This document shows, piece by piece, positions 1-64,000 of a DNA stretch of 64,000 nt. Each line of letters opens with the position of its first letter. Within the stretch, counting starts at the first letter, position 1. The notes under the pieces are model-generated. The model did not search any database, was not told where the DNA came from, and worked only from the letters and a program-made list of their open reading frames with translations. The position numbers and the translations under genes are program-made. This DNA is from Bacteroidota bacterium (GTDB lineage Bacteria; Bacteroidota; Bacteroidia; NS11-12g; UBA9320): assembly GCA_016124755.1 (NCBI GenBank), contig WGNA01000004.1, positions 100,826-164,825 on the forward strand. The letters are read 5' to 3'.

Positions 1-331
1 CATTGCTCCAATAATTCCAATATTCCCAGACTTCTTTTTTTTCCGGAAATCGAGAAACGGAAATGACCGGATTAAATTCAGATTCCGAATCATACGTGTT
101 GTACAGTTGGGTAAGATCTCCTTTTCTCCAAACTAAATTTTGGGAAGGATAAACTCCATTCCGGATTGCCCAGCGTTCGATTTCGTATATACACCAATCC
201 CAATCTCCTTCATTTATGGCATTTTCAAATTCGTGTAAGCCGGGTTTCGGTATCCATCGGGCCTGAACTTCTAATGCGAAAAACAACCATGCGATTGTCC
301 AAAACATGCTCAACCGAATGAATGATTTCAT
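1..331 (-). CDS. Secreted protein of unknown function, 3' part missing
   Basis: The reading frame opens at an ATG (331) and stays open for 110 codons to the left edge of the window, so the C-terminus is missing. The first 25 residues look like a signal peptide: MKSFIRLSM, a hydrophobic stretch rich in W, F and L, then a likely cleavage after VQA. The following region is rich in Trp, Tyr and Glu (for example GDWDWCIYEIERW), which suggests a folded secreted domain. I do not recognise the family. It is divergent from the membrane glycosyltransferase at 533, and the gap between them holds two palindromic repeats. Calling it a real gene rests on the signal peptide and the long open frame. Confidence 0.6.
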   Translation of the reverse strand, partial: MKSFIRLSMFWTIAWLFFALEVQARWIPKPGLHEFENAINEGDWDWCIYEIERWAIRNGVYPSQNLVWRKGDLTQLYNTYDSESEFNPVISVSRFPEKKEVWEYWNYWSN

Positions 332-372
332 GATTCCAAAATAATGAAATTTTGTTGGGTGAAAGGTAAATT

Positions 373-396
373 GTCGGTAGCGGGGACGCTACCGAC
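373..396. repeat. REP-like palindrome, copy 1
   Basis: Perfect 10-bp inverted repeat GTCGGTAGCG / CGCTACCGAC around a GGGA loop. Related copies lie at 450-473 and 38410-38433. It lies between divergent genes. Confidence 0.75.
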
Positions 397-449
397 AGGG
401 TAGAATTGGTGATATTAGTTTTAGTAAAACAACAAATCAAATCAGATCT

Positions 450-473
450 GTCGGTTGCGTCCCCGCTACCGAC
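450..473. repeat. REP-like palindrome, copy 2 (opposite orientation)
   Basis: GTCGGTTGCG, loop TCCC, then CGCTACCGAC: the same element as at 373-396 in the other orientation, since loop TCCC is the complement of GGGA. It has one mismatch in the stem. The two copies form a facing pair about 53 bp apart. Confidence 0.7.
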
Positions 474-520
474 CCAAACACCCCCGCTACATTTCCAAAA
501 TCCAACATTAACACTTTAAG

Positions 521-528
521 TATTTTAG
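521..528 (+). promoter_or_regulatory. Putative -7 box for the 533 gene
   Basis: TATTTTAG matches the Bacteroidota box TAnnTTTG at 7 of 8 positions and ends 4 nt before the ATG. This is the same spacing seen before purH and other genes in the window, and it implies a nearly leaderless mRNA. No clear -33 element. Confidence 0.3.
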
Positions 529-532
529 CGCG

Positions 533-2170
533 ATGAAAGAGAATAGGCAAGTGAGTCGGATTGAAGTAATGAGTTTGCTCATTATTTCATTGCTTGCAAT
601 TGCAGCTCTCTGGTATCTCGCATGGCTTTCTCCCGGAGTAGAAGGAGGTATGGACAGCTACAACCACTACCTCATTTCCCGTTTTTCTTGGCAACATCCA
701 GGCGAGTTGATGCTCGATCAATGGGGTAAACCTTTGTACAACATCCTCGCATCTCCATTCGCCCAATTCGGAATGATGGGCGTTGAAGTCTTTAATATTT
801 TATTGCTCGTTTCAACAGCATGGATTACCTGGTTTACTGCCCGTAAACTCGGATTTAAACTGGCCTGGTTCGGTTTTATTCTCGCATTGGCAAGTCCGGT
901 ATTTTTTGATAATACCATCTCCGGACTCACCGAACCGCTCAATGCATTTTTATTAATGCTGAGTATTTATCTGCTGGTTTCTGATAGACTTTTAGCAGGT
1001 GCATTGGTGGCAGGATTTCTACCGTACGCCCGATCTGAAGGCTTTGTGATAATGGCTGTAATTGGATTTTACCTGCTATTTGTTCGAAAATCTCCCCGGG
1101 CTTTTTTCATGTTATTAGCCGGTTCTGTGATAATGAACTTTATCGGTTGGATTGTAGAAGGAGAACCATTCTGGATCTATTCAAAAAATCCGTACATAAA
1201 ATATCAGCGGGAGAGTATGGTTGATCAGAAGAATATCTGCGGAAGCGGAGCACTTCTTCATTATTGGCATGCGCTGAGATGGATAATGGGAATGCCCAGA
1301 AAAACGCTCTTCGTACTGGGAAGTATCGTCACTCTTTTTGTTGCAAGCCGGGGAATTCCAAACATCATCCGAAAAAAAGCAAACAGTATTTCACTGATTG
1401 TGATCCTTATTTTTGGTTTAACCGCACTCGTGACGGGTATTAAATTTTTAGAATTTACTGCCATTACCGGATTGTTGATATGGCTTTTACGATTGTATGT
1501 CGTGGTTCGTAATGATGATCGTACCGACAAGCTTTTCTGGTTGCTGTTTGGCATTTACTTCCTCTATTTTTCCATTCATTCCCTGATCTGGTATTATGGC
1601 TTAATGGGCTCTTGCGGATATGAGCGGGTGATGGTTGTGATTGATCCGCTGGCGGCTATTCTGATGCTGTTGCCATTGGAAATTACATGGAGGTATTTGT
1701 CACAACTTCTTCCCAAACATCTGTTCCGGTTTATTCCGGTTTTATTAATAATCCTGTCGGGAGTTCTGATGTACTGGCCCTGGAAGATTTACGGACACAA
1801 ATACCCGATCGATATTAGTGACGAACAAAAGCTGTTTGTGGAAGCAGCTAATTGGTACAATGAATCCTCTTATCAGAACAGGATGAAATATTTTCTTTAT
1901 CCCTATCTGAACATGCTCACGGGAATTGATCCGAAAGACCACGAACATTTCACCGAAATATGGAGCTTCGATATTCAATATGCGCCGAAGGGAAGTATTG
2001 TTATCTGGGACGGTCATTTTGGTCCGAACGAAGGAAAGGTTCCATTAGAATTGCTCATGAATCATCCTGATTTCGTTAAAATCAAATCCTTTTACCCGGC
2101 TCATCCGTTTAAGACTTTGAATGATTATAATTTTGAAATTCATGTTTTTGAACGGGTTAAAGGGCCTTAA
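533..2170 (+). CDS. Multi-pass membrane glycosyltransferase-like protein (GT-C fold)
   Basis: A protein of 545 residues with about 11-12 predicted membrane helices and a C-terminal extracytoplasmic tail of about 110 residues. An early loop after the first helix carries GMDSYNHYLISR, the place where ArnT/PMT-type (GT39-like) enzymes carry a catalytic acidic residue; D41 is the candidate. Such proteins transfer a sugar from a lipid-linked donor on the outer face of the inner membrane. The acceptor cannot be told from sequence. It stands alone on the plus strand, followed 38 bp later by a lipoprotein gene. The GT-C assignment is from topology and loop position, not from a strong motif. Confidence 0.6.
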   Translation: MKENRQVSRIEVMSLLIISLLAIAALWYLAWLSPGVEGGMDSYNHYLISRFSWQHPGELMLDQWGKPLYNILASPFAQFGMMGVEVFNILLLVSTAWITWFTARKLGFKLAWFGFILALASPVFFDNTISGLTEPLNAFLLMLSIYLLVSDRLLAGALVAGFLPYARSEGFVIMAVIGFYLLFVRKSPRAFFMLLAGSVIMNFIGWIVEGEPFWIYSKNPYIKYQRESMVDQKNICGSGALLHYWHALRWIMGMPRKTLFVLGSIVTLFVASRGIPNIIRKKANSISLIVILIFGLTALVTGIKFLEFTAITGLLIWLLRLYVVVRNDDRTDKLFWLLFGIYFLYFSIHSLIWYYGLMGSCGYERVMVVIDPLAAILMLLPLEITWRYLSQLLPKHLFRFIPVLLIILSGVLMYWPWKIYGHKYPIDISDEQKLFVEAANWYNESSYQNRMKYFLYPYLNMLTGIDPKDHEHFTEIWSFDIQYAPKGSIVIWDGHFGPNEGKVPLELLMNHPDFVKIKSFYPAHPFKTLNDYNFEIHVFERVKGP

Positions 2171-2208
2171 ACTTTAGCTCCAATTTTTTATTATTAACAA
2201 CAGTACCG

Positions 2209-2991
2209 ATGACTACAAGAATAAATTACCTGATCAACCGCGCCTTCCTTTTTGCATTCGGATTGGCCGCTTTGCTTTTTTCAATTTCACTGAGCGGATG
2301 TGATGATGACCCGAAACCAATCGATACGGATCCGCATAAGATTACGGTGACCATGAATCATGTCTGGGGTTCTTCTGCTTTACACCTCGAAGATTGGAAT
2401 ACTACTTCCAACAACGACAGTTTTCAGTTGACCAAACTGATTTATCACATCAATAATTTTGAATTAATTGATGCCGATGGCAATGCAACTCCCGCTGATG
2501 AAAAATGGTTTATGGTGAATTCGGAAGAGAATATGAATCCGACCTTTACGATGGGAGATCTCGACAACAAAGAATTTACCGCAATTCGTTTTACAATTGG
2601 TGTTGAAGATTCAACCGTGAATGCCGACGGAATGTTGAACAGCCTGTTTACAGATCCGATGTATTGGGGAATGGCAAACGGCTATATCAACTTTAAACTG
2701 GAAGGCAAATCTCCGAGCGCAACCAGTCAGGGTGTGGTTTTACACGTCGGTGGTTACCTGTTTCCGAATATGGCGATTGCACACGTTACAGTTAATTTCG
2801 ATAGTGGTAAAATCCTGAGCAGTCAGTTAGGGAAAAATAAACTTACGCTGAACGCAGATTTGTCGGAATATTTCCATTCGCCCAATACGATTGACCTTGC
2901 TCAAATCAATTTGATTCACATGCCGGGTGAAGATGCGATTAAAATTTCTGAGAACTGGCAAACCATGTTTTCTTTCGGAGGAATCAATTAA
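2209..2991 (+). CDS. MbnP-like lipoprotein
   Basis: 260 residues. The signal peptide ends in a lipobox, LSGC, with Cys31 as the acylated residue, followed by DDD, a sequence often seen in Bacteroidota lipoproteins. The mature domain resembles the MbnP family: ITVTMNHVWG near the start, FQLTKLIYHINNFELIDADG, then FTAIRFTIGVEDSTVNADG and a His/Gly-rich VVLHVGGYLF strand. MbnP-like proteins are periplasmic or surface proteins linked to copper and usually paired with a di-haem MbnH peroxidase. No MbnH gene is seen here. The neighbour downstream is a beta-barrel protein that may be a partner, which is only inference. Confidence 0.75.
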   Translation: MTTRINYLINRAFLFAFGLAALLFSISLSGCDDDPKPIDTDPHKITVTMNHVWGSSALHLEDWNTTSNNDSFQLTKLIYHINNFELIDADGNATPADEKWFMVNSEENMNPTFTMGDLDNKEFTAIRFTIGVEDSTVNADGMLNSLFTDPMYWGMANGYINFKLEGKSPSATSQGVVLHVGGYLFPNMAIAHVTVNFDSGKILSSQLGKNKLTLNADLSEYFHSPNTIDLAQINLIHMPGEDAIKISENWQTMFSFGGIN

Positions 2992-3058
2992 TAATTCCGA
3001 AACCAAACCGGTTTTGTGGTGTAATTTAGCTCCCTGAGTAAAACCATTAAACCGGAAT

Positions 3059-3826
3059 ATGATGAAAAAATCAGGATGTATTTTTTTGCTTTTATTGGCC
3101 TTTAATTCTCTTCAGGCCCAAAACATATTTGAGCTGGAATATCATTTTGGAGTACCGGGAGATCTTTTGCGGAGCCCGACTAAAGAAATGAATAACCGAT
3201 TTGTTTATGAACCGCATGCACGTCCGAATCACGGTTTAAAACTCAGCTATTTTCATCAGGTCAGTGATTTTTTTAAGGGAAGTATTTCCATTGGAACCGG
3301 AATTCAGGCGAACCGGTTTTCGTATTATCAAAACCTTTTTTCTCTGGGCGCTTCCTCCCGGTTATTAAATGCTCCGGTGTTCAATTACGGATTAATCGGA
3401 GTGCCGGTTGTTTTATCTTTTGAACTACCGGTTAAAGAAAATTTGGTGATCGATTTTCAACCCAACATTAGTTATGATGTACCAACAGAATCGGAAACCG
3501 GATTGACAATGAAAGGCGATTTGTCGGGGAATAATTATTACACGTACACATCGGAAAGCAAATTAAAATCAGGGGTTAATTACGGATTTAAAATCAGCAC
3601 CGGATGGAAAACTTCGGGCAAATCGGAGATTCGGTTTAATCTGAGTTATCAGCATTGGCAACCTTACGTTTATACGTTTGGCCTTGTGGAAACCGAATAT
3701 TATACCGACCAGAAAGGTCAGGTTACTTCTATTAGTTACGGTTATAAAGGAGATAAAAATGCGGAGGCTCAGTTTAATTATCTCAGTTTCGGAATTACTC
3801 TGATTCGGAAACTAAATGTCAATTAA
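3059..3826 (+). CDS. Predicted outer-membrane beta-barrel protein
   Basis: 255 residues with a signal peptide cleaved after LQAQ (about residue 21), then alternating hydrophobic/polar strands with Tyr and Phe at strand ends, as in small outer-membrane barrels of Bacteroidota (for example HGLKLSYFHQVSDFFKGSIS and EIRFNLSYQHWQPYVYTFGL). The family is not recognised. Two consecutive ATGs (3059 and 3062) could each start it. Its TAA stop shares the four bases TTAA (3823-3826) with the convergent rodA stop, so no room is left for a terminator between the genes. It may be co-transcribed with the MbnP-like gene, 67 bp upstream. Confidence 0.6.
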   Translation: MMKKSGCIFLLLLAFNSLQAQNIFELEYHFGVPGDLLRSPTKEMNNRFVYEPHARPNHGLKLSYFHQVSDFFKGSISIGTGIQANRFSYYQNLFSLGASSRLLNAPVFNYGLIGVPVVLSFELPVKENLVIDFQPNISYDVPTESETGLTMKGDLSGNNYYTYTSESKLKSGVNYGFKISTGWKTSGKSEIRFNLSYQHWQPYVYTFGLVETEYYTDQKGQVTSISYGYKGDKNAEAQFNYLSFGITLIRKLNVN

Positions 3827-5097
3827 TAATTAATCGAATCTAATTCGTTGCCCCGGTTGGCGTCGAGTCGTACCATCAATAATAAAAGCAGACTAAAGGA
3901 AATCATACTCGATCCGCCATAACTGAAAAACGGCAGCGGAATTCCGATAACCGGCGCGAGGTTAATGGTCATCCCGATATTGATCAATACATGGAAAAAC
4001 AACATGCTGAAAACACAGTAGGCATAAATACGACTGAATTTATTTTTCTGTCTTTCTGCAAGATGAACGATTCTCAACAACAACAAAACAAATAACACGA
4101 CCACTGCGGAGGTGCCCACCCAACCAAATTCTTCTCCGACGCTCGTGAAAATAAAATCGGTGTGTTGCTCCGGAACAAAATCCCCTTTGGTTTGAGTTCC
4201 CTTCAAATATCCTTTTCCCAGAAAACCTCCGGAACCAATGGCGATCATCGACTGGTTTACGTTGTATCCCCAGCCCTGCGGATCTTCTTTTAAACCGAGC
4301 ATCACCTCGATTCTAATCTGCTGATGCGGTTCCAAAACCTTGTCGAAAAAAATCTGAACCATTACCACGTAAACCACAACACTTCCGGCGATCAGTGCGA
4401 GCTTTCTCAAAAAAGCTTTGTTCGTATAGGTAAAACCGACAATCACGGCAATAATGGCCAGAACACCGATTACTACTGCGGTTCCCCCCTGAGCAATCGT
4501 TAGCACACCGAGAACGAGAGCAACCAAGCCGATTACCAGAACCGCTCCTGATAAACCTTCGCGATAAAGTACGAGCAAGAGTGAAAGAAAGACTAATCCC
4601 GACCCGGCATCGCCCTGCAATACGATGAGCAAAATGGGAAGTACAATCATTCCGGTGGTGATTATCTGAAATCTTCTACGCTTGAGGTTTACATCCATAT
4701 CGCCGATGTAACGGGCGAGTGCCAGTGAAACGCCGAACTTGGCAAATTCGGCGGGCTGCAAACGAAAGCCACCAAGTTCGAACCACGAACGGGCACCATT
4801 AACTTCTTTGCCGAGAAAAATAACCAGTATGAGCAAGCCCATACAAATACCGTAAATCGCGTACGAAAAGACTTCGAAAAAGCGCGCATCAATAAGAAAT
4901 AATAAACCTCCCATCACCAAGGACACCACAATCCAGATGATCTCTTTACCGTAGTTGGTTTCTAAATTTAATTTAAATCCTTCGGTTCCGTGGGAAGAAG
5001 AATAAATGCACATGAAGCCCGCCGCCACTAACAAAAGGTAGAGCAGGATGGTGACAAAATCCAGTTGCGATTCGGTGTCATTCGTCGATTGCTGCAT
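3823..5097 (-). CDS. rodA: Rod-shape peptidoglycan glycosyltransferase RodA
   Basis: 424 residues, SEDS family. About 10 membrane helices; conserved elements are visible: GARSWFELGGFRLQPAEFAK, the HTDFIFTSVGEEFG loop, and the C-terminal GIPLPFFSYGGSSM motif. SEDS proteins polymerise lipid II into glycan strands, and RodA works with PBP2 in the elongasome. It is the last gene of the mreBCD-mrdA-rodA operon and overlaps mrdA by 20 bp, a sign of coupled translation. The alternative, FtsW, is unlikely because of this operon position. Confidence 0.93.
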   Translation of the reverse strand: MQQSTNDTESQLDFVTILLYLLLVAAGFMCIYSSSHGTEGFKLNLETNYGKEIIWIVVSLVMGGLLFLIDARFFEVFSYAIYGICMGLLILVIFLGKEVNGARSWFELGGFRLQPAEFAKFGVSLALARYIGDMDVNLKRRRFQIITTGMIVLPILLIVLQGDAGSGLVFLSLLLVLYREGLSGAVLVIGLVALVLGVLTIAQGGTAVVIGVLAIIAVIVGFTYTNKAFLRKLALIAGSVVVYVVMVQIFFDKVLEPHQQIRIEVMLGLKEDPQGWGYNVNQSMIAIGSGGFLGKGYLKGTQTKGDFVPEQHTDFIFTSVGEEFGWVGTSAVVVLFVLLLLRIVHLAERQKNKFSRIYAYCVFSMLFFHVLINIGMTINLAPVIGIPLPFFSYGGSSMISFSLLLLLMVRLDANRGNELDSINY

Positions 5098-6970
5098 GCG
5101 TCGAATCGGTTGAATGTGAAACAGTAGAATGGTTATTCCCGGATGAGCTACCGGCAGGTTGAGTTCCGGTAATTTTCCGGTATAGGTCGGGGCGTGTGGT
5201 TGTGCTGTCGCGATTGATGTATTTTTCGATCATCAGCGTACTGATCGGTGCCGCCCAGGAAGCTCCGTAACCGGCGTTTTCAACAACTGTGGCGATTGCG
5301 ATTTTCGGATTATCCTTCGGAGCAAATGCGATAAACATACTGTGGTTTTCTCCGTGCGGATTCTGCACCGTTCCGGTCTTACCACAGATTTCGATTCCGT
5401 TTATTCTTGATGCTGCTGCTGTTCCACCCGAAACAACGGATGCCATCGCATCAACAACCGTTGCAAAGTGGTGAGGACTCACACCGGTCTGATGCTTTTC
5501 GGTAAACTGTTTCGGAATGTCGGATTTGCCATCAATTTTCCGGGCAAAATGCGGGGTGTAAAAATATCCGCGATTGGCAATTATGGCCGCGAGATTCGCC
5601 ATTTGAACCGGTGTTAAGAGCAATTCTCCCTGACCTATTGAAAGTGAAATTATACGAACGTAACTCCATTGGTTGCGTCCGTGAATTTTATGGAAATATT
5701 CAGCCGTTGGAACACCACCACCTTTTTCCTGATTTATATCTAAACCGAGAGTTGAACCAAAACCGAACCGGGTGAGATATCCGCGCCAGTTGTTGTATCC
5801 TTCTTCAATATTCGCAAACTTTTTTTGGTGAAGAATTTCGCGGAATGCGTTGCAGTAATACGCGTTGCAGGAAGTCTGGAGGCTGTATTTGAGATCAGGA
5901 TAGCTCGGATGCGGATGACATCGAACCGTTAAACTTCCCATGTGAAATCCGCCGAAACAAGAGAAATGTGTCTCTTCGGTGAGCACGCCTTCCTGAAGTC
6001 CGATTAAAGCCATAACCAGCTTAAATACGGAGCCCGGAGGATATTGAGCAGCAACCGCCCGGTTGAGTAAAGGCTTACCCGGATCCATAACAAGCCGGGG
6101 ATAATTCTGTGATAAATTCTTTATTGCAAATTCATCGGGATCGTACCCCGGAGTTGAAACCATCGCCAGAATTTCTCCGGTTTCCGGTTCTATCGCGACG
6201 ATGCTTCCCGTTTTTCCACTCATCAGCAATTCGCCGTATTCCTGAAGAATGGCATCGATCGAAATTTCTAATGGCGATCCGGCAATTGCTTCTGTATCGT
6301 CTTTCCCATCATTGACTTTCTCTTTGATCTGACCGACATTATTTACCAGATAGTGCTTTCGTCCTTTAATGCCTCGTAGCTGTTGTTCGTAGAATTGTTC
6401 TAATCCAGACTTACCGAGGTATTCGCCGGCATCGTAATATTTGGATTCGTCTTTTTCAAGTTCCCTTCTGGAAATTTCAGCAACATACCCCAGAACATGA
6501 GCTGCAATGGAGTGGGCGTATTTTCGGTCGGCGTGTGTTTCAATTTCGAAATCGGTGAATTCGTAAAGTCCCTCCTGAATTCTGGCAAATTCGGCGGCAT
6601 TCAGATTCTTTTTAAAGACTCCTTTTCCGTTAAAAGAATGATCCTTCGCAGTTTTTAATAAAGGTCCATAATCTTCCGGATTGATTTGCAGCAATTCGCA
6701 GAATGCGAGCGTATCCAAATTTTTTTCCCGCATCGGAAGATGCACAACCAGATCGTATGCATCGGCATTAAAAACGATCAACTCACCATTGCGGTCGGTC
6801 ATTAATCCCCGGTCAGGATAATCGGTGATAATTCGTTTGGAAATTCTGTCGGATTTCTGAGCATAGGTGTCGCTCACAACCTGCAGGTAAAATAACCGGA
6901 TAATGAGAATGAGGCCGCCGAGAATAACGGCAAGGCGCAGAACGATACTCCGGCTTTGATCAGGTCTCAT
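5078..6970 (-). CDS. mrdA: Penicillin-binding protein 2, elongasome transpeptidase
   Basis: 630 residues. One N-terminal membrane helix (about residues 8-28), the PBP dimerisation region with DRGLMTDRNGELI (53-65), then the transpeptidase domain. Active-site motifs are all present: SVFK (Ser314, Lys317), SCN (367-369) and KTG (531-533). It cross-links new peptidoglycan in the side wall and is paired with RodA encoded next to it. It overlaps mreD by 11 bp and rodA by 20 bp. The C-terminal 40 residues are Ser/Thr/His-rich and probably disordered. Confidence 0.95.
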   Translation of the reverse strand: MRPDQSRSIVLRLAVILGGLILIIRLFYLQVVSDTYAQKSDRISKRIITDYPDRGLMTDRNGELIVFNADAYDLVVHLPMREKNLDTLAFCELLQINPEDYGPLLKTAKDHSFNGKGVFKKNLNAAEFARIQEGLYEFTDFEIETHADRKYAHSIAAHVLGYVAEISRRELEKDESKYYDAGEYLGKSGLEQFYEQQLRGIKGRKHYLVNNVGQIKEKVNDGKDDTEAIAGSPLEISIDAILQEYGELLMSGKTGSIVAIEPETGEILAMVSTPGYDPDEFAIKNLSQNYPRLVMDPGKPLLNRAVAAQYPPGSVFKLVMALIGLQEGVLTEETHFSCFGGFHMGSLTVRCHPHPSYPDLKYSLQTSCNAYYCNAFREILHQKKFANIEEGYNNWRGYLTRFGFGSTLGLDINQEKGGGVPTAEYFHKIHGRNQWSYVRIISLSIGQGELLLTPVQMANLAAIIANRGYFYTPHFARKIDGKSDIPKQFTEKHQTGVSPHHFATVVDAMASVVSGGTAAASRINGIEICGKTGTVQNPHGENHSMFIAFAPKDNPKIAIATVVENAGYGASWAAPISTLMIEKYINRDSTTTRPDLYRKITGTQPAGSSSGNNHSTVSHSTDSTHAAIDE

Positions 6971-7484
6971 CTGTTATGGTTGTGCGAAGGCTGAACAGTA
7001 TGAGCAAAATTAGGAAAATGGCGAGGCTCGAGCTGTATAAAACCGTCAACAACGTATTTCCGTAATTGGCGAAAGACAAATTCTCAAGTGTGAATAAAAC
7101 CCAATGAAAAAACACCGAAGAAATAGCAACGTAAACGATCAGCCAGATGGGTTCGGTAGAATCGAAATCCGGAGATATTCCGCTATTCAGCCAATCTTTA
7201 TCCACGAAGTTGTTAAAATATACATACCGCAAAAAAACGAGGAGAACACAGGTGAAAGAATGAAGTCCCGGAGTATAGCTGAACATGTCAACGGCAAATC
7301 CGGTGAAAAAGGCAATGAGATAACTCTGCCAATGCTGAATGTTTACAGGAAGTGTTAGCAATAAAAGAATGTAAACCTGCGGAAACATAAACCGGTTGAG
7401 ATCGAGATTGTTGATCACCAGAACCTGCAACGGTAATAGCCAGATGGCGAAACGAAGGTAGCGGAACCAGTTACTCGCTTTCAT
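6960..7484 (-). CDS. mreD: Rod-shape-determining protein MreD
   Basis: 174 residues with 5-6 hydrophobic helices and little else, the usual size and shape of MreD. The family is poorly conserved and the call rests mainly on position: exactly between mreC and mrdA, overlapping mreC by 14 bp and mrdA by 11 bp. FAVDMFSYTPGLHSFTCVLL fits the conserved helix with an Asp that is typical of MreD. It is an inner-membrane part of the elongasome. Confidence 0.88.
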   Translation of the reverse strand: MKASNWFRYLRFAIWLLPLQVLVINNLDLNRFMFPQVYILLLLTLPVNIQHWQSYLIAFFTGFAVDMFSYTPGLHSFTCVLLVFLRYVYFNNFVDKDWLNSGISPDFDSTEPIWLIVYVAISSVFFHWVLFTLENLSFANYGNTLLTVLYSSSLAIFLILLILFSLRTTITDET

Positions 7485-8307
7485 TGTAATAGGGTTTTTC
7501 GAGTGAGTCCAGTTCGTGCTGAAACGTATTTTTAATAATGTAAACCGTCGATAGCTGTGTCATGTCGGTTGACAATTCAACATCGATGTTCAGGTATTTT
7601 CCATCTTTGGCTTTCGATACATTTTTAACGCGGCCGATCGGAATATTTTTAGGGAAATATTTAGCAAATGAAGTCGTCGACACTTCCTGACCTTCGAGAA
7701 TGTTGTAATAGTTGTTGATTTTATTGATCTGCACAAACCGCGGGTCTTTTCCATTCCAGGTAACACTGCCGTAGTGTACGGTATTATTGATCTGAGGCGT
7801 AAGTTTAAAATCGTTGTTGAGAATGCTCATGGCCACTGAAAAATGCTTAGTGGTTTCTACGATTACGCCGGCAACACCTGTTGGCGCCATCACACCCATT
7901 CCTTTGGCAATTCCCTCTTCACTTCCCCGGTTTACGGTGAAATAATTTTTGTTCCGGTGAATGCTGTTGTTCACAACCTTGGCCGGGAAATACGAAAACA
8001 TCACAACACCCTCCCGGTTTTTAAATAAAAAGGTGTCGCTGCTGAAAAACAAAAAGTTCTCGGTTCCTGCGGTTCTGAGTTTAATATTCTCTTTTCGAAG
8101 CGCTTCGTTTTGAGCTTTTAAATTAAAATAACCCAATACTCCATTTCTCCATTCGAGCATTTCGCCATTGATTTCACTGGCAGTATTGAAATAAATGGAT
8201 TGGTGATACGAATTGTATCGGAACAATGCGGTAAGTGAAACGATTTGCAGAACTCCGAATAAAAAAAGGTGAAAATTTCTTCTCAGGAACTGGAGGAGGT
8301 TCTGCAT
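7471..8307 (-). CDS. mreC: Rod-shape-determining protein MreC
   Basis: 278 residues. A membrane helix near residues 13-30 is followed by a helical segment (LKAQNEALRKENIKLR, a short coiled coil) and the two-barrel periplasmic domain with NRGSEEGIAKGMGVMAPTG and VTWNGKDPRFVQINKI. MreC is a periplasmic scaffold that activates PBP2/RodA. It lies 10 bp after mreB and overlaps mreD. Confidence 0.94.
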   Translation of the reverse strand: MQNLLQFLRRNFHLFLFGVLQIVSLTALFRYNSYHQSIYFNTASEINGEMLEWRNGVLGYFNLKAQNEALRKENIKLRTAGTENFLFFSSDTFLFKNREGVVMFSYFPAKVVNNSIHRNKNYFTVNRGSEEGIAKGMGVMAPTGVAGVIVETTKHFSVAMSILNNDFKLTPQINNTVHYGSVTWNGKDPRFVQINKINNYYNILEGQEVSTTSFAKYFPKNIPIGRVKNVSKAKDGKYLNIDVELSTDMTQLSTVYIIKNTFQHELDSLEKPYYNESE

Positions 8308-8317
8308 ATCAAATTAC

Positions 8318-9340
8318 CTATTGCATAATGGTTTTGTAGCTGCTGAGATTTTTTAATGCGATTCCGGTTCCGCGAACAACGGCTTGTAACGGATCTTCCG
8401 CAACGTAAACCGGCAATTTTGATTTGCTCGAAATACGTTTGTCTAAACCGCGAAGCAAGGCTCCACCACCTGTGAGATACAATCCGGTTTGGTAAATATC
8501 TGCACTTAATTCCGGTGGAGTATTTTCCAAAGCTTTCAGAACGGCTTCTTCAATTTTTGCGATGGACTTATCAAGTGAAAGTGCAATTTCGGAATACGAA
8601 ACGTGAATTTGTTTGGGAATTCCAGTCATAAGGTCGCGACCGTTTACCGCGTAATCTTCGGGTGGATTTTCGAGTTCCGGCAACGCAGCTCCCACTTCAA
8701 TTTTAATTTGTTCTGCGGTTCTTTCACCGATCATAAGGTTGTGCTGGCGACGCATATATTCGATGATGTCGTCGGTGAAATTATCTCCAGCAACGCGAAT
8801 CGATTCATCTGACACAATTCCGGAAAGAGCAATAACCGCGATCTCAGTTGTTCCACCCCCGATATCGATAATCATGTTTCCCATCGGTTCTGAGATATCG
8901 ATACCGATACCAATTGCTGCTGCCATCGGCTCGGGAATCATATACACTTCTTTTGCTCCGGCTTTTTCAGCACTCTGGCGAACCGCTCGTTTTTCCACTT
9001 CTGTGATGCCCGACGGAATACAAATTACCATTCGTATCTGCGGCGTCATCCAATTGCCTTTGCGGTTAATCATTTTAATAAAACCGCGGATCATGTGTTC
9101 GGCTGCTTTGAAGTCGGCGATAACTCCGTCTTTAAGCGGACGAATGGTTTTTATGTCTTCGTGGGTTTTCCCGTGCATCTTCTGGGCTTCCTTACCAATG
9201 GCGATAATCTCACCGGTACTGCGTTTTACCGCGATTATGGAAGGTTCGTTAACAACCACTTTATCCTTGTGAATAATTAAGGTGTTGGCTGTACCCAGGT
9301 CGATCGCCACCTCCTGAGTCAAGAAGTTAAAAATGCCCAT
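8318..9340 (-). CDS. mreB: Actin-like cell-shape protein MreB
   Basis: 340 residues, normal length for MreB. Actin-fold ATPase motifs are clear: phosphate-1 EVAIDLGTANTLI near residue 10, phosphate-2 MIIDIGGGTTEIAVIALSG near 160, and the adenosine motif LYLTGGGALLRGLD near 288. It forms membrane-bound filaments that guide side-wall synthesis. It is the first gene of the mre/mrd operon. A weak -7 box (TAATATTG, 9379-9386) lies 38 nt upstream. Confidence 0.97.
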   Translation of the reverse strand: MGIFNFLTQEVAIDLGTANTLIIHKDKVVVNEPSIIAVKRSTGEIIAIGKEAQKMHGKTHEDIKTIRPLKDGVIADFKAAEHMIRGFIKMINRKGNWMTPQIRMVICIPSGITEVEKRAVRQSAEKAGAKEVYMIPEPMAAAIGIGIDISEPMGNMIIDIGGGTTEIAVIALSGIVSDESIRVAGDNFTDDIIEYMRRQHNLMIGERTAEQIKIEVGAALPELENPPEDYAVNGRDLMTGIPKQIHVSYSEIALSLDKSIAKIEEAVLKALENTPPELSADIYQTGLYLTGGGALLRGLDKRISSKSKLPVYVAEDPLQAVVRGTGIALKNLSSYKTIMQ

Positions 9341-9430
9341 TTACAATGCTGAGAATGTGAGTTTTTCTAATAAACCTGCAATATTAGTCCATACCGCCAT
9401 CAATTGACAATAAAAATGTTGGTCAAAACA

Positions 9431-10927
9431 TCAATGTTTAAAATGGCGCATACCGGTCATCACCATGGCCATTCCATGATCGTTGCAGTAATCGACCGAA
9501 AGCTGATCCTTTATGCTTCCACCCGGATGAATTACGGCTGTAACGCCGGCTTTATCTGCGATTTCGACACAGTCGGGAAAAGGGAAAAATGCATCAGACG
9601 CCATCACCGCTCCGTTGAGATCAAATCCGAAGTGACGTGCTTTGGCAATAGCTTGTTGCAGCGCGTCAACCCGAGATGTTTGACCGGTTCCGCTGGCCAG
9701 CAACTGATTATTTTTAGCCAGAATAATGGCGTTACTCTTTGTGTGTTTTACCAGAACATTTGCAAAGAATAAATCCTGTAACTGAGAGGCTGTTGGAGGA
9801 ATTTTGCTCACAATATTGAAATCTGTAATGGCATTTACCGCCGAATCCCGATCCTGAACCAACACTCCGTTGAGCGCACTACGAACGTTTTCGGAAGGGA
9901 AGAAATAATCACCGGTTTGCAGAATAATTCGATTCTTTTTTGAAGACAATAATTGCAATGCGTCCTGGTCGAATGACGGGGCGAGCAGTACTTCAAAAAA
10001 CAAGTCGTTCATCAATTCAGCAGTTGCCAGATCAATGTTTGAATGAGTAGCCAGAATTCCACCGAAAGCACTTACCGGATCAGCAGCAAGAGCCGATTCG
10101 TATGCTTCCTTTATTGAATCCCGGATAGCAAATCCACAGGCGTTATTGTGTTTTAAAATAGCGAATACATGCTGATCATCTGGTCGCACATCGTTAATTA
10201 AAGATAAGGCGGCATCGATGTCGAGGAGGTTGTTATACGAAATTTCCTTGCCGTTTAATTGCGTAAAAACTTCATTGAGATTTCCATCGAATCTCGCTTG
10301 CTGATGCGGGTTTTCGCCGTAACGCAAAACGGTAGAAACATTCGTGAAATAATGGCTGATTTCCGTGTCGTATTTTTTTGTGGTTAAAAAAGCTTCGCCG
10401 GCCAGTCTTTTTCGGAATTCGACATTCGTTGAAAGGTTGTTCTTTTTTAGTTCAGCATAAACTCCATTAATCTGATGTTTGTCGCTAATGATCACCTTGT
10501 CGTTGAAATTCTTGGCAGCAGCGCGAATTAAAGAAACACCGCCGATGTCGATTTTTTCAATAATCTCTGATTCATCGTTGGTTTTGGCAACCGTTTCTGA
10601 AAACGGATACAGATCAACCCAAACCAGATCGATGTTTTGGATGTGATGCTCTTTGAGTTCGGCCTGATCCGATTCGTTGTCTGCACGGTTGAGAATTCCT
10701 CCGAAAATTCCCGGGTGTAACGTTTTAACTCTGCCACCGAGAATGGAAGGGTAGGAGGTAACACTTTCTACCGGAATCACTTTAATGCCGAGTGATTCGA
10801 GATGCTTTTGGGTTCCGCCGGTACTAAAAATGGTTACTCCTGAATCGTGCAGATATTTTGCTAATTCGTCAATTCCGTCTTTATAGAAAACCGAAATCAG
10901 TGCTGATTCGATGCGCCTGTTTGTCAT
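9431..10927 (-). CDS. purH: Bifunctional AICAR transformylase / IMP cyclohydrolase
   Basis: 498 residues. N-terminal MGS-like IMP cyclohydrolase domain with FSTGGTQKHLESLGIKV and GGRVKTLHPGIFGGIL; C-terminal AICAR transformylase domain with the catalytic Lys-His in LKHNNACGFAI and the HPGGSIKD segment close to the end. It carries out the last two steps of IMP synthesis, using 10-formyl-tetrahydrofolate, the product of the fhs enzyme encoded at 39.3 kb. It is on the same strand as mreB, 90 bp upstream. A perfect TAATTTTG box ends 4 nt before the ATG. Confidence 0.96.
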   Translation of the reverse strand: MTNRRIESALISVFYKDGIDELAKYLHDSGVTIFSTGGTQKHLESLGIKVIPVESVTSYPSILGGRVKTLHPGIFGGILNRADNESDQAELKEHHIQNIDLVWVDLYPFSETVAKTNDESEIIEKIDIGGVSLIRAAAKNFNDKVIISDKHQINGVYAELKKNNLSTNVEFRKRLAGEAFLTTKKYDTEISHYFTNVSTVLRYGENPHQQARFDGNLNEVFTQLNGKEISYNNLLDIDAALSLINDVRPDDQHVFAILKHNNACGFAIRDSIKEAYESALAADPVSAFGGILATHSNIDLATAELMNDLFFEVLLAPSFDQDALQLLSSKKNRIILQTGDYFFPSENVRSALNGVLVQDRDSAVNAITDFNIVSKIPPTASQLQDLFFANVLVKHTKSNAIILAKNNQLLASGTGQTSRVDALQQAIAKARHFGFDLNGAVMASDAFFPFPDCVEIADKAGVTAVIHPGGSIKDQLSVDYCNDHGMAMVMTGMRHFKH

Positions 10928-10931
10928 GGTG

Positions 10932-10939
10932 CAAAATTA
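10932..10939 (-). promoter_or_regulatory. -7 box of purH, nearly leaderless start
   Basis: On the minus strand TAATTTTG is a perfect TAnnTTTG match. Only four bases (CACC) separate it from the ATG, so transcription should start at or next to the start codon. No TTG at the usual 17-19 bp upstream. Confidence 0.5.
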
Positions 10940-10992
10940 GTCCGGCAGCACGCGCGCGTTGGAGCAATTGTTTACAATTTTTACACGGTATG

Positions 10993-13900
10993 CTAAAATG
11001 ACTTTCCGAGTGAAACGCAGTGAATGTGCTTACCCCAAATATTGTTGTCATATGTCCAGGCGAGATCATATCGGATATCATAACCGAAAATAACCGAACG
11101 CAAACCTGAACCGAAGGAATAAACCAGTGGATTGCGAATGTTATAAATGGTAATGTTCAGTGCTCCGGATGAAAGAAATGTGATGTTCGCAGGATTCTTT
11201 TTATCGTATGGTGATCTGCCGTACCACGCAGTTCCCACGTCTGTGAAGGCGATCAGATCGAGATTTTGTAACAGTTGATTTCTCAGTGGACGTCTGGCAA
11301 TCCATTCGTGAACCGGAACATGAAATTCGGAATTAATGAATGCGAATGAATTCCCGTTTCGGATATTGATCGGATTATTTCTCACCCCATAAACCGGTTG
11401 ATAAAACCAATTCCCGGAACTGATCATCGGATTATTTTTATAGGTGGGCTGAACATTATTCTGATTTCCACCGAGGAAATAAACAGTTCGGTTAACTCCG
11501 CTGGAATGCCCGGCTTTCATGATTGAAAACCACGTAAATCTTCCCAGAACTTTTTTACCATAACTCGCCTGAAAGTTCTGGTTTACTGCACTGGTTAATT
11601 TTTTGTCGGACACCTGCAATTCCACTGCGTATTTTGCTTTCCAGCCTAAATGTGTCCAACGACCTTCTCTGAAGGTTCTGTTAATTCCGGCGGAAAATCC
11701 TTCTGTAAATACGGTTCTTGAAATGGCTTTTAATCCGAATGAAGCTTCATCTGTGGAAAGTGGTCTGAAAACATCGTTCCGCATGCTGTGATGAATTCCT
11801 GCAAACCAGTCGGATTTAAAAGGACGAATGACCGAAATGCTGTAACTTCTGTATGTAATGCGGGATGCGCCTTCCGATCTGTCGACCACGTAACCATCGG
11901 AAGCGAGTTTAATTTCCTCAATAAATTTTCCTTTCCGGTTTGTGTATTCACCTAAAAACTGAAACCGGTCGAAACGTGTGGAAGATCGCAAACGCAAAGA
12001 GATGTTATGGAGTTTGTATTGATCCTCCATTCGCATTCCCAGTACAAATCCGAATTTATTCAGAAGGGTGCTTTCAGGTGGCCTGAAATCCGGCATCCGG
12101 GAAGTGAGGAAATTCGAATTGTTGAGTTGAAGAAATAATCCTGACGGGTACAAAACCAAATAATTATCCGGAACCTGAAGTGTCGGATATTGTTTGTGCA
12201 GGATATTTTCTTCGGCGATTGTTTCCAAACTATCCACATTTTGAGGTATTGGGAACGCTGACTGGAAATAGATTTTTTCGGAAGAAACCGTATCGTTAAA
12301 AATAAAAGGTTCGATGCTGTCGACCGGTTCTTCGCGATGTTCTTCAATATATTCTTTAACGGCTAAAGTTGAAGTTGGATGAAGTGTGGATCCAACTCCG
12401 GCATTCGGTCCGATTTCCGAAACATACAACTGAATTACGCCCGACCTGAGCATGAGTTCAGCAACATGACTTCGGGTTTTATTAACGCTTTGAAGCAAAA
12501 TGCCGGATTGATAATCAGAAAGAGCAAAAATTTCAGATGCTGAATTGTAGGCGTATGCGTTGTAAATCCCGTTGCGATCCGAAATAAAACTGATCATTTC
12601 TGAGGTGAGTTTGAACGGAAGAATTTCGTTGAATCCTGGTGTCTCAGAAATATTCACTTTAGACAGAACTTCATATCCGTTAAGAATCAGATGAAATATA
12701 TCGAAAGTCGGTAAGGCAAATTCGTCCTCCGGGTTTCGGATTGAGCGGCTGAAATAAATGTTACCGAACCGGTCAAAATTGGGATATACGTCGTCGGCTA
12801 TATCGTTGCTTAGCTGGTTTAATTTTAGTGTTGACGGATTATAGAGAAACAGGTCGGATTGTCCGTTTTTAATTCCGGAAAAAATTAATTCCTTATTAAT
12901 CGGAGAGTAGTCGAAACTGTGAATACAATCAAACGGAAGATCGTCTTCTGAAATGAGTTCACCGGTTGATTCGTATTTCAGTAACCGTGGCTGAACATCA
13001 TTAAGCACAACCCAAAGCAAATTGTTGTCTTCCCAACATAATACGATTGAATGTTCGTCGGGTTCGAATCCATTATAGAGGAAATAGCGTGAATAAATTT
13101 CCTGAATTTCACCTGTGTTTATATTAAAAACAACCACTTTAAATTTTCCATCCTGATAAAAACTGCAGGCAACCTTGTTTCCATCATCCGAAATGGTGCA
13201 CGACATAAGTCTAGATTCATATAATGGAAAAGCAATGGGTTCGGGATCTGTGGGAAGTCTTCGTTTCAGTTCAGTGGCATACAGTGCGGAAACGGTTTTA
13301 TGCCAATCGTCGAAAATTTGTTTTGAAGTACGTCGGGTTACAAAAACCAAAGCGGTTTCAACTTTCCGGGTTAGCCGAACGAGATAGAGAATTCTCTGAA
13401 TTGTGGTCGGGCCTTCGGTAACTTCGAGATAATGCCACATACTTCTCCCAACCAGTTTTTGTCTTTCCGGATTCAGAGAATTAAAATTCCGAAAGAGATC
13501 GTTGTTTATCCCGTCGCGTAGAATATTGTCGGCTTCAGCATCCCATTCGCGCGACAGGTATGTCGAAAGTCCTTTAACAAACCAAAGCGGGAGATGAAGA
13601 AGCGTTGCGTATTTAATTCTTTCCTGAACTGTGCCTCCGTATATCATTTCAAGAATCAGATTTTCGGCAACTCCGTCACGAATCTGATTTATTAGGTTCG
13701 AAGTTGAACCGTTGAAATAGACATGAATATTATTCAGATTAATTGCCGTAAAACCTCCGAGATCTTTGTTTTTATCGAAGTCTTCAGTGGCGTAATTGGC
13801 AGTCATTTCACTATTAGAACGATGCACATATATGTCGAGACGGCCACTCAAGCGATAGCCGATTTTTCCTTCAATTTTCTGCAGAGCTAAGATGCAATCG

Positions 13901-14085
13901 GGAACAATGCTCTGAATCATTTTTCCGGAACCTTCCTCATGAAAGAAATGAAAGTGGTCGGTTTCGAGTTCGAGCCAACTATGAGTGTCGCTTCCCTCGC
14001 GAAGATGATCCTGTGCATTTGCTGATAATCCGGTCATCAGCAAAAGGGTGAGCAAGAAAGGAAGAAATCGGTGGCTTGAAGGCAT
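10993..14085 (-). CDS. Large secreted protein: peptidase-MA-like N-terminus, beta-propeller and outer-membrane barrel
   Basis: About 1030 residues. I choose the ATG at 14085, which starts directly with a signal peptide (cleaved after SANAQ); a TTG three codons upstream is possible. Residues about 30-250 have a helical domain with WLELETDHFHFFHEEG and LPLWFVKGLSTYLSREWD; this resembles peptidase MA-like domains, but the HExxH motif is absent. Residues about 280-560 carry TolB/WD40-like repeats (SDDGNKVACSFYQDGKFKVV, FDRFGNIYFSRS, FISDRNGIYNAYAYN). The last 350 residues look like a surface-antigen beta-barrel ending in a Phe. The role is unknown; an outer-membrane assembly or export function is a guess from architecture. 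Confidence 0.65.
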   Translation of the reverse strand: MPSSHRFLPFLLTLLLMTGLSANAQDHLREGSDTHSWLELETDHFHFFHEEGSGKMIQSIVPDCILALQKIEGKIGYRLSGRLDIYVHRSNSEMTANYATEDFDKNKDLGGFTAINLNNIHVYFNGSTSNLINQIRDGVAENLILEMIYGGTVQERIKYATLLHLPLWFVKGLSTYLSREWDAEADNILRDGINNDLFRNFNSLNPERQKLVGRSMWHYLEVTEGPTTIQRILYLVRLTRKVETALVFVTRRTSKQIFDDWHKTVSALYATELKRRLPTDPEPIAFPLYESRLMSCTISDDGNKVACSFYQDGKFKVVVFNINTGEIQEIYSRYFLYNGFEPDEHSIVLCWEDNNLLWVVLNDVQPRLLKYESTGELISEDDLPFDCIHSFDYSPINKELIFSGIKNGQSDLFLYNPSTLKLNQLSNDIADDVYPNFDRFGNIYFSRSIRNPEDEFALPTFDIFHLILNGYEVLSKVNISETPGFNEILPFKLTSEMISFISDRNGIYNAYAYNSASEIFALSDYQSGILLQSVNKTRSHVAELMLRSGVIQLYVSEIGPNAGVGSTLHPTSTLAVKEYIEEHREEPVDSIEPFIFNDTVSSEKIYFQSAFPIPQNVDSLETIAEENILHKQYPTLQVPDNYLVLYPSGLFLQLNNSNFLTSRMPDFRPPESTLLNKFGFVLGMRMEDQYKLHNISLRLRSSTRFDRFQFLGEYTNRKGKFIEEIKLASDGYVVDRSEGASRITYRSYSISVIRPFKSDWFAGIHHSMRNDVFRPLSTDEASFGLKAISRTVFTEGFSAGINRTFREGRWTHLGWKAKYAVELQVSDKKLTSAVNQNFQASYGKKVLGRFTWFSIMKAGHSSGVNRTVYFLGGNQNNVQPTYKNNPMISSGNWFYQPVYGVRNNPINIRNGNSFAFINSEFHVPVHEWIARRPLRNQLLQNLDLIAFTDVGTAWYGRSPYDKKNPANITFLSSGALNITIYNIRNPLVYSFGSGLRSVIFGYDIRYDLAWTYDNNIWGKHIHCVSLGKSF

Positions 14086-14442
14086 GCGTCTCAAAAATAG
14101 GGAATTGATCGTGATCCTGAATGTTTACGGTAAAAACCAACCGATGTTGTGGCAGGTGTAGGTTTGCGGGAATTTTGTTTAATAGTGAATTTGATCGGGT
14201 CTTGAGAAAGGGCTTAAGCCCTTCTACCCGCGCAGACGCATGGGTGAAATTAACCCCGCAACCCGAATCAAGTTTCACAAGTAAATCACGAAATATTCAA
14301 ACCATCAAAAATTGAGATAAGCGCATTGTAGTTCAGACATTAGAAGTTCTTTAATATTCCTCGTGCATATTCTCATCATATTTAACCTAAATTGCTCCTA
14401 CTTTTATTTTAATATTCAGGTAGAATAACCCGGTATCCTCGA
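14086..14442. other. Intergenic region between divergent genes
   Basis: About 357 bp without a credible gene. It contains the 16-bp perfect palindrome at 14208-14223 and A/T-rich DNA near the cyclase start (TACTTTTA at 14399-14406 matches the -7 box at 7 of 8 positions). No RNA gene seen. Confidence 0.5.
14208..14223. repeat. 16-bp perfect palindrome
   Basis: AAGGGCTTAAGCCCTT reads the same on both strands and is flanked by GAGA and CTAC. Only one copy occurs in this window. Confidence 0.5.
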
Positions 14443-16755
14443 ATGAAAAATCATTTCATTATTCGGCTATTTCTATTCATCATTTGCTTTGTGCACAATG
14501 CGTTTCCGACATCTGCGCAAAACATAGACTCACTTTGGAAAATTTATAAGGACAAATCCCAACCCGACACTACCCGTTTCCGGGCTGTGCGCCAAATAGT
14601 ATTAAAGGGATACATGGAAACCAACCCGGATTCAGCCTTTTATTTCGCACAAGTGGCGTATGAATTCGCCAAGAGCAAAGGCATGAAAAAAAAGATGGCC
14701 AACTCCCTTAAAATGATGGGGGATGCAGTCAGTTCTAATAATCCTGAAAAGGCACTCACATATTTCCGACAAGCATTGAAAATCTGTGAAGAAGGGGGTT
14801 TTAAAAAAATTCAGGGCGCCATTGTTAATCAAATAGGAATCACCCTTTTCCAGCAAATGAATTATTCAGAGGCTTTGGTCTACTATCAGCGTAGTCTGGA
14901 AATCCATGAGGAACTGGGGGATAAACGTGGAGTTGCCGCATCCCTCATCAACATGGGATTGATTTACCGGGACATGAAGGATTTTCCCAAGGCATTGGAT
15001 TACTTAAATAAAGGGGCAGCCCTGTGTGAAGAAATCGGTGATAATCTGTTCTTAAGTAATGCCATGCGAAGCATTGGATATATTTATTACGATCAGCACA
15101 AATTTGCTCAGTCCCTTCAGTTGTATCAGCGCAGTTTGGACATAGATCGGGAAACGGGAAAGAAAGATCGCATCGTCTACGACCTCGATATGATGGGCGC
15201 CATTCTGAGTGAAATCGGAGACTTTCCCCGGGCAATTGATTGTCAAAACCAAAGTCTTGCTATTTATAAAGAATTGGGCGACCAACGCGGAATTGCGGAT
15301 GAAATGAACGGTATCGGAAGCATCTATCAACAACAAAAAAACTACGCGAAAGCCAGGGAATATTTCCAACAAAGTTTACCAATCTATGAAGACCTTGATG
15401 TCCAGATCATGGTAGCCGGAAGCAATATCAACATCGGTCTGACCTATGTTGAGGAAGGCGACTATGACAAGGCCATTTTATACATTCGGAAGGGTATGGG
15501 AATTTGTGAGAAGATTGGCGAACAGAGTTTTAAGGGCAACGCCCTGAGCAATATCGGCTTAATCTATCAAAAACAGGGAGACTACACCCATGCTATGGAA
15601 AACTACCAACAGGCTTACCAAATTTTTGAAGGGTTAAACTATAAAGATGAACTAGCCACTCAATCGAACAGAATTGGGGCCGTTTATAATCTCCTGATGG
15701 ATCCCAAGCAAGCTAAAAAATGGTGTGAAAAAGGGTTGACCTGGGCGGAAGAACTTGGTGTCCTCACTTCCCAAAAAGAGGCATGTCAATGCCTGTATGC
15801 GGCTGAGAAAGCATTAGGAAACGGAACCAAAGCCCTGGAATATCACGAACGGATGCTGGCCCTGGACGACAGTCTGAATGCCACAGAGACTGCCAAAAAA
15901 CTTCAGCAAATGGAATTCGCCAAACAGGTGCTGGCAGACAGTCTGAAGAACGAAGAAGCGCGCTTGAAGGCTAAAATGGAAAGCGATGAAAAAATCCATC
16001 GGGAAAGTCGCGGTCGGAACATCGCCATCGTTTCAGGACTGTTCTTCCTGGTGCTCGCCGGTGGTTTTTATTTCCGATGGCGATATGTGAAAAAATCGAA
16101 AGCCGTCATCGAAAAGGAAAAAGATCGCTCAGAACACCTGTTGCTGAACATTCTCCCGGAAGAGGTTGCCAAAGAACTGAAGGACAAAGGGGAAAGTGAA
16201 GCCAAGGATTTTGAAACCGTGACGGTGTTGTTCACCGACTTTGTCCACTTCACGCAGGCGGCAGAAAAACTCACTGCTAAAGAACTGGTGGGTGAGATCA
16301 ATACCTGCTTTAAGGCCTTTGATGAAATCATCGGGAAATACCATCTGGAGAAAATTAAAACCATCGGGGATGCTTATATGGCTGCGGGCGGTCTGCACGT
16401 GCCCAGTACTTCCGAACCCAAAGATGTTGTACTCGCCGCGCTGGAAATGCAACAATTTATTCTGAACCGAAAGGCCGAATTGGAGGCGCAAAATCGGGTG
16501 GGTTTCGACATGCGGGCCGGCATTCATACCGGACCCGTGGTGGCAGGTATTGTAGGGGTGAAAAAATTCCAATACGACATCTGGGGCGACACCGTGAACA
16601 CCGCATCGCGAATGGAGAGTTCAGGCGAGGCGGGTAAAGTGAACATTAGCGAAACCACTTTCGAATTAGTGAAGGATTATTTCAACTGTGTTCCCCGGGG
16701 AAAGATTTCCGCCAAGGGCAAAGGAGAGATGGAGATGTATTTTGTGGAGAGTTAA
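14443..16755 (+). CDS. TPR-repeat class III adenylate cyclase
   Basis: 770 residues: signal peptide (cleaved after TSAQ), about eight tetratricopeptide repeats of 40 residues (about 60-440), a helical linker, one membrane helix (about 525-547), then a class III nucleotide cyclase domain (about 590-770). Metal-binding Asp599 (LFTDF) and Asp643 (IGDAYM) are present. The substrate-selecting pair is Lys639 and Asp712 (QYDIWGD), the ATP type, and transition-state residues Asn719 and Arg723 are present, so it should be an active adenylate cyclase working as a homodimer. The TPR domain lies outside the membrane and may sense a partner protein. The stop codon runs straight into a hexamer repeat array. 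Confidence 0.88.
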   Translation: MKNHFIIRLFLFIICFVHNAFPTSAQNIDSLWKIYKDKSQPDTTRFRAVRQIVLKGYMETNPDSAFYFAQVAYEFAKSKGMKKKMANSLKMMGDAVSSNNPEKALTYFRQALKICEEGGFKKIQGAIVNQIGITLFQQMNYSEALVYYQRSLEIHEELGDKRGVAASLINMGLIYRDMKDFPKALDYLNKGAALCEEIGDNLFLSNAMRSIGYIYYDQHKFAQSLQLYQRSLDIDRETGKKDRIVYDLDMMGAILSEIGDFPRAIDCQNQSLAIYKELGDQRGIADEMNGIGSIYQQQKNYAKAREYFQQSLPIYEDLDVQIMVAGSNINIGLTYVEEGDYDKAILYIRKGMGICEKIGEQSFKGNALSNIGLIYQKQGDYTHAMENYQQAYQIFEGLNYKDELATQSNRIGAVYNLLMDPKQAKKWCEKGLTWAEELGVLTSQKEACQCLYAAEKALGNGTKALEYHERMLALDDSLNATETAKKLQQMEFAKQVLADSLKNEEARLKAKMESDEKIHRESRGRNIAIVSGLFFLVLAGGFYFRWRYVKKSKAVIEKEKDRSEHLLLNILPEEVAKELKDKGESEAKDFETVTVLFTDFVHFTQAAEKLTAKELVGEINTCFKAFDEIIGKYHLEKIKTIGDAYMAAGGLHVPSTSEPKDVVLAALEMQQFILNRKAELEAQNRVGFDMRAGIHTGPVVAGIVGVKKFQYDIWGDTVNTASRMESSGEAGKVNISETTFELVKDYFNCVPRGKISAKGKGEMEMYFVES

Positions 16756-16815
16756 GTAACTGTAACTGTAACTGTAACTGTAACTGTAACTGTAACTGTA
16801 ACTGTAACTGTAACT
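16756..16815. repeat. Tandem hexamer array, 10 x GTAACT
   Basis: Ten perfect copies of GTAACT begin at the base after the cyclase stop codon. It is the left arm of a composite element whose right arm is at 16953-17006. Confidence 0.9.
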
Positions 16816-16952
16816 ATTGCCGCCGTTCGTATTTGCTCAACAAGACAAAGTTTCTTTTGAGAGTCAAGAAACCCTTCGATGTAATCTTAATTTAAACCTC
16901 ATCTACCCGCTCTTCTGCTCTCCGCTCTTCGCTCTTATTAAAGTGGCTACTG

Positions 16953-17006
16953 TTTCTGTTTCTGTTACAGTTACCGTTACCGTTACTGTTTCCGTTACTG
17001 TTTCCA
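16953..17006. repeat. Inverted hexamer array, 9 x TTWCNG
   Basis: Nine hexamers such as TTACAG, TTACCG and TTTCCG, the reverse complement of the pattern at 16756-16815. Between the arms lie a GCTCAACAAGACAAAG segment and heptamer-like GCTCTTC/GCTCTCC runs (16906-16936). The same order of parts recurs at 41.7-43.0 kb. The element ends about 30 bp before rocD. Confidence 0.8.
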
Positions 17007-17036
17007 CCTTCGTTTCTTATTCCCTTCCTTTGCGGC

Positions 17037-18260
17037 ATGATTGAAACCAAAGGACAAAAATTTATGGCGCTCGAAGATCAGTTCGGCGCACACAATTATC
17101 ATCCGTTACCGGTAGTGCTGAAAAGAGGGAAAGGCGTATTTGTATGGGATACCGACGACAAACGTTATTTCGATTTTCTCTCGGCATACAGTGCCGTTAA
17201 TCAGGGTCACTGCCATCCGAAAATTATTCAGGCATTGAAAGATCAGGCAGATCAACTTACGCTTACCAGCAGAGCTTTTTATAATGATCAACTTGGTGTA
17301 TATGAAAAATATATTACCGGGTATTTCGGATACGACAAGGTGTTGCCCATGAACACCGGTGTGGAAGCAGTTGAAACTGCGTTAAAAATCTGCCGCAAGT
17401 GGAGTTATGAGGTGAAAGGAATTCCGGATGAAAAAGCAGTGATTGTAGTCGCTTCCGGTAATTTTCACGGAAGAACTTTAGGTGTCATTTCTTTTTCAAA
17501 TGATCCGGATGCACGCGGTCATTTCGGACCATATCTGCCCGGATTTAAAGTAGTTCCGTACAACAATATTTCGGAAATCACGAAAGCGATTGCCGGGGAA
17601 AATGTTGCCGGCGTGATGATCGAACCCATTCAGGGAGAGGCGGGTGTAATTGTTCCCCAAGATGGGTATTTAAATGCTGTTCGTCAGGCGTGCGATGATC
17701 ACAACGTGCTGTTTATTGCAGACGAGGTGCAAACAGGAATTGCCCGAACCGGGAAACTGCTGGCATGTGATCATGAAGAAGTAAGACCGGATATTCTTAT
17801 TCTCGGGAAAGCGCTGTCGGGTGGAGTAATGCCCGTGTCTGCCGTATTAGCGGATGATGAAATAATGATGTGTATCAAACCCGGACAACACGGTTCAACT
17901 TTCGGAGGAAACCCATTGGCTTGTGTTGTCGGAGTTGCCGCACTCGAAGTTGTGAAAGAGGAAAATCTCGCAGAAAAGGCAGACCACCTTGGCAAAATAT
18001 TCAGGGACCGGATGCGGAAAATAAATTCACCTTTAATTAAAACGGTTCGTGGGAAAGGCTTACTGAATGCGATCGATGTTGAACCTTTTGGTGAAGGAAA
18101 AACTGCCTACGACATCTGTCTTCTATTAATGGAAAACGGACTGCTCGCCAAACAAACACACGTACATACTATACGTTTTGCACCGCCATTAGTGATTACT
18201 GAAGATCAGATTCATGAATGTGCAGATATCATAGAAAATACCATTAACTCGGTGTCTTAA
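17037..18260 (+). CDS. rocD: Ornithine aminotransferase
   Basis: 407 residues, class III PLP-dependent aminotransferase. [17 protein letters not shown] near the N-terminus is typical of ornithine-oxo-acid transaminase. The PLP-binding Lys lies in [20 protein letters not shown], with the [12 protein letters not shown] motif ahead of it and [14 protein letters not shown] behind. It converts ornithine and 2-oxoglutarate to glutamate semialdehyde and glutamate, linking arginine and proline metabolism. A TTCCTTTG box (17025-17032, 7 of 8 match) ends 4 nt before the ATG. The M90 peptidase gene begins 6 nt after its stop, so they are probably co-transcribed. Confidence 0.94.
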
Positions 18261-18266
18261 AAAGAT

Positions 18267-19643
18267 TTGGATTTATTTGTCGTAACACTGGTTGTTAGTG
18301 TTGCCTGGGCAATAGTCGCATTGGTTTACCTCCTTGCGCAAATTATCTTTAAGATCCGGTTTGTATATCCGGATTCTGTTCCTGAAAAGGACGACGTAAT
18401 CATCCGGACATTAGCAGATTTTCAATACTTCCATAACCTGAGTTCAGAGGCTAAAATCCGATTCGTGAAGCGGGTTCGGTTTTTAGCAATGGATCGTGAA
18501 TTTGAGGGGAAGGAAGGTCTGGAAGTTACAGATGAAATGCGGGTTTGGATTTGTGCTTCTATTGTTCAGATTACATTTGGCTTCCGGAAATACGACGTCG
18601 CCGGATTTCAAAAAATTCTGATTTATCCCGATATTTTTTACCAACCCCAAATCGGGAAGATGGTAAAAGGTTATGCATCAAGAGATGGCATTGCTTTCTC
18701 ATGGAAAGATTTTCAGGAAGGATATCTGGACCACAAAGACAACCTGAATCTCGGTCTGCACGAAATGGCCCACGCACTGCATTTTGTGGCGTTCAGGAAA
18801 TCCGGAAAATCATCTGAATTTGCGGATCAGTTTACCGATTGGATTGCCGCGTCGAGGGCAGACTACCTCGTATTAAAGTCGGGTGAAGACCAATATCTCC
18901 GGAAATATGGCGGTACTAATGTGCATGAATTTTTTGCGGTTTGTGTTGAACATTTTTTTGAAACCCCGGAAGAATTTAAAATAGAAAAGCCGGAATTATT
19001 TCAATACACTTCCTTTCTGCTTAATCAAGACCCAACCCGTACTCAACAGGATTATCACCCCGATGAAAATTCTCCGGCCTGGCGGAAACTAATTAAAAAA
19101 GTAGGTGGCAATCCGTATCGTGTTCAAAACGACTGGGACGACCGAATGATTTTCGTTGGATTAACCTGTCTCATTCCCATGTCGATGATCACCGAAGAGT
19201 ATGTACTCAATTATCTCGACAAGCTAATCATAGTTTTGGTGCTTGCTTTATTGGGCCTGGCGATTCTTCCCTGGATGAAGAAAATCGGGAGATACAGCTA
19301 TGCTCTCATCTACGCGCTTTTCTGTTTGTTTGGGATCGGGGTTACATCGTTCACTTTGCTTTTAACTCTAAATGAAATTCTACCGGCAAAGGAGTATTCT
19401 GAAATTTATCCGATTAAAGAAGTTCGTTACAATAACCATAACAACAGCAAATATTTAATTCCAGAGGGGGACAAATATCTCCGTCACATTCATATTCTGG
19501 AGTATCGGTCACCTATTGAACCCAATCCTGAAAAATTGGAAATCTATTTCAGAAAGGGATTTCTTAGGATACCGAAGCGAATCGGCATGCGGGTTATTTA
19601 TGGTAAACCGAAGCCGGAAGATGTCCAAACTACAAATTATTAA
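18267..19643 (+). CDS. M90-type (MtfA-like) zinc peptidase with membrane helices
   Basis: 458 residues from a TTG start, the only start that keeps the N-terminal membrane helix; the first in-frame ATG is about 75 codons in. Residues about 40-270 match the MtfA/M90 family, with the zinc motif HEMAHALHF (about 164-172) and the downstream EFFAVCVEHFFETPEEF segment that should supply the third ligand. E. coli MtfA is a soluble peptidase linked to control of the glucose PTS through Mlc. Here the domain is membrane-anchored and followed by two more helices and a 90-residue C-terminal tail. Its target is unknown. Its TAA overlaps the convergent sppA stop as TTAA. Confidence 0.82.
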   Translation: MDLFVVTLVVSVAWAIVALVYLLAQIIFKIRFVYPDSVPEKDDVIIRTLADFQYFHNLSSEAKIRFVKRVRFLAMDREFEGKEGLEVTDEMRVWICASIVQITFGFRKYDVAGFQKILIYPDIFYQPQIGKMVKGYASRDGIAFSWKDFQEGYLDHKDNLNLGLHEMAHALHFVAFRKSGKSSEFADQFTDWIAASRADYLVLKSGEDQYLRKYGGTNVHEFFAVCVEHFFETPEEFKIEKPELFQYTSFLLNQDPTRTQQDYHPDENSPAWRKLIKKVGGNPYRVQNDWDDRMIFVGLTCLIPMSMITEEYVLNYLDKLIIVLVLALLGLAILPWMKKIGRYSYALIYALFCLFGIGVTSFTLLLTLNEILPAKEYSEIYPIKEVRYNNHNNSKYLIPEGDKYLRHIHILEYRSPIEPNPEKLEIYFRKGFLRIPKRIGMRVIYGKPKPEDVQTTNY

Positions 19644-21406
19644 TACGCATCAATAAAAAACGGCATGATTGCCTGTATGCCGGTCATACCCTGAAGTTTT
19701 TTCAAACGGTCGTAAACCTGATAATTTTCTCCCAACTCTTCTTTAATGAGTTTTTGTTTGATGGATGCACCATTGAAGGAAGCCATGAAACTTGCAAACG
19801 GATTGTCCATTTTCGGATAGGAAGCAATTTCGTATGTTTCGATACCTGCTTTGAAAGCGGCAATTTCTAATGCTTTATTAAGTCCTCCATACACGTCAAT
19901 CAACCCGTTTTTACGAGCCATGGTTCCGGTCCAAACACGACCTTGTGCAACCGAATCGATAAAGGCGGTTGATAACGATCGACCTTCACTAACTCTTCCA
20001 ACAAAATCGGAGTAAACTTCTTCCACCAAGGCTGTTAAAACTTCCATCTCACGTGCATTCAAAGGCCGGTCAATTCTACCGAAATCTGCAAAGTCTGAAG
20101 TGGTTACAAACTCAGAATGTACACCCAGTTTATCCATTAGTTTCTCAGCATTCGGATACAAACCGAACACTCCGATGGAACCTGTAATTGTATTCGGCAT
20201 CGCAACTATAGTATCGGCAATACACGAGATATAATATCCACCGCTTGCTGCAACATCACCCATAGACACGATAAGCGGTTTCACTTTTTTAGTGAGCATT
20301 GCTTCCCTCCAGATTACATCGCTGGCAAGGGCACTTCCACCCGGACTGTTAACCCGCAGAACTACCGCTTTTACATTTTCATCTTCACGTGCCGCTTTTA
20401 GTGCTTTAATAAATTTATCAGAACCTATTTCATCTTGCTGTCCGTTGCCGGAAACGATATCACCATTAGCATATACAATTGCAATTTTCTTGGCGTCACC
20501 TTCAGATTCATTTCTGAGTGTGCGTGCGTATTTGGCTAAAGTGATTTGCTCAACATCCTTTTTGTCTTTATTCAACCCCGCCTTTTCAGCCATCGTTTTA
20601 AATACCTGATCCCTGTAAGCAAGAGCGTCGATCATTTTGTATTCAACAGCAGAAGTTGGATTAGTCACCTTTAGATCGTTCGCAATATTTTTTAATTCTT
20701 CGGTAGTAAGTTTTCGAGATTTACCAACCGCAGCCAGATAATTTTCGAAAACAGAATTAATGTATTCATCTATTTGCTTTCGGTTTTCATCACTTAGATT
20801 ATCGCGGGTAAAAGGTTCAACAGCACCTTTAAATTTTCCGTGTTTAATCGCCTGCATTTCAATTCCGATTTTGGCCAATGTCTCTTTGAGAAATGTGATT
20901 TCGGCAGACATTCCATTAAATATCATGTTGCCTTTCGGATTGAGAAATATGCTGTCGGAAACCGAAGCGAGGTAATACGTCTGGTTGTAATAAATCTCGG
21001 CGTATGAATAAATAAACTTACCGGATTTCTTGAAATCTTCGAGTGCTTCTCTGATTTCCGTAAGTCTCGCATAACCGGAACCCACAAACGTGAGATCGAG
21101 AAAAATACCTTTAATACGGTCATCCGTTTTTGCGTGTTCAATGCTTTTCAAGATTTCGTAAATTCCAACAGGTGAACCGACGTCACCACCTGTTAATTCG
21201 GATGCGAAAGCTTCAAACGGGTTGTCATCCGTTTTTTCCGGCAATTCATAATTCAGTTTTATGGTAAGAACAGAATTATCCTGCACTTCAACGGTTTGTT
21301 TTTTAGTGCTTGAGGAAACCAATGAAAGTATTACCAAAAAGAAAATACCCATCAGTAAAAAAATACCTGTGATGGTTGCGAGAACGAACTTGAAAAACTG
21401 TTTCAT
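19640..21406 (-). CDS. sppA: Signal peptide peptidase SppA, 67-kDa type
   Basis: 588 residues, the long form with two tandem ClpP-like domains. N-terminal membrane helix at about 8-30. The catalytic dyad is divided as in E. coli: general-base Lys193 in FKGAVEPF in the first domain and nucleophile Ser388 in DVAASGGYYIS in the second. It degrades cleaved signal peptides in the membrane. It is a single gene on the minus strand, with the nuclease gene 34 bp upstream on the same strand. Confidence 0.95.
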   Translation of the reverse strand: MKQFFKFVLATITGIFLLMGIFFLVILSLVSSSTKKQTVEVQDNSVLTIKLNYELPEKTDDNPFEAFASELTGGDVGSPVGIYEILKSIEHAKTDDRIKGIFLDLTFVGSGYARLTEIREALEDFKKSGKFIYSYAEIYYNQTYYLASVSDSIFLNPKGNMIFNGMSAEITFLKETLAKIGIEMQAIKHGKFKGAVEPFTRDNLSDENRKQIDEYINSVFENYLAAVGKSRKLTTEELKNIANDLKVTNPTSAVEYKMIDALAYRDQVFKTMAEKAGLNKDKKDVEQITLAKYARTLRNESEGDAKKIAIVYANGDIVSGNGQQDEIGSDKFIKALKAAREDENVKAVVLRVNSPGGSALASDVIWREAMLTKKVKPLIVSMGDVAASGGYYISCIADTIVAMPNTITGSIGVFGLYPNAEKLMDKLGVHSEFVTTSDFADFGRIDRPLNAREMEVLTALVEEVYSDFVGRVSEGRSLSTAFIDSVAQGRVWTGTMARKNGLIDVYGGLNKALEIAAFKAGIETYEIASYPKMDNPFASFMASFNGASIKQKLIKEELGENYQVYDRLKKLQGMTGIQAIMPFFIDAY

Positions 21407-21440
21407 AAAAGTGTGATTGGTCTGAATCTCAAATCAGCTT

Positions 21441-23009
21441 TTAGTGCTCTGAAATAACGAACTTTTTCGACTGCTGAACACCATTTCTGTCTTCGAGTAC
21501 TGCGAAATAAACGCCGGGCACAAAGTCGTTAAGAGGCATTTCGGTAAATGAAGAAGTTATATCGTTCAAGCGGATGGTGCGACCCGAAATATCAAGAATG
21601 CGGATAGTGCCGTGATTCGCATTTAATATGGAAAGCCGGTTTCCAATGATCGACAGATTTGCTTTAATGAGTTCGTTCGGACGAACACTGAGACTCAGGA
21701 TTTCGGCGGTGACATCAATTTTAAAATTCAAAGCTTCTTTTGAAGTACTCAGAAAAATGGTATCGGTGATTTTCCCGATTTCTGTTCCGGCATGAAGCCA
21801 GATTTTAAGTTCGTATGATTCTCCCGGCGCAATTGAAATTTGATTCACTTCCGGAACAATTTCCTGTCTTGAATTCGAGAGGGAGTAACGCAACGAATCA
21901 CTACCCCCGTTATAAACTACCAAAACGTAAGGCTGTAAGTTGGTAGCCGGAAATTTGCCGAGATCGATGTTGCTTGCGGAAATAGCTGCAATGTATTTTG
22001 GCGGCAGTTTCGAAGTGCTGCTGATGCTTTGAATACGCTCTAAAAATTCCGGATGATCTACAAACGGATTTCGGTTCTTCTGATAATAAAACACCTGCTC
22101 GTTTCTTAAACTGTCTGAAGAAGTAGGAGGGAAGGAAGAAGCCCAACTCCTTAAAATGGTTTCCTGATTGGTAAGAAAAGAACTGTAATTCTGATACCGG
22201 ATAGAAAAGTAAAATAAAGCTCTTGCCACATTCCCCTTATGCGCATCTCTTGGCTCAAACAAACTGCTTCCGTATTTCGATCCACCGTTTGTCCAGGTTG
22301 GTGAATTTACCACTCCGAAGGGATAATTACTCCGGTAACTATTCGCCGTATTGTCGGTCGGAAAGATATGGTTAAGGTCTGATTTTTCAGGTTCATTGCT
22401 GTTAAACAAACTCTGTGGCCACGTGTGTTCGCAATTAAAACTATTGGAATTCGCGCCGTTCCGGTCATTAAAAACCGCCGTTCTTCCGGTATAAACACAG
22501 GTAACCACACCGTCATGGTTATCAATATTTCCATACATATAATCCCGCGCTGTGTTGTAACCGAGACTCTTGTAATTTTTGGCGAGAAGTGATTTTAACG
22601 CACTTTTCAAATCTTCGTCATACAGGTTTTGCGTGGCGTCGTAATAGGAATCCACATAAACACCTTTGCCTCTTACATCCACAGATCTGGAACCCGCTAA
22701 GCCCGAAGATTGAACAATTATTTCGGAGTTGTAATCGACATTCTGAAACGGATCGAACGTTATCCGGATCGTATCGGTGTTGTGGGCGTTGATGCCAATT
22801 TCCGGAAGATTTGCCGTGAAAGATTTGTCTTCGGGTAATATCCGAAACAAAGTTCCTTGATCCGAATTGTTGGTGATGATCAGTTCAACTGTTTTCGGAC
22901 TACCTTTAGTAACGGTGCCGAAATCAATCGCTGAGTCGGACAAGGTAAATTGGGCTGAAGCCTGAAATCCGGTTAAGATAAATACCGGAATTAATGCGCG
23001 CTTTAACAT
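21441..23009 (-). CDS. Secreted endonuclease I-family nuclease with T9SS sorting domain
   Basis: 522 residues. A signal peptide (cleaved after ASAQ) is followed by an ASH/immunoglobulin-like domain (about 20-115; FGTVTKGSPKTVELIITNNS), then an endonuclease I domain (about 120-330) with NCEHTWPQSLF and DLNHIFPTDNTANSYRSNYP, which supply the His and Asn of the beta-beta-alpha metal site. A second beta domain follows, and the last 75 residues match a type A T9SS C-terminal domain (GTIRILDISGRTI, FVPGVYFAVL). It is predicted to be exported and attached to the cell surface or released, to degrade external nucleic acids. Confidence 0.88.
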   Translation of the reverse strand: MLKRALIPVFILTGFQASAQFTLSDSAIDFGTVTKGSPKTVELIITNNSDQGTLFRILPEDKSFTANLPEIGINAHNTDTIRITFDPFQNVDYNSEIIVQSSGLAGSRSVDVRGKGVYVDSYYDATQNLYDEDLKSALKSLLAKNYKSLGYNTARDYMYGNIDNHDGVVTCVYTGRTAVFNDRNGANSNSFNCEHTWPQSLFNSNEPEKSDLNHIFPTDNTANSYRSNYPFGVVNSPTWTNGGSKYGSSLFEPRDAHKGNVARALFYFSIRYQNYSSFLTNQETILRSWASSFPPTSSDSLRNEQVFYYQKNRNPFVDHPEFLERIQSISSTSKLPPKYIAAISASNIDLGKFPATNLQPYVLVVYNGGSDSLRYSLSNSRQEIVPEVNQISIAPGESYELKIWLHAGTEIGKITDTIFLSTSKEALNFKIDVTAEILSLSVRPNELIKANLSIIGNRLSILNANHGTIRILDISGRTIRLNDITSSFTEMPLNDFVPGVYFAVLEDRNGVQQSKKFVISEH

Positions 23010-23013
23010 GGGG

Positions 23014-23021
23014 CAAAGGTA
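23014..23021 (-). promoter_or_regulatory. -7 box of the nuclease gene
   Basis: On the minus strand TACCTTTG is a perfect TAnnTTTG match, four bases (CCCC) from the ATG at 23009. This is the same 4-nt spacing as at purH. Confidence 0.45.
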
Positions 23022-23113
23022 ATTTTATCCAGTTTCGGATGAACATAAAGCAATTGTTACCCATCCGGTCATCCGGCAATTTTTAACTTTCTTCATCCCA
23101 CAATCCTTTCTTC

Positions 23114-23121
23114 TATTTTTG
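23114..23121 (+). promoter_or_regulatory. -7 box of purB
   Basis: TATTTTTG, a perfect TAnnTTTG match, 19 nt before the TTG start. The -33 region is only TTTC-like. Confidence 0.45.
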
Positions 23122-23140
23122 CCGTTTAATTCAGCAGATC

Positions 23141-24481
23141 TTGCAAAATTCATTGAACGCCATTAGTCCTGTCGACGGACGATATCATTCCAAAACCCAA
23201 TCACTTGCTCCTTATTTATCCGAATTCGGATTAATTCACTATCGCGTTTGGGTAGAAGTTGAATACCTGATTGCACTTGCAGAAACCGGTTTAACGGCGG
23301 TGAAACCGGTGTTGGAATCGGGGAAAAAAGAACTGCTCAGATCCTGGGTAAATAATTTTAAACTGGAGGATGCACAATGGATTAAAGACAAAGAAGCCAT
23401 TACCAATCATGATGTGAAGGCGGTAGAGTATTTTCTGAAACACAAACTCGACGAAGCCGGTCTGAGTGAAATAAAAGAGTTTGTGCATTTCGGGCTCACT
23501 TCGCAGGATATTAATAACACAGCCATTCCCATGTCGCTGCTTCATGCGGTGGATAAAGAAATTCTGCCGCTTTTAAATGAAGTGATTTCAGAATTAAAAA
23601 AACGGGCAGATGCCTGGAAAGAAATTTCCATGCTGGCGCGAACGCACGGACAACCGGCTTCCCCGACACGTTTGGGAAAAGAAATTTATGTTTTTATAGC
23701 CCGTTTGGAAGAACAAATCCGGCAATTGAAAAGCATCGAATGGCCGGCAAAATTTGGAGGTGCAACCGGTAATTTTAACGCACACCACGTCGCATTTCCG
23801 GAAGTGAGCTGGTCTGATTTTGCCGATTCGTTCGTAGCCAATCTCGGCTTGAAGCGCTCTGAACCCACAACCCAGATCGAACACTACGATAATCTCGCGG
23901 CCAAGTTCGACGCATTAAAAAGAATCAACATAATTCTGATCGATTTCAGCCGGGATATCTGGACCTATATTTCGATGGAGTATTTCCGGCAAAAAATTGT
24001 GGCGAATGAAGTTGGTTCATCTGCTATGCCTCACAAAGTAAATCCGATTGATTTTGAGAATGCCGAAGGAAATCTCGGTATGGCCAACGCCATTCTGCAA
24101 CACCTTTCCGAAAAACTTCCGATCAGCCGGTTGCAAAGAGATCTTACCGATTCAACGGTTCTCCGGAATGTAGGAGTGCCGTTGGGCCACATGTTAATCG
24201 CATTTCATTCTTTGTTAAAAGGGTTGAACAAACTTGTGCTGAATGAAGCCGCGTTGGAAAGAGATCTGAGAAATAATTGGGCTGTGGTGGCAGAAGGTAT
24301 CCAAACCATTTTGAGAAGAGAAGGATATCCGAACCCGTATGAAGCGTTGAAAGAACTTACACGAACCAATTCCGTGATCGACGAAAATGCTATTTCAAAC
24401 TTTGTGAGTCAGCTGGATGTTAGGGAAGAAGTGAAAGCCGAAATTCGGGCGATCACACCATTCAACTACACAGGAATCTGA
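23141..24481 (+). CDS. purB: Adenylosuccinate lyase
   Basis: 446 residues from a TTG start that gives the family N-terminus NAISPVDGRYHSKTQSL. The fumarase/aspartase signature SSAMPHKVNPIDFENAEGN, with its catalytic Ser on the mobile loop, and the TSQDINNTA and ARTHGQPASPT segments are all present. It releases fumarate from SAICAR and from adenylosuccinate, so it serves both IMP and AMP synthesis; its AICAR product is used by PurH (encoded at 9.4 kb). The stop overlaps the next start (TGATG). Confidence 0.95.
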   Translation: MQNSLNAISPVDGRYHSKTQSLAPYLSEFGLIHYRVWVEVEYLIALAETGLTAVKPVLESGKKELLRSWVNNFKLEDAQWIKDKEAITNHDVKAVEYFLKHKLDEAGLSEIKEFVHFGLTSQDINNTAIPMSLLHAVDKEILPLLNEVISELKKRADAWKEISMLARTHGQPASPTRLGKEIYVFIARLEEQIRQLKSIEWPAKFGGATGNFNAHHVAFPEVSWSDFADSFVANLGLKRSEPTTQIEHYDNLAAKFDALKRINIILIDFSRDIWTYISMEYFRQKIVANEVGSSAMPHKVNPIDFENAEGNLGMANAILQHLSEKLPISRLQRDLTDSTVLRNVGVPLGHMLIAFHSLLKGLNKLVLNEAALERDLRNNWAVVAEGIQTILRREGYPNPYEALKELTRTNSVIDENAISNFVSQLDVREEVKAEIRAITPFNYTGI

Positions 24482-24849
24482 TGTCAACAAACAAGAAAAC
24501 ACTGGTTTTGGGTGCTTCAACAAATCCCACCCGATATGCCAATATTGCGATCAATCGTTTGCGTTCACACGGACATGAAGTGGTGGCATTAGGTCTGAAA
24601 CCGGGAAAAGTGGCCGATGTTGATATCGATACCAAACCACAATTTTATCCGAACGTGGACACAGTTACGATGTACCTTGGAGCTCCGAGACAGATACCTT
24701 TCTACCAATATTTAATCGCACTTAATCCCAAAAGAATCATCTTTAATCCGGGAGCAGAAAACCCGGAGCTGGCTGAACTTGCAAACCGCAATGGCATTGA
24801 AACCGAAGAAGCCTGTACATTGGTTTTATTAAATCTGGATCAATACTAA
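24481..24849 (+). CDS. CoA-binding domain protein (YccU-like)
   Basis: 122 residues, a single Rossmann-type CoA-binding domain: TLVLGASTNPTRYANIAINR at the start, then VVALGLKPGKVADVDID and FNPGAENPELAELANRNGIE. Such small proteins bind CoA, but their role is unknown. It overlaps purB by one base, so translation is probably coupled. Confidence 0.85.
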   Translation: MSTNKKTLVLGASTNPTRYANIAINRLRSHGHEVVALGLKPGKVADVDIDTKPQFYPNVDTVTMYLGAPRQIPFYQYLIALNPKRIIFNPGAENPELAELANRNGIETEEACTLVLLNLDQY

Positions 24850-24889
24850 TTTGCCTTTTTACTAATCTTGCCAAAGTATTTAAAAACGT

Positions 24890-25714
24890 ATGAAAAGAGT
24901 TATCCTTCTTTCTGCTATCGCCATTTTTTTCACGGCTTGTAAGAAAGATCATAAGGCAGAGATTATTAAGGAAATTAATGAGCTGGAGTCTCAGGAATCT
25001 GGCATTACGCCCGAATCAAGATTGAAATTATATTCCCTTTACGAGCAATTTGCAACCGATTTTCCAGCAGATTCTCTTAGCCGGATTTATCTGCTCGAAG
25101 CATTGCAGTACCGGCAGGTTATCGGACATTCAGACACGGCCATTCGATTGGGAAATGAATTTTTAAAGCGATACTCCCATTCGGCATTAAAGCCCAACGA
25201 AATGGAAGCGATGGAGTTCAGCACAGTATATCTTTCACTGGCTAAAGCGTATTCTAAAAAGGGTATAACGGATAGTTCAATACGGTACTTTGAAAAAGCG
25301 GAATTTACTAGTCCGTTGGAAAATTCGGATCTGTTTGCAATGAAAAACGAATACCAGAAACTCGCAAATGATGAGGGTAACAATCGTCAGTCTTACGGTT
25401 GGATAATGCTCGCCAACAAATGGACAGAGATCGGAATTCCCGACAGTGCTATCTTTTGGTACGCTGGTTTTGTTAGTCGTTTTCCGGATTCGGAAAGTGC
25501 GCCCGGTGCTATGATGCAACAAGCCAACCTGCTCGGAGAACAAGGCCGCGGAGAGGATGCAAAATCCATTTTAAAAGAGTTGATTGCCCGATATCCGGAA
25601 AGCAATTTTGCCAAAGAGGCGAAGGTTATGCTCGACAACGATATGATCGGAAAATCGGAAGAAGAGCAACTGGAAATTATTCTCAAAAAAGCCGTGACGA
25701 ATTCTGCCTCGTAA
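24890..25714 (+). CDS. TPR-type lipoprotein
   Basis: 274 residues. Signal peptide with lipobox FTAC (Cys17), followed by helical repeats of TPR type (YLSLAKAYSKKGITDSSIRYFEKAE, GIPDSAIFWYAGFVSRFPDS, LGEQGRGEDAKSILKELIARYPES). YbgF/BamD-like repeats of this kind act as protein-binding scaffolds. No specific family recognised. A box TAATCTTG (24863-24870, 7 of 8 match) 19 nt upstream suggests its own promoter. Confidence 0.7.
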   Translation: MKRVILLSAIAIFFTACKKDHKAEIIKEINELESQESGITPESRLKLYSLYEQFATDFPADSLSRIYLLEALQYRQVIGHSDTAIRLGNEFLKRYSHSALKPNEMEAMEFSTVYLSLAKAYSKKGITDSSIRYFEKAEFTSPLENSDLFAMKNEYQKLANDEGNNRQSYGWIMLANKWTEIGIPDSAIFWYAGFVSRFPDSESAPGAMMQQANLLGEQGRGEDAKSILKELIARYPESNFAKEAKVMLDNDMIGKSEEEQLEIILKKAVTNSAS

Positions 25715-25819
25715 CAGAATCATAACACAATCTGATGTTTTGGATGCGGGTTTTGGTTGGATTTGGTTGCCCGAGTTCTTAAGTTCGCAGTGTAACATCT
25801 CAAACTAAAGTTTTATCGC

Positions 25820-26167
25820 ATGAGCAAATTTGATGAAGCCATGGACACCTACAAAGGTGAAATGGACAACCTCGGAATTTCTTACGACGCCAATCTCCTC
25901 GAAGCAGTAGCAAAAGGATTGGGTCCATCTATTTACAACGCCGATTCTTCTAAAGTTTCCTGTTCAGACAAATCTGAATTGGATACGGTTAGAAACAACT
26001 TCCTGATCAACAAACTCGGTCTCGAAGATGGTCCGGCATTAGACGAAGCCCTCAACAGTGTTTGTGAGAAAATGGGATCTTCAAACCGAAATAAGTACAG
26101 AGCAATTTTTTACTACCTGCTCGTTGTGCATTTCGGCAAAGAATCTAACTATGCTCAGGCGAGCTGA
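25820..26167 (+). CDS. DUF2853 family protein
   Basis: 115 residues, the full length of the DUF2853 family of small helical proteins. MSKFDEAMDTYKGEMDNLG at the start and NRNKYRAIFYYLLVVHFGKE near the end fit the family. Function unknown; no signal peptide, so probably cytoplasmic. A hairpin terminator follows 24 bp after the stop. Confidence 0.85.
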   Translation: MSKFDEAMDTYKGEMDNLGISYDANLLEAVAKGLGPSIYNADSSKVSCSDKSELDTVRNNFLINKLGLEDGPALDEALNSVCEKMGSSNRNKYRAIFYYLLVVHFGKESNYAQAS

Positions 26168-26190
26168 TCAGATTCAGAGAAAATTCAGAT

Positions 26191-26219
26191 AAAGGCTGCC
26201 AGTTTGGTGGCCTTTTTTT
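26191..26219 (+). terminator. Rho-independent terminator after DUF2853 gene
   Basis: Stem AAAGGC...GCCTTT, extended by TGCCA/TGGTG with a small internal mismatch, followed by seven T. It overlaps the end of the convergent glycosyltransferase gene. Confidence 0.75.
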
Positions 26220-27672
26220 ATTTCCCGTTTAACCCCGGTTGATCAATCCAGTTGATATATTCAACCAGAGACAGACTATTTTGAGGTTGGTGATGTATTT
26301 TTAAAAGAGTTCGAACCAGTATAATTACTAATGTAAAGACGGCAACCTCATCGCTGATATTCAGAATAAAATTTAAAACGCTGTTCGACATAAATTCTGT
26401 AAAACCTTTAAACATCATGTCTTGAATTACCGCTGTTAAGGTTACCCAAAGTATATAGAAATATTTCAGTCTTCCCCCCAAGAGAATTACCGCAATCATT
26501 GGTATCACATAGTAATTCGGAAGCATTCCGGAGGAGAAGGCGACAACTCCGGAGAGATAAATCAGAAATTGCAAAATGATATTCTGATTTCGTGTGATAA
26601 AGCCCAGCGATAAAAGCAACCCCAGAAATATATACATGCTAAAGAAACCGAGTTCGGCAGGTTCCAGTAACCATCCGAGTAATGGATATTGCGGAATGGA
26701 TCTGTAGCCCAGAACATTGTTCAGAATTCCCGGTAATCCGCCATTAGCCAGATAGGGGACAAAGGACAATGCGAACAAAATAACCGGAACCAAGCCCATT
26801 TCTATTTTTTGCCGGTTAGTAAGTCTGGCATTTAGCACCACCCATACCGGAAATAAAAAAAGGATGTGTTTGGTCGCAAGTGATAAAGAGAACAAAAGAA
26901 CCCCGGCGATTTGGAATAACGTATTCTGTTCTTCATTCTGAAAATACAGCAGTACTCCGCTAATGCCAAAAAGGATTGCAAGATTATCGAATTGATTAAA
27001 ATATCCGCTGCACAAAATGGAAAGCGGATTCAGAAGAAAAAGAAACAGCGCATTGAGATTCCGGAAGCGTTTCCAAAGAATGATGCCGATTCCAATATCA
27101 ACCAGCGATAAAAACAGCGCAACCATTCTCCGGAAATCATTGTACTGAAAGGAGAAATTTTCATTAATGAAATAAATGAACCCCAGAAACCATGAATACA
27201 CCGGGCCGTAGTTATAGCGTGAAGTTTCGCGGTAAATATTGAGATGTTCTCTGGCTGCCTTCCCGACAATAAACCACGATTCGGCATCAAAACTTCTACC
27301 GAGGTAAACACTCAGCAATCGAAGAAAAACCGATGCAGCAAATGTTAAAAGCAGAATAATTAATAAAGACGGAAAATCGCGTTTCATGAATTTATCGGTC
27401 AACCAATTTCTTACTACCGATAATTTAACCGGCACAAGACTGATCAGTGTGAGAGCGAATAAAGCACAGGAAATTCCCCATTTAATCAACCAATTGTGCC
27501 ACTTGGAATAATCGAGGTTTTTGTGTTTTAGATTTTCGGCAAAACCGATACATATTTCCCGAACAGCCGGAATCATTAGTAAAAGAAAGAAAGCAAAAAA
27601 TAACAGCGACGTTATTCGCATCACTTTCTTTTTATGAAAAACTAATCTACCGATGACAGGCTCAATATTCAT
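26218..27672 (-). CDS. Multi-pass membrane glycosyltransferase-like protein
   Basis: 484 residues with about 12 membrane helices. After the second or third helix comes a loop with GRSFDAESWFIVGKAARE and IYRETSRYNYGPVYSWFLGF, a pattern of GT-C (GT87/ALG-type) mannosyltransferases, in which an acidic residue of this loop is catalytic. It probably uses a polyprenyl-phosphate sugar on the outer face of the inner membrane. The acceptor is unknown. The GNAT gene lies 9 bp upstream on the same strand. Confidence 0.6.
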   Translation of the reverse strand: MNIEPVIGRLVFHKKKVMRITSLLFFAFFLLLMIPAVREICIGFAENLKHKNLDYSKWHNWLIKWGISCALFALTLISLVPVKLSVVRNWLTDKFMKRDFPSLLIILLLTFAASVFLRLLSVYLGRSFDAESWFIVGKAAREHLNIYRETSRYNYGPVYSWFLGFIYFINENFSFQYNDFRRMVALFLSLVDIGIGIILWKRFRNLNALFLFLLNPLSILCSGYFNQFDNLAILFGISGVLLYFQNEEQNTLFQIAGVLLFSLSLATKHILFLFPVWVVLNARLTNRQKIEMGLVPVILFALSFVPYLANGGLPGILNNVLGYRSIPQYPLLGWLLEPAELGFFSMYIFLGLLLSLGFITRNQNIILQFLIYLSGVVAFSSGMLPNYYVIPMIAVILLGGRLKYFYILWVTLTAVIQDMMFKGFTEFMSNSVLNFILNISDEVAVFTLVIILVRTLLKIHHQPQNSLSLVEYINWIDQPGLNGK

Positions 27673-27681
27673 TAATTTAAA

Positions 27682-28143
27682 TCAGAGATTAATGTCAAGC
27701 GTACCGTTAATCCACTGACCGTCCATGCTTGCCCCGTATTGAAGATAGAATTCGATAGCAGGAGTATTCCAATCCAGAACCTGCCACGTCATACGAACAC
27801 AATTTTCTTTTTTAGCATGATGGAGAGTTGTTTCAAAAAGAGTTTTTCCGATTCCGTTTCCCCGGGCAGATTCGGTTACAATCAAATCTTCGAGGTACAA
27901 AACCTTTCCTTTCCAGGTGCTGTAACGATAATAGAAAAGCGACAAACCCACGACTTCATTATTTATTTCTGCCACGTAAAATTCGAAAATCGGTTTGTCC
28001 CCGAATCCGTCTTTTAGCATAGATTCTTCTGTGGTGATTACCGCATCCGGTTCTCGTTCAAAAACGGCGAGTTCTTTAATTAACCGGAGTGCGTCGGGAA
28101 TATCTTTTTTTACGCCTTTTCGAATACTGAAATCCTTTTTCAT
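27682..28143 (-). CDS. GNAT-family N-acetyltransferase
   Basis: 153 residues, full GNAT length. The acetyl-CoA-binding motif A is LYLEDLIVTESARGNGIGKTL, shown here as ARGNGIG (R/QxxGxG/A type), followed by WQVLDWNTPAIEFYLQYGA, the motif B region. It resembles diamine acetyltransferase-like enzymes (SSAT type), which also carry an EDLxV segment. The substrate is not certain. It is 2 bp from rnhA on the same strand. Confidence 0.87.
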   Translation of the reverse strand: MKKDFSIRKGVKKDIPDALRLIKELAVFEREPDAVITTEESMLKDGFGDKPIFEFYVAEINNEVVGLSLFYYRYSTWKGKVLYLEDLIVTESARGNGIGKTLFETTLHHAKKENCVRMTWQVLDWNTPAIEFYLQYGASMDGQWINGTLDINL

Positions 28144-28145
28144 GT

Positions 28146-28625
28146 TCAGAGCAAAGTTGTGGTGTTCGCAGGATTTTCGTAACCGGTATCAATTTTTAGA
28201 TTCGAAGAAGCGGCCGCGGCTGTTGCTAATTGGTCGCATCGCTCGTTTTCCGGAATCCCTGCATGGCCTTTCACCCATTGAAGTTTAACCTTGTGTTTCG
28301 GATAAATACTTAGAAACCGTCGCCACAAATCCGGATTGGCTTTTTTATCGAAATTCTTTTTTTGCCATCCGAAAACCCAGCCTTTTTCAACAGCATCCAC
28401 TACATATTTTGAATCGGAGTGAATTATAATTTCGGTTTGCGGAATTAGTAATGCTTCGAGTGCAACTATTACGGCCATAAGTTCCATCCGGTTGTTGGTT
28501 GTTAGACGAAAACCTTCACTGATTTCCTTTCTCCGATCTCCGGATTTCAGCACAACGCCGTATCCACCCGGACCGGGATTTCCGGTGGAAGCGCCATCGG
28601 TGTACGCAATAACGGTTTTAGCCAT
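28146..28625 (-). CDS. rnhA: Ribonuclease HI
   Basis: 159 residues. All four active-site acids of the RNase H fold can be assigned: Asp in YTDGASTGNPGPGGYG, Glu in NRMELMAVIVALEAL, Asp in IHSDSKYVVDAV, and Asp in ENERCDQLA following KGHAGIPE. It cuts RNA in RNA-DNA hybrids, for example in R-loops and Okazaki primers. A perfect TAGATTTG box lies 5 nt upstream of the ATG, with TTG 15 bp before it. Confidence 0.95.
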   Translation of the reverse strand: MAKTVIAYTDGASTGNPGPGGYGVVLKSGDRRKEISEGFRLTTNNRMELMAVIVALEALLIPQTEIIIHSDSKYVVDAVEKGWVFGWQKKNFDKKANPDLWRRFLSIYPKHKVKLQWVKGHAGIPENERCDQLATAAAASSNLKIDTGYENPANTTTLL

Positions 28626-28630
28626 CGATG

Positions 28631-28638
28631 CAAATCTA
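28631..28638 (-). promoter_or_regulatory. -7 box of rnhA
   Basis: On the minus strand TAGATTTG (perfect TAnnTTTG), five bases from the ATG, with an upstream TTG at N15. Confidence 0.45.
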
Positions 28639-28656
28639 TGGCTCCCGGAGATTCAA

Positions 28657-29301
28657 TTAAGGCTTACTTATCAGCAGATTGTGTGTAAAAGCAAAATGGG
28701 TAACATCGGATGGTGAGTGGAGTTGCAATTTAAAGTTGATGTTTTTCCGGTGAGTTTGAACGGTTAACGGACTAATGAACAATTCGTCTGCGATTTGTTT
28801 TGTGGTTAATCCTAACGCAACCAGCCGAATGATATCCGTTTCTCTTTCCGACAAAACCACTTCCGAATCATCTACGGTAAAACTTCTTTTATAACCGGCT
28901 TTTATAATAGATGTCACATATTCATCGAAGTATTTTTCACCCCGGGCAGCGGTTCGGATTGCTTCGAGTAAAATGCTTTTACCACAACTTTTTAAAACGT
29001 ATCCCGAAACGCCAAGATCGACCATACTGTGGATGTACCGGAGATTATTGAGCATGGTGAGAACGATTATAGAAATTCCGGGTTTAGAAGATCTTAGAAA
29101 TTTTGCGGTTTCGAGACCGTCCATGAGCGGCATGTTGATATCGAGAAGCAAAACATCACATGGTTTCATTTCTAAAACCGTTAGTACTTCCCGCCCATTC
29201 GCTGCGGTGCCAATAATATTTATGTCTTCCTGATGCTGAAGAATACTGATGTATCCATCCAGCATTATTTCGTGATCATCAGCCAGCAAAATGTTTATCA
29301 T
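28657..29301 (-). CDS. NarL/LuxR-type response regulator
   Basis: 214 residues. Receiver domain (1-120) with phosphoacceptor Asp54 in DVLLLDINMPLMDG; LuxR-type helix-turn-helix at about 145-205 (LSERETDIIRLVALGLTTKQIADELFISPLTVQTHRKNI). It is 6 bp downstream of the histidine kinase gene and is its obvious partner. NarL-type regulators often bind 7-2-7 inverted repeats, and two such sites lie upstream of this operon at 32113-32161. Confidence 0.92.
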   Translation of the reverse strand: MINILLADDHEIMLDGYISILQHQEDINIIGTAANGREVLTVLEMKPCDVLLLDINMPLMDGLETAKFLRSSKPGISIIVLTMLNNLRYIHSMVDLGVSGYVLKSCGKSILLEAIRTAARGEKYFDEYVTSIIKAGYKRSFTVDDSEVVLSERETDIIRLVALGLTTKQIADELFISPLTVQTHRKNINFKLQLHSPSDVTHFAFTHNLLISKP

Positions 29302-29307
29302 CGTTTA

Positions 29308-31140
29308 TCAGATAAGTGGAACGCTAACCGTAACCTGAGTGCCTTTTCCCGGTACAGAATGGATGTCGAGGATTCCGTTCAGTTTCGAGGTTCTCTGTTT
29401 CAGATTCTGGAAACCCAGACCTTCCGAAACCGATTCCCGGTTAAAGCCTTTTCCGTCATCTTCAAAAGTAATGTTGAATTCATCTTCTAATTGATTGAGT
29501 CCGATTTCGATGGTTTGAGCGGATGCATGTTTGAGCACATTGCTGATTAATTCCTGAATGATCCGGTAAATTTCAATTTCCAATTCAGCCGGCAACCGCT
29601 CATTCATTCCCGAATGAAAGACCTTAATTTTAATGGATCCGGACTGTTCCAGATCGGCTTTTAGATCGAGCACGGCCGAAAGCAAACCGAATTTCATTAA
29701 GGTACCGGAGACCATGTTGTGGGCGATTTTACGTACTTCATCCGTGGCTTCGTCTAACAGGGCTTTCGCTCGTTCGTACTGACTTTTATTTTCCTGTTTA
29801 ATGATGTCGATTTGCTCTTCCACGGTATTGAAATGAAGTTTCACCGCGCCCAGAATACTTCCCAACCGGTCGTGTAAATCCGCTGCAATTCGCTTCCGTT
29901 CCTGTTCCTGACCTTCGAGCATGGCGTCGATTCTTTTCATTTCCTGCGATTGCAAAAGATTGTCGATTTTCTGATTGGAAAGTTCGCTTTGCTGTTCGGC
30001 AATTCTTCGTTTCTGACGACTGTTCCGGATCAGAAAAAAGGATGTGAGAGCAATTACGAATGCACAGATTATCGTGAGAGTGAGGTTGCGTTTGGCGACA
30101 TAGGTTAAGCGCATTGCCTGATTTGCTTCCTTTTCTTTTTGTAACGAATGAAATTGCTCGGCACTCAACTGAAAACCTTTTCTCTTTTCAGAATTAAATA
30201 ACGAATCATTTAATTCTGTGAGAAGGTAATAATATTTTGAGGCTGAATCAACTTCCTTTAATTCCAGAAAATAATCGAGATAATATGTATACTGATCACG
30301 AAGCAGAAATGGAAAGTTTTTGCTTTTTAATAAATTCATCCCAACATCGTAATAAGTTTTCGCCGAATCATCTTCATAAATTTTAAAGAACATGAGTCCT
30401 TTTATCTGATTTGCTCCGATTCTGATTTCATCACAACTTGCACAAAGATTTGAAGCAGTGGAATCAAGCCAAAATTTCGCTGAGTCATATAATTCAAGAT
30501 TAATGTACGCACCGGCAATGTTTCTGGCAGCTCTGGAGACTTCATTTGAATCTGAAATAATTTTTCCCCTTAGGTAGCCCAGTTTAAAATATTTTATTGC
30601 TTCGGGCAGGTTGTTCAGATATCCCAGCAAATGACCGATGTTGATGTCGTTTTTCGCCAGATCTTCCGTTGCGTTATTTTTTAAATAAATTGCTCTTGCA
30701 GCCCGATAATAATCCATTGCCCGGTTATTATAATAACCAAAACTGTCGGAATTAAAACTTGCAAAATCGACGTAAACGGAGGCAACTCCGGAATAGGAAT
30801 TTGCCAATTTAACCGGATCATTAATAAGACTGCGAATTTGTATCGCAGTGTCGTAATACAATATAGATTGTTGCAAATCACCTTTTAGCTTAGCGGCAGC
30901 TCCCAACGTCATATACGCATCTCCAATACCTTGTAGATACGACAATTTTCTGGATTCAACAAGGGCAAAGTTGGCTTTTCGAATGGCAATGCCGACATCC
31001 TTTTCCAAGGCGACTCTTCCTTCTTCATTCAATTTATCGATTTTGGTTGTTTGAGGAAAAGAAAGAGTGCTGCAGAAAAGAAAAATTAGGGTTGTTATAA
31101 ACCTAATTAATAAAAGGTTATTTTTTCTTTGGTTTAGCAT
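29308..31140 (-). CDS. TPR-containing sensor histidine kinase (HisKA_3 type)
   Basis: 610 residues: signal peptide, an extracytoplasmic TPR-like helical region (about 40-330), one membrane helix (about 345-365), a coiled coil, then a HisKA_3 dimerisation domain with phospho-acceptor His423 in AADLHDRLGSILGAVK, and a HATPase domain with NVLKHASAQ (N box), EDDGKGF (G1) and GLGFQNLKQR (G2). It should phosphorylate the regulator encoded next to it. The 5' end overlaps the lipoprotein gene by 23 bp, so sensor and lipoprotein are probably made together. Confidence 0.9.
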   Translation of the reverse strand: MLNQRKNNLLLIRFITTLIFLFCSTLSFPQTTKIDKLNEEGRVALEKDVGIAIRKANFALVESRKLSYLQGIGDAYMTLGAAAKLKGDLQQSILYYDTAIQIRSLINDPVKLANSYSGVASVYVDFASFNSDSFGYYNNRAMDYYRAARAIYLKNNATEDLAKNDINIGHLLGYLNNLPEAIKYFKLGYLRGKIISDSNEVSRAARNIAGAYINLELYDSAKFWLDSTASNLCASCDEIRIGANQIKGLMFFKIYEDDSAKTYYDVGMNLLKSKNFPFLLRDQYTYYLDYFLELKEVDSASKYYYLLTELNDSLFNSEKRKGFQLSAEQFHSLQKEKEANQAMRLTYVAKRNLTLTIICAFVIALTSFFLIRNSRQKRRIAEQQSELSNQKIDNLLQSQEMKRIDAMLEGQEQERKRIAADLHDRLGSILGAVKLHFNTVEEQIDIIKQENKSQYERAKALLDEATDEVRKIAHNMVSGTLMKFGLLSAVLDLKADLEQSGSIKIKVFHSGMNERLPAELEIEIYRIIQELISNVLKHASAQTIEIGLNQLEDEFNITFEDDGKGFNRESVSEGLGFQNLKQRTSKLNGILDIHSVPGKGTQVTVSVPLI

Positions 31141-31993
31141 TTGAAAAACCGGATTGACCTCTTCGGGAAACTTTGTATTCGTTGTTAATTTTTTTCAATA
31201 CTGTAAGGGAAAATACCGGATAATTTGAAACGTCAAAAGGTATTAGAAAGGGTTGCATTTTTAATTCATGCAAATCTGCGTTTCCAGATTTATAGACTAT
31301 CAAATGAATCGTATTGGGAGTTTGGGACCAACTAAAACTATCAATTTGCTCCGAATTGTCTACCACTACCCAACACTGATAAGAATTGTCTAAGGTATCT
31401 TTTGTGAGAACATCTTCTTGCATAACTCCTCGATCGAGCCATGAACTCATGGGAAGTGGTTCGTAGGTTAATTTTCCCGGATGAATAGAAATATTTTTTG
31501 CGCTTTTAATTGGGGTCAAAAGGCTGTCTGGTAAAAAGCTAGGTTTAGCATTTGAATATTGAGCAGTTCCTTTTCTTTTTGTTTGCTGATCCTGTTGAAT
31601 GGTTAAAATAAAGTCTTTATCCAGTTCTTCGAGAAAAGTCCCAAGAGGAATTTCAATATAATTATCTTCATTAGGTGCATTGGGGAGTGAATCAATTGAA
31701 ATCGTTAATTTCTTAACAACCTGTTCTCCAACTACAGGCCAGTTGAAGTAATTGGTATATTCAATTGCATTAACCGATTGATATGATTTTAATAGCACCT
31801 TAACCCGGTATTCATACAAAACTTCCTGACCAATGGTATCAGTATGAAGTAGCAAAGTGTCGGGGTAATCTGCTCTTGGAATCTCATAAGTAAACTGTCC
31901 GGGATATACATGAGGTTCTTCATTTTGTTTGGTACATGAATAAATGCATAATAACGTGGTTAAGATGATACTCAGGATAATTTTTGATTTCAT
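31118..31993 (-). CDS. Lipoprotein with two tandem homologous domains
   Basis: 291 residues with lipobox IYSC (Cys20). Two halves look duplicated: PGQFTYEI at about 31 matches PGKLTYEP at about 173, and RKGTAQYSNAKP at about 139 matches RRGQSGFSNAKP near the C-terminus. Each half is mainly beta. The family is not recognised. It is the first gene of the operon with the histidine kinase and regulator, so it may be a sensory or output partner of that system; this is inference from position. Confidence 0.65.
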   Translation of the reverse strand: MKSKIILSIILTTLLCIYSCTKQNEEPHVYPGQFTYEIPRADYPDTLLLHTDTIGQEVLYEYRVKVLLKSYQSVNAIEYTNYFNWPVVGEQVVKKLTISIDSLPNAPNEDNYIEIPLGTFLEELDKDFILTIQQDQQTKRKGTAQYSNAKPSFLPDSLLTPIKSAKNISIHPGKLTYEPLPMSSWLDRGVMQEDVLTKDTLDNSYQCWVVVDNSEQIDSFSWSQTPNTIHLIVYKSGNADLHELKMQPFLIPFDVSNYPVFSLTVLKKINNEYKVSRRGQSGFSNAKPKKK

Positions 31994-32112
31994 TGCTCAG
32001 TTTTGAAATTTTGACTAAATGAAGTAAATAAACCGGTATGATAACTACCGATAATCAGGTATTTTTTTTGAACCTTCAAAGGCAAATAAAGAGATACAAA
32101 ACTCTTTTACAG

Positions 32113-32161
32113 TACCCGGAAGTGGGTATTTAGCTTCGATCAAATTACCCGATTCTGGGTA
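32113..32161. promoter_or_regulatory. Two 7-2-7 inverted repeats, probable NarL-type operator
   Basis: TACCCGGAAGTGGGTA (32113-32128) and TACCCGATTCTGGGTA (32146-32161) share the form TACCC-N6-GGGTA. They start 33 bp apart, about three helix turns, in the gap between the lipoprotein-kinase-regulator operon and a divergent small gene. The 16-bp size with half-sites TACCCRN equals the 7-2-7 layout bound by NarL-type regulators (NarL half-site TACYYMT). Confidence 0.55.
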
Positions 32162-32283
32162 TGGATGCCAATTCTTCATTAAACTCCTTTGTTCCGTTCG
32201 AAGAGCTCACTTCATTATCAAAGCGGCGGAACCGAAAAGCCATTTAAGAGTAGGAATTGAATTCTAATTATTTATTAAAAAAG

Positions 32284-32508
32284 ATGGATTTAAATCTTGA
32301 AAAACTTTCGAATTTGGAGGATGTTTCCTTGGATCAGGATGCATTGATTCATGGCGAAAGGGCTAAAAACATTTTTTGCGCAAGTTGGCCGACTGCAAAG
32401 AAAGTTTTGGAAGCCTTAGCCACGATTATCAAAAATCCGGGACTAAAGATTATTATCAAAGCAGTTATCGCATTGGGTGAAGGTTTTGCATCCAAATACT
32501 GCGGTTGA
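32284..32508 (+). CDS. Small peptide of unknown function, two Cys
   Basis: 74 residues from the ATG at 32284; a TTG nine codons upstream would give 83. The N-terminal third is acidic and Leu-rich (MDLNLEKLSNLEDVSLDQD), the rest is basic and hydrophobic (KNIFCASWPTAKKV, LKIIIKAVIALGEG), ending in SKYCG. Two Cys could form a disulphide or be modified. No classical signal peptide. The split into acidic leader-like and amphipathic core-like parts recalls bacteriocin or RiPP precursors, but no maturation enzyme is seen nearby. It is divergent from a two-component operon with shared operator-like sites. Confidence 0.5.
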   Translation: MDLNLEKLSNLEDVSLDQDALIHGERAKNIFCASWPTAKKVLEALATIIKNPGLKIIIKAVIALGEGFASKYCG

Positions 32509-32546
32509 TATCTTCTGATCAGCGAATATTAATCGCTGCCTGTTAC

Positions 32547-33752
32547 TCACAACTCATGACCCATCTTCATTTTCTTGGTTTCCAGATAACTGAGATTATG
32601 AGGATTGGGTTTTACTTTTAACGGAACATTGTCCACGATTTCGAGGCCGTAGCCAATAAGGCCGGAACGTTTTTTCGGATTGTTGCTCATCAACCGGATT
32701 TTGCGTACGCCCAGATCGCGGATGATCTGAGCTCCCACACCATAGTCGCGCTCGTCGCCTTTAAAACCAAGTTCTACATTCGCTTCCACGGTGTCGAGTC
32801 CCTGCTCCTGAAGTTTATATGCTTTTAATTTATTAAGCAATCCGATGCCACGACCTTCCTGATTCATGTACACAATCACACCTTTTCCTTCTTCCTGAAT
32901 CTGCTCCATCGCTTTGTGTAATTGCTCACCACAATCGCATCGGCACGAACCGAAAATATCTCCGGTTAAACAAGAGGAATGCACTCTCACCAAAATCGGT
33001 TCGTTTTCATCCCAGCTTCCTTTTGAAAGTGCAAGATGTTCCTGGCCGTTGCTGGTTTGTTTGTACGCGTGAAGTGTAAAATCTCCGAAAGCTGTCGGCA
33101 TGTGAATTTCAATTTCTTTGGAAATCAGACTTTCTTGTTCTAATCGGTATTTGATGAGATCGGCAATGGAAACCACCTTCATATCAAATTTTTCAGCAAC
33201 CTTGAAAAGATCCGGAAGTCGGGCCATAGTTCCGTCTTCGTTCATAATTTCCACAATACAACCTGCTGGTTCAAAGCCAGCAAGTTTTGCCAGATCGATG
33301 GCTGCTTCGGTATGTCCGGCCCTGCGCAACACTCCGGCGGTTTTGGCCTTTAACGGAAATATATGCCCGGGCTTGCCGAGTTCTTCGGGTTTGGTGTTCG
33401 GGTTTACAAGTGCCTGAATCGTTTTTGCACGGTCTGCCGCAGAAATTCCGGTTGAAGTTCCGTGGCCGATCAAATCAACAGAAATGGTGAAAGGTGTTTC
33501 GAACTGGGCCGTATTTTTTCCAACCATTAATTCCAGACCGAGTTCATCACATCGCTCTTCGGTGAGCGGCACACAGATCAATCCCCGACCTTCCTTCGCC
33601 ATAAAATTCACCAATTCCGGTGTTACGTTTCGGGCAGCGGTAAGAAAATCTCCTTCATTTTCCCGATCTTCATCATCCACCACAATCACCAGTTTGCCGT
33701 TTCGAATTTCTTCGATCGCTTCCGGAATGGTATTCAATCGCGTTATTTCCAT
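32547..33752 (-). CDS. ribBA: Bifunctional DHBP synthase / GTP cyclohydrolase II
   Basis: 401 residues. N-terminal 3,4-dihydroxy-2-butanone-4-phosphate synthase (1-205) with [11 protein letters not shown] and [14 protein letters not shown]-terminal GTP cyclohydrolase II (about 210-401) with zinc Cys residues in [20 protein letters not shown] and the GRGIGLLNK motif. It supplies both entry compounds of riboflavin synthesis. No FMN riboswitch is visible upstream; a TAATTTTG box lies 7 nt before the ATG. Confidence 0.96.
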
Positions 33753-33759
33753 TTGAGTG

Positions 33760-33767
33760 CAAAATTA
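33760..33767 (-). promoter_or_regulatory. -7 box of ribBA
   Basis: On the minus strand TAATTTTG (perfect TAnnTTTG), seven bases before the ATG at 33752. Confidence 0.45.
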
Positions 33768-33921
33768 ATCTTAGGCTGCTTTTAACATTGGGTTCCGCTT
33801 AATATAAAGATCAACCCTACTACAAAAAACACCAATGCCGCAAAGAAGGTTTCAGAACATTTATCCGAAATCTGTGCATTGATTTTCCCGACGTTAACTC
33901 TCTGACTTCAACCGGGCATTC

Positions 33922-33929
33922 TATTTTTG
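33922..33929 (+). promoter_or_regulatory. -7 box of the GT4 gene
   Basis: TATTTTTG, perfect TAnnTTTG, with CTG at N17 upstream. It ends 4 nt before the TTG start at 33934, which supports that unusual start. Confidence 0.45.
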
Positions 33930-33933
33930 TGGC

Positions 33934-35115
33934 TTGAAAGTACTTTTTCTCGCCAACAGAACTCCGTATCCTCCGCATCGGGGCGATAAGCTCAAGATCT
34001 TTAATCTGGCGAGAAGACTTTGTACCGAACATGAAATTTATCTGATTGCCTTTGCCGAAAACGATCAGGATTTTCAGTACGAAACCGAGCTGAAGAAAAT
34101 TTTCAAAGAAGTACATCTCGTTAAACTTCCGGTGTGGAAATCCTGGTTAAACAGCGCACTTAATTTCTTTCAAAAAACACCTTTTCAGATCGCTTATTTC
34201 CGGAGCCGGAAGATGCAAATGGTACTCAGCAGCTTTCTGGATTCACATGAAATTGATGTGATTCATACCCAGCATTTGCGCATGTCGCAATACACTTCCG
34301 GATTAAAAGGAATCCGACGAATTCTCGATTTGCCGGATGCGTATTCTCTTTACTGGCAACGTCGGAAGTCGGTTCAACGCCCTTTGTTAAACCGTATTTT
34401 CGACAACCTCGAATCGAAGCGTGTAATTCGGTACGAATCGGTTGTGAATCAATTCGACCTCAATCTGGTTTGTTCAGTTGAAGACCGCGATCATCTAAGG
34501 AAAATTCATCCCAAAGCGCGTATTGATTTATTGAGAAACGGAGTCGACCTCGAACTTTTTAATTTTAAAGGTCACGATTATTCCCGCGATCAAACACTGC
34601 TCTTTACAGGCAATATGGATTACGCTCCCAACGTCGATGCAGTTGTGTGGTTTGTGAAAGAACTTTTCCCGAAGATTCTGAATGCGAAACCGGAAACCCG
34701 ATTGGTGATTGCAGGACAAAGACCGGTTAAAGAGGTGCGGGATCTCGCATCAGAGAAAGTTGAAATCACCGGTTTTGTGGAAGATATTTCGGCCATGTAC
34801 GAGCAGGCAGATGTAGTGATAGCCCCACTCAGATTCGGAGCCGGAACACAAAACAAAGTTCTGGAAGCCTTAGCAATGGCGGTTCCAGTTGTTTGCACTA
34901 ATATCGGCTTTAAAGGACTGGAAGTGAAATTCGGGGAAGGTGTTGTTCTGGCAGAAACAGGGGAGGACTTTGTTAAGGAGGTGATTACCTTGTTGTCGGA
35001 TGAAGATTTGAGGAAATCGGTCGGACAAACAGGACTCAGATTAGCCCAAAGTCGCTTTAGCTGGGAAGGCATATCGCAACAACTTTCCACATATTTAAAA
35101 GGGGAAGAAGGCTGA
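33934..35115 (+). CDS. GT4-family glycosyltransferase
   Basis: 393 residues from a TTG start (TTG AAA GTA CTT) that gives the classic GT-B opening KVLFLANRTPYPPHRGDKLK. The C-terminal donor domain has LFTGNMDYAPNVDAVVWF and FGAGTQNKVLEALAMAVPVV, where the Glu binds the nucleotide sugar. The sequence resembles the TIGR03087-type transferases found in exopolysaccharide loci. Cytoplasmic or membrane-associated; acceptor unknown. The NhaC-type gene follows after 21 bp. Confidence 0.88.
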   Translation: MKVLFLANRTPYPPHRGDKLKIFNLARRLCTEHEIYLIAFAENDQDFQYETELKKIFKEVHLVKLPVWKSWLNSALNFFQKTPFQIAYFRSRKMQMVLSSFLDSHEIDVIHTQHLRMSQYTSGLKGIRRILDLPDAYSLYWQRRKSVQRPLLNRIFDNLESKRVIRYESVVNQFDLNLVCSVEDRDHLRKIHPKARIDLLRNGVDLELFNFKGHDYSRDQTLLFTGNMDYAPNVDAVVWFVKELFPKILNAKPETRLVIAGQRPVKEVRDLASEKVEITGFVEDISAMYEQADVVIAPLRFGAGTQNKVLEALAMAVPVVCTNIGFKGLEVKFGEGVVLAETGEDFVKEVITLLSDEDLRKSVGQTGLRLAQSRFSWEGISQQLSTYLKGEEG

Positions 35116-35136
35116 AGATTTTAGTATTTTTCGCCG

Positions 35137-36807
35137 GTGAGAAAATTCCTGACCGCTTCCGCCTTCCTTTTTAGTCCATTGTTGTTACTCGCAGCACCGG
35201 AATCTACAGTTGAAGTTTCGTTCGGCTGGTTGTCGGTTATTCCCCCATTAATCACCATTGTTCTTGCACTGATTTTTCGGGAAGTAATTTTTAGTTTACT
35301 AATTGGTATTTTTTCCGGGATACTTATTCTCAACTGGACTTCCGGAGGAATTCAGGAAGCCCCCGGCGCCTTACTCGACATCCCGATTCTCATACGAACT
35401 GCTCTTGTGGATAAGGATCACATCTCGGTGATTTTGTTCACGCTGATGATTGGTGCGATGGTTTCGGTAATCAGTAAAAACGGTGGAATGATGGCTTTGG
35501 TAAGACACATTGCAGCCCGCGCAAACTCTGCGCGATCCGCACAATTAGCAACCTGGCTTTTGGGAATCGCGATCTTTTTTGATGATTATGCGAACACATT
35601 AATTGTCGGCAAAACGATGCGCCCGTTGATGGATCGCATGAAGATAAGCCGGGAAAAGTTGTCGTATATCGTTGATTCTACGGCGGCTCCGGTGGCGTCC
35701 GTTGCTTTTATTACTACCTGGATCGGCGCGGAAATCGGTTATATCAACGACGGGCTGGATGCCATTACCAATGGAAGAGAAATTATTGGAAATGCTTACA
35801 CCGTTTTTCTGATGTCGCTTCAACATGCATTTTATCCGGTTTTAACTTTAGTGTTCATGTTCTTTCTGATTTGGAAGAACCGCGATTTTGGCCCGATGCT
35901 GTTGGCTGAAAGAAAAGCGCGGGAACAGGAGGTTTCAGATTTTGCTGCCGAAGTAGGAGATGTAGATGAGGTTCCAACTGGAAAAGAACACGCGCGAAAT
36001 GCACTTATACCCATCTTTACTCTTTTGTTGGTAGCTATCGGTGGAATTGCTTTTACCGGTTATCTTGAACATGGTTGGAAACCCACATTATCGGTTTTAA
36101 AAAATATATCGGCAATCGTCGGAAACGCCGATGCCTATGTAGCGTTAATATGGGCTTCTTTCTGCGGATGTCTTGTTGCCGTATTAATGACTGTTGGCGG
36201 GAAAATTTTTGATATTCCGAAAACGGTTGAATATGCTTTAGACGGAATAAAACTGATGTTACCGGCTATTGCCATCTTAACATTGGCCTGGACACTTTCT
36301 TCCATCACGGGCGAACTTAAAACAGGTAAATATCTGGCTCAATTGGTCGATGGATCCATTTCACCGTATGTGTTGCCATCGTTGGTTTTTATCTTGTCCG
36401 GACTGATTGCATTTTCTACCGGAACGAGTTGGGGAACAATGTCGATTTTATACCCGATTGTGTTAACGACCAGTTGGGGATTGTGTATGAAATCAGGGTT
36501 GGATCACGATTCAGCGATCTTTATTTTCACCAATGTGGTATCGGCAGTTCTGGCAGGCGCGGTTCTGGGTGATCACTGTTCACCGATATCCGACACCACC
36601 ATTCTCAGCAGTCTGGCTTCAGATTGCGATCACATTTCGCATGTTCGCACACAGTTGCCGTACGCATTAACGGTTGGTGGAGTTTCTGTGATGCTTGGTA
36701 CACTTCCGGCCGGATTCGGTGTGCCATGGTTTATCACTTTCCCCATGTCGATGATCGCTTTATATTTGATTGTTTCATATTTGGGTAAAATGGTCTCAAA
36801 GGCCTGA
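35137..36807 (+). CDS. NhaC-family Na+/H+ antiporter
   Basis: 556 residues from a GTG start, with a short leader-like hydrophobic N-terminus and about 12 membrane helices. FFDDYANTLIVGKTMRPL, VDSTAAPVASVAFITTWIG and AFSTGTSWGTMSILYPIV near the C-terminus are hallmarks of the NhaC/ion-transporter superfamily; GDHCSPISDTTILSS is the last conserved loop. It probably exchanges Na+ for H+ at the inner membrane; a role in amino-acid antiport cannot be excluded in this superfamily. Confidence 0.85.
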   Translation: MRKFLTASAFLFSPLLLLAAPESTVEVSFGWLSVIPPLITIVLALIFREVIFSLLIGIFSGILILNWTSGGIQEAPGALLDIPILIRTALVDKDHISVILFTLMIGAMVSVISKNGGMMALVRHIAARANSARSAQLATWLLGIAIFFDDYANTLIVGKTMRPLMDRMKISREKLSYIVDSTAAPVASVAFITTWIGAEIGYINDGLDAITNGREIIGNAYTVFLMSLQHAFYPVLTLVFMFFLIWKNRDFGPMLLAERKAREQEVSDFAAEVGDVDEVPTGKEHARNALIPIFTLLLVAIGGIAFTGYLEHGWKPTLSVLKNISAIVGNADAYVALIWASFCGCLVAVLMTVGGKIFDIPKTVEYALDGIKLMLPAIAILTLAWTLSSITGELKTGKYLAQLVDGSISPYVLPSLVFILSGLIAFSTGTSWGTMSILYPIVLTTSWGLCMKSGLDHDSAIFIFTNVVSAVLAGAVLGDHCSPISDTTILSSLASDCDHISHVRTQLPYALTVGGVSVMLGTLPAGFGVPWFITFPMSMIALYLIVSYLGKMVSKA

Positions 36808-36826
36808 GTTACTGGTAATATGCGGA

Positions 36827-36834
36827 TAATTTTG
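36827..36834 (+). promoter_or_regulatory. -7 box of the 36846 gene
   Basis: TAATTTTG, perfect TAnnTTTG, 11 nt before the TTG at 36846 and 20 nt before the in-frame GTG at 36855. Confidence 0.4.
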
Positions 36835-36845
36835 CTTGTTGTTGA

Positions 36846-38111
36846 TTGCGAATAGTGGGTACAGCACAACAGATTCATCACAAAAAATTAGGTAAGCGAT
36901 TCCGCATCGGAGCGCTTATTATTTCGCCATTGATTCTGGTCGGTGTTGCTGCTATTGTATTTCAGTTGTCTTATGGCGTAAAAGGAGAGTACGCACTTTT
37001 TGATTTTAATCTCGGCAAACTCTGGTCGTGGGCTGTAAACGGAAAAACTCCGGTTGAAGAAGTGATTACCACTCCAAAGCCAGCTATTGTTCCGGCGAAG
37101 CCTGTTCGTGTTGTTGCTCCGGAAGCTCCGGTTAAACAACATGAAATTCAGATTCCCAAACCTCGTGAAGCACACGCATTAAAAGTCGCCGAAAACATAA
37201 TTTCAAAATCAAGTGCTGATGGTTTGCAATCCATCGAAATTCATCAGGTGAATCCGATTGCTTTTAACAGTAACCCGCGAATCAGTTCCGGGAAATATAT
37301 TGATCCGACCGAGAAAGAGTTTCTGATTTCCCCCGATATTCATACCCGTCGTTCTAAAATTGCCGTCGGTGCTTCGTTCGCCCCGAGTCTCACTTTCCGG
37401 AATCTTCGGTATTCTGATGTTGGTGTTGTAAACCGTGTTGATCAGGACGGAAAGATTTATACGTATGGTCAGAGTCAGGAATACCGCAACAAACACGACC
37501 GGCCGATTATGAATTTCTTTACCGGGCTGGATGTTTACTATCACATCAACAGCCATTGGACTGTGCAATCCGGGTTTTATTATATGTCGTTCGGAGAGAA
37601 ACTACAGGTGGTTCGGTTGGGAGATGATCAATATGCAAATCATGCGACCGTTTCGGAAAAATCTTCTTTTCGTTCTCTTCAACCTTTATTTGACTCGCCG
37701 GAAATGGTTCAGTACGATCCGGATCAAAAAGTTCCGTACAGCAATTATTACGGTTTAATCGACATACCTTTTTTGGTTTCGTATAAATGCTTTCAACCCT
37801 CTGAACAGATAAAACTCGAATTTCAACTCGGGGGTTCGTATGCGTATTTAGATCACGCCGACGCACTTCTTTATAATTACGAAGCGAATAAGTATTACTG
37901 GATTAATTCTGCGAACTTCCCCGTTTTCAATCGCAATTATCTCACGGGAATTACCGGTATATGTGCATCTCAATACATCGCATCCAACATCGAATTATTC
38001 GCAAATCCACAATTCCGTTATTCTTACACTTCAACCTTCCGTTCTGATTACGAAATCAAACAAAACCAATGGGCGGCCGGTGTACGCATGGGAATGAAAG
38101 TACACCTATAG
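36846..38111 (+). CDS. Membrane-anchored protein with C-terminal outer-membrane barrel domain
   Basis: About 421 residues from TTG (36846), or 418 from GTG (36855); no ATG fits. A short basic N-terminus is followed by one membrane helix (about 22-45; RIGALIISPLILVGVAAIVF), a Pro/Ala/Val-rich linker (about 70-105; PKPAIVPAKPVRVVAPEAP) and, from about 170, a beta-barrel-like domain (KIAVGASFAPSLTF, HWTVQSGFYYMSFGEK, GVRMGMKVHL). This layout, an inner-membrane helix joined by a Pro-rich spacer to a PorT-like barrel, suggests it spans the periplasm. No sigma or anti-sigma gene is next to it. Function unknown. Confidence 0.6.
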   Translation: MRIVGTAQQIHHKKLGKRFRIGALIISPLILVGVAAIVFQLSYGVKGEYALFDFNLGKLWSWAVNGKTPVEEVITTPKPAIVPAKPVRVVAPEAPVKQHEIQIPKPREAHALKVAENIISKSSADGLQSIEIHQVNPIAFNSNPRISSGKYIDPTEKEFLISPDIHTRRSKIAVGASFAPSLTFRNLRYSDVGVVNRVDQDGKIYTYGQSQEYRNKHDRPIMNFFTGLDVYYHINSHWTVQSGFYYMSFGEKLQVVRLGDDQYANHATVSEKSSFRSLQPLFDSPEMVQYDPDQKVPYSNYYGLIDIPFLVSYKCFQPSEQIKLEFQLGGSYAYLDHADALLYNYEANKYYWINSANFPVFNRNYLTGITGICASQYIASNIELFANPQFRYSYTSTFRSDYEIKQNQWAAGVRMGMKVHL

Positions 38112-38160
38112 GAATTAAGGGAATTAAGGGAATTAAAAGAATTAATAATTAAGAGAATTT

Positions 38161-38329
38161 CTGACGAATGCCCTCATGATAAATTGGAGAATTACTGACG
38201 AATGCCTTTTTTAATCTGGTTTAACCAATTTCTTTTCTGTACAGCATTGTCAGCATAAATTGGGGAATTACTGACGAATGCCTTAATAAATGAAGTTTTA
38301 CAACAGGTAATAAGGTTCCGCATTGTCAG
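38161..38329. repeat. Hairpin-repeat locus 1 (three left arms, two full units)
   Basis: Left arms CTGACGAATGCC at 38161, 38195 and 38271; right arms GCATTGTCAG at 38244-38253 and 38320-38329. The first left arm lacks a right partner. Units are separated by AAATTGGRGAATTA. It follows a run of GGAATTAA octamers (38111-38140). Confidence 0.75.
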
Positions 38330-38409
38330 CATAAATTGGGGAATTGGGAAATTCCTTTTTTAGCCTTTTGATACTTTAAATACTTAGAACTGGAAATAAA
38401 AACGAACCT

Positions 38410-38433
38410 GTCCGTAGCGTCCTCGCTACGGAC
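38410..38433. repeat. REP-like palindrome, copy 3
   Basis: Perfect 10-bp stem GTCCGTAGCG / CGCTACGGAC with loop TCCT. Compared with the copy at 373, the fourth base pair has changed from G-C to C-G on both arms, so pairing is kept. Confidence 0.75.
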
Positions 38434-38767
38434 GTTTAAAACGAAAAAGTTCGAATAAATAAACCAAGGTTATATAGAACCGAAATGTTCGCTTAACGAT
38501 TGAAGCGGTTATGTTTGGTGATGTGTGCGGATTGGTGACAACGACGAAAAACAGCGACCAAAGAAAGCTCGTTTTTTGACGATTGTGCACCCCGCAAACA
38601 CACCAAATATTTGAGCGGAAAGCGTGTTAAAAGCGCCTACATAAAATTGGAGAATTCCAGAAGAATCATGTGTGAATACTTGGTTCGGCCCAATAATGTG
38701 CGGTCGACATTTCTGTGAAAAATGGTGAATGGAAGAGGAAGGTGAACCAGTTTTGAAATTCAACTTA
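38434..38767. other. Intergenic region, no credible gene
   Basis: About 330 bp. The only longer reading frame (84 codons, minus strand) has no codon or family support. It contains AGCGACCAAAGAAAGCTCG (38552-38570), similar to a segment near 48488 in another gap, so it may hold a degenerate repeat. Confidence 0.4.
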
Positions 38768-39187
38768 TTAGTGCTGATGCCCCGAATGATCTACCGGTTC
38801 GGGAGCCGGTGCGCCGGGTTTGGGTAATACTTCGGCGAAGATGATAAGATTGGTTTCGCCGGCATTTGAATAAATATTAATGCCTTTCGCAAATACCCCT
38901 TCTTTATCATGCGTATCGAAAGCTACAATTATTTCACCTGTGGCTCCGGGTTTAATTGCTTCGTGTGGCCACTTGCTCGCCGTGCAGTAACAGGTGGTTT
39001 TTACTTCGTCAATTTTGAGGTCGATATTGCCCGTATTTCGAAAAGTGAAAACATGAACTGCTGAATCGCCGGCATATACTTTTCCAAAATCGTATTGGAG
39101 CGTGTCGAAAGTCATGACTGCTTTTTGTGCCTGACCGGTAACCGCAATAAAGACCAATGACAGAAGGAGTAAAACGGATTTTTTCAT
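38768..39187 (-). CDS. DUF1573 domain protein
   Basis: 139 residues. Signal peptide (cleaved after TGQAQ), then a single immunoglobulin-like DUF1573 domain: DTLQYDFGKVYAGDSAVHVF, FRNTGNIDLKIDEVKTTCYCTASKWP, and a His-rich tail (DHSGHQH). The Cys-Tyr-Cys pair follows the first strands as is usual in the family. It is exported, with unknown role; the His tail could bind metal. Confidence 0.85.
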   Translation of the reverse strand: MKKSVLLLLSLVFIAVTGQAQKAVMTFDTLQYDFGKVYAGDSAVHVFTFRNTGNIDLKIDEVKTTCYCTASKWPHEAIKPGATGEIIVAFDTHDKEGVFAKGINIYSNAGETNLIIFAEVLPKPGAPAPEPVDHSGHQH

Positions 39188-39294
39188 ATTAAATGGAATC
39201 GGTAAAGTTATGGTTTTATTAAGCCAGATTTTTTAAACATTCAAGGATATGATCATTTGATAACACGAGATGTTGCATCTTGTTGAAACACCTT

Positions 39295-39322
39295 TTGCCG
39301 GTATGCATTTTTTCTATATTCG
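39295..39322 (+). promoter_or_regulatory. Promoter of fhs
   Basis: TTG (39295-39297), a 17-bp spacer, then TATATTCG (39315-39322), 7 of 8 matches to TAnnTTTG. The ATG follows 18 nt later. This fits the Flavobacterium-type consensus TTG-N17-TAnnTTTG. Confidence 0.5.
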
Positions 39323-39340
39323 TAGCCCAAATATCAAGCT

Positions 39341-41008
39341 ATGACAGATTTAGAAATCGCCCAATCGGTAACCATGAAACCCATTAATGATATCGCCGCC
39401 CGTCTTGGCGTGGATGCAGATATCATTGAACAATACGGACGATATAAAGCAAAACTTCCGCTCAGTCTGATCGATGAAAATAAGATTGCCAAAAGCCATC
39501 TGATTCTCGTTACGGCTTTAACACCTACCCCGGCAGGAGAAGGAAAAACGACTGTGTCGATCGGACTTAATGAAGGACTCAACAAAATCGGAAAGAAAAG
39601 TATCGTGGTTTTGCGTGAGCCTTCGCTCGGACCGGTTTTCGGGATTAAAGGAGGAGCAGCCGGTGGCGGTCATTCTCAGGTTGTACCAATGGAAGATATC
39701 AATCTTCATTTTACGGGAGATTTTGCCGCGATTGAAAAAGCGAACAACCTGCTCGCTGCTTTGATCGACAACAATATTCAGGACAAAAAACGAAGTATTG
39801 GAATTGATCCGAGAACGATTATCTGGAAGCGTGTAATCGACATGAACGACCGTGCTCTTCGCGATATCGTCATCGGTCTTGGCGGAACCGGAAACGGTGT
39901 TCCGCGTCAGGATGGATTTAACATCACAGCAGCTTCCGAGATTATGGCGATTCTCTGTATGTCGAAGAATCTTGAAGACCTGAAAACCAAACTCGGGAAT
40001 ATTTTTATCGGCTACACCTTCGATCGTCAGCCGGTTTATGCGCGTGATCTGAATGCTGAAAACGCCATGACGATTTTGTTGAAAGACGCTATTAAACCGA
40101 ATCTGGTACAGACCTTAGAAGGAAATCCGGCGATTATTCACGGTGGCCCGTTTGCCAACATTGCTCAGGGAACCAATACCATTATTGCCACTAAAATGGG
40201 ACTTTCACTCGGCGATTTCGTAGTAACCGAAGCCGGTTTCGGTGCGGATCTCGGAGCCGAAAAATTCCTTGATATTAAATGTGGTTACGGAAATCTTAAA
40301 CCGGAAGCCCTGGTTCTCGTTGCAACCATTCGTGCTCTTCGTCACCATGGAGGAGCAACTCCGGATCAATACAACGAGCCGAATCTGGAGCGCGTTCAGA
40401 AAGGTTTTGAAAACCTCGAAAAACACATTGAAAACAGCAAGAAATTCGGATTAACTCCGGTGGTTGCTGTAAATAATTTCTACTCCGATAGCGAAGAAGA
40501 AGTGAACTGGGTGATCGAAAAATGTGCGTCACTCGGAGTGAAAGCGGTGTTGAGTAAAGGCTGGGCAGAGGGCGGAAACGGAACAGCAAATCTGGCCCGA
40601 GCAGTTGTGGAGGTGATTGAATCCGGTGAAAACAATTTCAAACCTCTTTACGACTGGAACTCGCCTATGAAAGAAAAAATCGAAACCATTGCCAAAGAAA
40701 TATACGGTGCCGATGGAGTGGATTTCTCGTCTCAGGCGCTTGCCGGTTTGCGAACCATCGATAAACTCGGACTCAACAATTTGCCGGTTTGTATGGCAAA
40801 AACGCAGAAGTCTTTTAGTGATAATGAAAAACTGATCGGACGTCCGCGCAACTTCCGTATTACGGTTCGGGAATTTGAATACGCAGTGGGAGCGGGCTTT
40901 GTGATTCCGATTCTGGGCAACATGATGCGTATGCCGGGATTGCCATCAGTTCCTGCATCAGAAGGAATGACCATCGATGGAAACGGAGTTATCACCGGAC
41001 TTTCCTGA
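39341..41008 (+). CDS. fhs: Formate-tetrahydrofolate ligase
   Basis: 555 residues, full length. The P-loop-like motif TPAGEGKTTVSIGLNEGL (about 66-83), EPSLGPVFGIKGGAAGGG and the LQTLEG...IHGGPFANIAQG region are characteristic. It makes 10-formyl-tetrahydrofolate from formate, ATP and tetrahydrofolate, and so feeds the purine steps of PurH. Formate dehydrogenase genes at 44.6 and 56-60 kb act on the same substrate. It has its own promoter and a strong terminator. Confidence 0.96.
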   Translation: MTDLEIAQSVTMKPINDIAARLGVDADIIEQYGRYKAKLPLSLIDENKIAKSHLILVTALTPTPAGEGKTTVSIGLNEGLNKIGKKSIVVLREPSLGPVFGIKGGAAGGGHSQVVPMEDINLHFTGDFAAIEKANNLLAALIDNNIQDKKRSIGIDPRTIIWKRVIDMNDRALRDIVIGLGGTGNGVPRQDGFNITAASEIMAILCMSKNLEDLKTKLGNIFIGYTFDRQPVYARDLNAENAMTILLKDAIKPNLVQTLEGNPAIIHGGPFANIAQGTNTIIATKMGLSLGDFVVTEAGFGADLGAEKFLDIKCGYGNLKPEALVLVATIRALRHHGGATPDQYNEPNLERVQKGFENLEKHIENSKKFGLTPVVAVNNFYSDSEEEVNWVIEKCASLGVKAVLSKGWAEGGNGTANLARAVVEVIESGENNFKPLYDWNSPMKEKIETIAKEIYGADGVDFSSQALAGLRTIDKLGLNNLPVCMAKTQKSFSDNEKLIGRPRNFRITVREFEYAVGAGFVIPILGNMMRMPGLPSVPASEGMTIDGNGVITGLS

Positions 41009-41039
41009 TACTTTCGATCGATTCAGAATATTTAAGAAG

Positions 41040-41070
41040 CGGCTGCGGAAAATTTTCGCAGCCGTTTTTT
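41040..41070 (+). terminator. Rho-independent terminator after fhs
   Basis: Strong hairpin CGGCTGCG/CGCAGCCG (41040-41064) with a GAAAATTTT loop region that can extend the stem, followed by six T. Confidence 0.9.
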
Positions 41071-41121
41071 ATTAAAATTTTCCAAGGCAAGTTTTCGTGT
41101 TGCTAATTTGCATTGGGCAAA

Positions 41122-41733
41122 ATGATTCAGATTTCGATTGTTGAAGACAACCGCGAGTTGGCGGAATGTCTGAGGGTGATTGTGGAAGCGGTTCCGGATT
41201 TTACGTGCAGAGTTTTTCGGAACGCAGAAACTGCCATAAGGGAAATAGATGCGGTGAATACCGATGTGGTATTAATGGATATTCAATTGCCGGGCATTAG
41301 TGGAATTGAAGCGACTTCTGTACTCAAAAACAAATTCGCAAACCTACAGATTGTGATGCTCACCATTTCGACTCAAACGAATGATGTGTTTGAATCCTTT
41401 AAAGCCGGTGCTTCCGGTTATTTGTTGAAGCACTCACCTCCTCATGAAATACAAGACGCGATAAAGGAAGTGCTGGACGGCGGCTCTCCCATGAATTCGT
41501 CGATCGCCAGAATGGTTATCAGTTCATTCCGTAGTCCGAAAATTAAAGTCGATTTGCAGGAATTAACTACACGGGAAGGCGAGACGCTTGAATTGCTTTC
41601 GAAAGGATATACCTATAAAGAAATTGCAGATATCCTTTTTGTAAGTGTGAATACCATCCGCACCTACATCCGAAATATTTACGATAAGCTTCAGGTGAAT
41701 TCGAAGCTGGAGGCGATTAATAAGATGAGGTAG
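41122..41733 (+). CDS. Orphan NarL/LuxR-type response regulator
   Basis: 203 residues from the ATG at 41122; a TTG three codons earlier is less likely. Receiver domain with Asp53 in VVLMDIQLPGISG and a Lys in YLLKHSPP, then a LuxR helix-turn-helix (LTTREGETLELLSKGYTYKEIADILFVSVNTIRTYIRNIY). No histidine kinase is adjacent, so its partner lies elsewhere. The composite hexamer repeat starts about 9 bp after its stop. Confidence 0.9.
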   Translation: MIQISIVEDNRELAECLRVIVEAVPDFTCRVFRNAETAIREIDAVNTDVVLMDIQLPGISGIEATSVLKNKFANLQIVMLTISTQTNDVFESFKAGASGYLLKHSPPHEIQDAIKEVLDGGSPMNSSIARMVISSFRSPKIKVDLQELTTREGETLELLSKGYTYKEIADILFVSVNTIRTYIRNIYDKLQVNSKLEAINKMR

Positions 41734-41742
41734 GGGGCGGAA

Positions 41743-41778
41743 CGGTAACAGTAACTGTAACGGTAACGGTAACGGTAA
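41743..41778. repeat. Hexamer array, 6 x CNGTAA
   Basis: CGGTAA, CAGTAA, CTGTAA, then three CGGTAA, 9 bp after the regulator stop. Same orientation as the array at 16756. Confidence 0.85.
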
Positions 41779-41842
41779 CAATTAAAAAAGAGCATAGTGC
41801 AAAAGAGTTGAGTGCGACGAGCGTACGAATGCCGGGGAAATT

Positions 41843-41912
41843 CTGAGCGCAGCGAAGAATCCCTTGTCTCCCAAAGAACCACGTCATGGTGAGCGAGGCG
41901 AACCAACTCCAA
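41843..41912. repeat. TGAGCG-type repeat segment
   Basis: ATTCTGAGCGCAGCGAAGAA and then GTCATGGTGAGCGAGGCGAA. The same pair of phrases, on the opposite strand, occurs in each tandem unit at 42.0-42.9 kb (GCTCAACATGACG and GGATTCTTCGCAAGCTCAGA). The first phrase can fold as ATTCT/AGAAT. Confidence 0.6.
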
Positions 41913-41924
41913 CGGGAACGCAAT

Positions 41925-41966
41925 CAGTAACTGTCAATGTAACTGTAACTGTAACTGTAACTGTAA
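41925..41966. repeat. Hexamer array, 7 copies
   Basis: CAGTAA, CTGTCA, ATGTAA, then four CTGTAA. Second direct array of the composite element. Confidence 0.85.
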
Positions 41967-42020
41967 CCGCATGTATTTTACTTTGGAGGAGTGATGAGAA
42001 CGGAAGAGCGAGGATTTTTA

Positions 42021-42955
42021 CTGCTGTTACTGTTACAGTTTCCGTTTCAGTTTTCACTCGGGTTGTTTCGCTTTGCTCAACATGACGTGAAGTTTTTTGT
42101 GCACGGGATTCTTCGCAAGCTCAGAATTATTCGGAGATCAAACGCTCTAAGGCTCTCGGCTCTCCCGCTCTTTTTATTTCATAATCTTACCCTACAACCC
42201 GATGCTGTTACTGTTACCGTTTCAGTTTTCACTAGGGTTGTTTCGCTTTGCTCAACATGACGGGCGGGTTGGGGAGGACGGGATTCTTCGCAAGCTCCGG
42301 ATTTTCTGCAGATTACCCGCTCTCACGCTCTATGCTATCCCGCTCTTTTTATTTCTTAATCTTACCCAACCACCCGTTGCTGTTACTGTTACAGTTTCCG
42401 TTTCAGTTTTCACTCGGGTTGTTTCGCTTTGCTCAACATGACGTGAAGTTTTTTTGTGTACGGGATTCTTCGCAAGCTCAGAATTTTCTACAGATCAATC
42501 GCTCTCAAGCTCTACGCTCTACGCTCTTTTTGATTCTTAATCTTACCCTACAACCCGATACAGTTACCGTTACCGTCTCAGTTTTCACTCGGGTTGTTTC
42601 GCTACGCTCAACATGACGATTGTTTCTTTCTGGTAAATGGGATTCTTCGCAAGCTCAGAATTTTCTGCAGATTACCAGCTCTCACGCTCTATGCTATCCC
42701 GCTCTTTTTATTTCTTATTCTTACCCAAGAACCCGTTGCTGTTACTGTTACAGTTTCCGTTTCAGTTTTCACTCGGGTTGTTTCGCTACGCTCAACATGA
42801 CGATTGTTTCTTTCTGGTAAATGGGATTCTTCGCAAACTCAGAATTTTCTGCAGATCAATCGCTCTCAAGCTCTACGCTCTACGCTCTACGCTCTTTTTG
42901 ATTCTTAATCTTACCCAACAACCCGATATCGTTACAGTTACAGTTACCGTTTCAG
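42021..42955. repeat. Five tandem 175-184-bp units of the composite repeat
   Basis: The anchor TTTTCACTCGGGTTGTTTCG (ACTAGGG in unit 2) occurs at 42051, 42226, 42407, 42582 and 42766, giving periods of 175, 181, 175 and 184 bp. Each unit has inverted hexamers (TTACTG, TTACAG, TTTCCG), GCTCAACATGACG, GGGATTCTTCGCAARCTC, GCTCTAC-type heptamers, then TCTTACCC. Units 2 and 4 share one 3' half (CTCACGCTCTATGCTATCC) and units 3 and 5 another (CTCAAGCTCTACGCTCTAC). The last hexamers run into the stop codon of the minus-strand gene at 42956. Reading frames across it reflect the repeat, not genes. Confidence 0.85.
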
Positions 42956-43918
42956 TTACTGCTTCAACGCATATCTCCGGTCGTTTCCAAACAGAATAAA
43001 ATTAAATCCCAGCCGGAAGTAGTTTACACCCTGACTAATCCCCTGAGTTCCGAAAAGTGACATGTCGGCGTGGTTCGAGCCGGAGGTGAATTGCAGATGC
43101 GGGAGATATCCGATTTCAACAAAGGAAGAGGTTGGTCCGCGGTCGGCGCGCCACCCGATCCGATAGCCGAGATTGGCAGATTTAACATTCGTAACAGTGT
43201 AATCCTGATTGTTAACCCGGATTGCATCCATTTTGGTTGTTCCGGTAAGAACGTGCAAATGCCAGCTCGTTGCCCGGGTAACGCGATACCTGTATCCACC
43301 GGATGTTACCGCAGCTTTTTTAATTTTCCGGAACGACAAACCACCATAGAAGCTGGTCATTAAAATACCAGCGTGATAATATTTATCTCCGGTGGGTTGA
43401 AGTTTTAAACCATTCGATTCAAAATAATTATCGTCTTCAACACCCAAATAATAGTTGTAATATGTATTGAATAATCCGCCACTCACAGCAACTATTTTTC
43501 GCGCATCGCATTCGGCATGAAAGTATTTTTCGTAGCCGTATCCTGATGCCGTCGTTACTTTAATTTTCCCTTTTTTTACTTTATCAACTAAAGCAAAATC
43601 GACACTGGCTTCCATAGCATTTCCACGCTTAAGCGGCTGCGTTGTGGCCTGACTGTCTCCATCCACATAAAATACACGAGAAATATCTTTTGAAAAATTC
43701 GCCCGGTATTCAAAGTGATAAAACAATCTCTTTATCGATCCCTGCACAATTAAACCACCCGATTGCTGTAAACCGGATGCAAACGAAATGGTGGCTCCGA
43801 TTTTTAGCGGAGCCAGCTTATCCGTTTTGTTTTCGGTTTCGTATCGCAAAGTTTGGGCAAAAGAATATGTGGAAGCGAAACCGGTTATCGAGAAAATAAG
43901 CAAAAGGGCACGATTCAT
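42956..43918 (-). CDS. Predicted outer-membrane protein
   Basis: 320 residues. Signal peptide (cleaved after SFAQ), then strands of alternating hydrophobic residues (LFYHFEYRANF, NLGYRIGWRADRG, NYFRLGFNFILFG) as in outer-membrane barrels. Family not recognised. It follows a lipoprotein gene by 24 bp on the same strand, probably one operon. Its TAA stop is the first TAA of the neighbouring repeat array. Confidence 0.6.
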   Translation of the reverse strand: MNRALLLIFSITGFASTYSFAQTLRYETENKTDKLAPLKIGATISFASGLQQSGGLIVQGSIKRLFYHFEYRANFSKDISRVFYVDGDSQATTQPLKRGNAMEASVDFALVDKVKKGKIKVTTASGYGYEKYFHAECDARKIVAVSGGLFNTYYNYYLGVEDDNYFESNGLKLQPTGDKYYHAGILMTSFYGGLSFRKIKKAAVTSGGYRYRVTRATSWHLHVLTGTTKMDAIRVNNQDYTVTNVKSANLGYRIGWRADRGPTSSFVEIGYLPHLQFTSGSNHADMSLFGTQGISQGVNYFRLGFNFILFGNDRRYALKQ

Positions 43919-43942
43919 TTTATTTCAGATTTTTATAGATGA

Positions 43943-44443
43943 TTAACCTTTTGCTTCACGCTTTACGGTTCTTTTCAATTTTCCCTGACCCCGGGATTTT
44001 GCTCCGCTCATTACAGCCGGTACATCAACGTATTTGTTTTTAACCTTTCTCCATTTGCCGGTTGTGCCGTCTATTACCCACGCAATCGGGCCACCCACAA
44101 AAAGATCGATAATAATCCACTTTCCATCAGCTCCCATCATCACCTTAACTTCCTGAGATACGCCATTGCTGGTGAGTGTAACGGTTTGCGTTTTTGGCTT
44201 TTTGTTTAGATTAACACCGGCACCATAAAAGGAAACGGAACCATCGGTTCTTCCCGAAACGCTCGACAAAACACTTTCAATTTCTAAAACATTCCCGTTC
44301 GAATCGGTAACAACCAAATCCGACGGGGCATCAACCAAAACTAATGGTGTGGTTTTAGGCGCAAGAATAGTAGCGCAACCACTTCCGAAAAAAACCAAAG
44401 TGGAAAGTGCAATTGCAGACAGAGCGTAATTAATGATTTTCAT
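43943..44443 (-). CDS. Small lipoprotein of unknown function
   Basis: 166 residues with lipobox GSGC (Cys23) and the following ATILAPKTTPLVLVDAPSDL, a PEGA-like beta segment common in Bacteroidota lipoproteins. A hydrophobic stretch (WIIIDLFVGGPIAWVID) and a basic C-terminal tail (SRGQGKLKRTVKREAKG) follow. Probably attached to the inner or outer membrane. Paired with the barrel protein gene downstream. A TACTTTTG box (44470-44477) lies 26 nt upstream. Confidence 0.65.
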   Translation of the reverse strand: MKIINYALSAIALSTLVFFGSGCATILAPKTTPLVLVDAPSDLVVTDSNGNVLEIESVLSSVSGRTDGSVSFYGAGVNLNKKPKTQTVTLTSNGVSQEVKVMMGADGKWIIIDLFVGGPIAWVIDGTTGKWRKVKNKYVDVPAVMSGAKSRGQGKLKRTVKREAKG

Positions 44444-44469
44444 TTTAGTAAAGGATTTTTAACCGGAAC

Positions 44470-44477
44470 CAAAAGTA
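44470..44477 (-). promoter_or_regulatory. -7 box of the lipoprotein operon
   Basis: On the minus strand TACTTTTG, a perfect TAnnTTTG match, with TTTC at N19 upstream and 26 nt to the ATG. Confidence 0.4.
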
Positions 44478-44523
44478 TCCGGAAGACGAAGCCGACGAAA
44501 TCGCATGATGATGCGAAATGAAG

Positions 44524-44551
44524 TTGCATTAACTGCCTCAAACTATCTTTG
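44524..44551 (+). promoter_or_regulatory. Promoter of fdhD
   Basis: TTG (44524-44526), exactly 17 bp, then TATCTTTG (44544-44551): a full match to the Flavobacterium-type consensus TTG-N17-TAnnTTTG. The GTG start lies 21 nt downstream. Confidence 0.65.
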
Positions 44552-44572
44552 AAGGCGAACGTTGATTAAAGA

Positions 44573-45376
44573 GTGAGTCTCATTTCAAAATTTAAGGCGG
44601 TAAAATTTAATGCATCCAGAGAGTGGGAGGTGGAAGACACGCTTACCAATGAGGCTGCCCTTCAGATTTTAGTAAACAACGAACCGTTTTCCGTTACGAT
44701 GCGCACTCCGGGTTCTGAAAAAGATTTGGTACGCGGACTTCTCTTTGCCGAAAACGCGTATGATAAAATTCAAAATGTATTTCGGTATCAGACTTTGGAA
44801 TTGGATTCATTCGGAAATCCTTCGGTTGTAAATGTCTTTTTAAGCGATGACGAAAAAGCGCCGGGAGCTGATTCAAAACGCAGTCTCACTTCTGTTTCCT
44901 CATGTGGTATTTGCGGGAAAGAAGATCTTTCTTCCATCGCACTATGCGGAGACCCGATTGCGGATCCGGTGGTTTTTAGTCCGCAGCAAATCACAAAAAT
45001 GTTTGATGCTATGGCCGAAGTTCAGGATGCATTTCTGAAATCCGGAGGATGTCATGCCGCTGCTGTGTTTGATGCAAATGCGCGTTTAATAATAATGAAG
45101 GAAGACATCGGCCGGCATAACGCAGTGGATAAGGTAATCGGATTTTGTCTTAATAATGATTTGCTCACTCACGCCAACTGTTTGCTGGTTTCAGGGAGGG
45201 TTTCATTCGAAATAATTTCTAAAGCACATCGCGCAGGCATTCCGGTTCTGGCAGCTATTTCTGCTCCTTCAAGTCTAGCGGTTCAATCGTCACGCGACTG
45301 CGGAATAACATTATTGGGCTTTTGCCGGGGCGAGAATTTAACCGCGTATTCCGGGGAGGAACGGATTTCGGTTTAG
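44573..45376 (+). CDS. fdhD: Formate dehydrogenase sulfurtransferase FdhD
   Basis: 267 residues from a GTG start. The conserved SSCGICGK carries Cys111 and Cys114, the pair that receives sulfur from IscS-type desulfurase and passes it to the molybdenum cofactor. KSGGCHAAAVFD, EDIGRHNAVDKVIG and LLVSGRVSFEIISKAHRAGIP are typical. It is needed for active formate dehydrogenase, whose genes are 11 kb downstream at 56-60.5 kb. It has its own good promoter. Confidence 0.95.
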   Translation: MSLISKFKAVKFNASREWEVEDTLTNEAALQILVNNEPFSVTMRTPGSEKDLVRGLLFAENAYDKIQNVFRYQTLELDSFGNPSVVNVFLSDDEKAPGADSKRSLTSVSSCGICGKEDLSSIALCGDPIADPVVFSPQQITKMFDAMAEVQDAFLKSGGCHAAAVFDANARLIIMKEDIGRHNAVDKVIGFCLNNDLLTHANCLLVSGRVSFEIISKAHRAGIPVLAAISAPSSLAVQSSRDCGITLLGFCRGENLTAYSGEERISV

Positions 45377-45386
45377 CGCACTCAGA

Positions 45387-46478
45387 TTAACCTGCATTTT
45401 GTATTGGATGCTTTTTGAAATAATGGAAATTCTTCTCGTGGAATTTAAACATATGTATGTTCCAGCTTAATCCGAATATTGGCAGCCAATGAAATTTTTG
45501 AAAACTGCTTCCATCGGTAAAATAGCCAACTCCAAGCTTATATTGTCGGCTGAAATGACTTTCTAATTTATATTTCCCGAAACCATACATCAGGCCTGTG
45601 AGTAAATCCGGATCATCATTTATATAAGTGAAAGTTAAGCTTGGTCTCTTAATTATTCCCTCTTTAACACTTCTCACAGGTAAATCAATTTGCACAGCTG
45701 CGGAACCAACAAGCTCTGCGGCACCAATTAGAGATGGACCCGCGCTTAAAAGTAGATGAAAAGTTCTGATCTTCACACCCAAGGAAGGATAAACCAATGC
45801 TCTGTCAGCTCCGGCGCCGAAAGAAAGATACGGATTGAAAAAGGATGAAATGGATTTATATGAATTGGATCGACTTTGCTTTAAACCATATTTAAAAACC
45901 GCGCAAGAAATATTTAGTTCACCCATTGGCAGTAGTTTGGATTGGTGCACAAACCTATCTGATCCACGATCAATTAATGTACTTTTCCATTGTGTCGTAA
46001 TCCCAATTTTTGCAGAATACGATAACCGGCTGCCGATGTTGTATCGAGTAATTCCTGCGAGTACATTTTCATAATCGTACGTGATCGGATTTTTATCGTC
46101 CCATGAATTAATCTCTCCATACGATACAGTGAGATAATCCCGGTGATTTTCGTTCAACCGATTCCATGTAAAAAGATCCAGATCAAATTGAAATGCCTCG
46201 CACCACAAACTTCCGAAAGTTGCATTGAGATAACGGAACTGAACCGGCCCAACCTTGATGGATGGCGAAGGAATGAAAAATTTTAATCGCGATCCACCAA
46301 CTCCCACATTGATAGACGGATTAAAGTTATTCCCCAGAAAATTCTTGAATTTTTGACCGGAAACTTCTCGATTCGCTATGTGGGAAGGATAAGTATTGGC
46401 TAATGAAGCTGAAACATCTGGCACCAATATTAACAGGGCCGATGAAATTAGAAAAAGTCGGTGAAATTTAGTTCTCAT
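45387..46478 (-). CDS. Predicted outer-membrane protein of unknown function
   Basis: 363 residues. Signal peptide (cleaved after VSASLA), then repeated beta-strand patterns (SRLSYSAKIGITTQWK, FNPYLSFGAGADRALV, YKLGVGYFTDGSSFQKF) consistent with a barrel. Family not recognised. It is convergent with fdhD (10 bp between stops). Confidence 0.55.
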   Translation of the reverse strand: MRTKFHRLFLISSALLILVPDVSASLANTYPSHIANREVSGQKFKNFLGNNFNPSINVGVGGSRLKFFIPSPSIKVGPVQFRYLNATFGSLWCEAFQFDLDLFTWNRLNENHRDYLTVSYGEINSWDDKNPITYDYENVLAGITRYNIGSRLSYSAKIGITTQWKSTLIDRGSDRFVHQSKLLPMGELNISCAVFKYGLKQSRSNSYKSISSFFNPYLSFGAGADRALVYPSLGVKIRTFHLLLSAGPSLIGAAELVGSAAVQIDLPVRSVKEGIIKRPSLTFTYINDDPDLLTGLMYGFGKYKLESHFSRQYKLGVGYFTDGSSFQKFHWLPIFGLSWNIHMFKFHEKNFHYFKKHPIQNAG

Positions 46479-46598
46479 TGCTGTATTGTATGGTAAATCA
46501 GTACATCATTTTAACACAGCTGTAGAATGGATTAAAGATAATTATTACTTCGAATAATTTACTCCCAACAATTTTTGAATTAATGTCTTCTGTGCGGA

Positions 46599-47795
46599 CT
46601 ATAAATACGCCAGCCACCATTTATCCCGGTTGGCAGATTTATACGAATTGTACCAATTGCAAATGGGATAAAGTGCGACCACTACTAAAATCCATACTAC
46701 ATAAACTCCCGCCAATGGAAATCCTTCACCCGGGACGATGAAATAAAAAGGAATTTGCTGTGCGAGTTTAATGGCGAAGGCCAGATCGTGTCCGCGATAG
46801 AAGAACAGAATCATGGCAACAATATGGATCAGATACAGGTGTAAGATGTAATACATAAAAGCAGTTCGTCCGAAGATGGTGAGTTTATCGGTAAACCAGT
46901 TCCGGATGTTTTCGATCCAGGCTAACACCAAAATCGACGGCCCCATCGTCATGCATAAATAAATGAGAGATGGCGGATATTTTTCCACTTTAATAAAAGA
47001 AAGAATGGTTTTTAAAAAAGTATCCTGAGACGTCCATGGATTCGGATCTCCGTAAACATTGATGAATCGTAAAATGAGGAAGAATCCGATCAGGGCTAAT
47101 CCGATTCGGGTTAACCATTTCTTTCGTATTTCCGGTGAGAAATCTTTGGAATAAAAATAACCGAAACAATAGCCGAGAATCATAACTCCGGTCCATGCGG
47201 GGAAAGGATAAATAATCAGAAAGGCAAGTTGGTCGGTAATCGGATAAAATGAAAAGGATGCAGTGTGAAACAAATCCCACCAGAAGTTGGGTTTAAAGTT
47301 TTCGGAAGCCTGATGAAAATCGAGGAGGTTGTGTCCGGCAACAATGACAAATCCAAAGGCCAATAATGCTTTAAACGGTATTTTTAACAAAAGAAAAATG
47401 CCGAGAAGCACCATCGAAATTCCAATAGCCCATATCACCTGGAGCGGAAGAAAGCCGAGCTTCGGATTAAATGACCAGGCGAAACCCACCAATGTCCATT
47501 CAATTAAAATAAGCCACAATCCTCTTTTAATTAAAAAACCGCCCAGCTCTTTTGGAGTCTTGCGAAGACTTTGTAAATAGATGGATGTGCCCGAGAGAAA
47601 AATAAAAATCGGTGCGCAAAAATGGGTGATCCATCGCGTGAAGAACAGTGGAATTGTGGTTAACTCCAGATCCAGCGGATTAATCGTGTTGGCGGTGTCG
47701 TGCACCATGTCGCGCGTGTGATCGAGCGCCATCAGCACCATGGCGATTCCGCGCAAAACGTCGATGGATTGAATTCGGGTTGTGGAGGGTTTCAA
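46599..47795 (-). CDS. DUF1624 / HGSNAT-like membrane protein
   Basis: 398 residues from a TTG start directly before KPSTTRIQSIDVLRG. About 10 membrane helices. The opening RIQSIDVLRGIAMVLMALDH, with its Asp and His residues, is the signature of the heparan-alpha-glucosaminide N-acetyltransferase catalytic domain (DUF1624). Such proteins move an acetyl or acyl group across the membrane, but bacterial substrates are mostly unknown. It is next to repeat-rich DNA (47.8-48.2 kb). Confidence 0.82.
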   Translation of the reverse strand: MKPSTTRIQSIDVLRGIAMVLMALDHTRDMVHDTANTINPLDLELTTIPLFFTRWITHFCAPIFIFLSGTSIYLQSLRKTPKELGGFLIKRGLWLILIEWTLVGFAWSFNPKLGFLPLQVIWAIGISMVLLGIFLLLKIPFKALLAFGFVIVAGHNLLDFHQASENFKPNFWWDLFHTASFSFYPITDQLAFLIIYPFPAWTGVMILGYCFGYFYSKDFSPEIRKKWLTRIGLALIGFFLILRFINVYGDPNPWTSQDTFLKTILSFIKVEKYPPSLIYLCMTMGPSILVLAWIENIRNWFTDKLTIFGRTAFMYYILHLYLIHIVAMILFFYRGHDLAFAIKLAQQIPFYFIVPGEGFPLAGVYVVWILVVVALYPICNWYNSYKSANRDKWWLAYL

Positions 47796-47858
47796 GGAGG
47801 TGAAAATAGGGAGAATTTTAAAATTGGGGAATTGGAGAATTCGTGAATAGGTGAATTA

Positions 47859-47917
47859 CTGACGAAAGCCAAGAATATTTAGGATAAACTACAAGTGATA
47901 ACGTTCGGCTTTGTCAG
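47859..47917. repeat. Hairpin-repeat unit, AAAGCC variant
   Basis: Left arm CTGACGAAAGCC (47859-47870), right arm GGCTTTGTCAG (47907-47917). The variant bases pair with each other (A-T in place of T-A). The loop contains ATATTTAGGATAAACTACAA. Confidence 0.8.
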
Positions 47918-47957
47918 CATAAATGGGGAATTGGTGAATTGGGAAATTGGGAAATTA

Positions 47958-48015
47958 CTGACGAATGCCAAGATGATTGGGTTGAACCAATTACTTTACT
48001 GTATGGCATTGTCAG
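47958..48015. repeat. Hairpin-repeat unit, AATGCC variant
   Basis: Left arm CTGACGAATGCC (47958-47969), right arm GGCATTGTCAG (48005-48015). The loop has an inner inverted repeat TTGGGTTGAACCAA. Confidence 0.8.
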
Positions 48016-48034
48016 CATAAATGGGGAATTCGTA

Positions 48035-48090
48035 AATTGGAGAATTGGAGAATTGGAGAATTGGAGAATTGGAGAATTGGAGAATTGGGG
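48035..48090. repeat. Tandem octamer array, 6 x AATTGGAG
   Basis: Six perfect AATTGGAG copies, then AATTGGGG, lying between hairpin units. Single copies of this octamer flank most other units (38183, 47832, 50069 regions). Confidence 0.85.
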
Positions 48091-48156
48091 AATTGCTGAC
48101 GTAAGCAAGCTAAACTATAGATTCAATTGAAATTGTCGCGATGCTCTATCAGTATA

Positions 48157-48215
48157 CTGACGAAAGCCAAAAATATTTAAGGAAAACTACAAGTGATAAC
48201 GTTCGGCTTTGTCAG
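48157..48215. repeat. Hairpin-repeat unit, second AAAGCC variant
   Basis: Left arm CTGACGAAAGCC (48157-48168), right arm GGCTTTGTCAG (48205-48215). The loop is almost identical to that of 47859-47917, so these two are recent copies. A degenerate unit (CTGACGTAAGC at 48096) lies between. Confidence 0.8.
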
Positions 48216-48231
48216 TATAAATGGGAGGATA

Positions 48232-48656
48232 ATTTATTGGTAATCTGATTGAGATGCAATGTTTGTGTTGATCGTAAGGTTTACAGGAGCACAGGCTTGT
48301 TGTCGTTGTGTGAAACCGGTGTGTTTTTACTGATGAAAGTCTGAATGCACAAGGAATGAGTAGAAACTCTAATTCACTTCGTACAAAATCTGAATTCACC
48401 GACTGATAATATTTTAGAACCTTTAGCCGCGTTCGGGACAGGATCGGAAATGAGGAAAGTGTTGCCGGTAGTTTTTGACCAAGGCAAAAAGCGACTGAGA
48501 GAAGCTCTTTTGACGGGTTTCAAAACAACGGCAACACAACCGAATTGAAGGGATGGCCCGCAAAACGCCCAAAAAATTAAAACCAACTACACGGGAAAAT
48601 TTCTGTAGTTGGTGGGCTATCAAAAAAAGTGTTTATTGGCGTTAAATTACATGTAA
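48232..48656. other. Intergenic region, no credible gene
   Basis: About 425 bp after the repeats. Short reading frames here lack support. Segment AAAAAGCGACTGAGAGAAGC (from 48485) resembles one at 38549, and CCAACTACACGGGAAAATTT with CTGTAGTTGG (48590-48613) forms a stem, ACCAACTACA/TGTAGTTGG, before the T9SS gene end; it may act as its terminator or be part of a repeat. Confidence 0.4.
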
Positions 48657-49856
48657 TTAATTCCGGATTAATTTACCAAAACTCTGGCTTGATCCGGAAT
48701 TCAGCGATATTACATAGGTTCCGGGAGCGAGGAATTGGATATCTATTTTTTCATTAAAATTTTGCATTTTTTGTTGGATTAATATTCGCCCGGATAAATC
48801 GTAAATCGTTAATTCTGTTGGCAGTGAATTAACCGACACGTTAATTTCGGAGGTCGCCGGATTCGGGTAAAACTCAAATTCTACATCTTCGGATGTTTTT
48901 TCAATTGCAGCAATACTCTGATGATAATAATACGAAATGCACTCTAATTCTGTGCATTTGCTGATTTTGGAATAATTGTTTTCGTAGGTGTAAAAGGTTG
49001 CGGGTTGTTCCAACATTTTTCCGGAACTGTTTGATTTGTAATGATGTATTTCGGATCTTAAATCGTTGTTCAGATAAAAAAGGGAATCAATTGTTCGCGA
49101 CACAACTTCATTGGTGGGAGGCTGAAATTGTTTGAATTCTATTCTGCTAATTCTATTGGATGCATCGTAAATTAAATTTCGGTATTGATAATTATAAAAT
49201 TGTTTAGTGCCAGGATCGTACACCACGGAAGAGTCGGTTTCTAACAATCCGTTTGCATTGTAGAAATACGTATTTAACCAATATGTGCCGGGTTGAGAAA
49301 AATCCGAATTCTTTTTGGATTTCATTTTTCCATCCGTGTAATACGTGTATGCTTCCTGACTCAACGTTACGAAGCCGCCCTGATAATCCTGATACATTTT
49401 AGTGACGAGCTGATTTTGCTGATTATAGACATAAACATCCCGGCTATTGTTTTTGTACTGCGATGATGAATTGTCCCAAAGAAACCTCGTATCGCTCGAT
49501 AGCAGACCGGAAGGATTGTATACTAAAACCCTTTTTGACCATTTGGAGGGTTTTGAGCTGTTCCAATAATCCAGTGTTTGCAACGTCAATTTTCCGTTTG
49601 AGTCATATTCCGAATGCGTATATCGGTTGATGGTAAAATCCAGTCCGCCATTAAATTGAAAAATCGTATCGTCGATAACATTACCATTAGCGTTGTACCA
49701 GAAAGTTTGCGAATCGCCGGGCATTCGATTGGTTGGTGTGAATTGATAGAAATTGGCAGTGGCGTACTGTCCAACCGGAAATTCGGTTTGCGCGCAGGTA
49801 CAAAACGCATTGAAAAAAGGGATGGAAACAATAGCGAGGTAAAGTTTTTTCTTCAT
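48657..49856 (-). CDS. Secreted YD-repeat-like protein with T9SS sorting domain
   Basis: About 399 residues. I place the start at the ATG at 49856 (MKKKLYLAIVSIPF), which begins a proper signal peptide cleaved after TCAQ; the frame is open 21 codons further upstream. The body is made of short repeats built around Y, N and G (YNANGNVIDDT, YNPSGLLSSDTRFLWDNSS, YNQQNQLVTKMYQD), as in YD/RHS-like beta structures. The last 75 residues match a T9SS type A domain (FEFYPNPATSEINVSV, LTIYDLSGRILIQQKM). Predicted cell-surface or released; function unknown. Confidence 0.8.
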   Translation of the reverse strand: MKKKLYLAIVSIPFFNAFCTCAQTEFPVGQYATANFYQFTPTNRMPGDSQTFWYNANGNVIDDTIFQFNGGLDFTINRYTHSEYDSNGKLTLQTLDYWNSSKPSKWSKRVLVYNPSGLLSSDTRFLWDNSSSQYKNNSRDVYVYNQQNQLVTKMYQDYQGGFVTLSQEAYTYYTDGKMKSKKNSDFSQPGTYWLNTYFYNANGLLETDSSVVYDPGTKQFYNYQYRNLIYDASNRISRIEFKQFQPPTNEVVSRTIDSLFYLNNDLRSEIHHYKSNSSGKMLEQPATFYTYENNYSKISKCTELECISYYYHQSIAAIEKTSEDVEFEFYPNPATSEINVSVNSLPTELTIYDLSGRILIQQKMQNFNEKIDIQFLAPGTYVISLNSGSSQSFGKLIRN

Positions 49857-50251
49857 AAACATCAGTAAGCAAGGTGGAAGATTCTCCAAACATACTTCGT
49901 GGTTTAATTCAAAAATCACGGTACAATTAAATTGATATGAGACCGGGTTAACTGGAATGCAGGGCGATTAATAATTGGATTTTTGGGGTAAGAGAGGAGA
50001 GAATTGCTGATGAATGGCTTCTTGATTGGGTTGAACCAATTACTTTGGTGTAGGGTATTGTTGGGATAAATTGGGGAATTCGTGAATTACTGACGAATGC
50101 CTTTTAATCTGGTTTAACCAATTTCTTTTCTGTACGGCATTGTCAGCATAAATTGGGGAATAATGATGAATGCTGGTTTGCTATCAGTGTAAGAGGGAAT
50201 GTGGGTTATAATATTCAAGCGCTGAATAAAGAATTTTGTTTTAGAGTTGGA
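49857..50251. other. Intergenic region with hairpin-repeat locus 3
   Basis: Holds one degenerate hairpin unit (CTGATGAATGGC near 50007 with TATTGTTGG downstream), one complete unit at 50090-50146, and a decayed copy near 50163. No gene seen. Confidence 0.6.
50090..50146. repeat. Hairpin-repeat unit at locus 3
   Basis: Left arm CTGACGAATGCC (50090-50101), right arm GGCATTGTCAG (50136-50146). The loop, with inner TGGTTTAACCA, is nearly identical to that of the unit at 38195-38253. Confidence 0.8.
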
Positions 50252-51493
50252 TTAAACCAAAACCAAATCTCTAATGGTTTGGACAATTTGCTTTTGCCAG
50301 TTTTTAAAATGAAGATCAATGTCTAATTGAAGTAAATTGCATGACTTATACTCATGGATTTTTCCATCCGAATTGTAATATTTGCCCGAGACATGTGTAT
50401 TGTTACCGGGGTAAATTAATGTTACCCGATGAGCATTGAAATATTCACTGTAAACATACATTTGACGTAGATCTTCTGGTGACGGATTACGGTCTCGCAA
50501 ATTTTTCCATTTGGTGTCTAGGATGTATTTTTTTGAATTATAATCTATCAGAATGTCCGGAATTAACCGTGTTGGCCTACCATTAGAATGTTGCCAGAAT
50601 TCCTTTGATTGTTGGGCTTTCACCTTGATGTCCGGCATCATTATTTTAACGGTTTTATAAATAAATTCTTCCCATAAATTGTTCATATTGAACATCAGTG
50701 ACATAACATGGTTGGAACCGTTGGATACATCCGGATGATATCTTAGGTGCAACAATTTAGAAATTTCAAGTGCTTTTCTATATTTTTCGGTATTGCGGTT
50801 CAAGCAAATTGTATCGAAAGTGCTTGAAGTAACACGAATTCGTTTGAGTTCAGGAAAATGAAGAATTATGTTGGAAAGACGACTTTTGTGTCTTGCGGAA
50901 AGACTTACTGTTTTAATTAATACAATAGTTTCAAACAAGATTTGGTGCAGCAGATGTTCTGCGTCGTAATTTGTGTGATTTACAAAAAAACGATCTTGTC
51001 TTATAAGATTTTGCTGTACATGTTTCGGAAAGTGAAGGGCACCTTTCAGTGATTGCTGATTCGAATTTTGTTTACGATATTTTTTTTTGAGTCCGGAATG
51101 AATCAGATATTCCACTTCAGAAATGAATAATTCAAAATACAAATCAAGAATCGCATTTGGCTTTAATTTATGATGTCCAGATCCAGTTGAGTGTACCTCC
51201 AACGAACGGGTGAATTGCAACATTTGAATTAGCATATTTCGCCAATAGTTTTCGCTGGTTTCCGGGAACGCAGAGTCGGTCTTAGGCAATACCTCAATCA
51301 ATGTTTTACCTAGTTGAATAACACCAACATATTCTTTAAAATGTACTCCTTTGTGAATTAAATTGAAATAAGGGACCCCATCACTCCCATAGTGTTTTTC
51401 CAGTTTTATTCGCAATTCTTCAGTGAAGATCACATTGTTGAAGCTATCTCCAACTCTAAGTTTTTGATGTTCAAAAACGGTTAAGACCTTCAT
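50252..51493 (-). CDS. mcrC: McrC nuclease subunit of an McrBC restriction system
   Basis: 413 residues. N-terminal McrC domain (for example FKEYVGVIQLGKTLIEVLPK at 52-71), then a C-terminal PD-(D/E)xK nuclease with Asp313 in IPDILIDY and Asp326-x-Lys328 in LDTKWK. McrC is the endonuclease that joins the McrB GTPase ring to cut modified DNA. It starts 6 bp after the mcrB stop, so the two are one operon. Confidence 0.93.
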   Translation of the reverse strand: MKVLTVFEHQKLRVGDSFNNVIFTEELRIKLEKHYGSDGVPYFNLIHKGVHFKEYVGVIQLGKTLIEVLPKTDSAFPETSENYWRNMLIQMLQFTRSLEVHSTGSGHHKLKPNAILDLYFELFISEVEYLIHSGLKKKYRKQNSNQQSLKGALHFPKHVQQNLIRQDRFFVNHTNYDAEHLLHQILFETIVLIKTVSLSARHKSRLSNIILHFPELKRIRVTSSTFDTICLNRNTEKYRKALEISKLLHLRYHPDVSNGSNHVMSLMFNMNNLWEEFIYKTVKIMMPDIKVKAQQSKEFWQHSNGRPTRLIPDILIDYNSKKYILDTKWKNLRDRNPSPEDLRQMYVYSEYFNAHRVTLIYPGNNTHVSGKYYNSDGKIHEYKSCNLLQLDIDLHFKNWQKQIVQTIRDLVLV

Positions 51494-51499
51494 ATTGCT

Positions 51500-54019
51500 T
51501 TATGCGAATAAATCCTCAACTGCAGCTATAAAGTCAACACCGGTTGGATGAAGTATTCGGTAAACAATTCTGGAGGATAGTTCGTCTACATCCTCATAAT
51601 CGAACTTTGCGAACAGGAACTTATCCGGATTGCGATTGTGTTGTGTAACAAAGCCATTTCCCAAAACCAAACCTATCTTGCCATAATCACCATAAAAATA
51701 TTCTTGAAGAAGCGGAATTATTTTATTAAAAAATACTTGCTCTAGATCTTCCCATGAAGCAACCGATAAAAAGTAGCTGTGACCGATGAGATGATCCCGA
51801 TCCAAAAGGATTTCAATCCGAGCGTTAATTGTTGTCAGCAATTTTACCAAATCCATTCCATCCAGGGAGCCGTTTTCTAATTTGCCATTGGTGCGTATTA
51901 ACTCCGGATCCGGAACCATTTCTTCGAAGATAAATCTTCGGCGAAGTGCAGTATCTAAAGCTTCTACAGATCGATCGGCCGTATTCATGGTTCCATAAAT
52001 GTCCAGATTAGCTGGTACCGAAAAAGTTTGTTTTGAATAAGGGAGAATTACACTAAGTGCATTTGGCGTTCCTTCACGTTTATCTTCTTCAATTAGGGTA
52101 ATTAGTTCACCAAATATTGCTGCAACATTACCTCGATTGATCTCATCAATTAAGATCGCGTATCGATTATCCGGATCGTTACGAGCTTCGTTACAAATGG
52201 TTTTAAAAATCCCATCCTGAATTTCATACCGTAGTTGTTTGTCGCTTTCTTCTTCGTCTAAAACGGGTTTTATACCTTCAATGAAATCTTCGTAAGTAAA
52301 GGATTGATGAAAAGTTGTTAAACTGTATCGCTTTATTATTTTATCAGGATCTGGTGAATAAGATTTTACTTTTTCATAGGCTTCCAAAATCTCTGGTGCT
52401 TCATTCTCAATTGTGTCAGGAATAATTCGCCAAACCGAATTGACGTCTTTATCAAATATAAATGGTGGGCGTTTTTCTTGTACCTTAACGAATTGACTAT
52501 GTAGAGGTGTGCGCTCTTGAAGAATTCCCCACAAATTAGCTCTCAGGTTTTTTGCATTACTGAAACTGGCTTTTTGTTTTATCCAAGGATGTTCTGAAAT
52601 TTCTTGAACCTTTGCTTCATTAACATCCAAAAGTACCATTCCTAAAACCTGCCACCACTTAAGTTCTTTAATAATATTCTCTTGAAATTTAGTTTTTGAA
52701 ATAGACGATTCCGTAGTTGTATAATTTGAAATAATCTGTTTGCTGATTAGAAAAGTCTTCCCTGTTCCGGGTGGTCCGAAAAAGATTTTGTTAACGGATT
52801 TATTCATTTCTATAACGGATTCAGGTTGGCGTGTGTAATTAAGCATCTTTAAGTTCGACAAATCTTGAGGAGTGGCATCAAAATAGGGTTGTAGTCCATC
52901 CGGATTCAAAGCAAGTCTGGCAATTTCTTCCACATGATGAGCGTGAAAAGTGGACGTTTTATATCGGTTAAGTAGGTAATCTGCCGATTTAAGCGCAAGC
53001 TCATTTAAGGAGTTTTCATTTTGTAAATAAGTTGAATAATCCATCTCCAATCCTATCACTTCGGTTTGCGAACTGAGTGCGGAATCTACGTTGAATTCAA
53101 TTTCATTCTCAAAGGGTAACCAATCTGTTTTTTTAAAACAAAAACCAATTTTACCCGAATCCGTGAGAGAGGTTAATCGGTAACTCCCGATAGAAATAGA
53201 AATGATTTTAGTGCTATCGTTTCGTGGGTTGAAGGCCAATCTGGGATCATTTGTGTCCACTTTAATATGTTCCAGAATCAGGCGGATAAGGTTGAAAAAA
53301 TGACGGACTCTTTCCTCATTCTTATTTCCGAGAATACGTGCAAGTATCCGATAATTTAATTGGGTAATTGATGCAGGTAAATTGTTGTCTTTCCGCTCAA
53401 GTGTTTGGAACAAAATGTCTTGACAAAGCAGAAGTCTGTTCCCATCTTTAAAAGTCTGATTTTGTAAGATAGAATCTACTTTTTTCAAGAGATCAAAATC
53501 TGTGATAACAAATTCGTCACGAAAGTTCTTAAGTAATTTCAGGTAGTGAACATAATTTTTTCCAGTACCGGCAGTTACCTCGCCCAACAATTCACAGAAC
53601 TTCTTATAATAAGAATATTTATAAAAAGTATATAAATCCGGATTGTGATAAGTGAGAAGTACTGAAGCAGTTCTTTCATCGTGGTGTGAAGAAAGATTGG
53701 GATCCATGTCTTTGGATAAAACCTCAGCATCTTTCATAAAACGATTAATACGTAATTGAAGATCCACAGATTCATCAACTAAATCTTCTAAAATTTTACG
53801 ATATCGTACCGGGTCAAATTCAGCAAGGCGTTTGGTCATAGCAGGAGCCATCTGGTATACAAGATTTTCGTATTTAATGGATCCCATCTCCGCACCGAGA
53901 TCGGATAGGGTGAGGTCAGGTCTGCCTCTATAAGAACTGATTAAATCCCATTTGTAAATTTCATCTGATAATCCCCTTTGATCGAGAATGGATCTGTACT
54001 TCTGAATGAGGTGGTTCAT
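51500..54019 (-). CDS. mcrB: McrB AAA+ GTPase subunit with long N-terminal region
   Basis: 839 residues. The AAA+ GTPase core has Walker A GPPGTGKT (415-422), Walker B ILIDEINRGN (622-631) and the GTP-selecting MNTADRS motif (678-684), then RRRFIFEEM (693-701). This is the McrB family, which loads on methylated DNA and translocates with McrC. The 400-residue N-terminal part is much longer than the 160-residue DNA-binding domain of E. coli McrB. It is mostly helical up to about 250, then a beta-rich part (270-330), and I do not recognise it; it should decide which modified DNA is bound. Confidence 0.93.
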   Translation of the reverse strand: MNHLIQKYRSILDQRGLSDEIYKWDLISSYRGRPDLTLSDLGAEMGSIKYENLVYQMAPAMTKRLAEFDPVRYRKILEDLVDESVDLQLRINRFMKDAEVLSKDMDPNLSSHHDERTASVLLTYHNPDLYTFYKYSYYKKFCELLGEVTAGTGKNYVHYLKLLKNFRDEFVITDFDLLKKVDSILQNQTFKDGNRLLLCQDILFQTLERKDNNLPASITQLNYRILARILGNKNEERVRHFFNLIRLILEHIKVDTNDPRLAFNPRNDSTKIISISIGSYRLTSLTDSGKIGFCFKKTDWLPFENEIEFNVDSALSSQTEVIGLEMDYSTYLQNENSLNELALKSADYLLNRYKTSTFHAHHVEEIARLALNPDGLQPYFDATPQDLSNLKMLNYTRQPESVIEMNKSVNKIFFGPPGTGKTFLISKQIISNYTTTESSISKTKFQENIIKELKWWQVLGMVLLDVNEAKVQEISEHPWIKQKASFSNAKNLRANLWGILQERTPLHSQFVKVQEKRPPFIFDKDVNSVWRIIPDTIENEAPEILEAYEKVKSYSPDPDKIIKRYSLTTFHQSFTYEDFIEGIKPVLDEEESDKQLRYEIQDGIFKTICNEARNDPDNRYAILIDEINRGNVAAIFGELITLIEEDKREGTPNALSVILPYSKQTFSVPANLDIYGTMNTADRSVEALDTALRRRFIFEEMVPDPELIRTNGKLENGSLDGMDLVKLLTTINARIEILLDRDHLIGHSYFLSVASWEDLEQVFFNKIIPLLQEYFYGDYGKIGLVLGNGFVTQHNRNPDKFLFAKFDYEDVDELSSRIVYRILHPTGVDFIAAVEDLFA

Positions 54020-54126
54020 GGTGAAATTATTTAGCGGGTGAAAATTAGGGTATTGGATGGAATTGATTTCATTTCATGAACAGAAGAATATAAAGGGTTT
54101 TTTACATTTACCCCCTCAAACCGCAC

Positions 54127-54279
54127 TCAACTGATTTCTCTTGGTTTGATACAAAAGCCAATATTCACTTTTTGTTTTTTCGTTATAACAGGATCGTTTA
54201 ATAAAGCAAAATCAATGTCCTCGACCTTAAGACGAGTATTCTCCGAATCATTCGCCGGGCTTAAAGCGTAATTACCTTT
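54127..54279 (-). pseudogene. Remnant of a second HipA/HipT-like kinase
   Basis: Between hipT and mcrB a 50-codon open stretch, bounded by TAG and TGA and lacking a start, reads KGNYALSPANDSENTRLKVE followed by DIDFALLNDP. This resembles the HipA-family kinase segment around the metal-binding DLL motif (LSPAYDLLNTR...DFAL), with YDLL changed to NDSE. The intact HipT next door has a different version (LAPAYDLLNVSI), so this is not a simple tandem duplicate. Identification rests on a short match. Confidence 0.5.
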
Positions 54280-54314
54280 CTAAAGATTCTGAACAACAAA
54301 TTACCAAACAGCCG

Positions 54315-55253
54315 CTAAAACAAAACTGAGTATCGAGTATTAAGCAGTGTTTCATACTTAGCTTTCATTTCATTTGAAAGCCATGATTTCTTTATCCAGT
54401 TCGTCGCCATTTTGTGCTGACCCTCGAATCGTTTGTAAACACCTTCGATTTGTTTCGGGGTCAAGCCCAATCTGGCAGCTAATTCTGTGAAATGAGATTT
54501 CTTTAATTTTCTTTTCTTGGCCGAAATGGTTAATGCTAATTCTTCAATATCGTCTTCGAGAACAATCGACACATTTAATAAATCATAGGCAGGAGCCAAT
54601 GTCCAGCCATGAGGGCCATTGATCATCGAGAAGTTTTTAAGGTGCATGTCGTTGTTCCCGGTTAAATAACAAAAGACAGTCAATTCGAAAAAACGGATTT
54701 TATCCAACATCGTATTTGCAGAATAATCATTAATGGCCTTCCCTATTTTTTCCATTGAACCTCTGTATTTGTCGAATGCCTCGGTAATCTGAAACATGTC
54801 AATCATGTGGATTTTCTTTCCGTCATCTGTTCGGTCAATTCTTTTCGTGATATACGACAACTCTCCGGAAGCCAGTCGGATTAACGAAGACGGCACAACG
54901 CTAATTCCAAATAATTCTGCTATTCTCATGGTGAGGTGTTCGTTTGCCGGAAGTTCCGGATAATCTGATGTTGGCGGTTTGAATATATAATTACCTCCCA
55001 GCATGCCCACCACATTAAACCGGCCGTCGGATTTTTCTTTTGAATCCTGTACAAGCGAAAGGGATAGTTTGGGTTGTACCCCGGGAACTGCAATACTTCT
55101 TTCAACTACCTTTTTAGCCAGCTCATTCATCTGGGCAAATGTGTAATCGATTTTAGGTGCTGTTGGTGTCCCGAAAAATACCTTTGAACATCGCGTATGA
55201 AAATCAACGCCTTCATCAATCGGTTCATAACAATACAAACACTTATTTTTCAT
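54315..55253 (-). CDS. hipT: HipT-like Ser/Thr kinase toxin
   Basis: 312 residues, the C-terminal kinase part of HipA as a separate protein. The N-terminus has a zinc-ribbon-like Cys5-x2-Cys8 and His19-x2-Cys22. The glycine-rich loop is SIAVPGVQPK (53-62), Lys92 (YIFKPP) is the ATP-binding Lys, Asp202 and Asn207 (NNDMHLKNF) the catalytic pair, and Asp224 (AYDLLN) the metal ligand. HipA/HipT kinases phosphorylate aminoacyl-tRNA synthetases (HipA: GltX, HipT: TrpS) and cause growth arrest. The Ser positions of the loop that autophosphorylate in HipA and HipT appear to be Ala and Pro. The start overlaps hipS by 11 bp. Confidence 0.88.
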   Translation of the reverse strand: MKNKCLYCYEPIDEGVDFHTRCSKVFFGTPTAPKIDYTFAQMNELAKKVVERSIAVPGVQPKLSLSLVQDSKEKSDGRFNVVGMLGGNYIFKPPTSDYPELPANEHLTMRIAELFGISVVPSSLIRLASGELSYITKRIDRTDDGKKIHMIDMFQITEAFDKYRGSMEKIGKAINDYSANTMLDKIRFFELTVFCYLTGNNDMHLKNFSMINGPHGWTLAPAYDLLNVSIVLEDDIEELALTISAKKRKLKKSHFTELAARLGLTPKQIEGVYKRFEGQHKMATNWIKKSWLSNEMKAKYETLLNTRYSVLF

Positions 55254-55584
55254 TTTGGTCGCTCTCGTTAATCGGGGTTACACTTACGGCACCGATACAA
55301 TTCTGACAACAGGCGAGTAATAATCCCATCCGGTCGTTTCGGTTGATTTTCCAGTTGCCAGACGCAATTTCAAGTAACCAACCTTCCGGGATCAATCCTT
55401 CAAAAAATGGGAATAACCTCTTTTCAACATAAGGCTCTTTTCTTACCGGCATTGTAAAGGTTATAAAGTCCGCCGGATGATTTTTTACATAACCGGAGTT
55501 GTACTGAAATACATATTCACCGTCATCTGTCTCCGTTATCTCTCCGGCTAATAAATCGTTGTAAAATACTTTTCCTCTTCTCAT
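55243..55584 (-). CDS. hipS: HipS-like small protein (HipA N-terminal subdomain)
   Basis: 113 residues, equal to the N-subdomain 1 of HipA: GKVFYNDLLAGEITE, then FPFFEGLIPEGWLLEIASGN and CIGAVSVTPI. In the E. coli HipBST system the separate HipS is the antitoxin that neutralises HipT. The ATG overlaps the hipB stop (ATGA) and the gene end overlaps hipT, so all three are translated together. Confidence 0.87.
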   Translation of the reverse strand: MRRGKVFYNDLLAGEITETDDGEYVFQYNSGYVKNHPADFITFTMPVRKEPYVEKRLFPFFEGLIPEGWLLEIASGNWKINRNDRMGLLLACCQNCIGAVSVTPINESDQNEK

Positions 55585-55790
55585 TCCTCTAACTCTTTTA
55601 TATTTACGGGTGCCAGTTCATGTCCGAACATGCTCAGCACGAGATTTACAGTCTCCAAATTCAGATTGGTTTTTCCCTGTTCTATTTTTCGTATAACGGT
55701 TAAGGCAACTCCGGACCTTTCTGCGAATTGTTCCTGAGTGAGATTAACTGCCTTCCGACGTTCTTTTACAAATTCAGATAATCGTTTCAT
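55581..55790 (-). CDS. hipB: HipB-like helix-turn-helix regulator
   Basis: 69 residues, one HTH_3/XRE domain (LTQEQFAERSGVALTVIRKIEQG), short compared with E. coli HipB (88). First gene of the hipB-hipS-hipT operon and its likely autorepressor. The ATG lies directly beside the first of three 18-bp repeats with 40-bp spacing, which are its probable operators. Confidence 0.88.
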   Translation of the reverse strand: MKRLSEFVKERRKAVNLTQEQFAERSGVALTVIRKIEQGKTNLNLETVNLVLSMFGHELAPVNIKELEE

Positions 55791-55888
55791 TATATGTAAA
55801 TGAATATAAAGTGTCTCAAATATACTTAACTATATGTTTATGCGTATAGTTTTTTAAAAATATGAGGTATTATATGTTAATGGATATA
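55791..55888 (-). promoter_or_regulatory. Triple operator array upstream of hipB
   Basis: Three copies of TATATGTNNATGNNTATA at 55791-55808, 55831-55848 and 55871-55888, each exactly 40 bp from the next. Each is an imperfect inverted repeat with TATA ends. The first touches the hipB start codon. Outside the copies the DNA is unrelated apart from A/T richness. HipB proteins bind short TATCC-type palindromes, so binding by this HipB is a reasonable inference. Confidence 0.65.
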
Positions 55889-56037
55889 GTGAATGTCGTG
55901 TGAAATTGTTTGAAAGCTTTCCAAATTACCCGAAGAATTACAATCAGTCTGCACGTAAGATTAAACAAAAGTGTAAAACCTAAAAGACTCTATCTGTAAT
56001 GAAAAGGTGATATGTTTCATCGTATCTCAACTTTCTT

Positions 56038-56045
56038 TAGTTTTG
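56038..56045 (+). promoter_or_regulatory. -7 box of the formate dehydrogenase operon
   Basis: TAGTTTTG, a perfect TAnnTTTG match, 23 nt before the ATG, with TTTC about 20 bp upstream. Confidence 0.45.
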
Positions 56046-56068
56046 GGAATTGATCAAAAAGATCACCT

Positions 56069-57718
56069 ATGTCTAAGAATCTAAGTAAGCTATCGGGGCG
56101 GAAGGGTTTGGAGAACAACCTGTTCGACAGGCTGGGATCGGAAGCTGCGGAAACCGGAACCATTGAAAGATCAACGGCCAAAGAACTCGCCGATGAATAT
56201 CTCATGGGGAAGGCCAATATTTATGGAGTTACCACTTTCTACGACTTTCTGAAACCCGAAAACAAGGGAAAGGAAATTTACGTCTGCAACGGAAGCACTT
56301 GTTTGCTGGCCGGAACGCAGGATGATGTGTACCACAAAATTTCGGAAAAGTTTAATGCCGATCAGATCGGACACATGTGCTGTCTCGGGCGATGCCATGA
56401 GAACAGCTCGTTTCATTATAAGGGGAGAAATTACTCCGGCGACTCGATCAATAAGCTGGATGAAATCGTTCGCAACCGATCAATTTTCAACGATGATTAT
56501 CATGTTGAATATTATGGTGAACAAATTCTGACCGGACTCTTCAAAGGGCCGGAAGCTGTGCGGGATGTAATGCGAAAAGCGATCAACATGTCTTCGCTGC
56601 AATGTCTCGAAGAAATAAAAACCTCGAATGTGCGGGGAAGGGGAGGTGCGGGTTTTCCTGCCGGATTTAAACTCGACAGTTGCCGCAAGGAACAGGATGA
56701 TGAGAAATACATCGTATGCAACGCCGATGAAGGAGATCCAGGCGCATTTTCAGACCGCTATCTTTTAGAACATCAGCCATGGAGCGTGATCGCCGGAATG
56801 ATGATCGCCGGTTTCATTACCGGAGCTCGTTGGGGTGTTTTGTACATACGTGCCGAATATCCGGAATGCATCCGGGTTTGTGAAAATGCCGTACGCGATC
56901 TGGTAAATCTCGGTTTGCTGGGCGAGCGAATTCTCGACTCCGACTTTTCTTTTAAACTAAAAGTGATAAAGGCAAAAGGTGCCTATATCTGCGGAGAGGA
57001 AACTTCATTGCTTTCTTCCATTGAAGGTCAGCGTGCCGAAGTGCGTGTTCGTCCGCCTTACCCGACTCAAAAAGGACTTTTTCAGAAGCCTACGGTAGTC
57101 AACAACGTTGAAACACTCGCGGCATACACACACATTATTAATAAAGGAGGAAGCTGGTACCGCTCGATCGGAACGGAAAAATCTTCGGGAACCAAACTCG
57201 TTTCGCTCGATTCGTTTTTTAACCGCCCGGGTATGTACGAAGTGAACATGGGAACTCCACTTTCGTATGTTATTAATGAACTTGGTGGCGGATTTAAAAC
57301 ACCGGTAAAGGCAATGCACATCGGCGGACCACTCGGTGGATTGGTTCCTTTGGGCGAAATCGATAAAATCAACATGTCGTTTGAATCCTTTTCGGAAAAC
57401 GGCTTTTTAATGGGGCACGCTTCTGTAGTGAGCATTCCACAGGATTTCCCTTTGATAAAATATCTGGAGCATTTGTTTGAGTTCACGGCAGCCGAAAGTT
57501 GCGGAAAGTGTTTCCCTTGCCGGCTGGGTTCGGTTCGGGGAATGGAGATGCTCAGGAAATCACAGAACGAAGATTACAAAATGGATCTGGAACTTTTTAC
57601 CGATCTTTTAAATACAATGGAACAGGGTTCACTCTGCGCATTAGGTGGCGGACTTCCGTTGCCGGTTAAAAATGCACTGGCCCATTTTGAAGATGAATTG
57701 AAACCTTATTTCGGATAA
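56069..57718 (+). CDS. Formate dehydrogenase diaphorase subunit, FdsG-FdsB (NuoE-NuoF) fusion
   Basis: 549 residues. The N-terminal 120 are a NuoE/FdsG thioredoxin-like [2Fe-2S] domain with Cys73, Cys78, Cys105 and Cys109. The rest is NuoF/FdsB: FMN-binding GRGGAGFPAGFK, NADEGDPGAFSDRYLLE for NAD(H), then the [4Fe-4S] ligands in ESCGKCFPCR and SLCALGG. It passes electrons from the molybdenum subunit to NAD+. It could in principle be an NDH-1 or hydrogenase module, but the next gene is a formate dehydrogenase alpha subunit, 18 bp away. Probably cytoplasmic. Confidence 0.9.
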   Translation: MSKNLSKLSGRKGLENNLFDRLGSEAAETGTIERSTAKELADEYLMGKANIYGVTTFYDFLKPENKGKEIYVCNGSTCLLAGTQDDVYHKISEKFNADQIGHMCCLGRCHENSSFHYKGRNYSGDSINKLDEIVRNRSIFNDDYHVEYYGEQILTGLFKGPEAVRDVMRKAINMSSLQCLEEIKTSNVRGRGGAGFPAGFKLDSCRKEQDDEKYIVCNADEGDPGAFSDRYLLEHQPWSVIAGMMIAGFITGARWGVLYIRAEYPECIRVCENAVRDLVNLGLLGERILDSDFSFKLKVIKAKGAYICGEETSLLSSIEGQRAEVRVRPPYPTQKGLFQKPTVVNNVETLAAYTHIINKGGSWYRSIGTEKSSGTKLVSLDSFFNRPGMYEVNMGTPLSYVINELGGGFKTPVKAMHIGGPLGGLVPLGEIDKINMSFESFSENGFLMGHASVVSIPQDFPLIKYLEHLFEFTAAESCGKCFPCRLGSVRGMEMLRKSQNEDYKMDLELFTDLLNTMEQGSLCALGGGLPLPVKNALAHFEDELKPYFG

Positions 57719-57736
57719 GCAAGAGATACCACAGTT

Positions 57737-60490
57737 ATGAGCAAGATTGCCTATATAAACGACGAACCGTTTCCTTTTGAGGAAGGTGTCACCATATTAA
57801 ATTTCGTAAAGGAAAATAAGAACAAACGCGCTATACCTACTTTGTGCGATGCACCGAATCTCGATCCGTTCGGGTCGTGTCGTGTTTGTAGCGTGGAAGT
57901 GGCGCTTCAGCAAGGCGGCAAAACCAAAACCATGGCTTCATGCCACACGCCGCTCACGGAAGGAATGTATGTTTACACCGATACTCCTTCGGTAAAGAAA
58001 CTGCGCAAAAACATTGTCGAATTGGTTTTAACTGACCACCCGCTCGACTGCCTTACCTGTGAGGTTAACGGTAACTGCGAACTGCAAACTGTTGCTGCGG
58101 AAGTCGGAATACGGGAAGTTCGATACCCGGAAGGCAAAACACATCTCGACCGCCATAAAGATCACAGTCATCCTTACATGACTTCAGATCTTTCAAAGTG
58201 CATCAATTGTTACCGATGCGTTCGGGCATGTGATGAAGTGCAGGGACAATTCGTATTGACAATGGCCGGTCGAGGTTTCGATAGCCACATTGCAAAAGGC
58301 ATTGAACAAACGTTCTTCGAATCGGATTGCGTGAGTTGTGGTGCCTGTGCACAAGCATGTCCTACGTCGGCAATCAGCGATGTATTTCAGTCTAAATCTA
58401 TCGCTAAGGCAAAGACAACCCGAACCATCTGTACATACTGTGGTGTGGGTTGTAACCTCGAAGTGGCGACGGATGGAAGCAACGAAATTCTCAGCATTCG
58501 TGCTCCGTATGAAGCAGAAGCAAACGGAGGACACACTTGTCTGAAAGGTAGATACGCTTTCAAATTTTACAATCACCCGGATCGCCTTCGCAGTCCGATG
58601 ATCAAGAATAAAAAAACCGGAGAATTTGTTGAGGTTTCATGGGATGAAGCATATACCTACATCACCAACGAACTCAATCGAATTAAGTCTACAAGCGGTC
58701 CGGATGCGATTGCCGGAATTTCCTCAGCGCGAACGCCGAACGAAGAAAACTACCTGATGCAGAAATTCATCAGGGCAGTTGTGGGAACTAATAACATCGA
58801 CTGTTGTGCGCGGGTATGTCACTCTCCAACTGCATTGGGGATGCAGCGTGCTTTTGGAACCGGCGCGGCAACCAACAGCATCCACGATCTGGAATACACC
58901 GATTGTATTTTGGTGATTGGCGCCAACCCGACGGATGCGCATCCGGTAACAGGAGCCAAGATCAAGCAGAAGTTCATGAAAGGCGTTACGAGTATCGTCA
59001 TCGACCCGAGAAGAATTGAATTAGCCAAATACGCAACTTATCATCTTCAGCTTCGTCCGGGAACTAACGTGGCCATGCTGAACATGATGTTGTATTATGT
59101 GATTACTGATGGTTTGGTTGATGAAAACTTTGTTAAAAACAGAACCGAAGGATTTGAAGAACTCAAAGAAGAAATTCTAAGAATCGATATTGACGCACTA
59201 GAAGCCATTACCGGTGTTGACCGAAACTTGGTTCGCGAAGCCACCCGTGCGTATGCAACTGCAAAGGCAGCGATGGAATTCCACGGATTGGGAGTTACCG
59301 AACATTCACAGGGAACTTTTGCCATTCAGTTGATTGCTGATTTGGCAATGATTACAGGAAACATTGGTAAACCAGGTGCAGGAGTAAATCCGTTGCGCGG
59401 ACAAAACAACGTTCAGGGAGCGGCCGACATGGGAGCGCAACCGCATCAGGGCGCAGGTTATCTCGATGTAACGGATCCGGAGGTAAATCATCGATACAAC
59501 ACTTTTTATAAGAGAGAAGTTCCGAGTCATATCGGATACAAAATTCCGGAGATGTTTGATGCCGCAATCAACGGTGATCTGAAGGCATTGTGGATTATCG
59601 GAGAAGATGTGGTGCAAACCGATCCGAATACAAACAAGGTTATTAAAGCCATGAACAGTGTTGATCTCCTCGTGGTTCAGGAACTGTTTATGACCGAAAC
59701 AGCGAAACACGCAACTGTGATTTTGCCGGGTGCAAGTTTCCTTGAAAAAGAGGGAACGTTCACAAACGGAGAGAGACGAATTCAACGGGTGAATCGGGTT
59801 GTGGAGCCGTTGCCGGGAACCAAACCCGATGGACAGATCATCGTCGATATTATGAATCGAATGGGTTACGAACAACCGGATTATACCGCTGCCGGTGTTC
59901 TGGAAGAAGTGTCTCAGATCGTTCCATTCTTCGCCGGTGTTAAATGGGAAGAACTCGGAGATAATGGCAAACAATGGCCGGTAAAACCCGACGGAACCGA
60001 CACCAAGATGTTGCATACCGATTCATTCAAACGGGGTCTGGGATTGTTCACGTACTTTCCATTTCAGGAGTCGAAAGAGATCATCACTTATCAAAAAGAT
60101 TATCCGTACATCATCACAACAAACCGGGAACTGGAACACTACAACTGTGGTGCGATGACCCGAAGAACCGGCAACGTTGAAATTCTTACGGAAGATGTGT
60201 TGATGATCAATCCCGATGATGCGGCCAAAGAAGGTATTGCTGATGGCGATATGGTTTGCGTGGAATCACCTCGCGGCAAAGTGGATATTAAGGCGTTTGT
60301 AACAGACGAAATGAAGCCTGGTATTCTCAGTTCAACCTTCCACTTCCCGGAAGTTATGTTGAACATTATTACTTCGGATGAACACTGTTCGGAAGCGCTT
60401 TGTCCGGAATACAAAGTGGTTAGCTGCCGTATTCGTAAAGCGCGAAAAACTCATCTGCGCAAGGCCGGCGAACTGGAAGAAGTTCATTAA
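57737..60490 (+). CDS. NAD-linked formate dehydrogenase, molybdenum (alpha) subunit
   Basis: 917 residues. N-terminal NuoG-like [2Fe-2S] domain (SCRVCSVEV, ASCHTPL), a [4Fe-4S] site (DCLTCEVNGNCELQ), two ferredoxin-type clusters (CINCYRCVRAC, CVSCGACAQACP), then the molybdopterin domain with [4Fe-4S] CTYCGVGC and the metal-ligand Cys361 in CARVCHSPTA. The His after Cys361 is also catalytic. Cys, not selenocysteine, is encoded. It oxidises formate to CO2 (or the reverse) and depends on FdhD. FdhF/FdsA type; electrons go to the fused subunit upstream. No signal peptide, so cytoplasmic. Confidence 0.94.
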   Translation: MSKIAYINDEPFPFEEGVTILNFVKENKNKRAIPTLCDAPNLDPFGSCRVCSVEVALQQGGKTKTMASCHTPLTEGMYVYTDTPSVKKLRKNIVELVLTDHPLDCLTCEVNGNCELQTVAAEVGIREVRYPEGKTHLDRHKDHSHPYMTSDLSKCINCYRCVRACDEVQGQFVLTMAGRGFDSHIAKGIEQTFFESDCVSCGACAQACPTSAISDVFQSKSIAKAKTTRTICTYCGVGCNLEVATDGSNEILSIRAPYEAEANGGHTCLKGRYAFKFYNHPDRLRSPMIKNKKTGEFVEVSWDEAYTYITNELNRIKSTSGPDAIAGISSARTPNEENYLMQKFIRAVVGTNNIDCCARVCHSPTALGMQRAFGTGAATNSIHDLEYTDCILVIGANPTDAHPVTGAKIKQKFMKGVTSIVIDPRRIELAKYATYHLQLRPGTNVAMLNMMLYYVITDGLVDENFVKNRTEGFEELKEEILRIDIDALEAITGVDRNLVREATRAYATAKAAMEFHGLGVTEHSQGTFAIQLIADLAMITGNIGKPGAGVNPLRGQNNVQGAADMGAQPHQGAGYLDVTDPEVNHRYNTFYKREVPSHIGYKIPEMFDAAINGDLKALWIIGEDVVQTDPNTNKVIKAMNSVDLLVVQELFMTETAKHATVILPGASFLEKEGTFTNGERRIQRVNRVVEPLPGTKPDGQIIVDIMNRMGYEQPDYTAAGVLEEVSQIVPFFAGVKWEELGDNGKQWPVKPDGTDTKMLHTDSFKRGLGLFTYFPFQESKEIITYQKDYPYIITTNRELEHYNCGAMTRRTGNVEILTEDVLMINPDDAAKEGIADGDMVCVESPRGKVDIKAFVTDEMKPGILSSTFHFPEVMLNIITSDEHCSEALCPEYKVVSCRIRKARKTHLRKAGELEEVH

Positions 60491-60502
60491 TCTTCTTCAG
60501 GA

Positions 60503-61114
60503 ATGAATCACGTATTACAGGACTTTTGGAAGAAGAATCTTCTCGTCCTGTTGGTGCTTTTTGCGTTTGGGCTAACAATGGAGTTCAGCGGCTGTAAATC
60601 GGTTCCGGAAGAATCGGAAGCAATTCAGCAATTAGATGAATCCATAGTTAATTTTCTGAAATCGAAAGATTCGGTTAAAGTCGAGCGAAATCATTTTCAG
60701 GTTTATCTTCTCGATACGGTTTTGGCTAAGGTCTGGTTAAATAATGCGCTTGACACGGTTAATCAAAAACTGCTGATGCGGGACAGTCTCATGAAAAAAG
60801 CAGATGATTACGATCGGGATTCGAAAACCATTCAGCAATTTATGCCGCACGATGTTGACGCACAGTATATGCAGATTGTCGCGTCTCAAATGCGGCTTCA
60901 GGTAATGCAATGGGAGAAAACCAAAGACAGTCTGGTTCAGGCTTTACAGGAAATAAAAAGTGATGAAATACTTTGGGTAGAATGCATTTGTTCGTTTGAT
61001 GAAAAGAAAGTCGACAGCGACGAACTGGCCCATCCGGAATATTACAAAGTGCATCTCAACGAAAGGTTTGAAGTAGTTTCTGCAGAAAAAACGGATCCCA
61101 CTTCTTCTAATTAA
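60503..61114 (+). CDS. Lipoprotein of unknown function, third gene of the formate operon
   Basis: 203 residues. Hydrophobic segment and lipobox FSGC (Cys31), then a helical and charged region with long spacing of Asp, Lys and Gln (DSLMKKADDYDRDSKTIQQF) that suggests a coiled coil. Family not recognised. It starts 12 bp after the dehydrogenase stop, so it is likely co-transcribed, but no role in formate metabolism is evident. Confidence 0.65.
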   Translation: MNHVLQDFWKKNLLVLLVLFAFGLTMEFSGCKSVPEESEAIQQLDESIVNFLKSKDSVKVERNHFQVYLLDTVLAKVWLNNALDTVNQKLLMRDSLMKKADDYDRDSKTIQQFMPHDVDAQYMQIVASQMRLQVMQWEKTKDSLVQALQEIKSDEILWVECICSFDEKKVDSDELAHPEYYKVHLNERFEVVSAEKTDPTSSN

Positions 61115-61121
61115 AGTGCAT

Positions 61122-61146
61122 AAAAAAAAGGCCGACAAAGTCGGCC
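61122..61146 (-). terminator. Rho-independent terminator of the 61187 gene
   Basis: On the minus strand GGCCGA-CTTTG-TCGGCC followed by eight T. It also gives a hairpin on the plus strand 15 bp after the lipoprotein stop, with a weaker T run. Confidence 0.85.
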
Positions 61147-61186
61147 TCTTAATTTATTAATTCTTTTAATTCTTAATTAAGAAAAC

Positions 61187-61684
61187 TCAGGCTTCTTTTC
61201 CGCCTTTAAGTTCGTCTTGCCAGGTTTTGAGTTCATCCCATTTCCCTTCAGCAGCCATTTCAGCTTGTTTTGGCCAGGTAGCAGGATCGTGAGCTGCAAA
61301 GTTTCCTTCTGCGTTATCCAGAATCTCACGGATTTTTTCCGGAGTAGATGCAGCTAAATCAGCAAATGTGAGAATGCCGGCTTCGTTAAGAACGGTAGCG
61401 ATTTTAGGACCGATACCTTCTACTTCGTTCAATTTGTCGACAGCAGGAGCCGCAACCTCAGAAGCTACTTCTTCCACTTTTTTTGATTCCTTAGCAGCAG
61501 TTGCAGGAGCCGATTTCAAAGACTTTGCGATTGTCATCACGTCTTCTTCCAGAATTACTCCGGATTCATCTTTATACGGAGATTTAATGAAAATACGGCT
61601 AACGTTTCTCTTAATCTCTTTTACTCTTTCCTTCGCTCGGGTCTTATTTCTTCTCGCTTTTCGCTCTAATCTGGTAACAGTCAT
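61187..61684 (-). CDS. Helix-hairpin-helix domain protein
   Basis: 165 residues. Very basic N-terminus (RLERKARRNKTRAKERVKEI), an Ala/Glu/Lys-rich linker, then a helix-hairpin-helix unit LNEVEGIGPKIATVLNEAGI and a conserved tail (NAEGNFAAHDPATWPKQAEM). Such C-terminal domains (DUF4332-like) occur in Bacteroidota, sometimes joined to ribosomal proteins. It is probably cytoplasmic and binds nucleic acid; this is inference from the basic part and HhH fold. Confidence 0.75.
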   Translation of the reverse strand: MTVTRLERKARRNKTRAKERVKEIKRNVSRIFIKSPYKDESGVILEEDVMTIAKSLKSAPATAAKESKKVEEVASEVAAPAVDKLNEVEGIGPKIATVLNEAGILTFADLAASTPEKIREILDNAEGNFAAHDPATWPKQAEMAAEGKWDELKTWQDELKGGKEA

Positions 61685-61703
61685 CGCTTAAAAATTTGGT
61701 GGG

Positions 61704-61711
61704 CAAAATTA
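61704..61711 (-). promoter_or_regulatory. -7 box of the HhH gene
   Basis: On the minus strand TAATTTTG (perfect TAnnTTTG), 19 nt before the ATG at 61684. Confidence 0.45.
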
Positions 61712-61826
61712 GAATTTTTTCGTTTCGAAAACCACATCTACGAATTCTTTTTGTAAATGGTGGAAAAACGACCGGCAAAAGGGAAAATCAAACAGCTTCC
61801 TGAACGTATCGAGACCTGTACTTGCC

Positions 61827-61834
61827 TAATTTTG
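61827..61834 (+). promoter_or_regulatory. -7 box of trkA
   Basis: TAATTTTG (perfect TAnnTTTG), 15 nt before the ATG of trkA. No clear -33 element. Confidence 0.45.
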
Positions 61835-61849
61835 CCCGAATAGTAGCAC

Positions 61850-63187
61850 ATGAAAATCGTAATTGCCGGCGCAGGTGAAGTTGGCTTTTATCTGGCACGT
61901 TTGCTTTCGAGTGAAGCACAGGACATTATCCTGATCGACGATGACAATCAGGTTCTGAGCCGGGCGGGAAACGAACTCGATGTGATCACAATTAAAGGAA
62001 ACGCTTCTTCCATCCAGATTCTTAAACAGGCTAAAGTCGGGACATGCGATTTGCTAATTGCCGTTACCTCATCCGAAAGCGACAATTTTATGATCGCAAC
62101 GTTCGGCAAACAACTCGGCGCCAGAAAAACCGTCGCCCGGGTCAACAACGTTGAATTCCTTGATGAGAACTGTAAGATAGATTTTCGCGCGATGGGAATC
62201 GATGTGCTCATATCTCCCGAAGATCTCGCTGCCAAAGAAATTGCCCGATTGGTAAAACGTTCCGCCTTCACCGATGCATTCGATTTTGAAGAAGGAAAGA
62301 TGAGTTTGCTGGGAATAAATCTCGATAGCGATGCGCCGGTTGTAAATCGAACCATTAAAGAAACCGCCGGACTCAATCCGAATTTCCACTTTATAACCGT
62401 AGCCATCCAACGGGGTGGGAATACCATTGTTCCCAGAAGTGATGCACTTTTTCTGAAAGGAGATCACGTGTACTTCCTTGCCGTTCCGGAAGGGGTTAAT
62501 GAAGTTCTAAAACTTACCGGCAAAGAAGAACATCGCATTAAATCCGTAATGATGTTGGGAGGCAGCCGGGTTGCACTCAATACTATTAATAAAATTAAAA
62601 AGCGTCGGAACATTAAACTGATCGAACGCGACCCGACTAAGAGTTTCGAAATCGCAGATGCATATCCCGATATTCTCATTATTAACGACGACGGGCACAA
62701 TGTAAAAATGCTCGAACAGGAAAACATTTCCGAAATGGATGCCTTTGTTGCAGTGACCGGAAATTCGGAAACCAACATCATGACTTCATTGGTTGCAAAG
62801 GCCCGGGGTGTAAAAAAGACGATTGCGTTGGTTGAGAACATGGACTATATCAACCTCTCACAAACCATTGGTATCGACACGCTTATTAATAAAAAGCTGA
62901 TTGCTGCCAATAATATTTTCCGGTATGTGCGGCAGGGAGACGTGATCACAATTGCCGGTCTGCATGGAGTTAATGCTGAAATTCTGGAATTTCTGGCTAA
63001 AGAGAAATCACAAATTATCCGCAAGCCGATCAAAGATTTGAAATTCCCGAAAACAGCCATTATCGGCGGTGTAATTCGAGACGGAGTCGGTAAGATGATG
63101 CGGGGAGAAGATCAGGTAATGCCGGGCGACAAGGTTGTCGTACTGAGCGAATACGATACAATACGGGAAGTAGAAAAATTCTTTTGA
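61850..63187 (+). CDS. trkA: Trk potassium uptake regulator TrkA
   Basis: 445 residues with two tandem RCK units, each a Rossmann NAD-binding half (VIAGAGEVGFYLARLL at about 4-19; VMMLGGSRVALNTINKI at about 230) and a C-terminal ligand half. Full-length, double-RCK form as in E. coli. It gates the TrkH channel from the cytoplasmic side in response to nucleotides. The stop overlaps the trkH start (TTGA). Confidence 0.95.
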   Translation: MKIVIAGAGEVGFYLARLLSSEAQDIILIDDDNQVLSRAGNELDVITIKGNASSIQILKQAKVGTCDLLIAVTSSESDNFMIATFGKQLGARKTVARVNNVEFLDENCKIDFRAMGIDVLISPEDLAAKEIARLVKRSAFTDAFDFEEGKMSLLGINLDSDAPVVNRTIKETAGLNPNFHFITVAIQRGGNTIVPRSDALFLKGDHVYFLAVPEGVNEVLKLTGKEEHRIKSVMMLGGSRVALNTINKIKKRRNIKLIERDPTKSFEIADAYPDILIINDDGHNVKMLEQENISEMDAFVAVTGNSETNIMTSLVAKARGVKKTIALVENMDYINLSQTIGIDTLINKKLIAANNIFRYVRQGDVITIAGLHGVNAEILEFLAKEKSQIIRKPIKDLKFPKTAIIGGVIRDGVGKMMRGEDQVMPGDKVVVLSEYDTIREVEKFF

Positions 63188-64000
63188 ACCGCTTTAATCT
63201 AAGACTGATCACCAATGTGGTGGGGCTGTTGCTAATGATGAACGGCTTTTTTATGGTAACCTGCATTCCCACATGTATTTGGTTTGGGGATGGCGATACC
63301 AGAGCCTTTGTGATTTCGGCTGCCATTAGTTTCAACATCGGTTTTCTGATGTGGTTTTATTCCCGTCAGCACAATAAAAAACTTACCTACCGCGATGGCT
63401 ATCTCATTGTAACCATTGGCTGGTTGGCTCTTGCCCTTAGCGGTTGCCTGCCTTTTCTGGCCAGCGGAACTATTCCGAACCTCACCTCGGCATTTTTCGA
63501 AACCGTTTCCGGATACACAACAACCGGAAGTTCTGTGCTCACTGACATCGAATCGGTTCCCCGCGGTGTTCTGCTCTGGCGCAGCATGACCCAATGGATC
63601 GGTGGAATGGGAATCATCGTACTCACCGTTGCGATTCTACCGATTCTCGGAGTCGGTGGAATGCAATTGTTTATGGCAGAGTCTCCCGGACCGACCGCAA
63701 GTAAATTACACCCGAGAATCACCGAAACAGCTAAACGTCTTTGGTACATTTATGCAGCCCTCACGTGTGTTGAAATATTTGCACTCAAGTTCGCAGGTAT
63801 GAGTTGGTACGATGCGATCAATCATGCTTTCACCACCATTTCTACCGGCGGATTTTCAACCCGAAATGCCAGTGTAGCTGCTTTCGAATCGCCAGCTATT
63901 CATTATATCATTTCGCTTTTTATGTTTTTTGGCGGATTGAATTTCACTCTGTTCTATTTCGTGTTAAAACTGCAAATCGGTGAAATCGCGAAAAATGAGG
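63184..64000 (+). CDS. trkH: Trk potassium channel subunit TrkH, 3' end outside window
   Basis: The TTG at 63184 overlaps the trkA stop by 4 bp and opens a frame that stays open to the window edge (272 codons). The first helices follow NRFNLRLITNVVGLL. A selectivity-filter-like loop is visible in FETVSGYTTTGSSVL and again in HAFTTISTGGFSTRN, as in each repeat of TrkH, and MTQWIGGMGIIVL is typical. It takes up K+ together with TrkA. The C-terminal part is missing here. Confidence 0.93.
   Translation, partial: MNRFNLRLITNVVGLLLMMNGFFMVTCIPTCIWFGDGDTRAFVISAAISFNIGFLMWFYSRQHNKKLTYRDGYLIVTIGWLALALSGCLPFLASGTIPNLTSAFFETVSGYTTTGSSVLTDIESVPRGVLLWRSMTQWIGGMGIIVLTVAILPILGVGGMQLFMAESPGPTASKLHPRITETAKRLWYIYAALTCVEIFALKFAGMSWYDAINHAFTTISTGGFSTRNASVAAFESPAIHYIISLFMFFGGLNFTLFYFVLKLQIGEIAKNE

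Follow-up and report, generated by a model that had tools for sequence, protein, structure and literature searches.

Two 16-bp inverted repeats, palindromes A and B, lie between a lipoprotein-kinase-regulator operon and a divergent 74-aa open reading frame (ORF) in the window, as we call the whole 64-kb stretch of DNA that was analysed. With a probability of roughly 80%, as we judge from the sequence, they are 7-2-7 operators of the NarL-type response regulator encoded in the operon, which would thereby activate both its own operon and the small gene. An earlier note on this DNA had proposed that the sites are NarL-type operators for the regulator encoded next to them, and that the system is self-regulated with the small peptide gene among its targets. 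The former proposal is supported by the geometry of the sites, by half-sites identical to those of an engineered NarL site and by a motif that tracks the regulator across genomes, and the latter by the position of each palindrome, 34.5 bp from a candidate -7 box whose TTTG faces its gene. NarL-type regulators of this kind are abundant in these genomes, and no described DNA target of a Bacteroidota NarL-type regulator was found in the open-access literature that was searched.

The operon, the palindromes and the small gene

The order of the operon is lipoprotein, kinase, regulator, with overlapping lipoprotein and kinase genes and a gap of 6 bp between the kinase and regulator genes (Table 1). 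Hydrophobic segments of the kinase are found around residues 8-28 and 352-373, and its H-box, LHDR, is at 422. In the regulator we found a receiver domain (PF00072, E 4e-25) and a C-terminal GerE/LuxR helix-turn-helix (PF00196, E 1.2e-17), so that its earlier designation as NarL-type stands; it matches NarL (1a04) with E 8.8e-30. The lipoprotein gave no convincing family match and has no relatives at E 0.001 in 57 other related genomes. An RNase H-like gene (identified by eye; 28146-28625, minus strand) follows the regulator gene after about 31 bp in the same orientation, so that the two are possibly cotranscribed. The window also encodes a second LuxR-type regulator (41107-41730, plus strand), which has a different recognition helix, TIRTYIRNIYDKL.

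Table 1. Positions of genes, palindromes and candidate promoter elements in the window
Feature	Position	Strand	Remarks
Lipoprotein gene, 291 aa	31118-31993	-	first gene of operon; lipobox read by eye
Sensor histidine kinase gene	29308-31140	-	TPR, HisKA_3 and HATPase_c
NarL/FixJ-type response regulator gene	28657-29301	-	REC and GerE; recognition helix TVQTHRKNINFKL
Palindrome A, TACCCGGAAGTGGGTA	32113-32128	.	predicted promoter-proximal site (about -42.5) of the operon
Palindrome B, TACCCGATTCTGGGTA	32146-32161	.	predicted promoter-proximal site (about -42.5) of the 74-aa gene
Degenerate third copy, TACCGATAATCAGGTA	32046-32061	.	2 mismatches; in predicted lipoprotein leader
Candidate -7 box of operon, TTTATTTG	32083-32090	-	TTTG starts 34.5 bp from centre of A
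Candidate -7 box of 74-aa gene, CTCCTTTG	32184-32191	+	TTTG starts 34.5 bp from centre of B
DUF805b RNA (RF02914) match	32223-32256	+	leader of 74-aa gene, 27 nt before ATG
74-aa ORF	32284-32508	+	ATG at 32284; predicted target gene

Palindrome A is TACCCGG-AA-GTGGGTA and palindrome B is TACCCGA-TT-CTGGGTA, both starting with TACC. They differ at four of 16 positions, all of them central. From centre to centre the distance is 33 bp or about 3.1 helix turns. The earlier note had placed two 7-2-7 16-mers at 32113-32161 and described them as differing mainly in the middle, three helix turns apart and located between the operon and a divergent small gene, all of which agrees with the sequence and the ORF layout. 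TACCC-N6-GGGTA occurs in the 64-kb window only as A and B, with 0.02 sites expected and two sites in none of 100 shuffles. The search of the whole 4.05-Mb genome that the earlier note had suggested gave three exact sites, as compared to two for the reversed pattern as control, the third being situated within a coding ORF of 335 aa (L001). The outcome that the earlier note had named as refuting, a motif that is frequent and unrelated to the regulator's genes, did not occur, two of the three exact sites being at this locus. Over the whole genome single exact sites are no more frequent than expected by chance, and their clustering here is the non-random part. The degenerate copy TACCGATAATCAGGTA, absent from the earlier note like the -7 box candidates on both sides and the DUF805b match, ranks third in 13 kb with a score of 14.0, behind 20.6 and 18.5 and followed by 7.4, in a scan with a matrix from which this locus was left out.

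The 74-aa protein is acidic in its first 24 residues (net charge -5) and cationic in residues 25-74 (net charge +5), and the latter part is strongly amphipathic. Single-sequence prediction resulted in a two-helix hairpin (helices 18-48 and 52-72) with a pLDDT of about 94 over residues 31-70 and a mean of 79.7. No convincing family match and, at E 0.001, no relatives in 57 other related genomes were found; a fold search gave no PDB match at E <1 and returned helical hairpins only, which are uninformative. The combination of an acidic leader with a cationic helical core suggests a putative exported antimicrobial or signal peptide. The DUF805b match in the leader of the gene is borderline, as it barely passes the gathering score (35.8 versus 35.6 bits) and contains two columns marked as non-standard pairs, and a second, weaker match is present in the same genome (G000:C2:20486). 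DUF805b is common in related genomes (29 of 58 have a match at E 0.001, and 9 exceed the cut-off). In most of the inspected loci that carry it on the strand read, judged by eye and without a count, it lies some tens of nucleotides ahead of an ATG. This arrangement speaks for the 74-aa ORF being a genuine gene. The leaders of three related operons (L175, L140 and L195 in genomes G020, G004 and G510) contain no DUF805b.

Promoter spacing and the predicted circuit

Passages of PMC9723704 place the -7 box of flavobacterial promoters, TAnnTTTG, at -12 to -5, and the same box is given in a section of PMC7366714. Compared with this consensus, the candidate box of the operon departs from it at one position and that of the 74-aa gene, which keeps the TTTG half only, at two. 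The published box position puts the predicted transcription starts at about 32078 (minus strand) and 32196 (plus strand), from which the predicted -42.5 positions follow: A would be centred at about -42.5 and B at about -75.5 of the operon promoter, and B at about -42.5 and A at about -75.5 of the small-gene promoter. At these predicted positions the two palindromes lie on nearly one face of the helix at each promoter. The lipoprotein promoter of G020, the genome with the nearest regulator orthologue, has the same predicted layout, its two sites being placed at -42.5 and -73.5; in that genome a further site is at -42.5 of the divergent 155-aa gene. The two sites of the earlier note are present in the sequence, and on these predicted positions each is best read as the promoter-proximal site of its own divergent promoter, not as one half of a paired operator.

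The distance between site and box recurs in related loci, which is the new element here. Among 15 sites with at most one mismatch, 11 have a TTTG starting 34.5, 35.5 or 36.5 bp from the centre, whereas moving the sites at random in 2000 trials gave a mean of 0.87 and a maximum of 5. Of the four sites lacking this spacing, one is the second site of G020 (2623) and three are terminator-like palindromes just 3' of regulator genes. We regard 11 of 15 as the fair figure; an earlier offset histogram with 14 of 15 was based on a partly selected set, which drops L199, L201 and L206 and adds L195, L208 and L209. The promoter pattern as a whole, TACC-N8-GGTA-N26-28-TTTG, is not over-represented genome-wide in the genome of the window (G000; 3 matches versus 2 for the control, two of the matches being at this locus), in G020 (5 versus 6) or in G216 (6 versus 9), and among six genomes a clear excess over the control was observed only in G146 (15 versus 3). 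A wider regulon was considered and set aside, and we claim no further target.

In the circuit that we propose, a signal would be sensed by the TPR kinase, perhaps via the lipoprotein, leading to phosphorylation of the regulator. A regulator dimer would then bind A (-42.5) and B (-75.5) at the operon promoter and, with the roles of the sites exchanged, B and A at the small-gene promoter. Bound regulator would stand in for the -33 element and activate both promoters, the -7 boxes of which are poor, resulting in positive autoregulation and in induction of a small amphipathic-helical peptide. The DUF805b leader may add control of the small gene at the RNA level, and the weak third site in the operon leader possibly has a feedback role, which may be negative feedback at high regulator levels. 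The locus would offer a precise circuit with two divergent promoters, two operators and two predicted starts. If the reading is right, an 18-bp palindrome with a constant spacing to TTTG could serve to predict the targets of such regulators, with no need for transcriptomics.

Conservation of the motif with the regulator

The nearest orthologue of the regulator (61% identity) is encoded in G020, another genus of the same family, on a contig that ends within the kinase gene. A blind pattern search of this genome yielded three exact sites, two of them on one small contig (L175). In order, this contig contains a divergent 155-aa gene followed by site 1588, a stretch of about 1 kb of N, then sites 2623 and 2654, a lipoprotein gene at 2765 and the start of a TPR kinase gene. 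Sites 2654 (before the lipoprotein and kinase genes) and 1588 (before the divergent gene) are exact and site 2623 has one mismatch, with 31 bp between 2623 and 2654 versus 33 bp in the window. The N-terminus of the kinase on this contig shares 29% identity with that of the window over 126 residues (E 1e-12), and judged by gene order the two G020 contigs, which are not joined, are probably neighbours. BLAST found no relationship between the divergent gene of the window and that of G020, so that the predicted control of the small gene derives solely from sequence geometry. Regulators in G216 (46%) and G004 (43%) have one-mismatch sites before their operons, and in G004 a further one-mismatch site is located just 3' of the regulator gene, ahead of the next gene.

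Dyads were enumerated in 29.8 kb of intergenic DNA from the 23 nearest-regulator loci, the window included and 18 loci newly fetched. TACCC-N6-GGGTA with at most one mismatch was present in 10 of the 23 loci (15 matches, 7 of them exact in 5 loci) and, when the window is subtracted, in 9 of 22 (13 matches, 5 exact). The other 19 half-site permutations at the same spacing occurred in at most 3 loci with no exact match, and with any other spacer length between 0 and 12 the TACCC dyad gave at most 2 matches, again none of them exact. ATACC-N8-GGTAT, which describes the same site shifted outwards by one base, had the most exact matches of the listed dyads (9 in 6 loci). Near more distant regulators TACCC-N6-GGGTA was found in none of 11 loci.

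We also scored the region before each operon, as drawn by the analyst from ORF tables, with a leave-one-locus-out matrix and 500 shuffles. This set omits L139 (same system as L175), the four loci L194, L196, L202 and L204 (in each of which the contig starts inside the operon) and L163, and the terminator-like sites in L199, L201 and L206, counted among the 15, were kept out of the matrix. A high-scoring site was obtained in 9 of 17 non-window upstream regions, its score being reached by no shuffle in seven (L175, L161, L140, L197, L198, L208 and L209) and by one shuffle in two (L195 and L200). The other eight contain no high-scoring TACC-type site, one of them carrying the variant ATCCCC (L207, where two shuffles reach the score) and seven giving no upstream signal (L199, L201, L203, L205, L206, L210 and L211). 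Among 10 more distant regulators, the variant ATCCCT was seen in two (L141 and L147) and no signal in eight.

For a held-out test the matrix and the threshold (an upstream site scoring at least 15, reached by no shuffle) were fixed and applied to an order-level sample of 390 genomes with 34 regulator matches, 32 of them new. Such a site preceded 5 of 7 regulators with at least 42% identity (L269, L274, L276, L283 and L286; the misses were L270 and L271) and 0 of 25 regulators below 42%, so that the motif follows the regulator and not the genome; in these counts loci from one genus are not independent. In four of the five positives TTTG is 35.5 bp from the centre. Palindromes scoring 22.1 and 18.9 at L289 1174 and L299 7817 (regulator orientation) are not situated before the regulator operon and are possible sites of another regulator.

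In many related operons a short gene precedes the kinase gene, and a TACC-type palindrome is present that has a TTTG at 34.5-36.5 bp; most have one site, and the paired layout is not widely conserved. A scan of 84,980 genomes for paired sites resulted in 76 stretches, many of which fall within coding regions or arrays of repeats (Prevotella, Tannerellaceae, Streptomyces). An ORF with a LuxR-type helix-turn-helix is carried by 12 of the 76, a number that has no control and is not counted as evidence, and among 39 Bacteroidota-like pairs TTTG is at the expected place in only 4 loci. In Balneola (L044, L056, L058 and L101) paired TACCC-N6-GGGTA sites lie between large divergent genes, with regulator ORFs within the fetched stretches of L044 and L058.

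A bolder idea, to which we would give rather less than even odds, is that Bacteroidota TPR-kinase/NarL regulators share an operator grammar. In this genome it would couple the sensor operon to a divergent gene for a peptide with a leader and a cationic helix, forming a switch that amplifies itself and drives a secreted peptide of bacteriocin-like or signalling function. The operator would be an 18-bp 6-6-6 palindrome, in most classes 34.5-36.5 bp before TTTG, in which arm bases 3-4 vary with the recognition helix: VQ/VE-THRKN would pair with ATACCY-N6-RGGTAT, VESHRKN with ATCCCT-N6-AGGGAT and VNSHRRN with TCACT-N6-AGTGA. Since the loci are few and related and the helix classes were read after seeing the data, we offer this code as a hypothesis. 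The helices of the G020 and G004 regulators share TVQTHRKNIN with the window helix TVQTHRKNINFKL. VESHRKN regulators (L141 and L147) have the upstream palindrome ATCCCTGATTTCAGGGAT with the same length and in the same place, and VNSHRRN regulators have TCACT-N6-AGTGA at L142 4173, L143 6738, L144 3284 (one mismatch) and L164 8146. TTTG at 34.5 is also found in L143 and L164; at ATCCC-class sites TTTG is more distant by about 22-26 bp, and the -7 spacing is absent at L210 5777, L207 8134 and L145-type loci.

TCACT-N6-AGTGA precedes paralogous kinase-regulator operons in four of the four genomes examined (L142, L143, L144 and L164), the first gene of which has an N-terminus that is caspase-like by eye. 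ATCCC[CT]-type variants, ATCCCTGATTTCAGGGAT and the like, were also noted near related regulators at L141 7644, L147 7945, L207 4031 and 8134 (each with at least one mismatched arm position) and L210 5777 and 8104, as well as at L270 6653 and L271 6644 (regulator orientation).

Alternative explanations and known systems

The linked regulator might bind A and B and repress, blocking polymerase near the promoters of a negatively autoregulated switch. Passages of PMC4549865 describe repression of frdA by NarL from sites near the start, and the degenerate third site would fall downstream of the operon start. The strong sites, however, are predicted to be centred near -42.5, to one side of the -7 box and clear of it, with a spacing that is fixed in 11 of 15 sites, and together with the weak -7 boxes of the window this is the activator geometry of NarL at napF and yeaR, which makes repression improbable in our view. 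About half as probable as repression, in our view, is that A and B are genuine operators but serve a transcription factor whose gene is located elsewhere, and that they are next to the NarL-type regulator by coincidence. The genome does encode further NarL-type regulators, one of them in the window at 41107-41730, but the motif recurs by regulator orthologues in different families, falls away below 42% identity and is replaced by other upstream palindromes where regulators have other recognition helices.

Hardly any weight falls on chance or on a non-regulatory repeat, be it a hairpin, a terminator or a dispersed palindrome. Such an origin would fit the chance frequency of single exact sites, the many paired matches elsewhere in coding sequence or repeat arrays, the plus strand that folds well over both sites (z -2.8) and the 3 of 15 sites just 3' of regulator genes that are terminator-like (L199, L201 and L206), but it is opposed by the conserved position and -7 spacing and by predicted starts from which neither divergent promoter would transcribe the strong sites. 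Tandem Repeats Finder detected no array at 28-36 kb, and a tandem-repeat origin was rejected. An RNA element was likewise rejected, as the predicted starts leave A and B untranscribed and the region over them has no RNA family match. Activation by the linked regulator is the reading that we retain.

The best relative of the regulator with a solved structure is VraR (5hev, E 4.4e-34), and the best NCBIfam matches are MctR for the regulator and MctS and LiaS for the kinase, all equivalog cut-offs being missed by far. LiaFSR and VraTSR operons include an accessory membrane protein. Unlike LiaS/LiaR, VraS/VraR and MctS/MctR, the system described here has a lipoprotein and a TPR input domain; this comparison covered the proteins. 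TPR-kinase/NarL-regulator operons of related Bacteroidota genomes have the same kinase-regulator operon with a first gene that is not detectably homologous (hhalign probability 12), and mostly occur without a divergent small peptide; homology of the lipoprotein or the peptide to the first or divergent genes of these systems was dismissed, as neither BLASTP nor hhalign was significant.

The regulator misses the NarL equivalog cut-off (129.3 versus 250 bits) and the kinase is below those of NarQ (67.4 versus 553) and NarX (49.2 versus 578), scores so low that the window regulator is not NarL itself, and nothing in the analysis points to nitrate sensing. Further differences from E. coli NarL are the phylum, the sigma factor, the -7 box and a TPR kinase in the place of NarX/NarQ. 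Common to both are the 16-bp 7-2-7 inverted repeat and the TACCC half-sites, which in passages of PMC4549865 make up the engineered NarL palindrome (narG -89/-89), TACCCCTAAAGGGGTA, a TACCC-N6-GGGTA. The same passages give E. coli NarL 7-2-7 sites at napF (-40/-49) and yeaR (-38/-47), whose centres at -44.5 and -42.5 compare with the predicted centre of about -42.5 here. Should our reading hold, E. coli NarL would share its specificity and its promoter geometry with regulators of a phylum that uses another primary sigma factor.

What the first reader, a model, noticed from the sequence alone, without database searches (positions are those of the whole stretch)
47859..48215. Dispersed hairpin family whose arms change together
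Six complete units occur in three intergenic gaps (38195-38253, 38271-38329, 47859-47917, 47958-48015, 48157-48215, 50090-50146), plus degraded ones. Arms are CTGACGAATGCC / GGCATTGTCAG or CTGACGAAAGCC / GGCTTTGTCAG: where the left arm changes T to A, the right arm changes A to T. Paired change across copies is what selection on a folded RNA or single-stranded DNA would give. Loops are 32-66 nt and fall into related types, some with an inner inverted repeat (TTGGGTTGAACCAA, TGGTTTAACCA). Units are framed by AATTGGRG octamers. No gene in the window explains them. They could be a REP/MITE family moved by an enzyme elsewhere, or a structured RNA or protein site.
Basis: seen in the sequence. Interest (0 to 1): 0.65.

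Follow-up and report, generated by a model that had tools for sequence, protein, structure and literature searches.

The report
Species-specific dispersed bulged-hairpin repeat family
This bacterium carries at least 130 copies of a short DNA hairpin found in no other genome searched; its stem is kept by paired mutations while its loop drifts, and the copies sit mostly just after genes, so it looks like a small REP-like repeat whose moving enzyme or RNA role is still unknown.

Summary
The genome holds at least 130 copies at about 54 loci. Each is 54-60 nt: left arm CTGAC-G-AAnnnn, a 31-37 nt loop that drifts to about 45% identity, and right arm nnnnTT-GTCAG. The seven outer pairs and the unpaired G are almost invariant. 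Three inner pairs covary: T-A 70, A-T 32 and C-G 15 at the first, G-C 100 and T-A 15 at the next. The arm switches recur independently on a tree of the loops. Neighbouring units are always head to tail (73 of 73). They start just after the stop codon of a same-strand gene far more often than expected (21 against 2 within 60 bp). Units also occur as present/absent modules in otherwise alike contexts. Nothing comparable was found in 57 relatives, 394 other genomes of the phylum or 84,980 species genomes. Best reading: a species-restricted, REP-like, non-autonomous hairpin element recognised as a folded single strand by an unidentified enzyme. A sense-strand role in the mRNA 3' end is the main rival. 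Membership in GTAG-REPs, CGTC-REPs, attC sites or a MITE with a resident parent was tested and not met. No mobilising enzyme could be assigned.

The parts
38161..38172 (+). lone left arm (truncated unit)
   Evidence: exact arm CTGACGAATGCC, no partner arm
38195..38253 (+). unit, T-A type, innermost pair broken (C/A)
   Evidence: covariance model 54.2 bits
38254..38270 (+). 17-nt linker CATAAATTGGGGAATTA, the commonest linker in the genome
   Evidence: linker lengths
38271..38329 (+). unit, T-A type, innermost pair broken (C/C)
   Evidence: covariance model 54.4 bits
47820..47858 (+). octamer-phased AATTGGRG tract left of the first unit
47859..47917 (+). unit, A-T type, all pairs intact
   Evidence: 59.6 bits; exact pattern
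47958..48015 (+). unit, T-A type, loop with inner GGTTGAACC palindrome
   Evidence: 57.9 bits
48022..48094 (+). octamer array (AATTGGAG)n
48096..48152 (+). decayed unit CTGACGTAAGCA...TGCTCTATCAG
   Evidence: read; arm; end by eye
48157..48215 (+). unit, A-T type
   Evidence: 60.8 bits
50007..50064 (+). decayed unit CTGATGAATGGC...GGTATTGTTGG
50090..50146 (+). unit, T-A type
   Evidence: 58.3 bits

Best explanation
A species-restricted family of small non-autonomous REP-like elements. The unit is a hairpin with a fixed foot (CTGAC-G-AA paired to TT-GTCAG, one G always unpaired), an inner stem kept only by pairing, and a free loop of about 34 nt. The inferred mechanism: an enzyme or single-strand process recognises the folded strand by its foot and bulged G and copies or inserts it in one orientation, mostly at or just beyond the 3' ends of genes. 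Only units with intact stems propagate, which gives the paired changes. Arrays then grow and shrink by recombination across the octamer linkers. Shown: structure, covariation, copy number, fixed relative orientation, position after stop codons, present/absent modules, restriction to this genome. Inferred: mobility by an enzyme, and folded single-stranded DNA as the form recognised.
For: Covariation at three inner pairs (mutual information 1.01, 0.42 and 0.155; 2000 shuffles each, p 0.001 or less). Left-arm switches on the loop tree occur in 8 supported independent pairs; the right arm follows in about 6 and practically never goes the other way. Pairing is within the unit: where neighbours differ in arm type, 27 of 32 units match at the variable pair within themselves, against 3 of 16 neighbour-to-neighbour pairings. 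Arms average 90% identity, loops 46%. The bulged G is kept in 112 of 114. 73 same-strand and 0 opposite-strand neighbours. Present/absent comparisons L062, L071/L072, L091/L092 and L060/L073 show the unit as a discrete module; in L062 the left edge falls exactly before CTGACG. No family in relatives or elsewhere. G-T and A-C stem deviations are equally common (23 vs 21), giving no sign that one RNA strand is the selected one.
Against: No mobilising enzyme found near any unit apart from one integron-type integrase that has its own canonical sites. No clean target-site duplication: in two comparisons (L091/L092, L071/L072) the overlap is octamer sequence and could equally come from deletion between direct repeats, and in the other two the unit replaces some host bases. 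No second strain was available to show recent movement. The 3'-end, same-strand bias also fits an RNA role.
Confidence: 0.52

Rival explanations
1. A sense-strand RNA element of mRNA 3' ends: transcribed with the upstream gene, the hairpin blocks 3' exonucleases or affects translation termination, and is kept for that effect.
For: Within 60 bp of the cluster's 5' side the gene is same-strand and ending in 21 clusters, against 2 opposite (p 7e-5); 36 of 50 overall (p 0.003); between convergent genes the unit is nearer the same-strand gene in 13 of 15 (p 0.007). 13 of 51 clusters start within 15 nt of a stop codon, 4 have the stop codon inside the left arm. Units fold as RNA with mean -13.5 kcal/mol and the outer stem forms in 114 of 126.
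Against: Upstream genes are unrelated housekeeping genes; 14 of 50 clusters are not behind a same-strand gene; up to 8 units in tandem; no excess of wobble pairs on the sense strand; no Rfam match over the units in the window.
Confidence: 0.22
2. Mutational by-product: template switching between the arms corrects one from the other, and arrays grow by slippage; no selection or enzyme.
For: Quasi-palindrome correction gives paired changes without selection (general knowledge); octamer arrays and tandem units are typical slippage products.
Against: Correction would remove the bulged G, yet it is kept in 112 of 114; the outer seven pairs hardly vary; closely alike loops sit at many unlinked loci.
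Confidence: 0.1
3. A protein-binding site acting in double-stranded DNA (nucleoid or chromosome-organising site), the inverted arms being two half-sites.
For: Arm spacing is nearly fixed (98 of 114 loops are 34-36 nt) and the sequence between is free.
Against: The arms are not true inverted repeats: one carries an extra G in 112 of 114 copies, and inner positions change freely provided they pair, which a double-strand half-site reader would not require.
Confidence: 0.08
4. attC-like recombination sites of the integron-type tyrosine recombinase at G000:C18:140520-141587, which lies 106 bp beyond a unit cluster.
For: Folded site with an unpaired base, free loop, head-to-tail arrays, often just after a stop codon; the recombinase gene is adjacent to units.
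Against: That integrase has its own GTTAGC site on its 3' side and a canonical attC (CGCTAAC...GTTA) at the end of a three-gene stretch; the CTGACG units lack RYYYAAC/GTTRRRY and separate no cassettes. Related integrases in other genomes are not accompanied by such units.
Confidence: 0.03

Closest known systems
REP elements (GTAG superfamily) with TnpA_REP/RAYT (PMC3733652, PMC6006769)
   Same: High-copy, intergenic, hairpin-forming, mostly downstream of coding regions, species-restricted, some with stem bulges, clustered with flanking DNA reiterated in tandem.
   Different: No GTAG/GTGG tag, no RAYT flanked by them, 54-60 nt with 31-37 nt loop instead of 20-40 bp with short loop, and only head-to-tail neighbours where known REPs are mainly head-to-head.
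CGTC-tagged REPs (PMC3733652)
   Same: Also lack a dedicated transposase and are reported from Bacteroidetes; in this genome one unit subfamily sits inside a CGTC-tagged palindrome.
   Different: Unit has no unpaired CGTC at one end; stem 11 bp with bulge and 34-nt loop instead of 8-9 bp stem and 4-5 nt loop.
Atypical structures beside subclass 2.6 TnpA_REP genes of Bacteroidetes (PMC6006769)
   Same: Hairpins without GTAG whose copies lie elsewhere in the genome; a gene with the 2.6-type motifs (NHLH, YLHNNP) is present here.
   Different: That gene is not flanked by these units.
Integron attC sites
   Same: Single-strand folded, unpaired extra base, conserved ends with variable centre, often directly after a stop codon.
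   Different: No RYYYAAC/GTTRRRY boxes, no cassettes; the resident integron uses canonical attC.
Short tandem degenerate repeats of bacteria (e.g. heptamer STRRs of cyanobacteria; from general knowledge)
   Same: The octamer linkers are phased degenerate short repeats, and relatives have their own 7-8-mers.
   Different: The linkers flank a structured hairpin.

Membership tests
GTAG REP / REPtron | GTAG or GTGG tetranucleotide at the hairpin foot | tested here: not met
   5' flank is mostly AATTA, otherwise TATA, ATTC or CCCA
GTAG REP / REPtron | a Y1 transposase gene flanked by copies | tested here: not met
   three Y1 genes, no arms within about 1.5 kb
GTAG REP / REPtron | high copy number in intergenic space, mostly downstream of genes | tested here: met
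   130 copies, 54 loci; same-strand gene upstream in 36 of 50 clusters
GTAG REP / REPtron | head-to-head or tail-to-tail dimers common, head-to-tail rare | tested here: not met
   73 same-strand, 0 opposite neighbours
CGTC REP | unpaired CGTC tag, 8-9 bp stem, 4-5 nt loop | tested here: not met
   11 bp plus bulge, 31-37 nt loop
MITE of a DNA transposon | identical terminal inverted repeats shared with a parent transposon | tested here: not met
   arms differ by the extra G; 85 exact left arms, all in unit clusters
MITE of a DNA transposon | target-site duplication | tested here: inconclusive
   overlaps of 11-22 bp are octamer sequence or absent
Integron attC | RYYYAAC...GTTRRRY boxes and cassette genes between sites | tested here: not met
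   boxes absent at the unit ends; linkers between adjacent units mostly 4-50 nt without genes
Known structured RNA | match to an Rfam family | tested here: not met
   no match over units in the window
Selected folded structure | covariation beyond shuffled and phylogenetic expectation | tested here: met

The most novel reading that the evidence does not exclude
A new kind of mobile or functional hairpin defined by a bulged-G foot, strictly one-directional and placed at stop codons, handled by an enzyme class not yet linked to REPs (or by a 3'-end RNA process), in a single species.
Probability: 0.25. Interest if true: 0.62.

Novelty: new variant of a known kind. Interest (0 to 1): 0.42.

Why it matters
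Small palindromic repeats without a resident transposase (the CGTC class, for example) are an open problem: it is not known what spreads them. This family gives a clean case. It has a fixed foot, an invariant bulge, an inner stem free to change if it pairs, a fixed orientation and a precise position after stop codons.

Tried and rejected
Chance: rejected. Resident Y1/RAYT mobilising the units: not supported. attC of the neighbouring integron: rejected after reading its own sites. Larger parent element with the same ends: none. Pairing between neighbouring units (17-nt loop) instead of within a unit: rejected. The same pattern in other genomes: single unrelated matches in seven species and a repeated stretch in five viral contigs. 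A foot-like hairpin in four genomes of another family of the phylum lies directly beyond genes that look like diversity-generating retroelement targets (one with a reverse transcriptase gene beside it) and is judged unrelated. Exact-string literature search found only unrelated papers. A scan for CGTC-REPs in the window found none with short loops. The review read mentions REPs only in mRNA decay.

Full report
Observation. Four fit the strict pattern exactly, with none expected in shuffled windows; the two at 38195 and 38271 each carry one broken pair. Searching the whole genome (4.05 Mb, 39 contigs) with the strict pattern gave 59 copies and none in the reversed control. A covariance model from 43 of them gave about 119 copies. 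A search on the outer foot alone found a second subfamily, CTGACGAACTCn...nGAGTTGTCAG. Together 130 copies at about 54 loci were collected.

Anatomy. Unit: CTGAC, an unpaired G, AA plus four variable bases, a loop, four variable bases plus TT, GTCAG. In 114 in-register copies the unpaired G is kept in 112; 70 copies have no broken pair and 35 have one; 98 loops are 34-36 nt long. Arms average 90% identity and same-length loops 46%. Around the main subfamily the flanks are AATTA on the left and CATAAATTGGGGAATT on the right, and the shortest tandem linker is CATA. The AATTGGRG octamers are part of an 8-nt-phased degenerate repeat found only in this genome and almost only beside the units. Relatives have other 7- and 8-mers. 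The second subfamily has other flanks, CGTCATCCCA...TGTGAAC...GTTCCGGGAT.

Covariation. Over 126 distinct copies the first inner pair is T-A 70, A-T 32, C-G 15 with 9 broken; the second is G-C 100, T-A 15; the fourth also covaries (mutual information 1.01, 0.42, 0.155; 2000 shuffles each, p 0.001 or less). On a tree of the loops alone, eight supported independent pairs differ in the left arm; the right arm changes with it in about six and practically never the other way. This tree has few columns and many weak forks, so the count is approximate. Template-switch correction between arms would also give paired changes, but it should remove the bulged G, which is kept.

Place in the genome. Genes were approximated by non-overlapping open reading frames of at least 115 codons, which is crude. 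In 51 clusters the gene on the unit's 5' side runs in the same direction in 36 of 50 (p 0.003). Within 60 bp it is 21 against 2 (p 7e-5). Between convergent genes, where promoters cannot matter, the unit is nearer the same-strand gene in 13 of 15 (p 0.007). Thirteen clusters start within 15 nt of a stop codon, and in four the stop codon TGA lies inside CTGACG. Upstream genes are unrelated: TypA, peptidyl-tRNA hydrolase, FloA, an aminoacyl-histidine dipeptidase, a dihydrolipoyl acyltransferase, RmuC. At the typA locus a member of the nearest genus (84% identical protein) has no unit. All 73 neighbouring pairs within 500 bp have the same orientation, unlike known REP families, in which head-to-tail dimers are reported absent or rare (PMC3733652). 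Unit orientation also agrees with local GC skew in 37 of 51 clusters, which may only reflect gene direction.

Gain and loss. Four present/absent comparisons lie in contexts that match well on both sides. In L062 the unit begins exactly at CTGACG and its context copy lacks it. L071 against L071/L072, L091 against L092, and L060 against L073 show the same. Two of these could be deletions between flanking octamer repeats and the other two involve replaced host bases, so they show discrete modules, not proven insertion.

Distribution. No copy in 57 relatives with the strict pattern, and only two marginal model matches (E 0.02-0.04) with the covariance model. Only single unrelated matches in 84,980 species genomes. 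In 395 genomes of the phylum only this one has the family. The phylum is inferred to be Bacteroidota from type IX secretion sorting domains in the window and nearby.

Search for an enzyme. The genome has three Y1 transposase genes. Two look like class 1 by their motifs and one, at C29:166698, has NHLH and YLHNNP as in subclass 2.6 of PMC6006769; this assignment is by motif only. None has unit arms beside it, and the third has its own GTCGTC...GACGAC palindrome, absent from the other fetched stretches of this genome. No larger element uses these arms as ends: all 85 exact left arms are in unit clusters. An integron-type tyrosine recombinase lies 106 bp beyond one cluster, but reading its 3' side showed a GTTAGC site, three genes and a canonical attC, and its relatives elsewhere in the order have a similar arrangement without such units. 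It is a neighbour, not the explanation.

RNA or DNA. If one RNA strand were selected, G-U pairs on that strand should be tolerated more than the A-C mismatches that are their mirror image. They are equally common (23 and 21). This is weak evidence for selection on DNA or for plain decay. The 3'-end sense bias is evidence for the RNA reading, and REPs have the same placement. I therefore keep the RNA reading at about one in five.

Verdict. A genuine, species-restricted hairpin family best described as a new variant of the REP kind, with an unidentified recogniser.

Noticed in passing
G000:C18:140520-141587 and to contig end 143869 (L072:11521-14870); relatives L161-L189, L192-L228: Integron-type tyrosine recombinase with an N-terminal extension of about 75 residues, followed on its 3' side by a GTTAGC site, genes (a Crp/Fnr-like regulator, an SRPBCC-like protein and a short-chain dehydrogenase, named by eye) and a canonical attC. 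Relatives occur in 37 of 108 genomes of the order, most of those read with a hairpin plus GTATAAACAAGTTA(G/T) directly 3' of the gene and a variable gene after it; contigs often break there. Looks like a family of integrons with the site downstream of the integrase.
   Followed up: partly
L060:3751-3840, L073:5946-5980, L091:3435, L092:3438 and 3946: The second unit subfamily sits inside a CGTC-tagged palindrome (CGTC ATCCCGGA...TCCGGGAT); an uninterrupted copy of that palindrome is in L073.
   Followed up: partly
G000:C29:166698 (L033:1264-1914): RAYT-like Y1 protein with subclass 2.6 motifs beside a GTCGTC...GACGAC palindrome.
   Followed up: partly
L242-L246 (other family of the phylum): Genes that look like diversity-generating retroelement targets (FGE-sulfatase/C-type lectin-like), one with a reverse transcriptase gene beside it, followed by a conserved hairpin CTGACGAAAAAGAGTTG...CAACTCTTTTGTCAG.
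   Followed up: partly
G002 and G005 intergenic DNA (L140-L155, L116): Relatives carry their own degenerate 7- and 8-mer tandem repeats, for example TTCAATCC and ATTAGCC in G002, and CTCGTCACT-like tracts after a stop codon in G005.
   Followed up: no
window 32223-32256: Rfam DUF805b cis-regulatory RNA just above its gathering score.
   Followed up: no
G000:C33:101-467 and C32:4-265: Tandem arrays of the second subfamily with a 104-bp period at contig ends, so the true copy number is probably higher.
   Followed up: no
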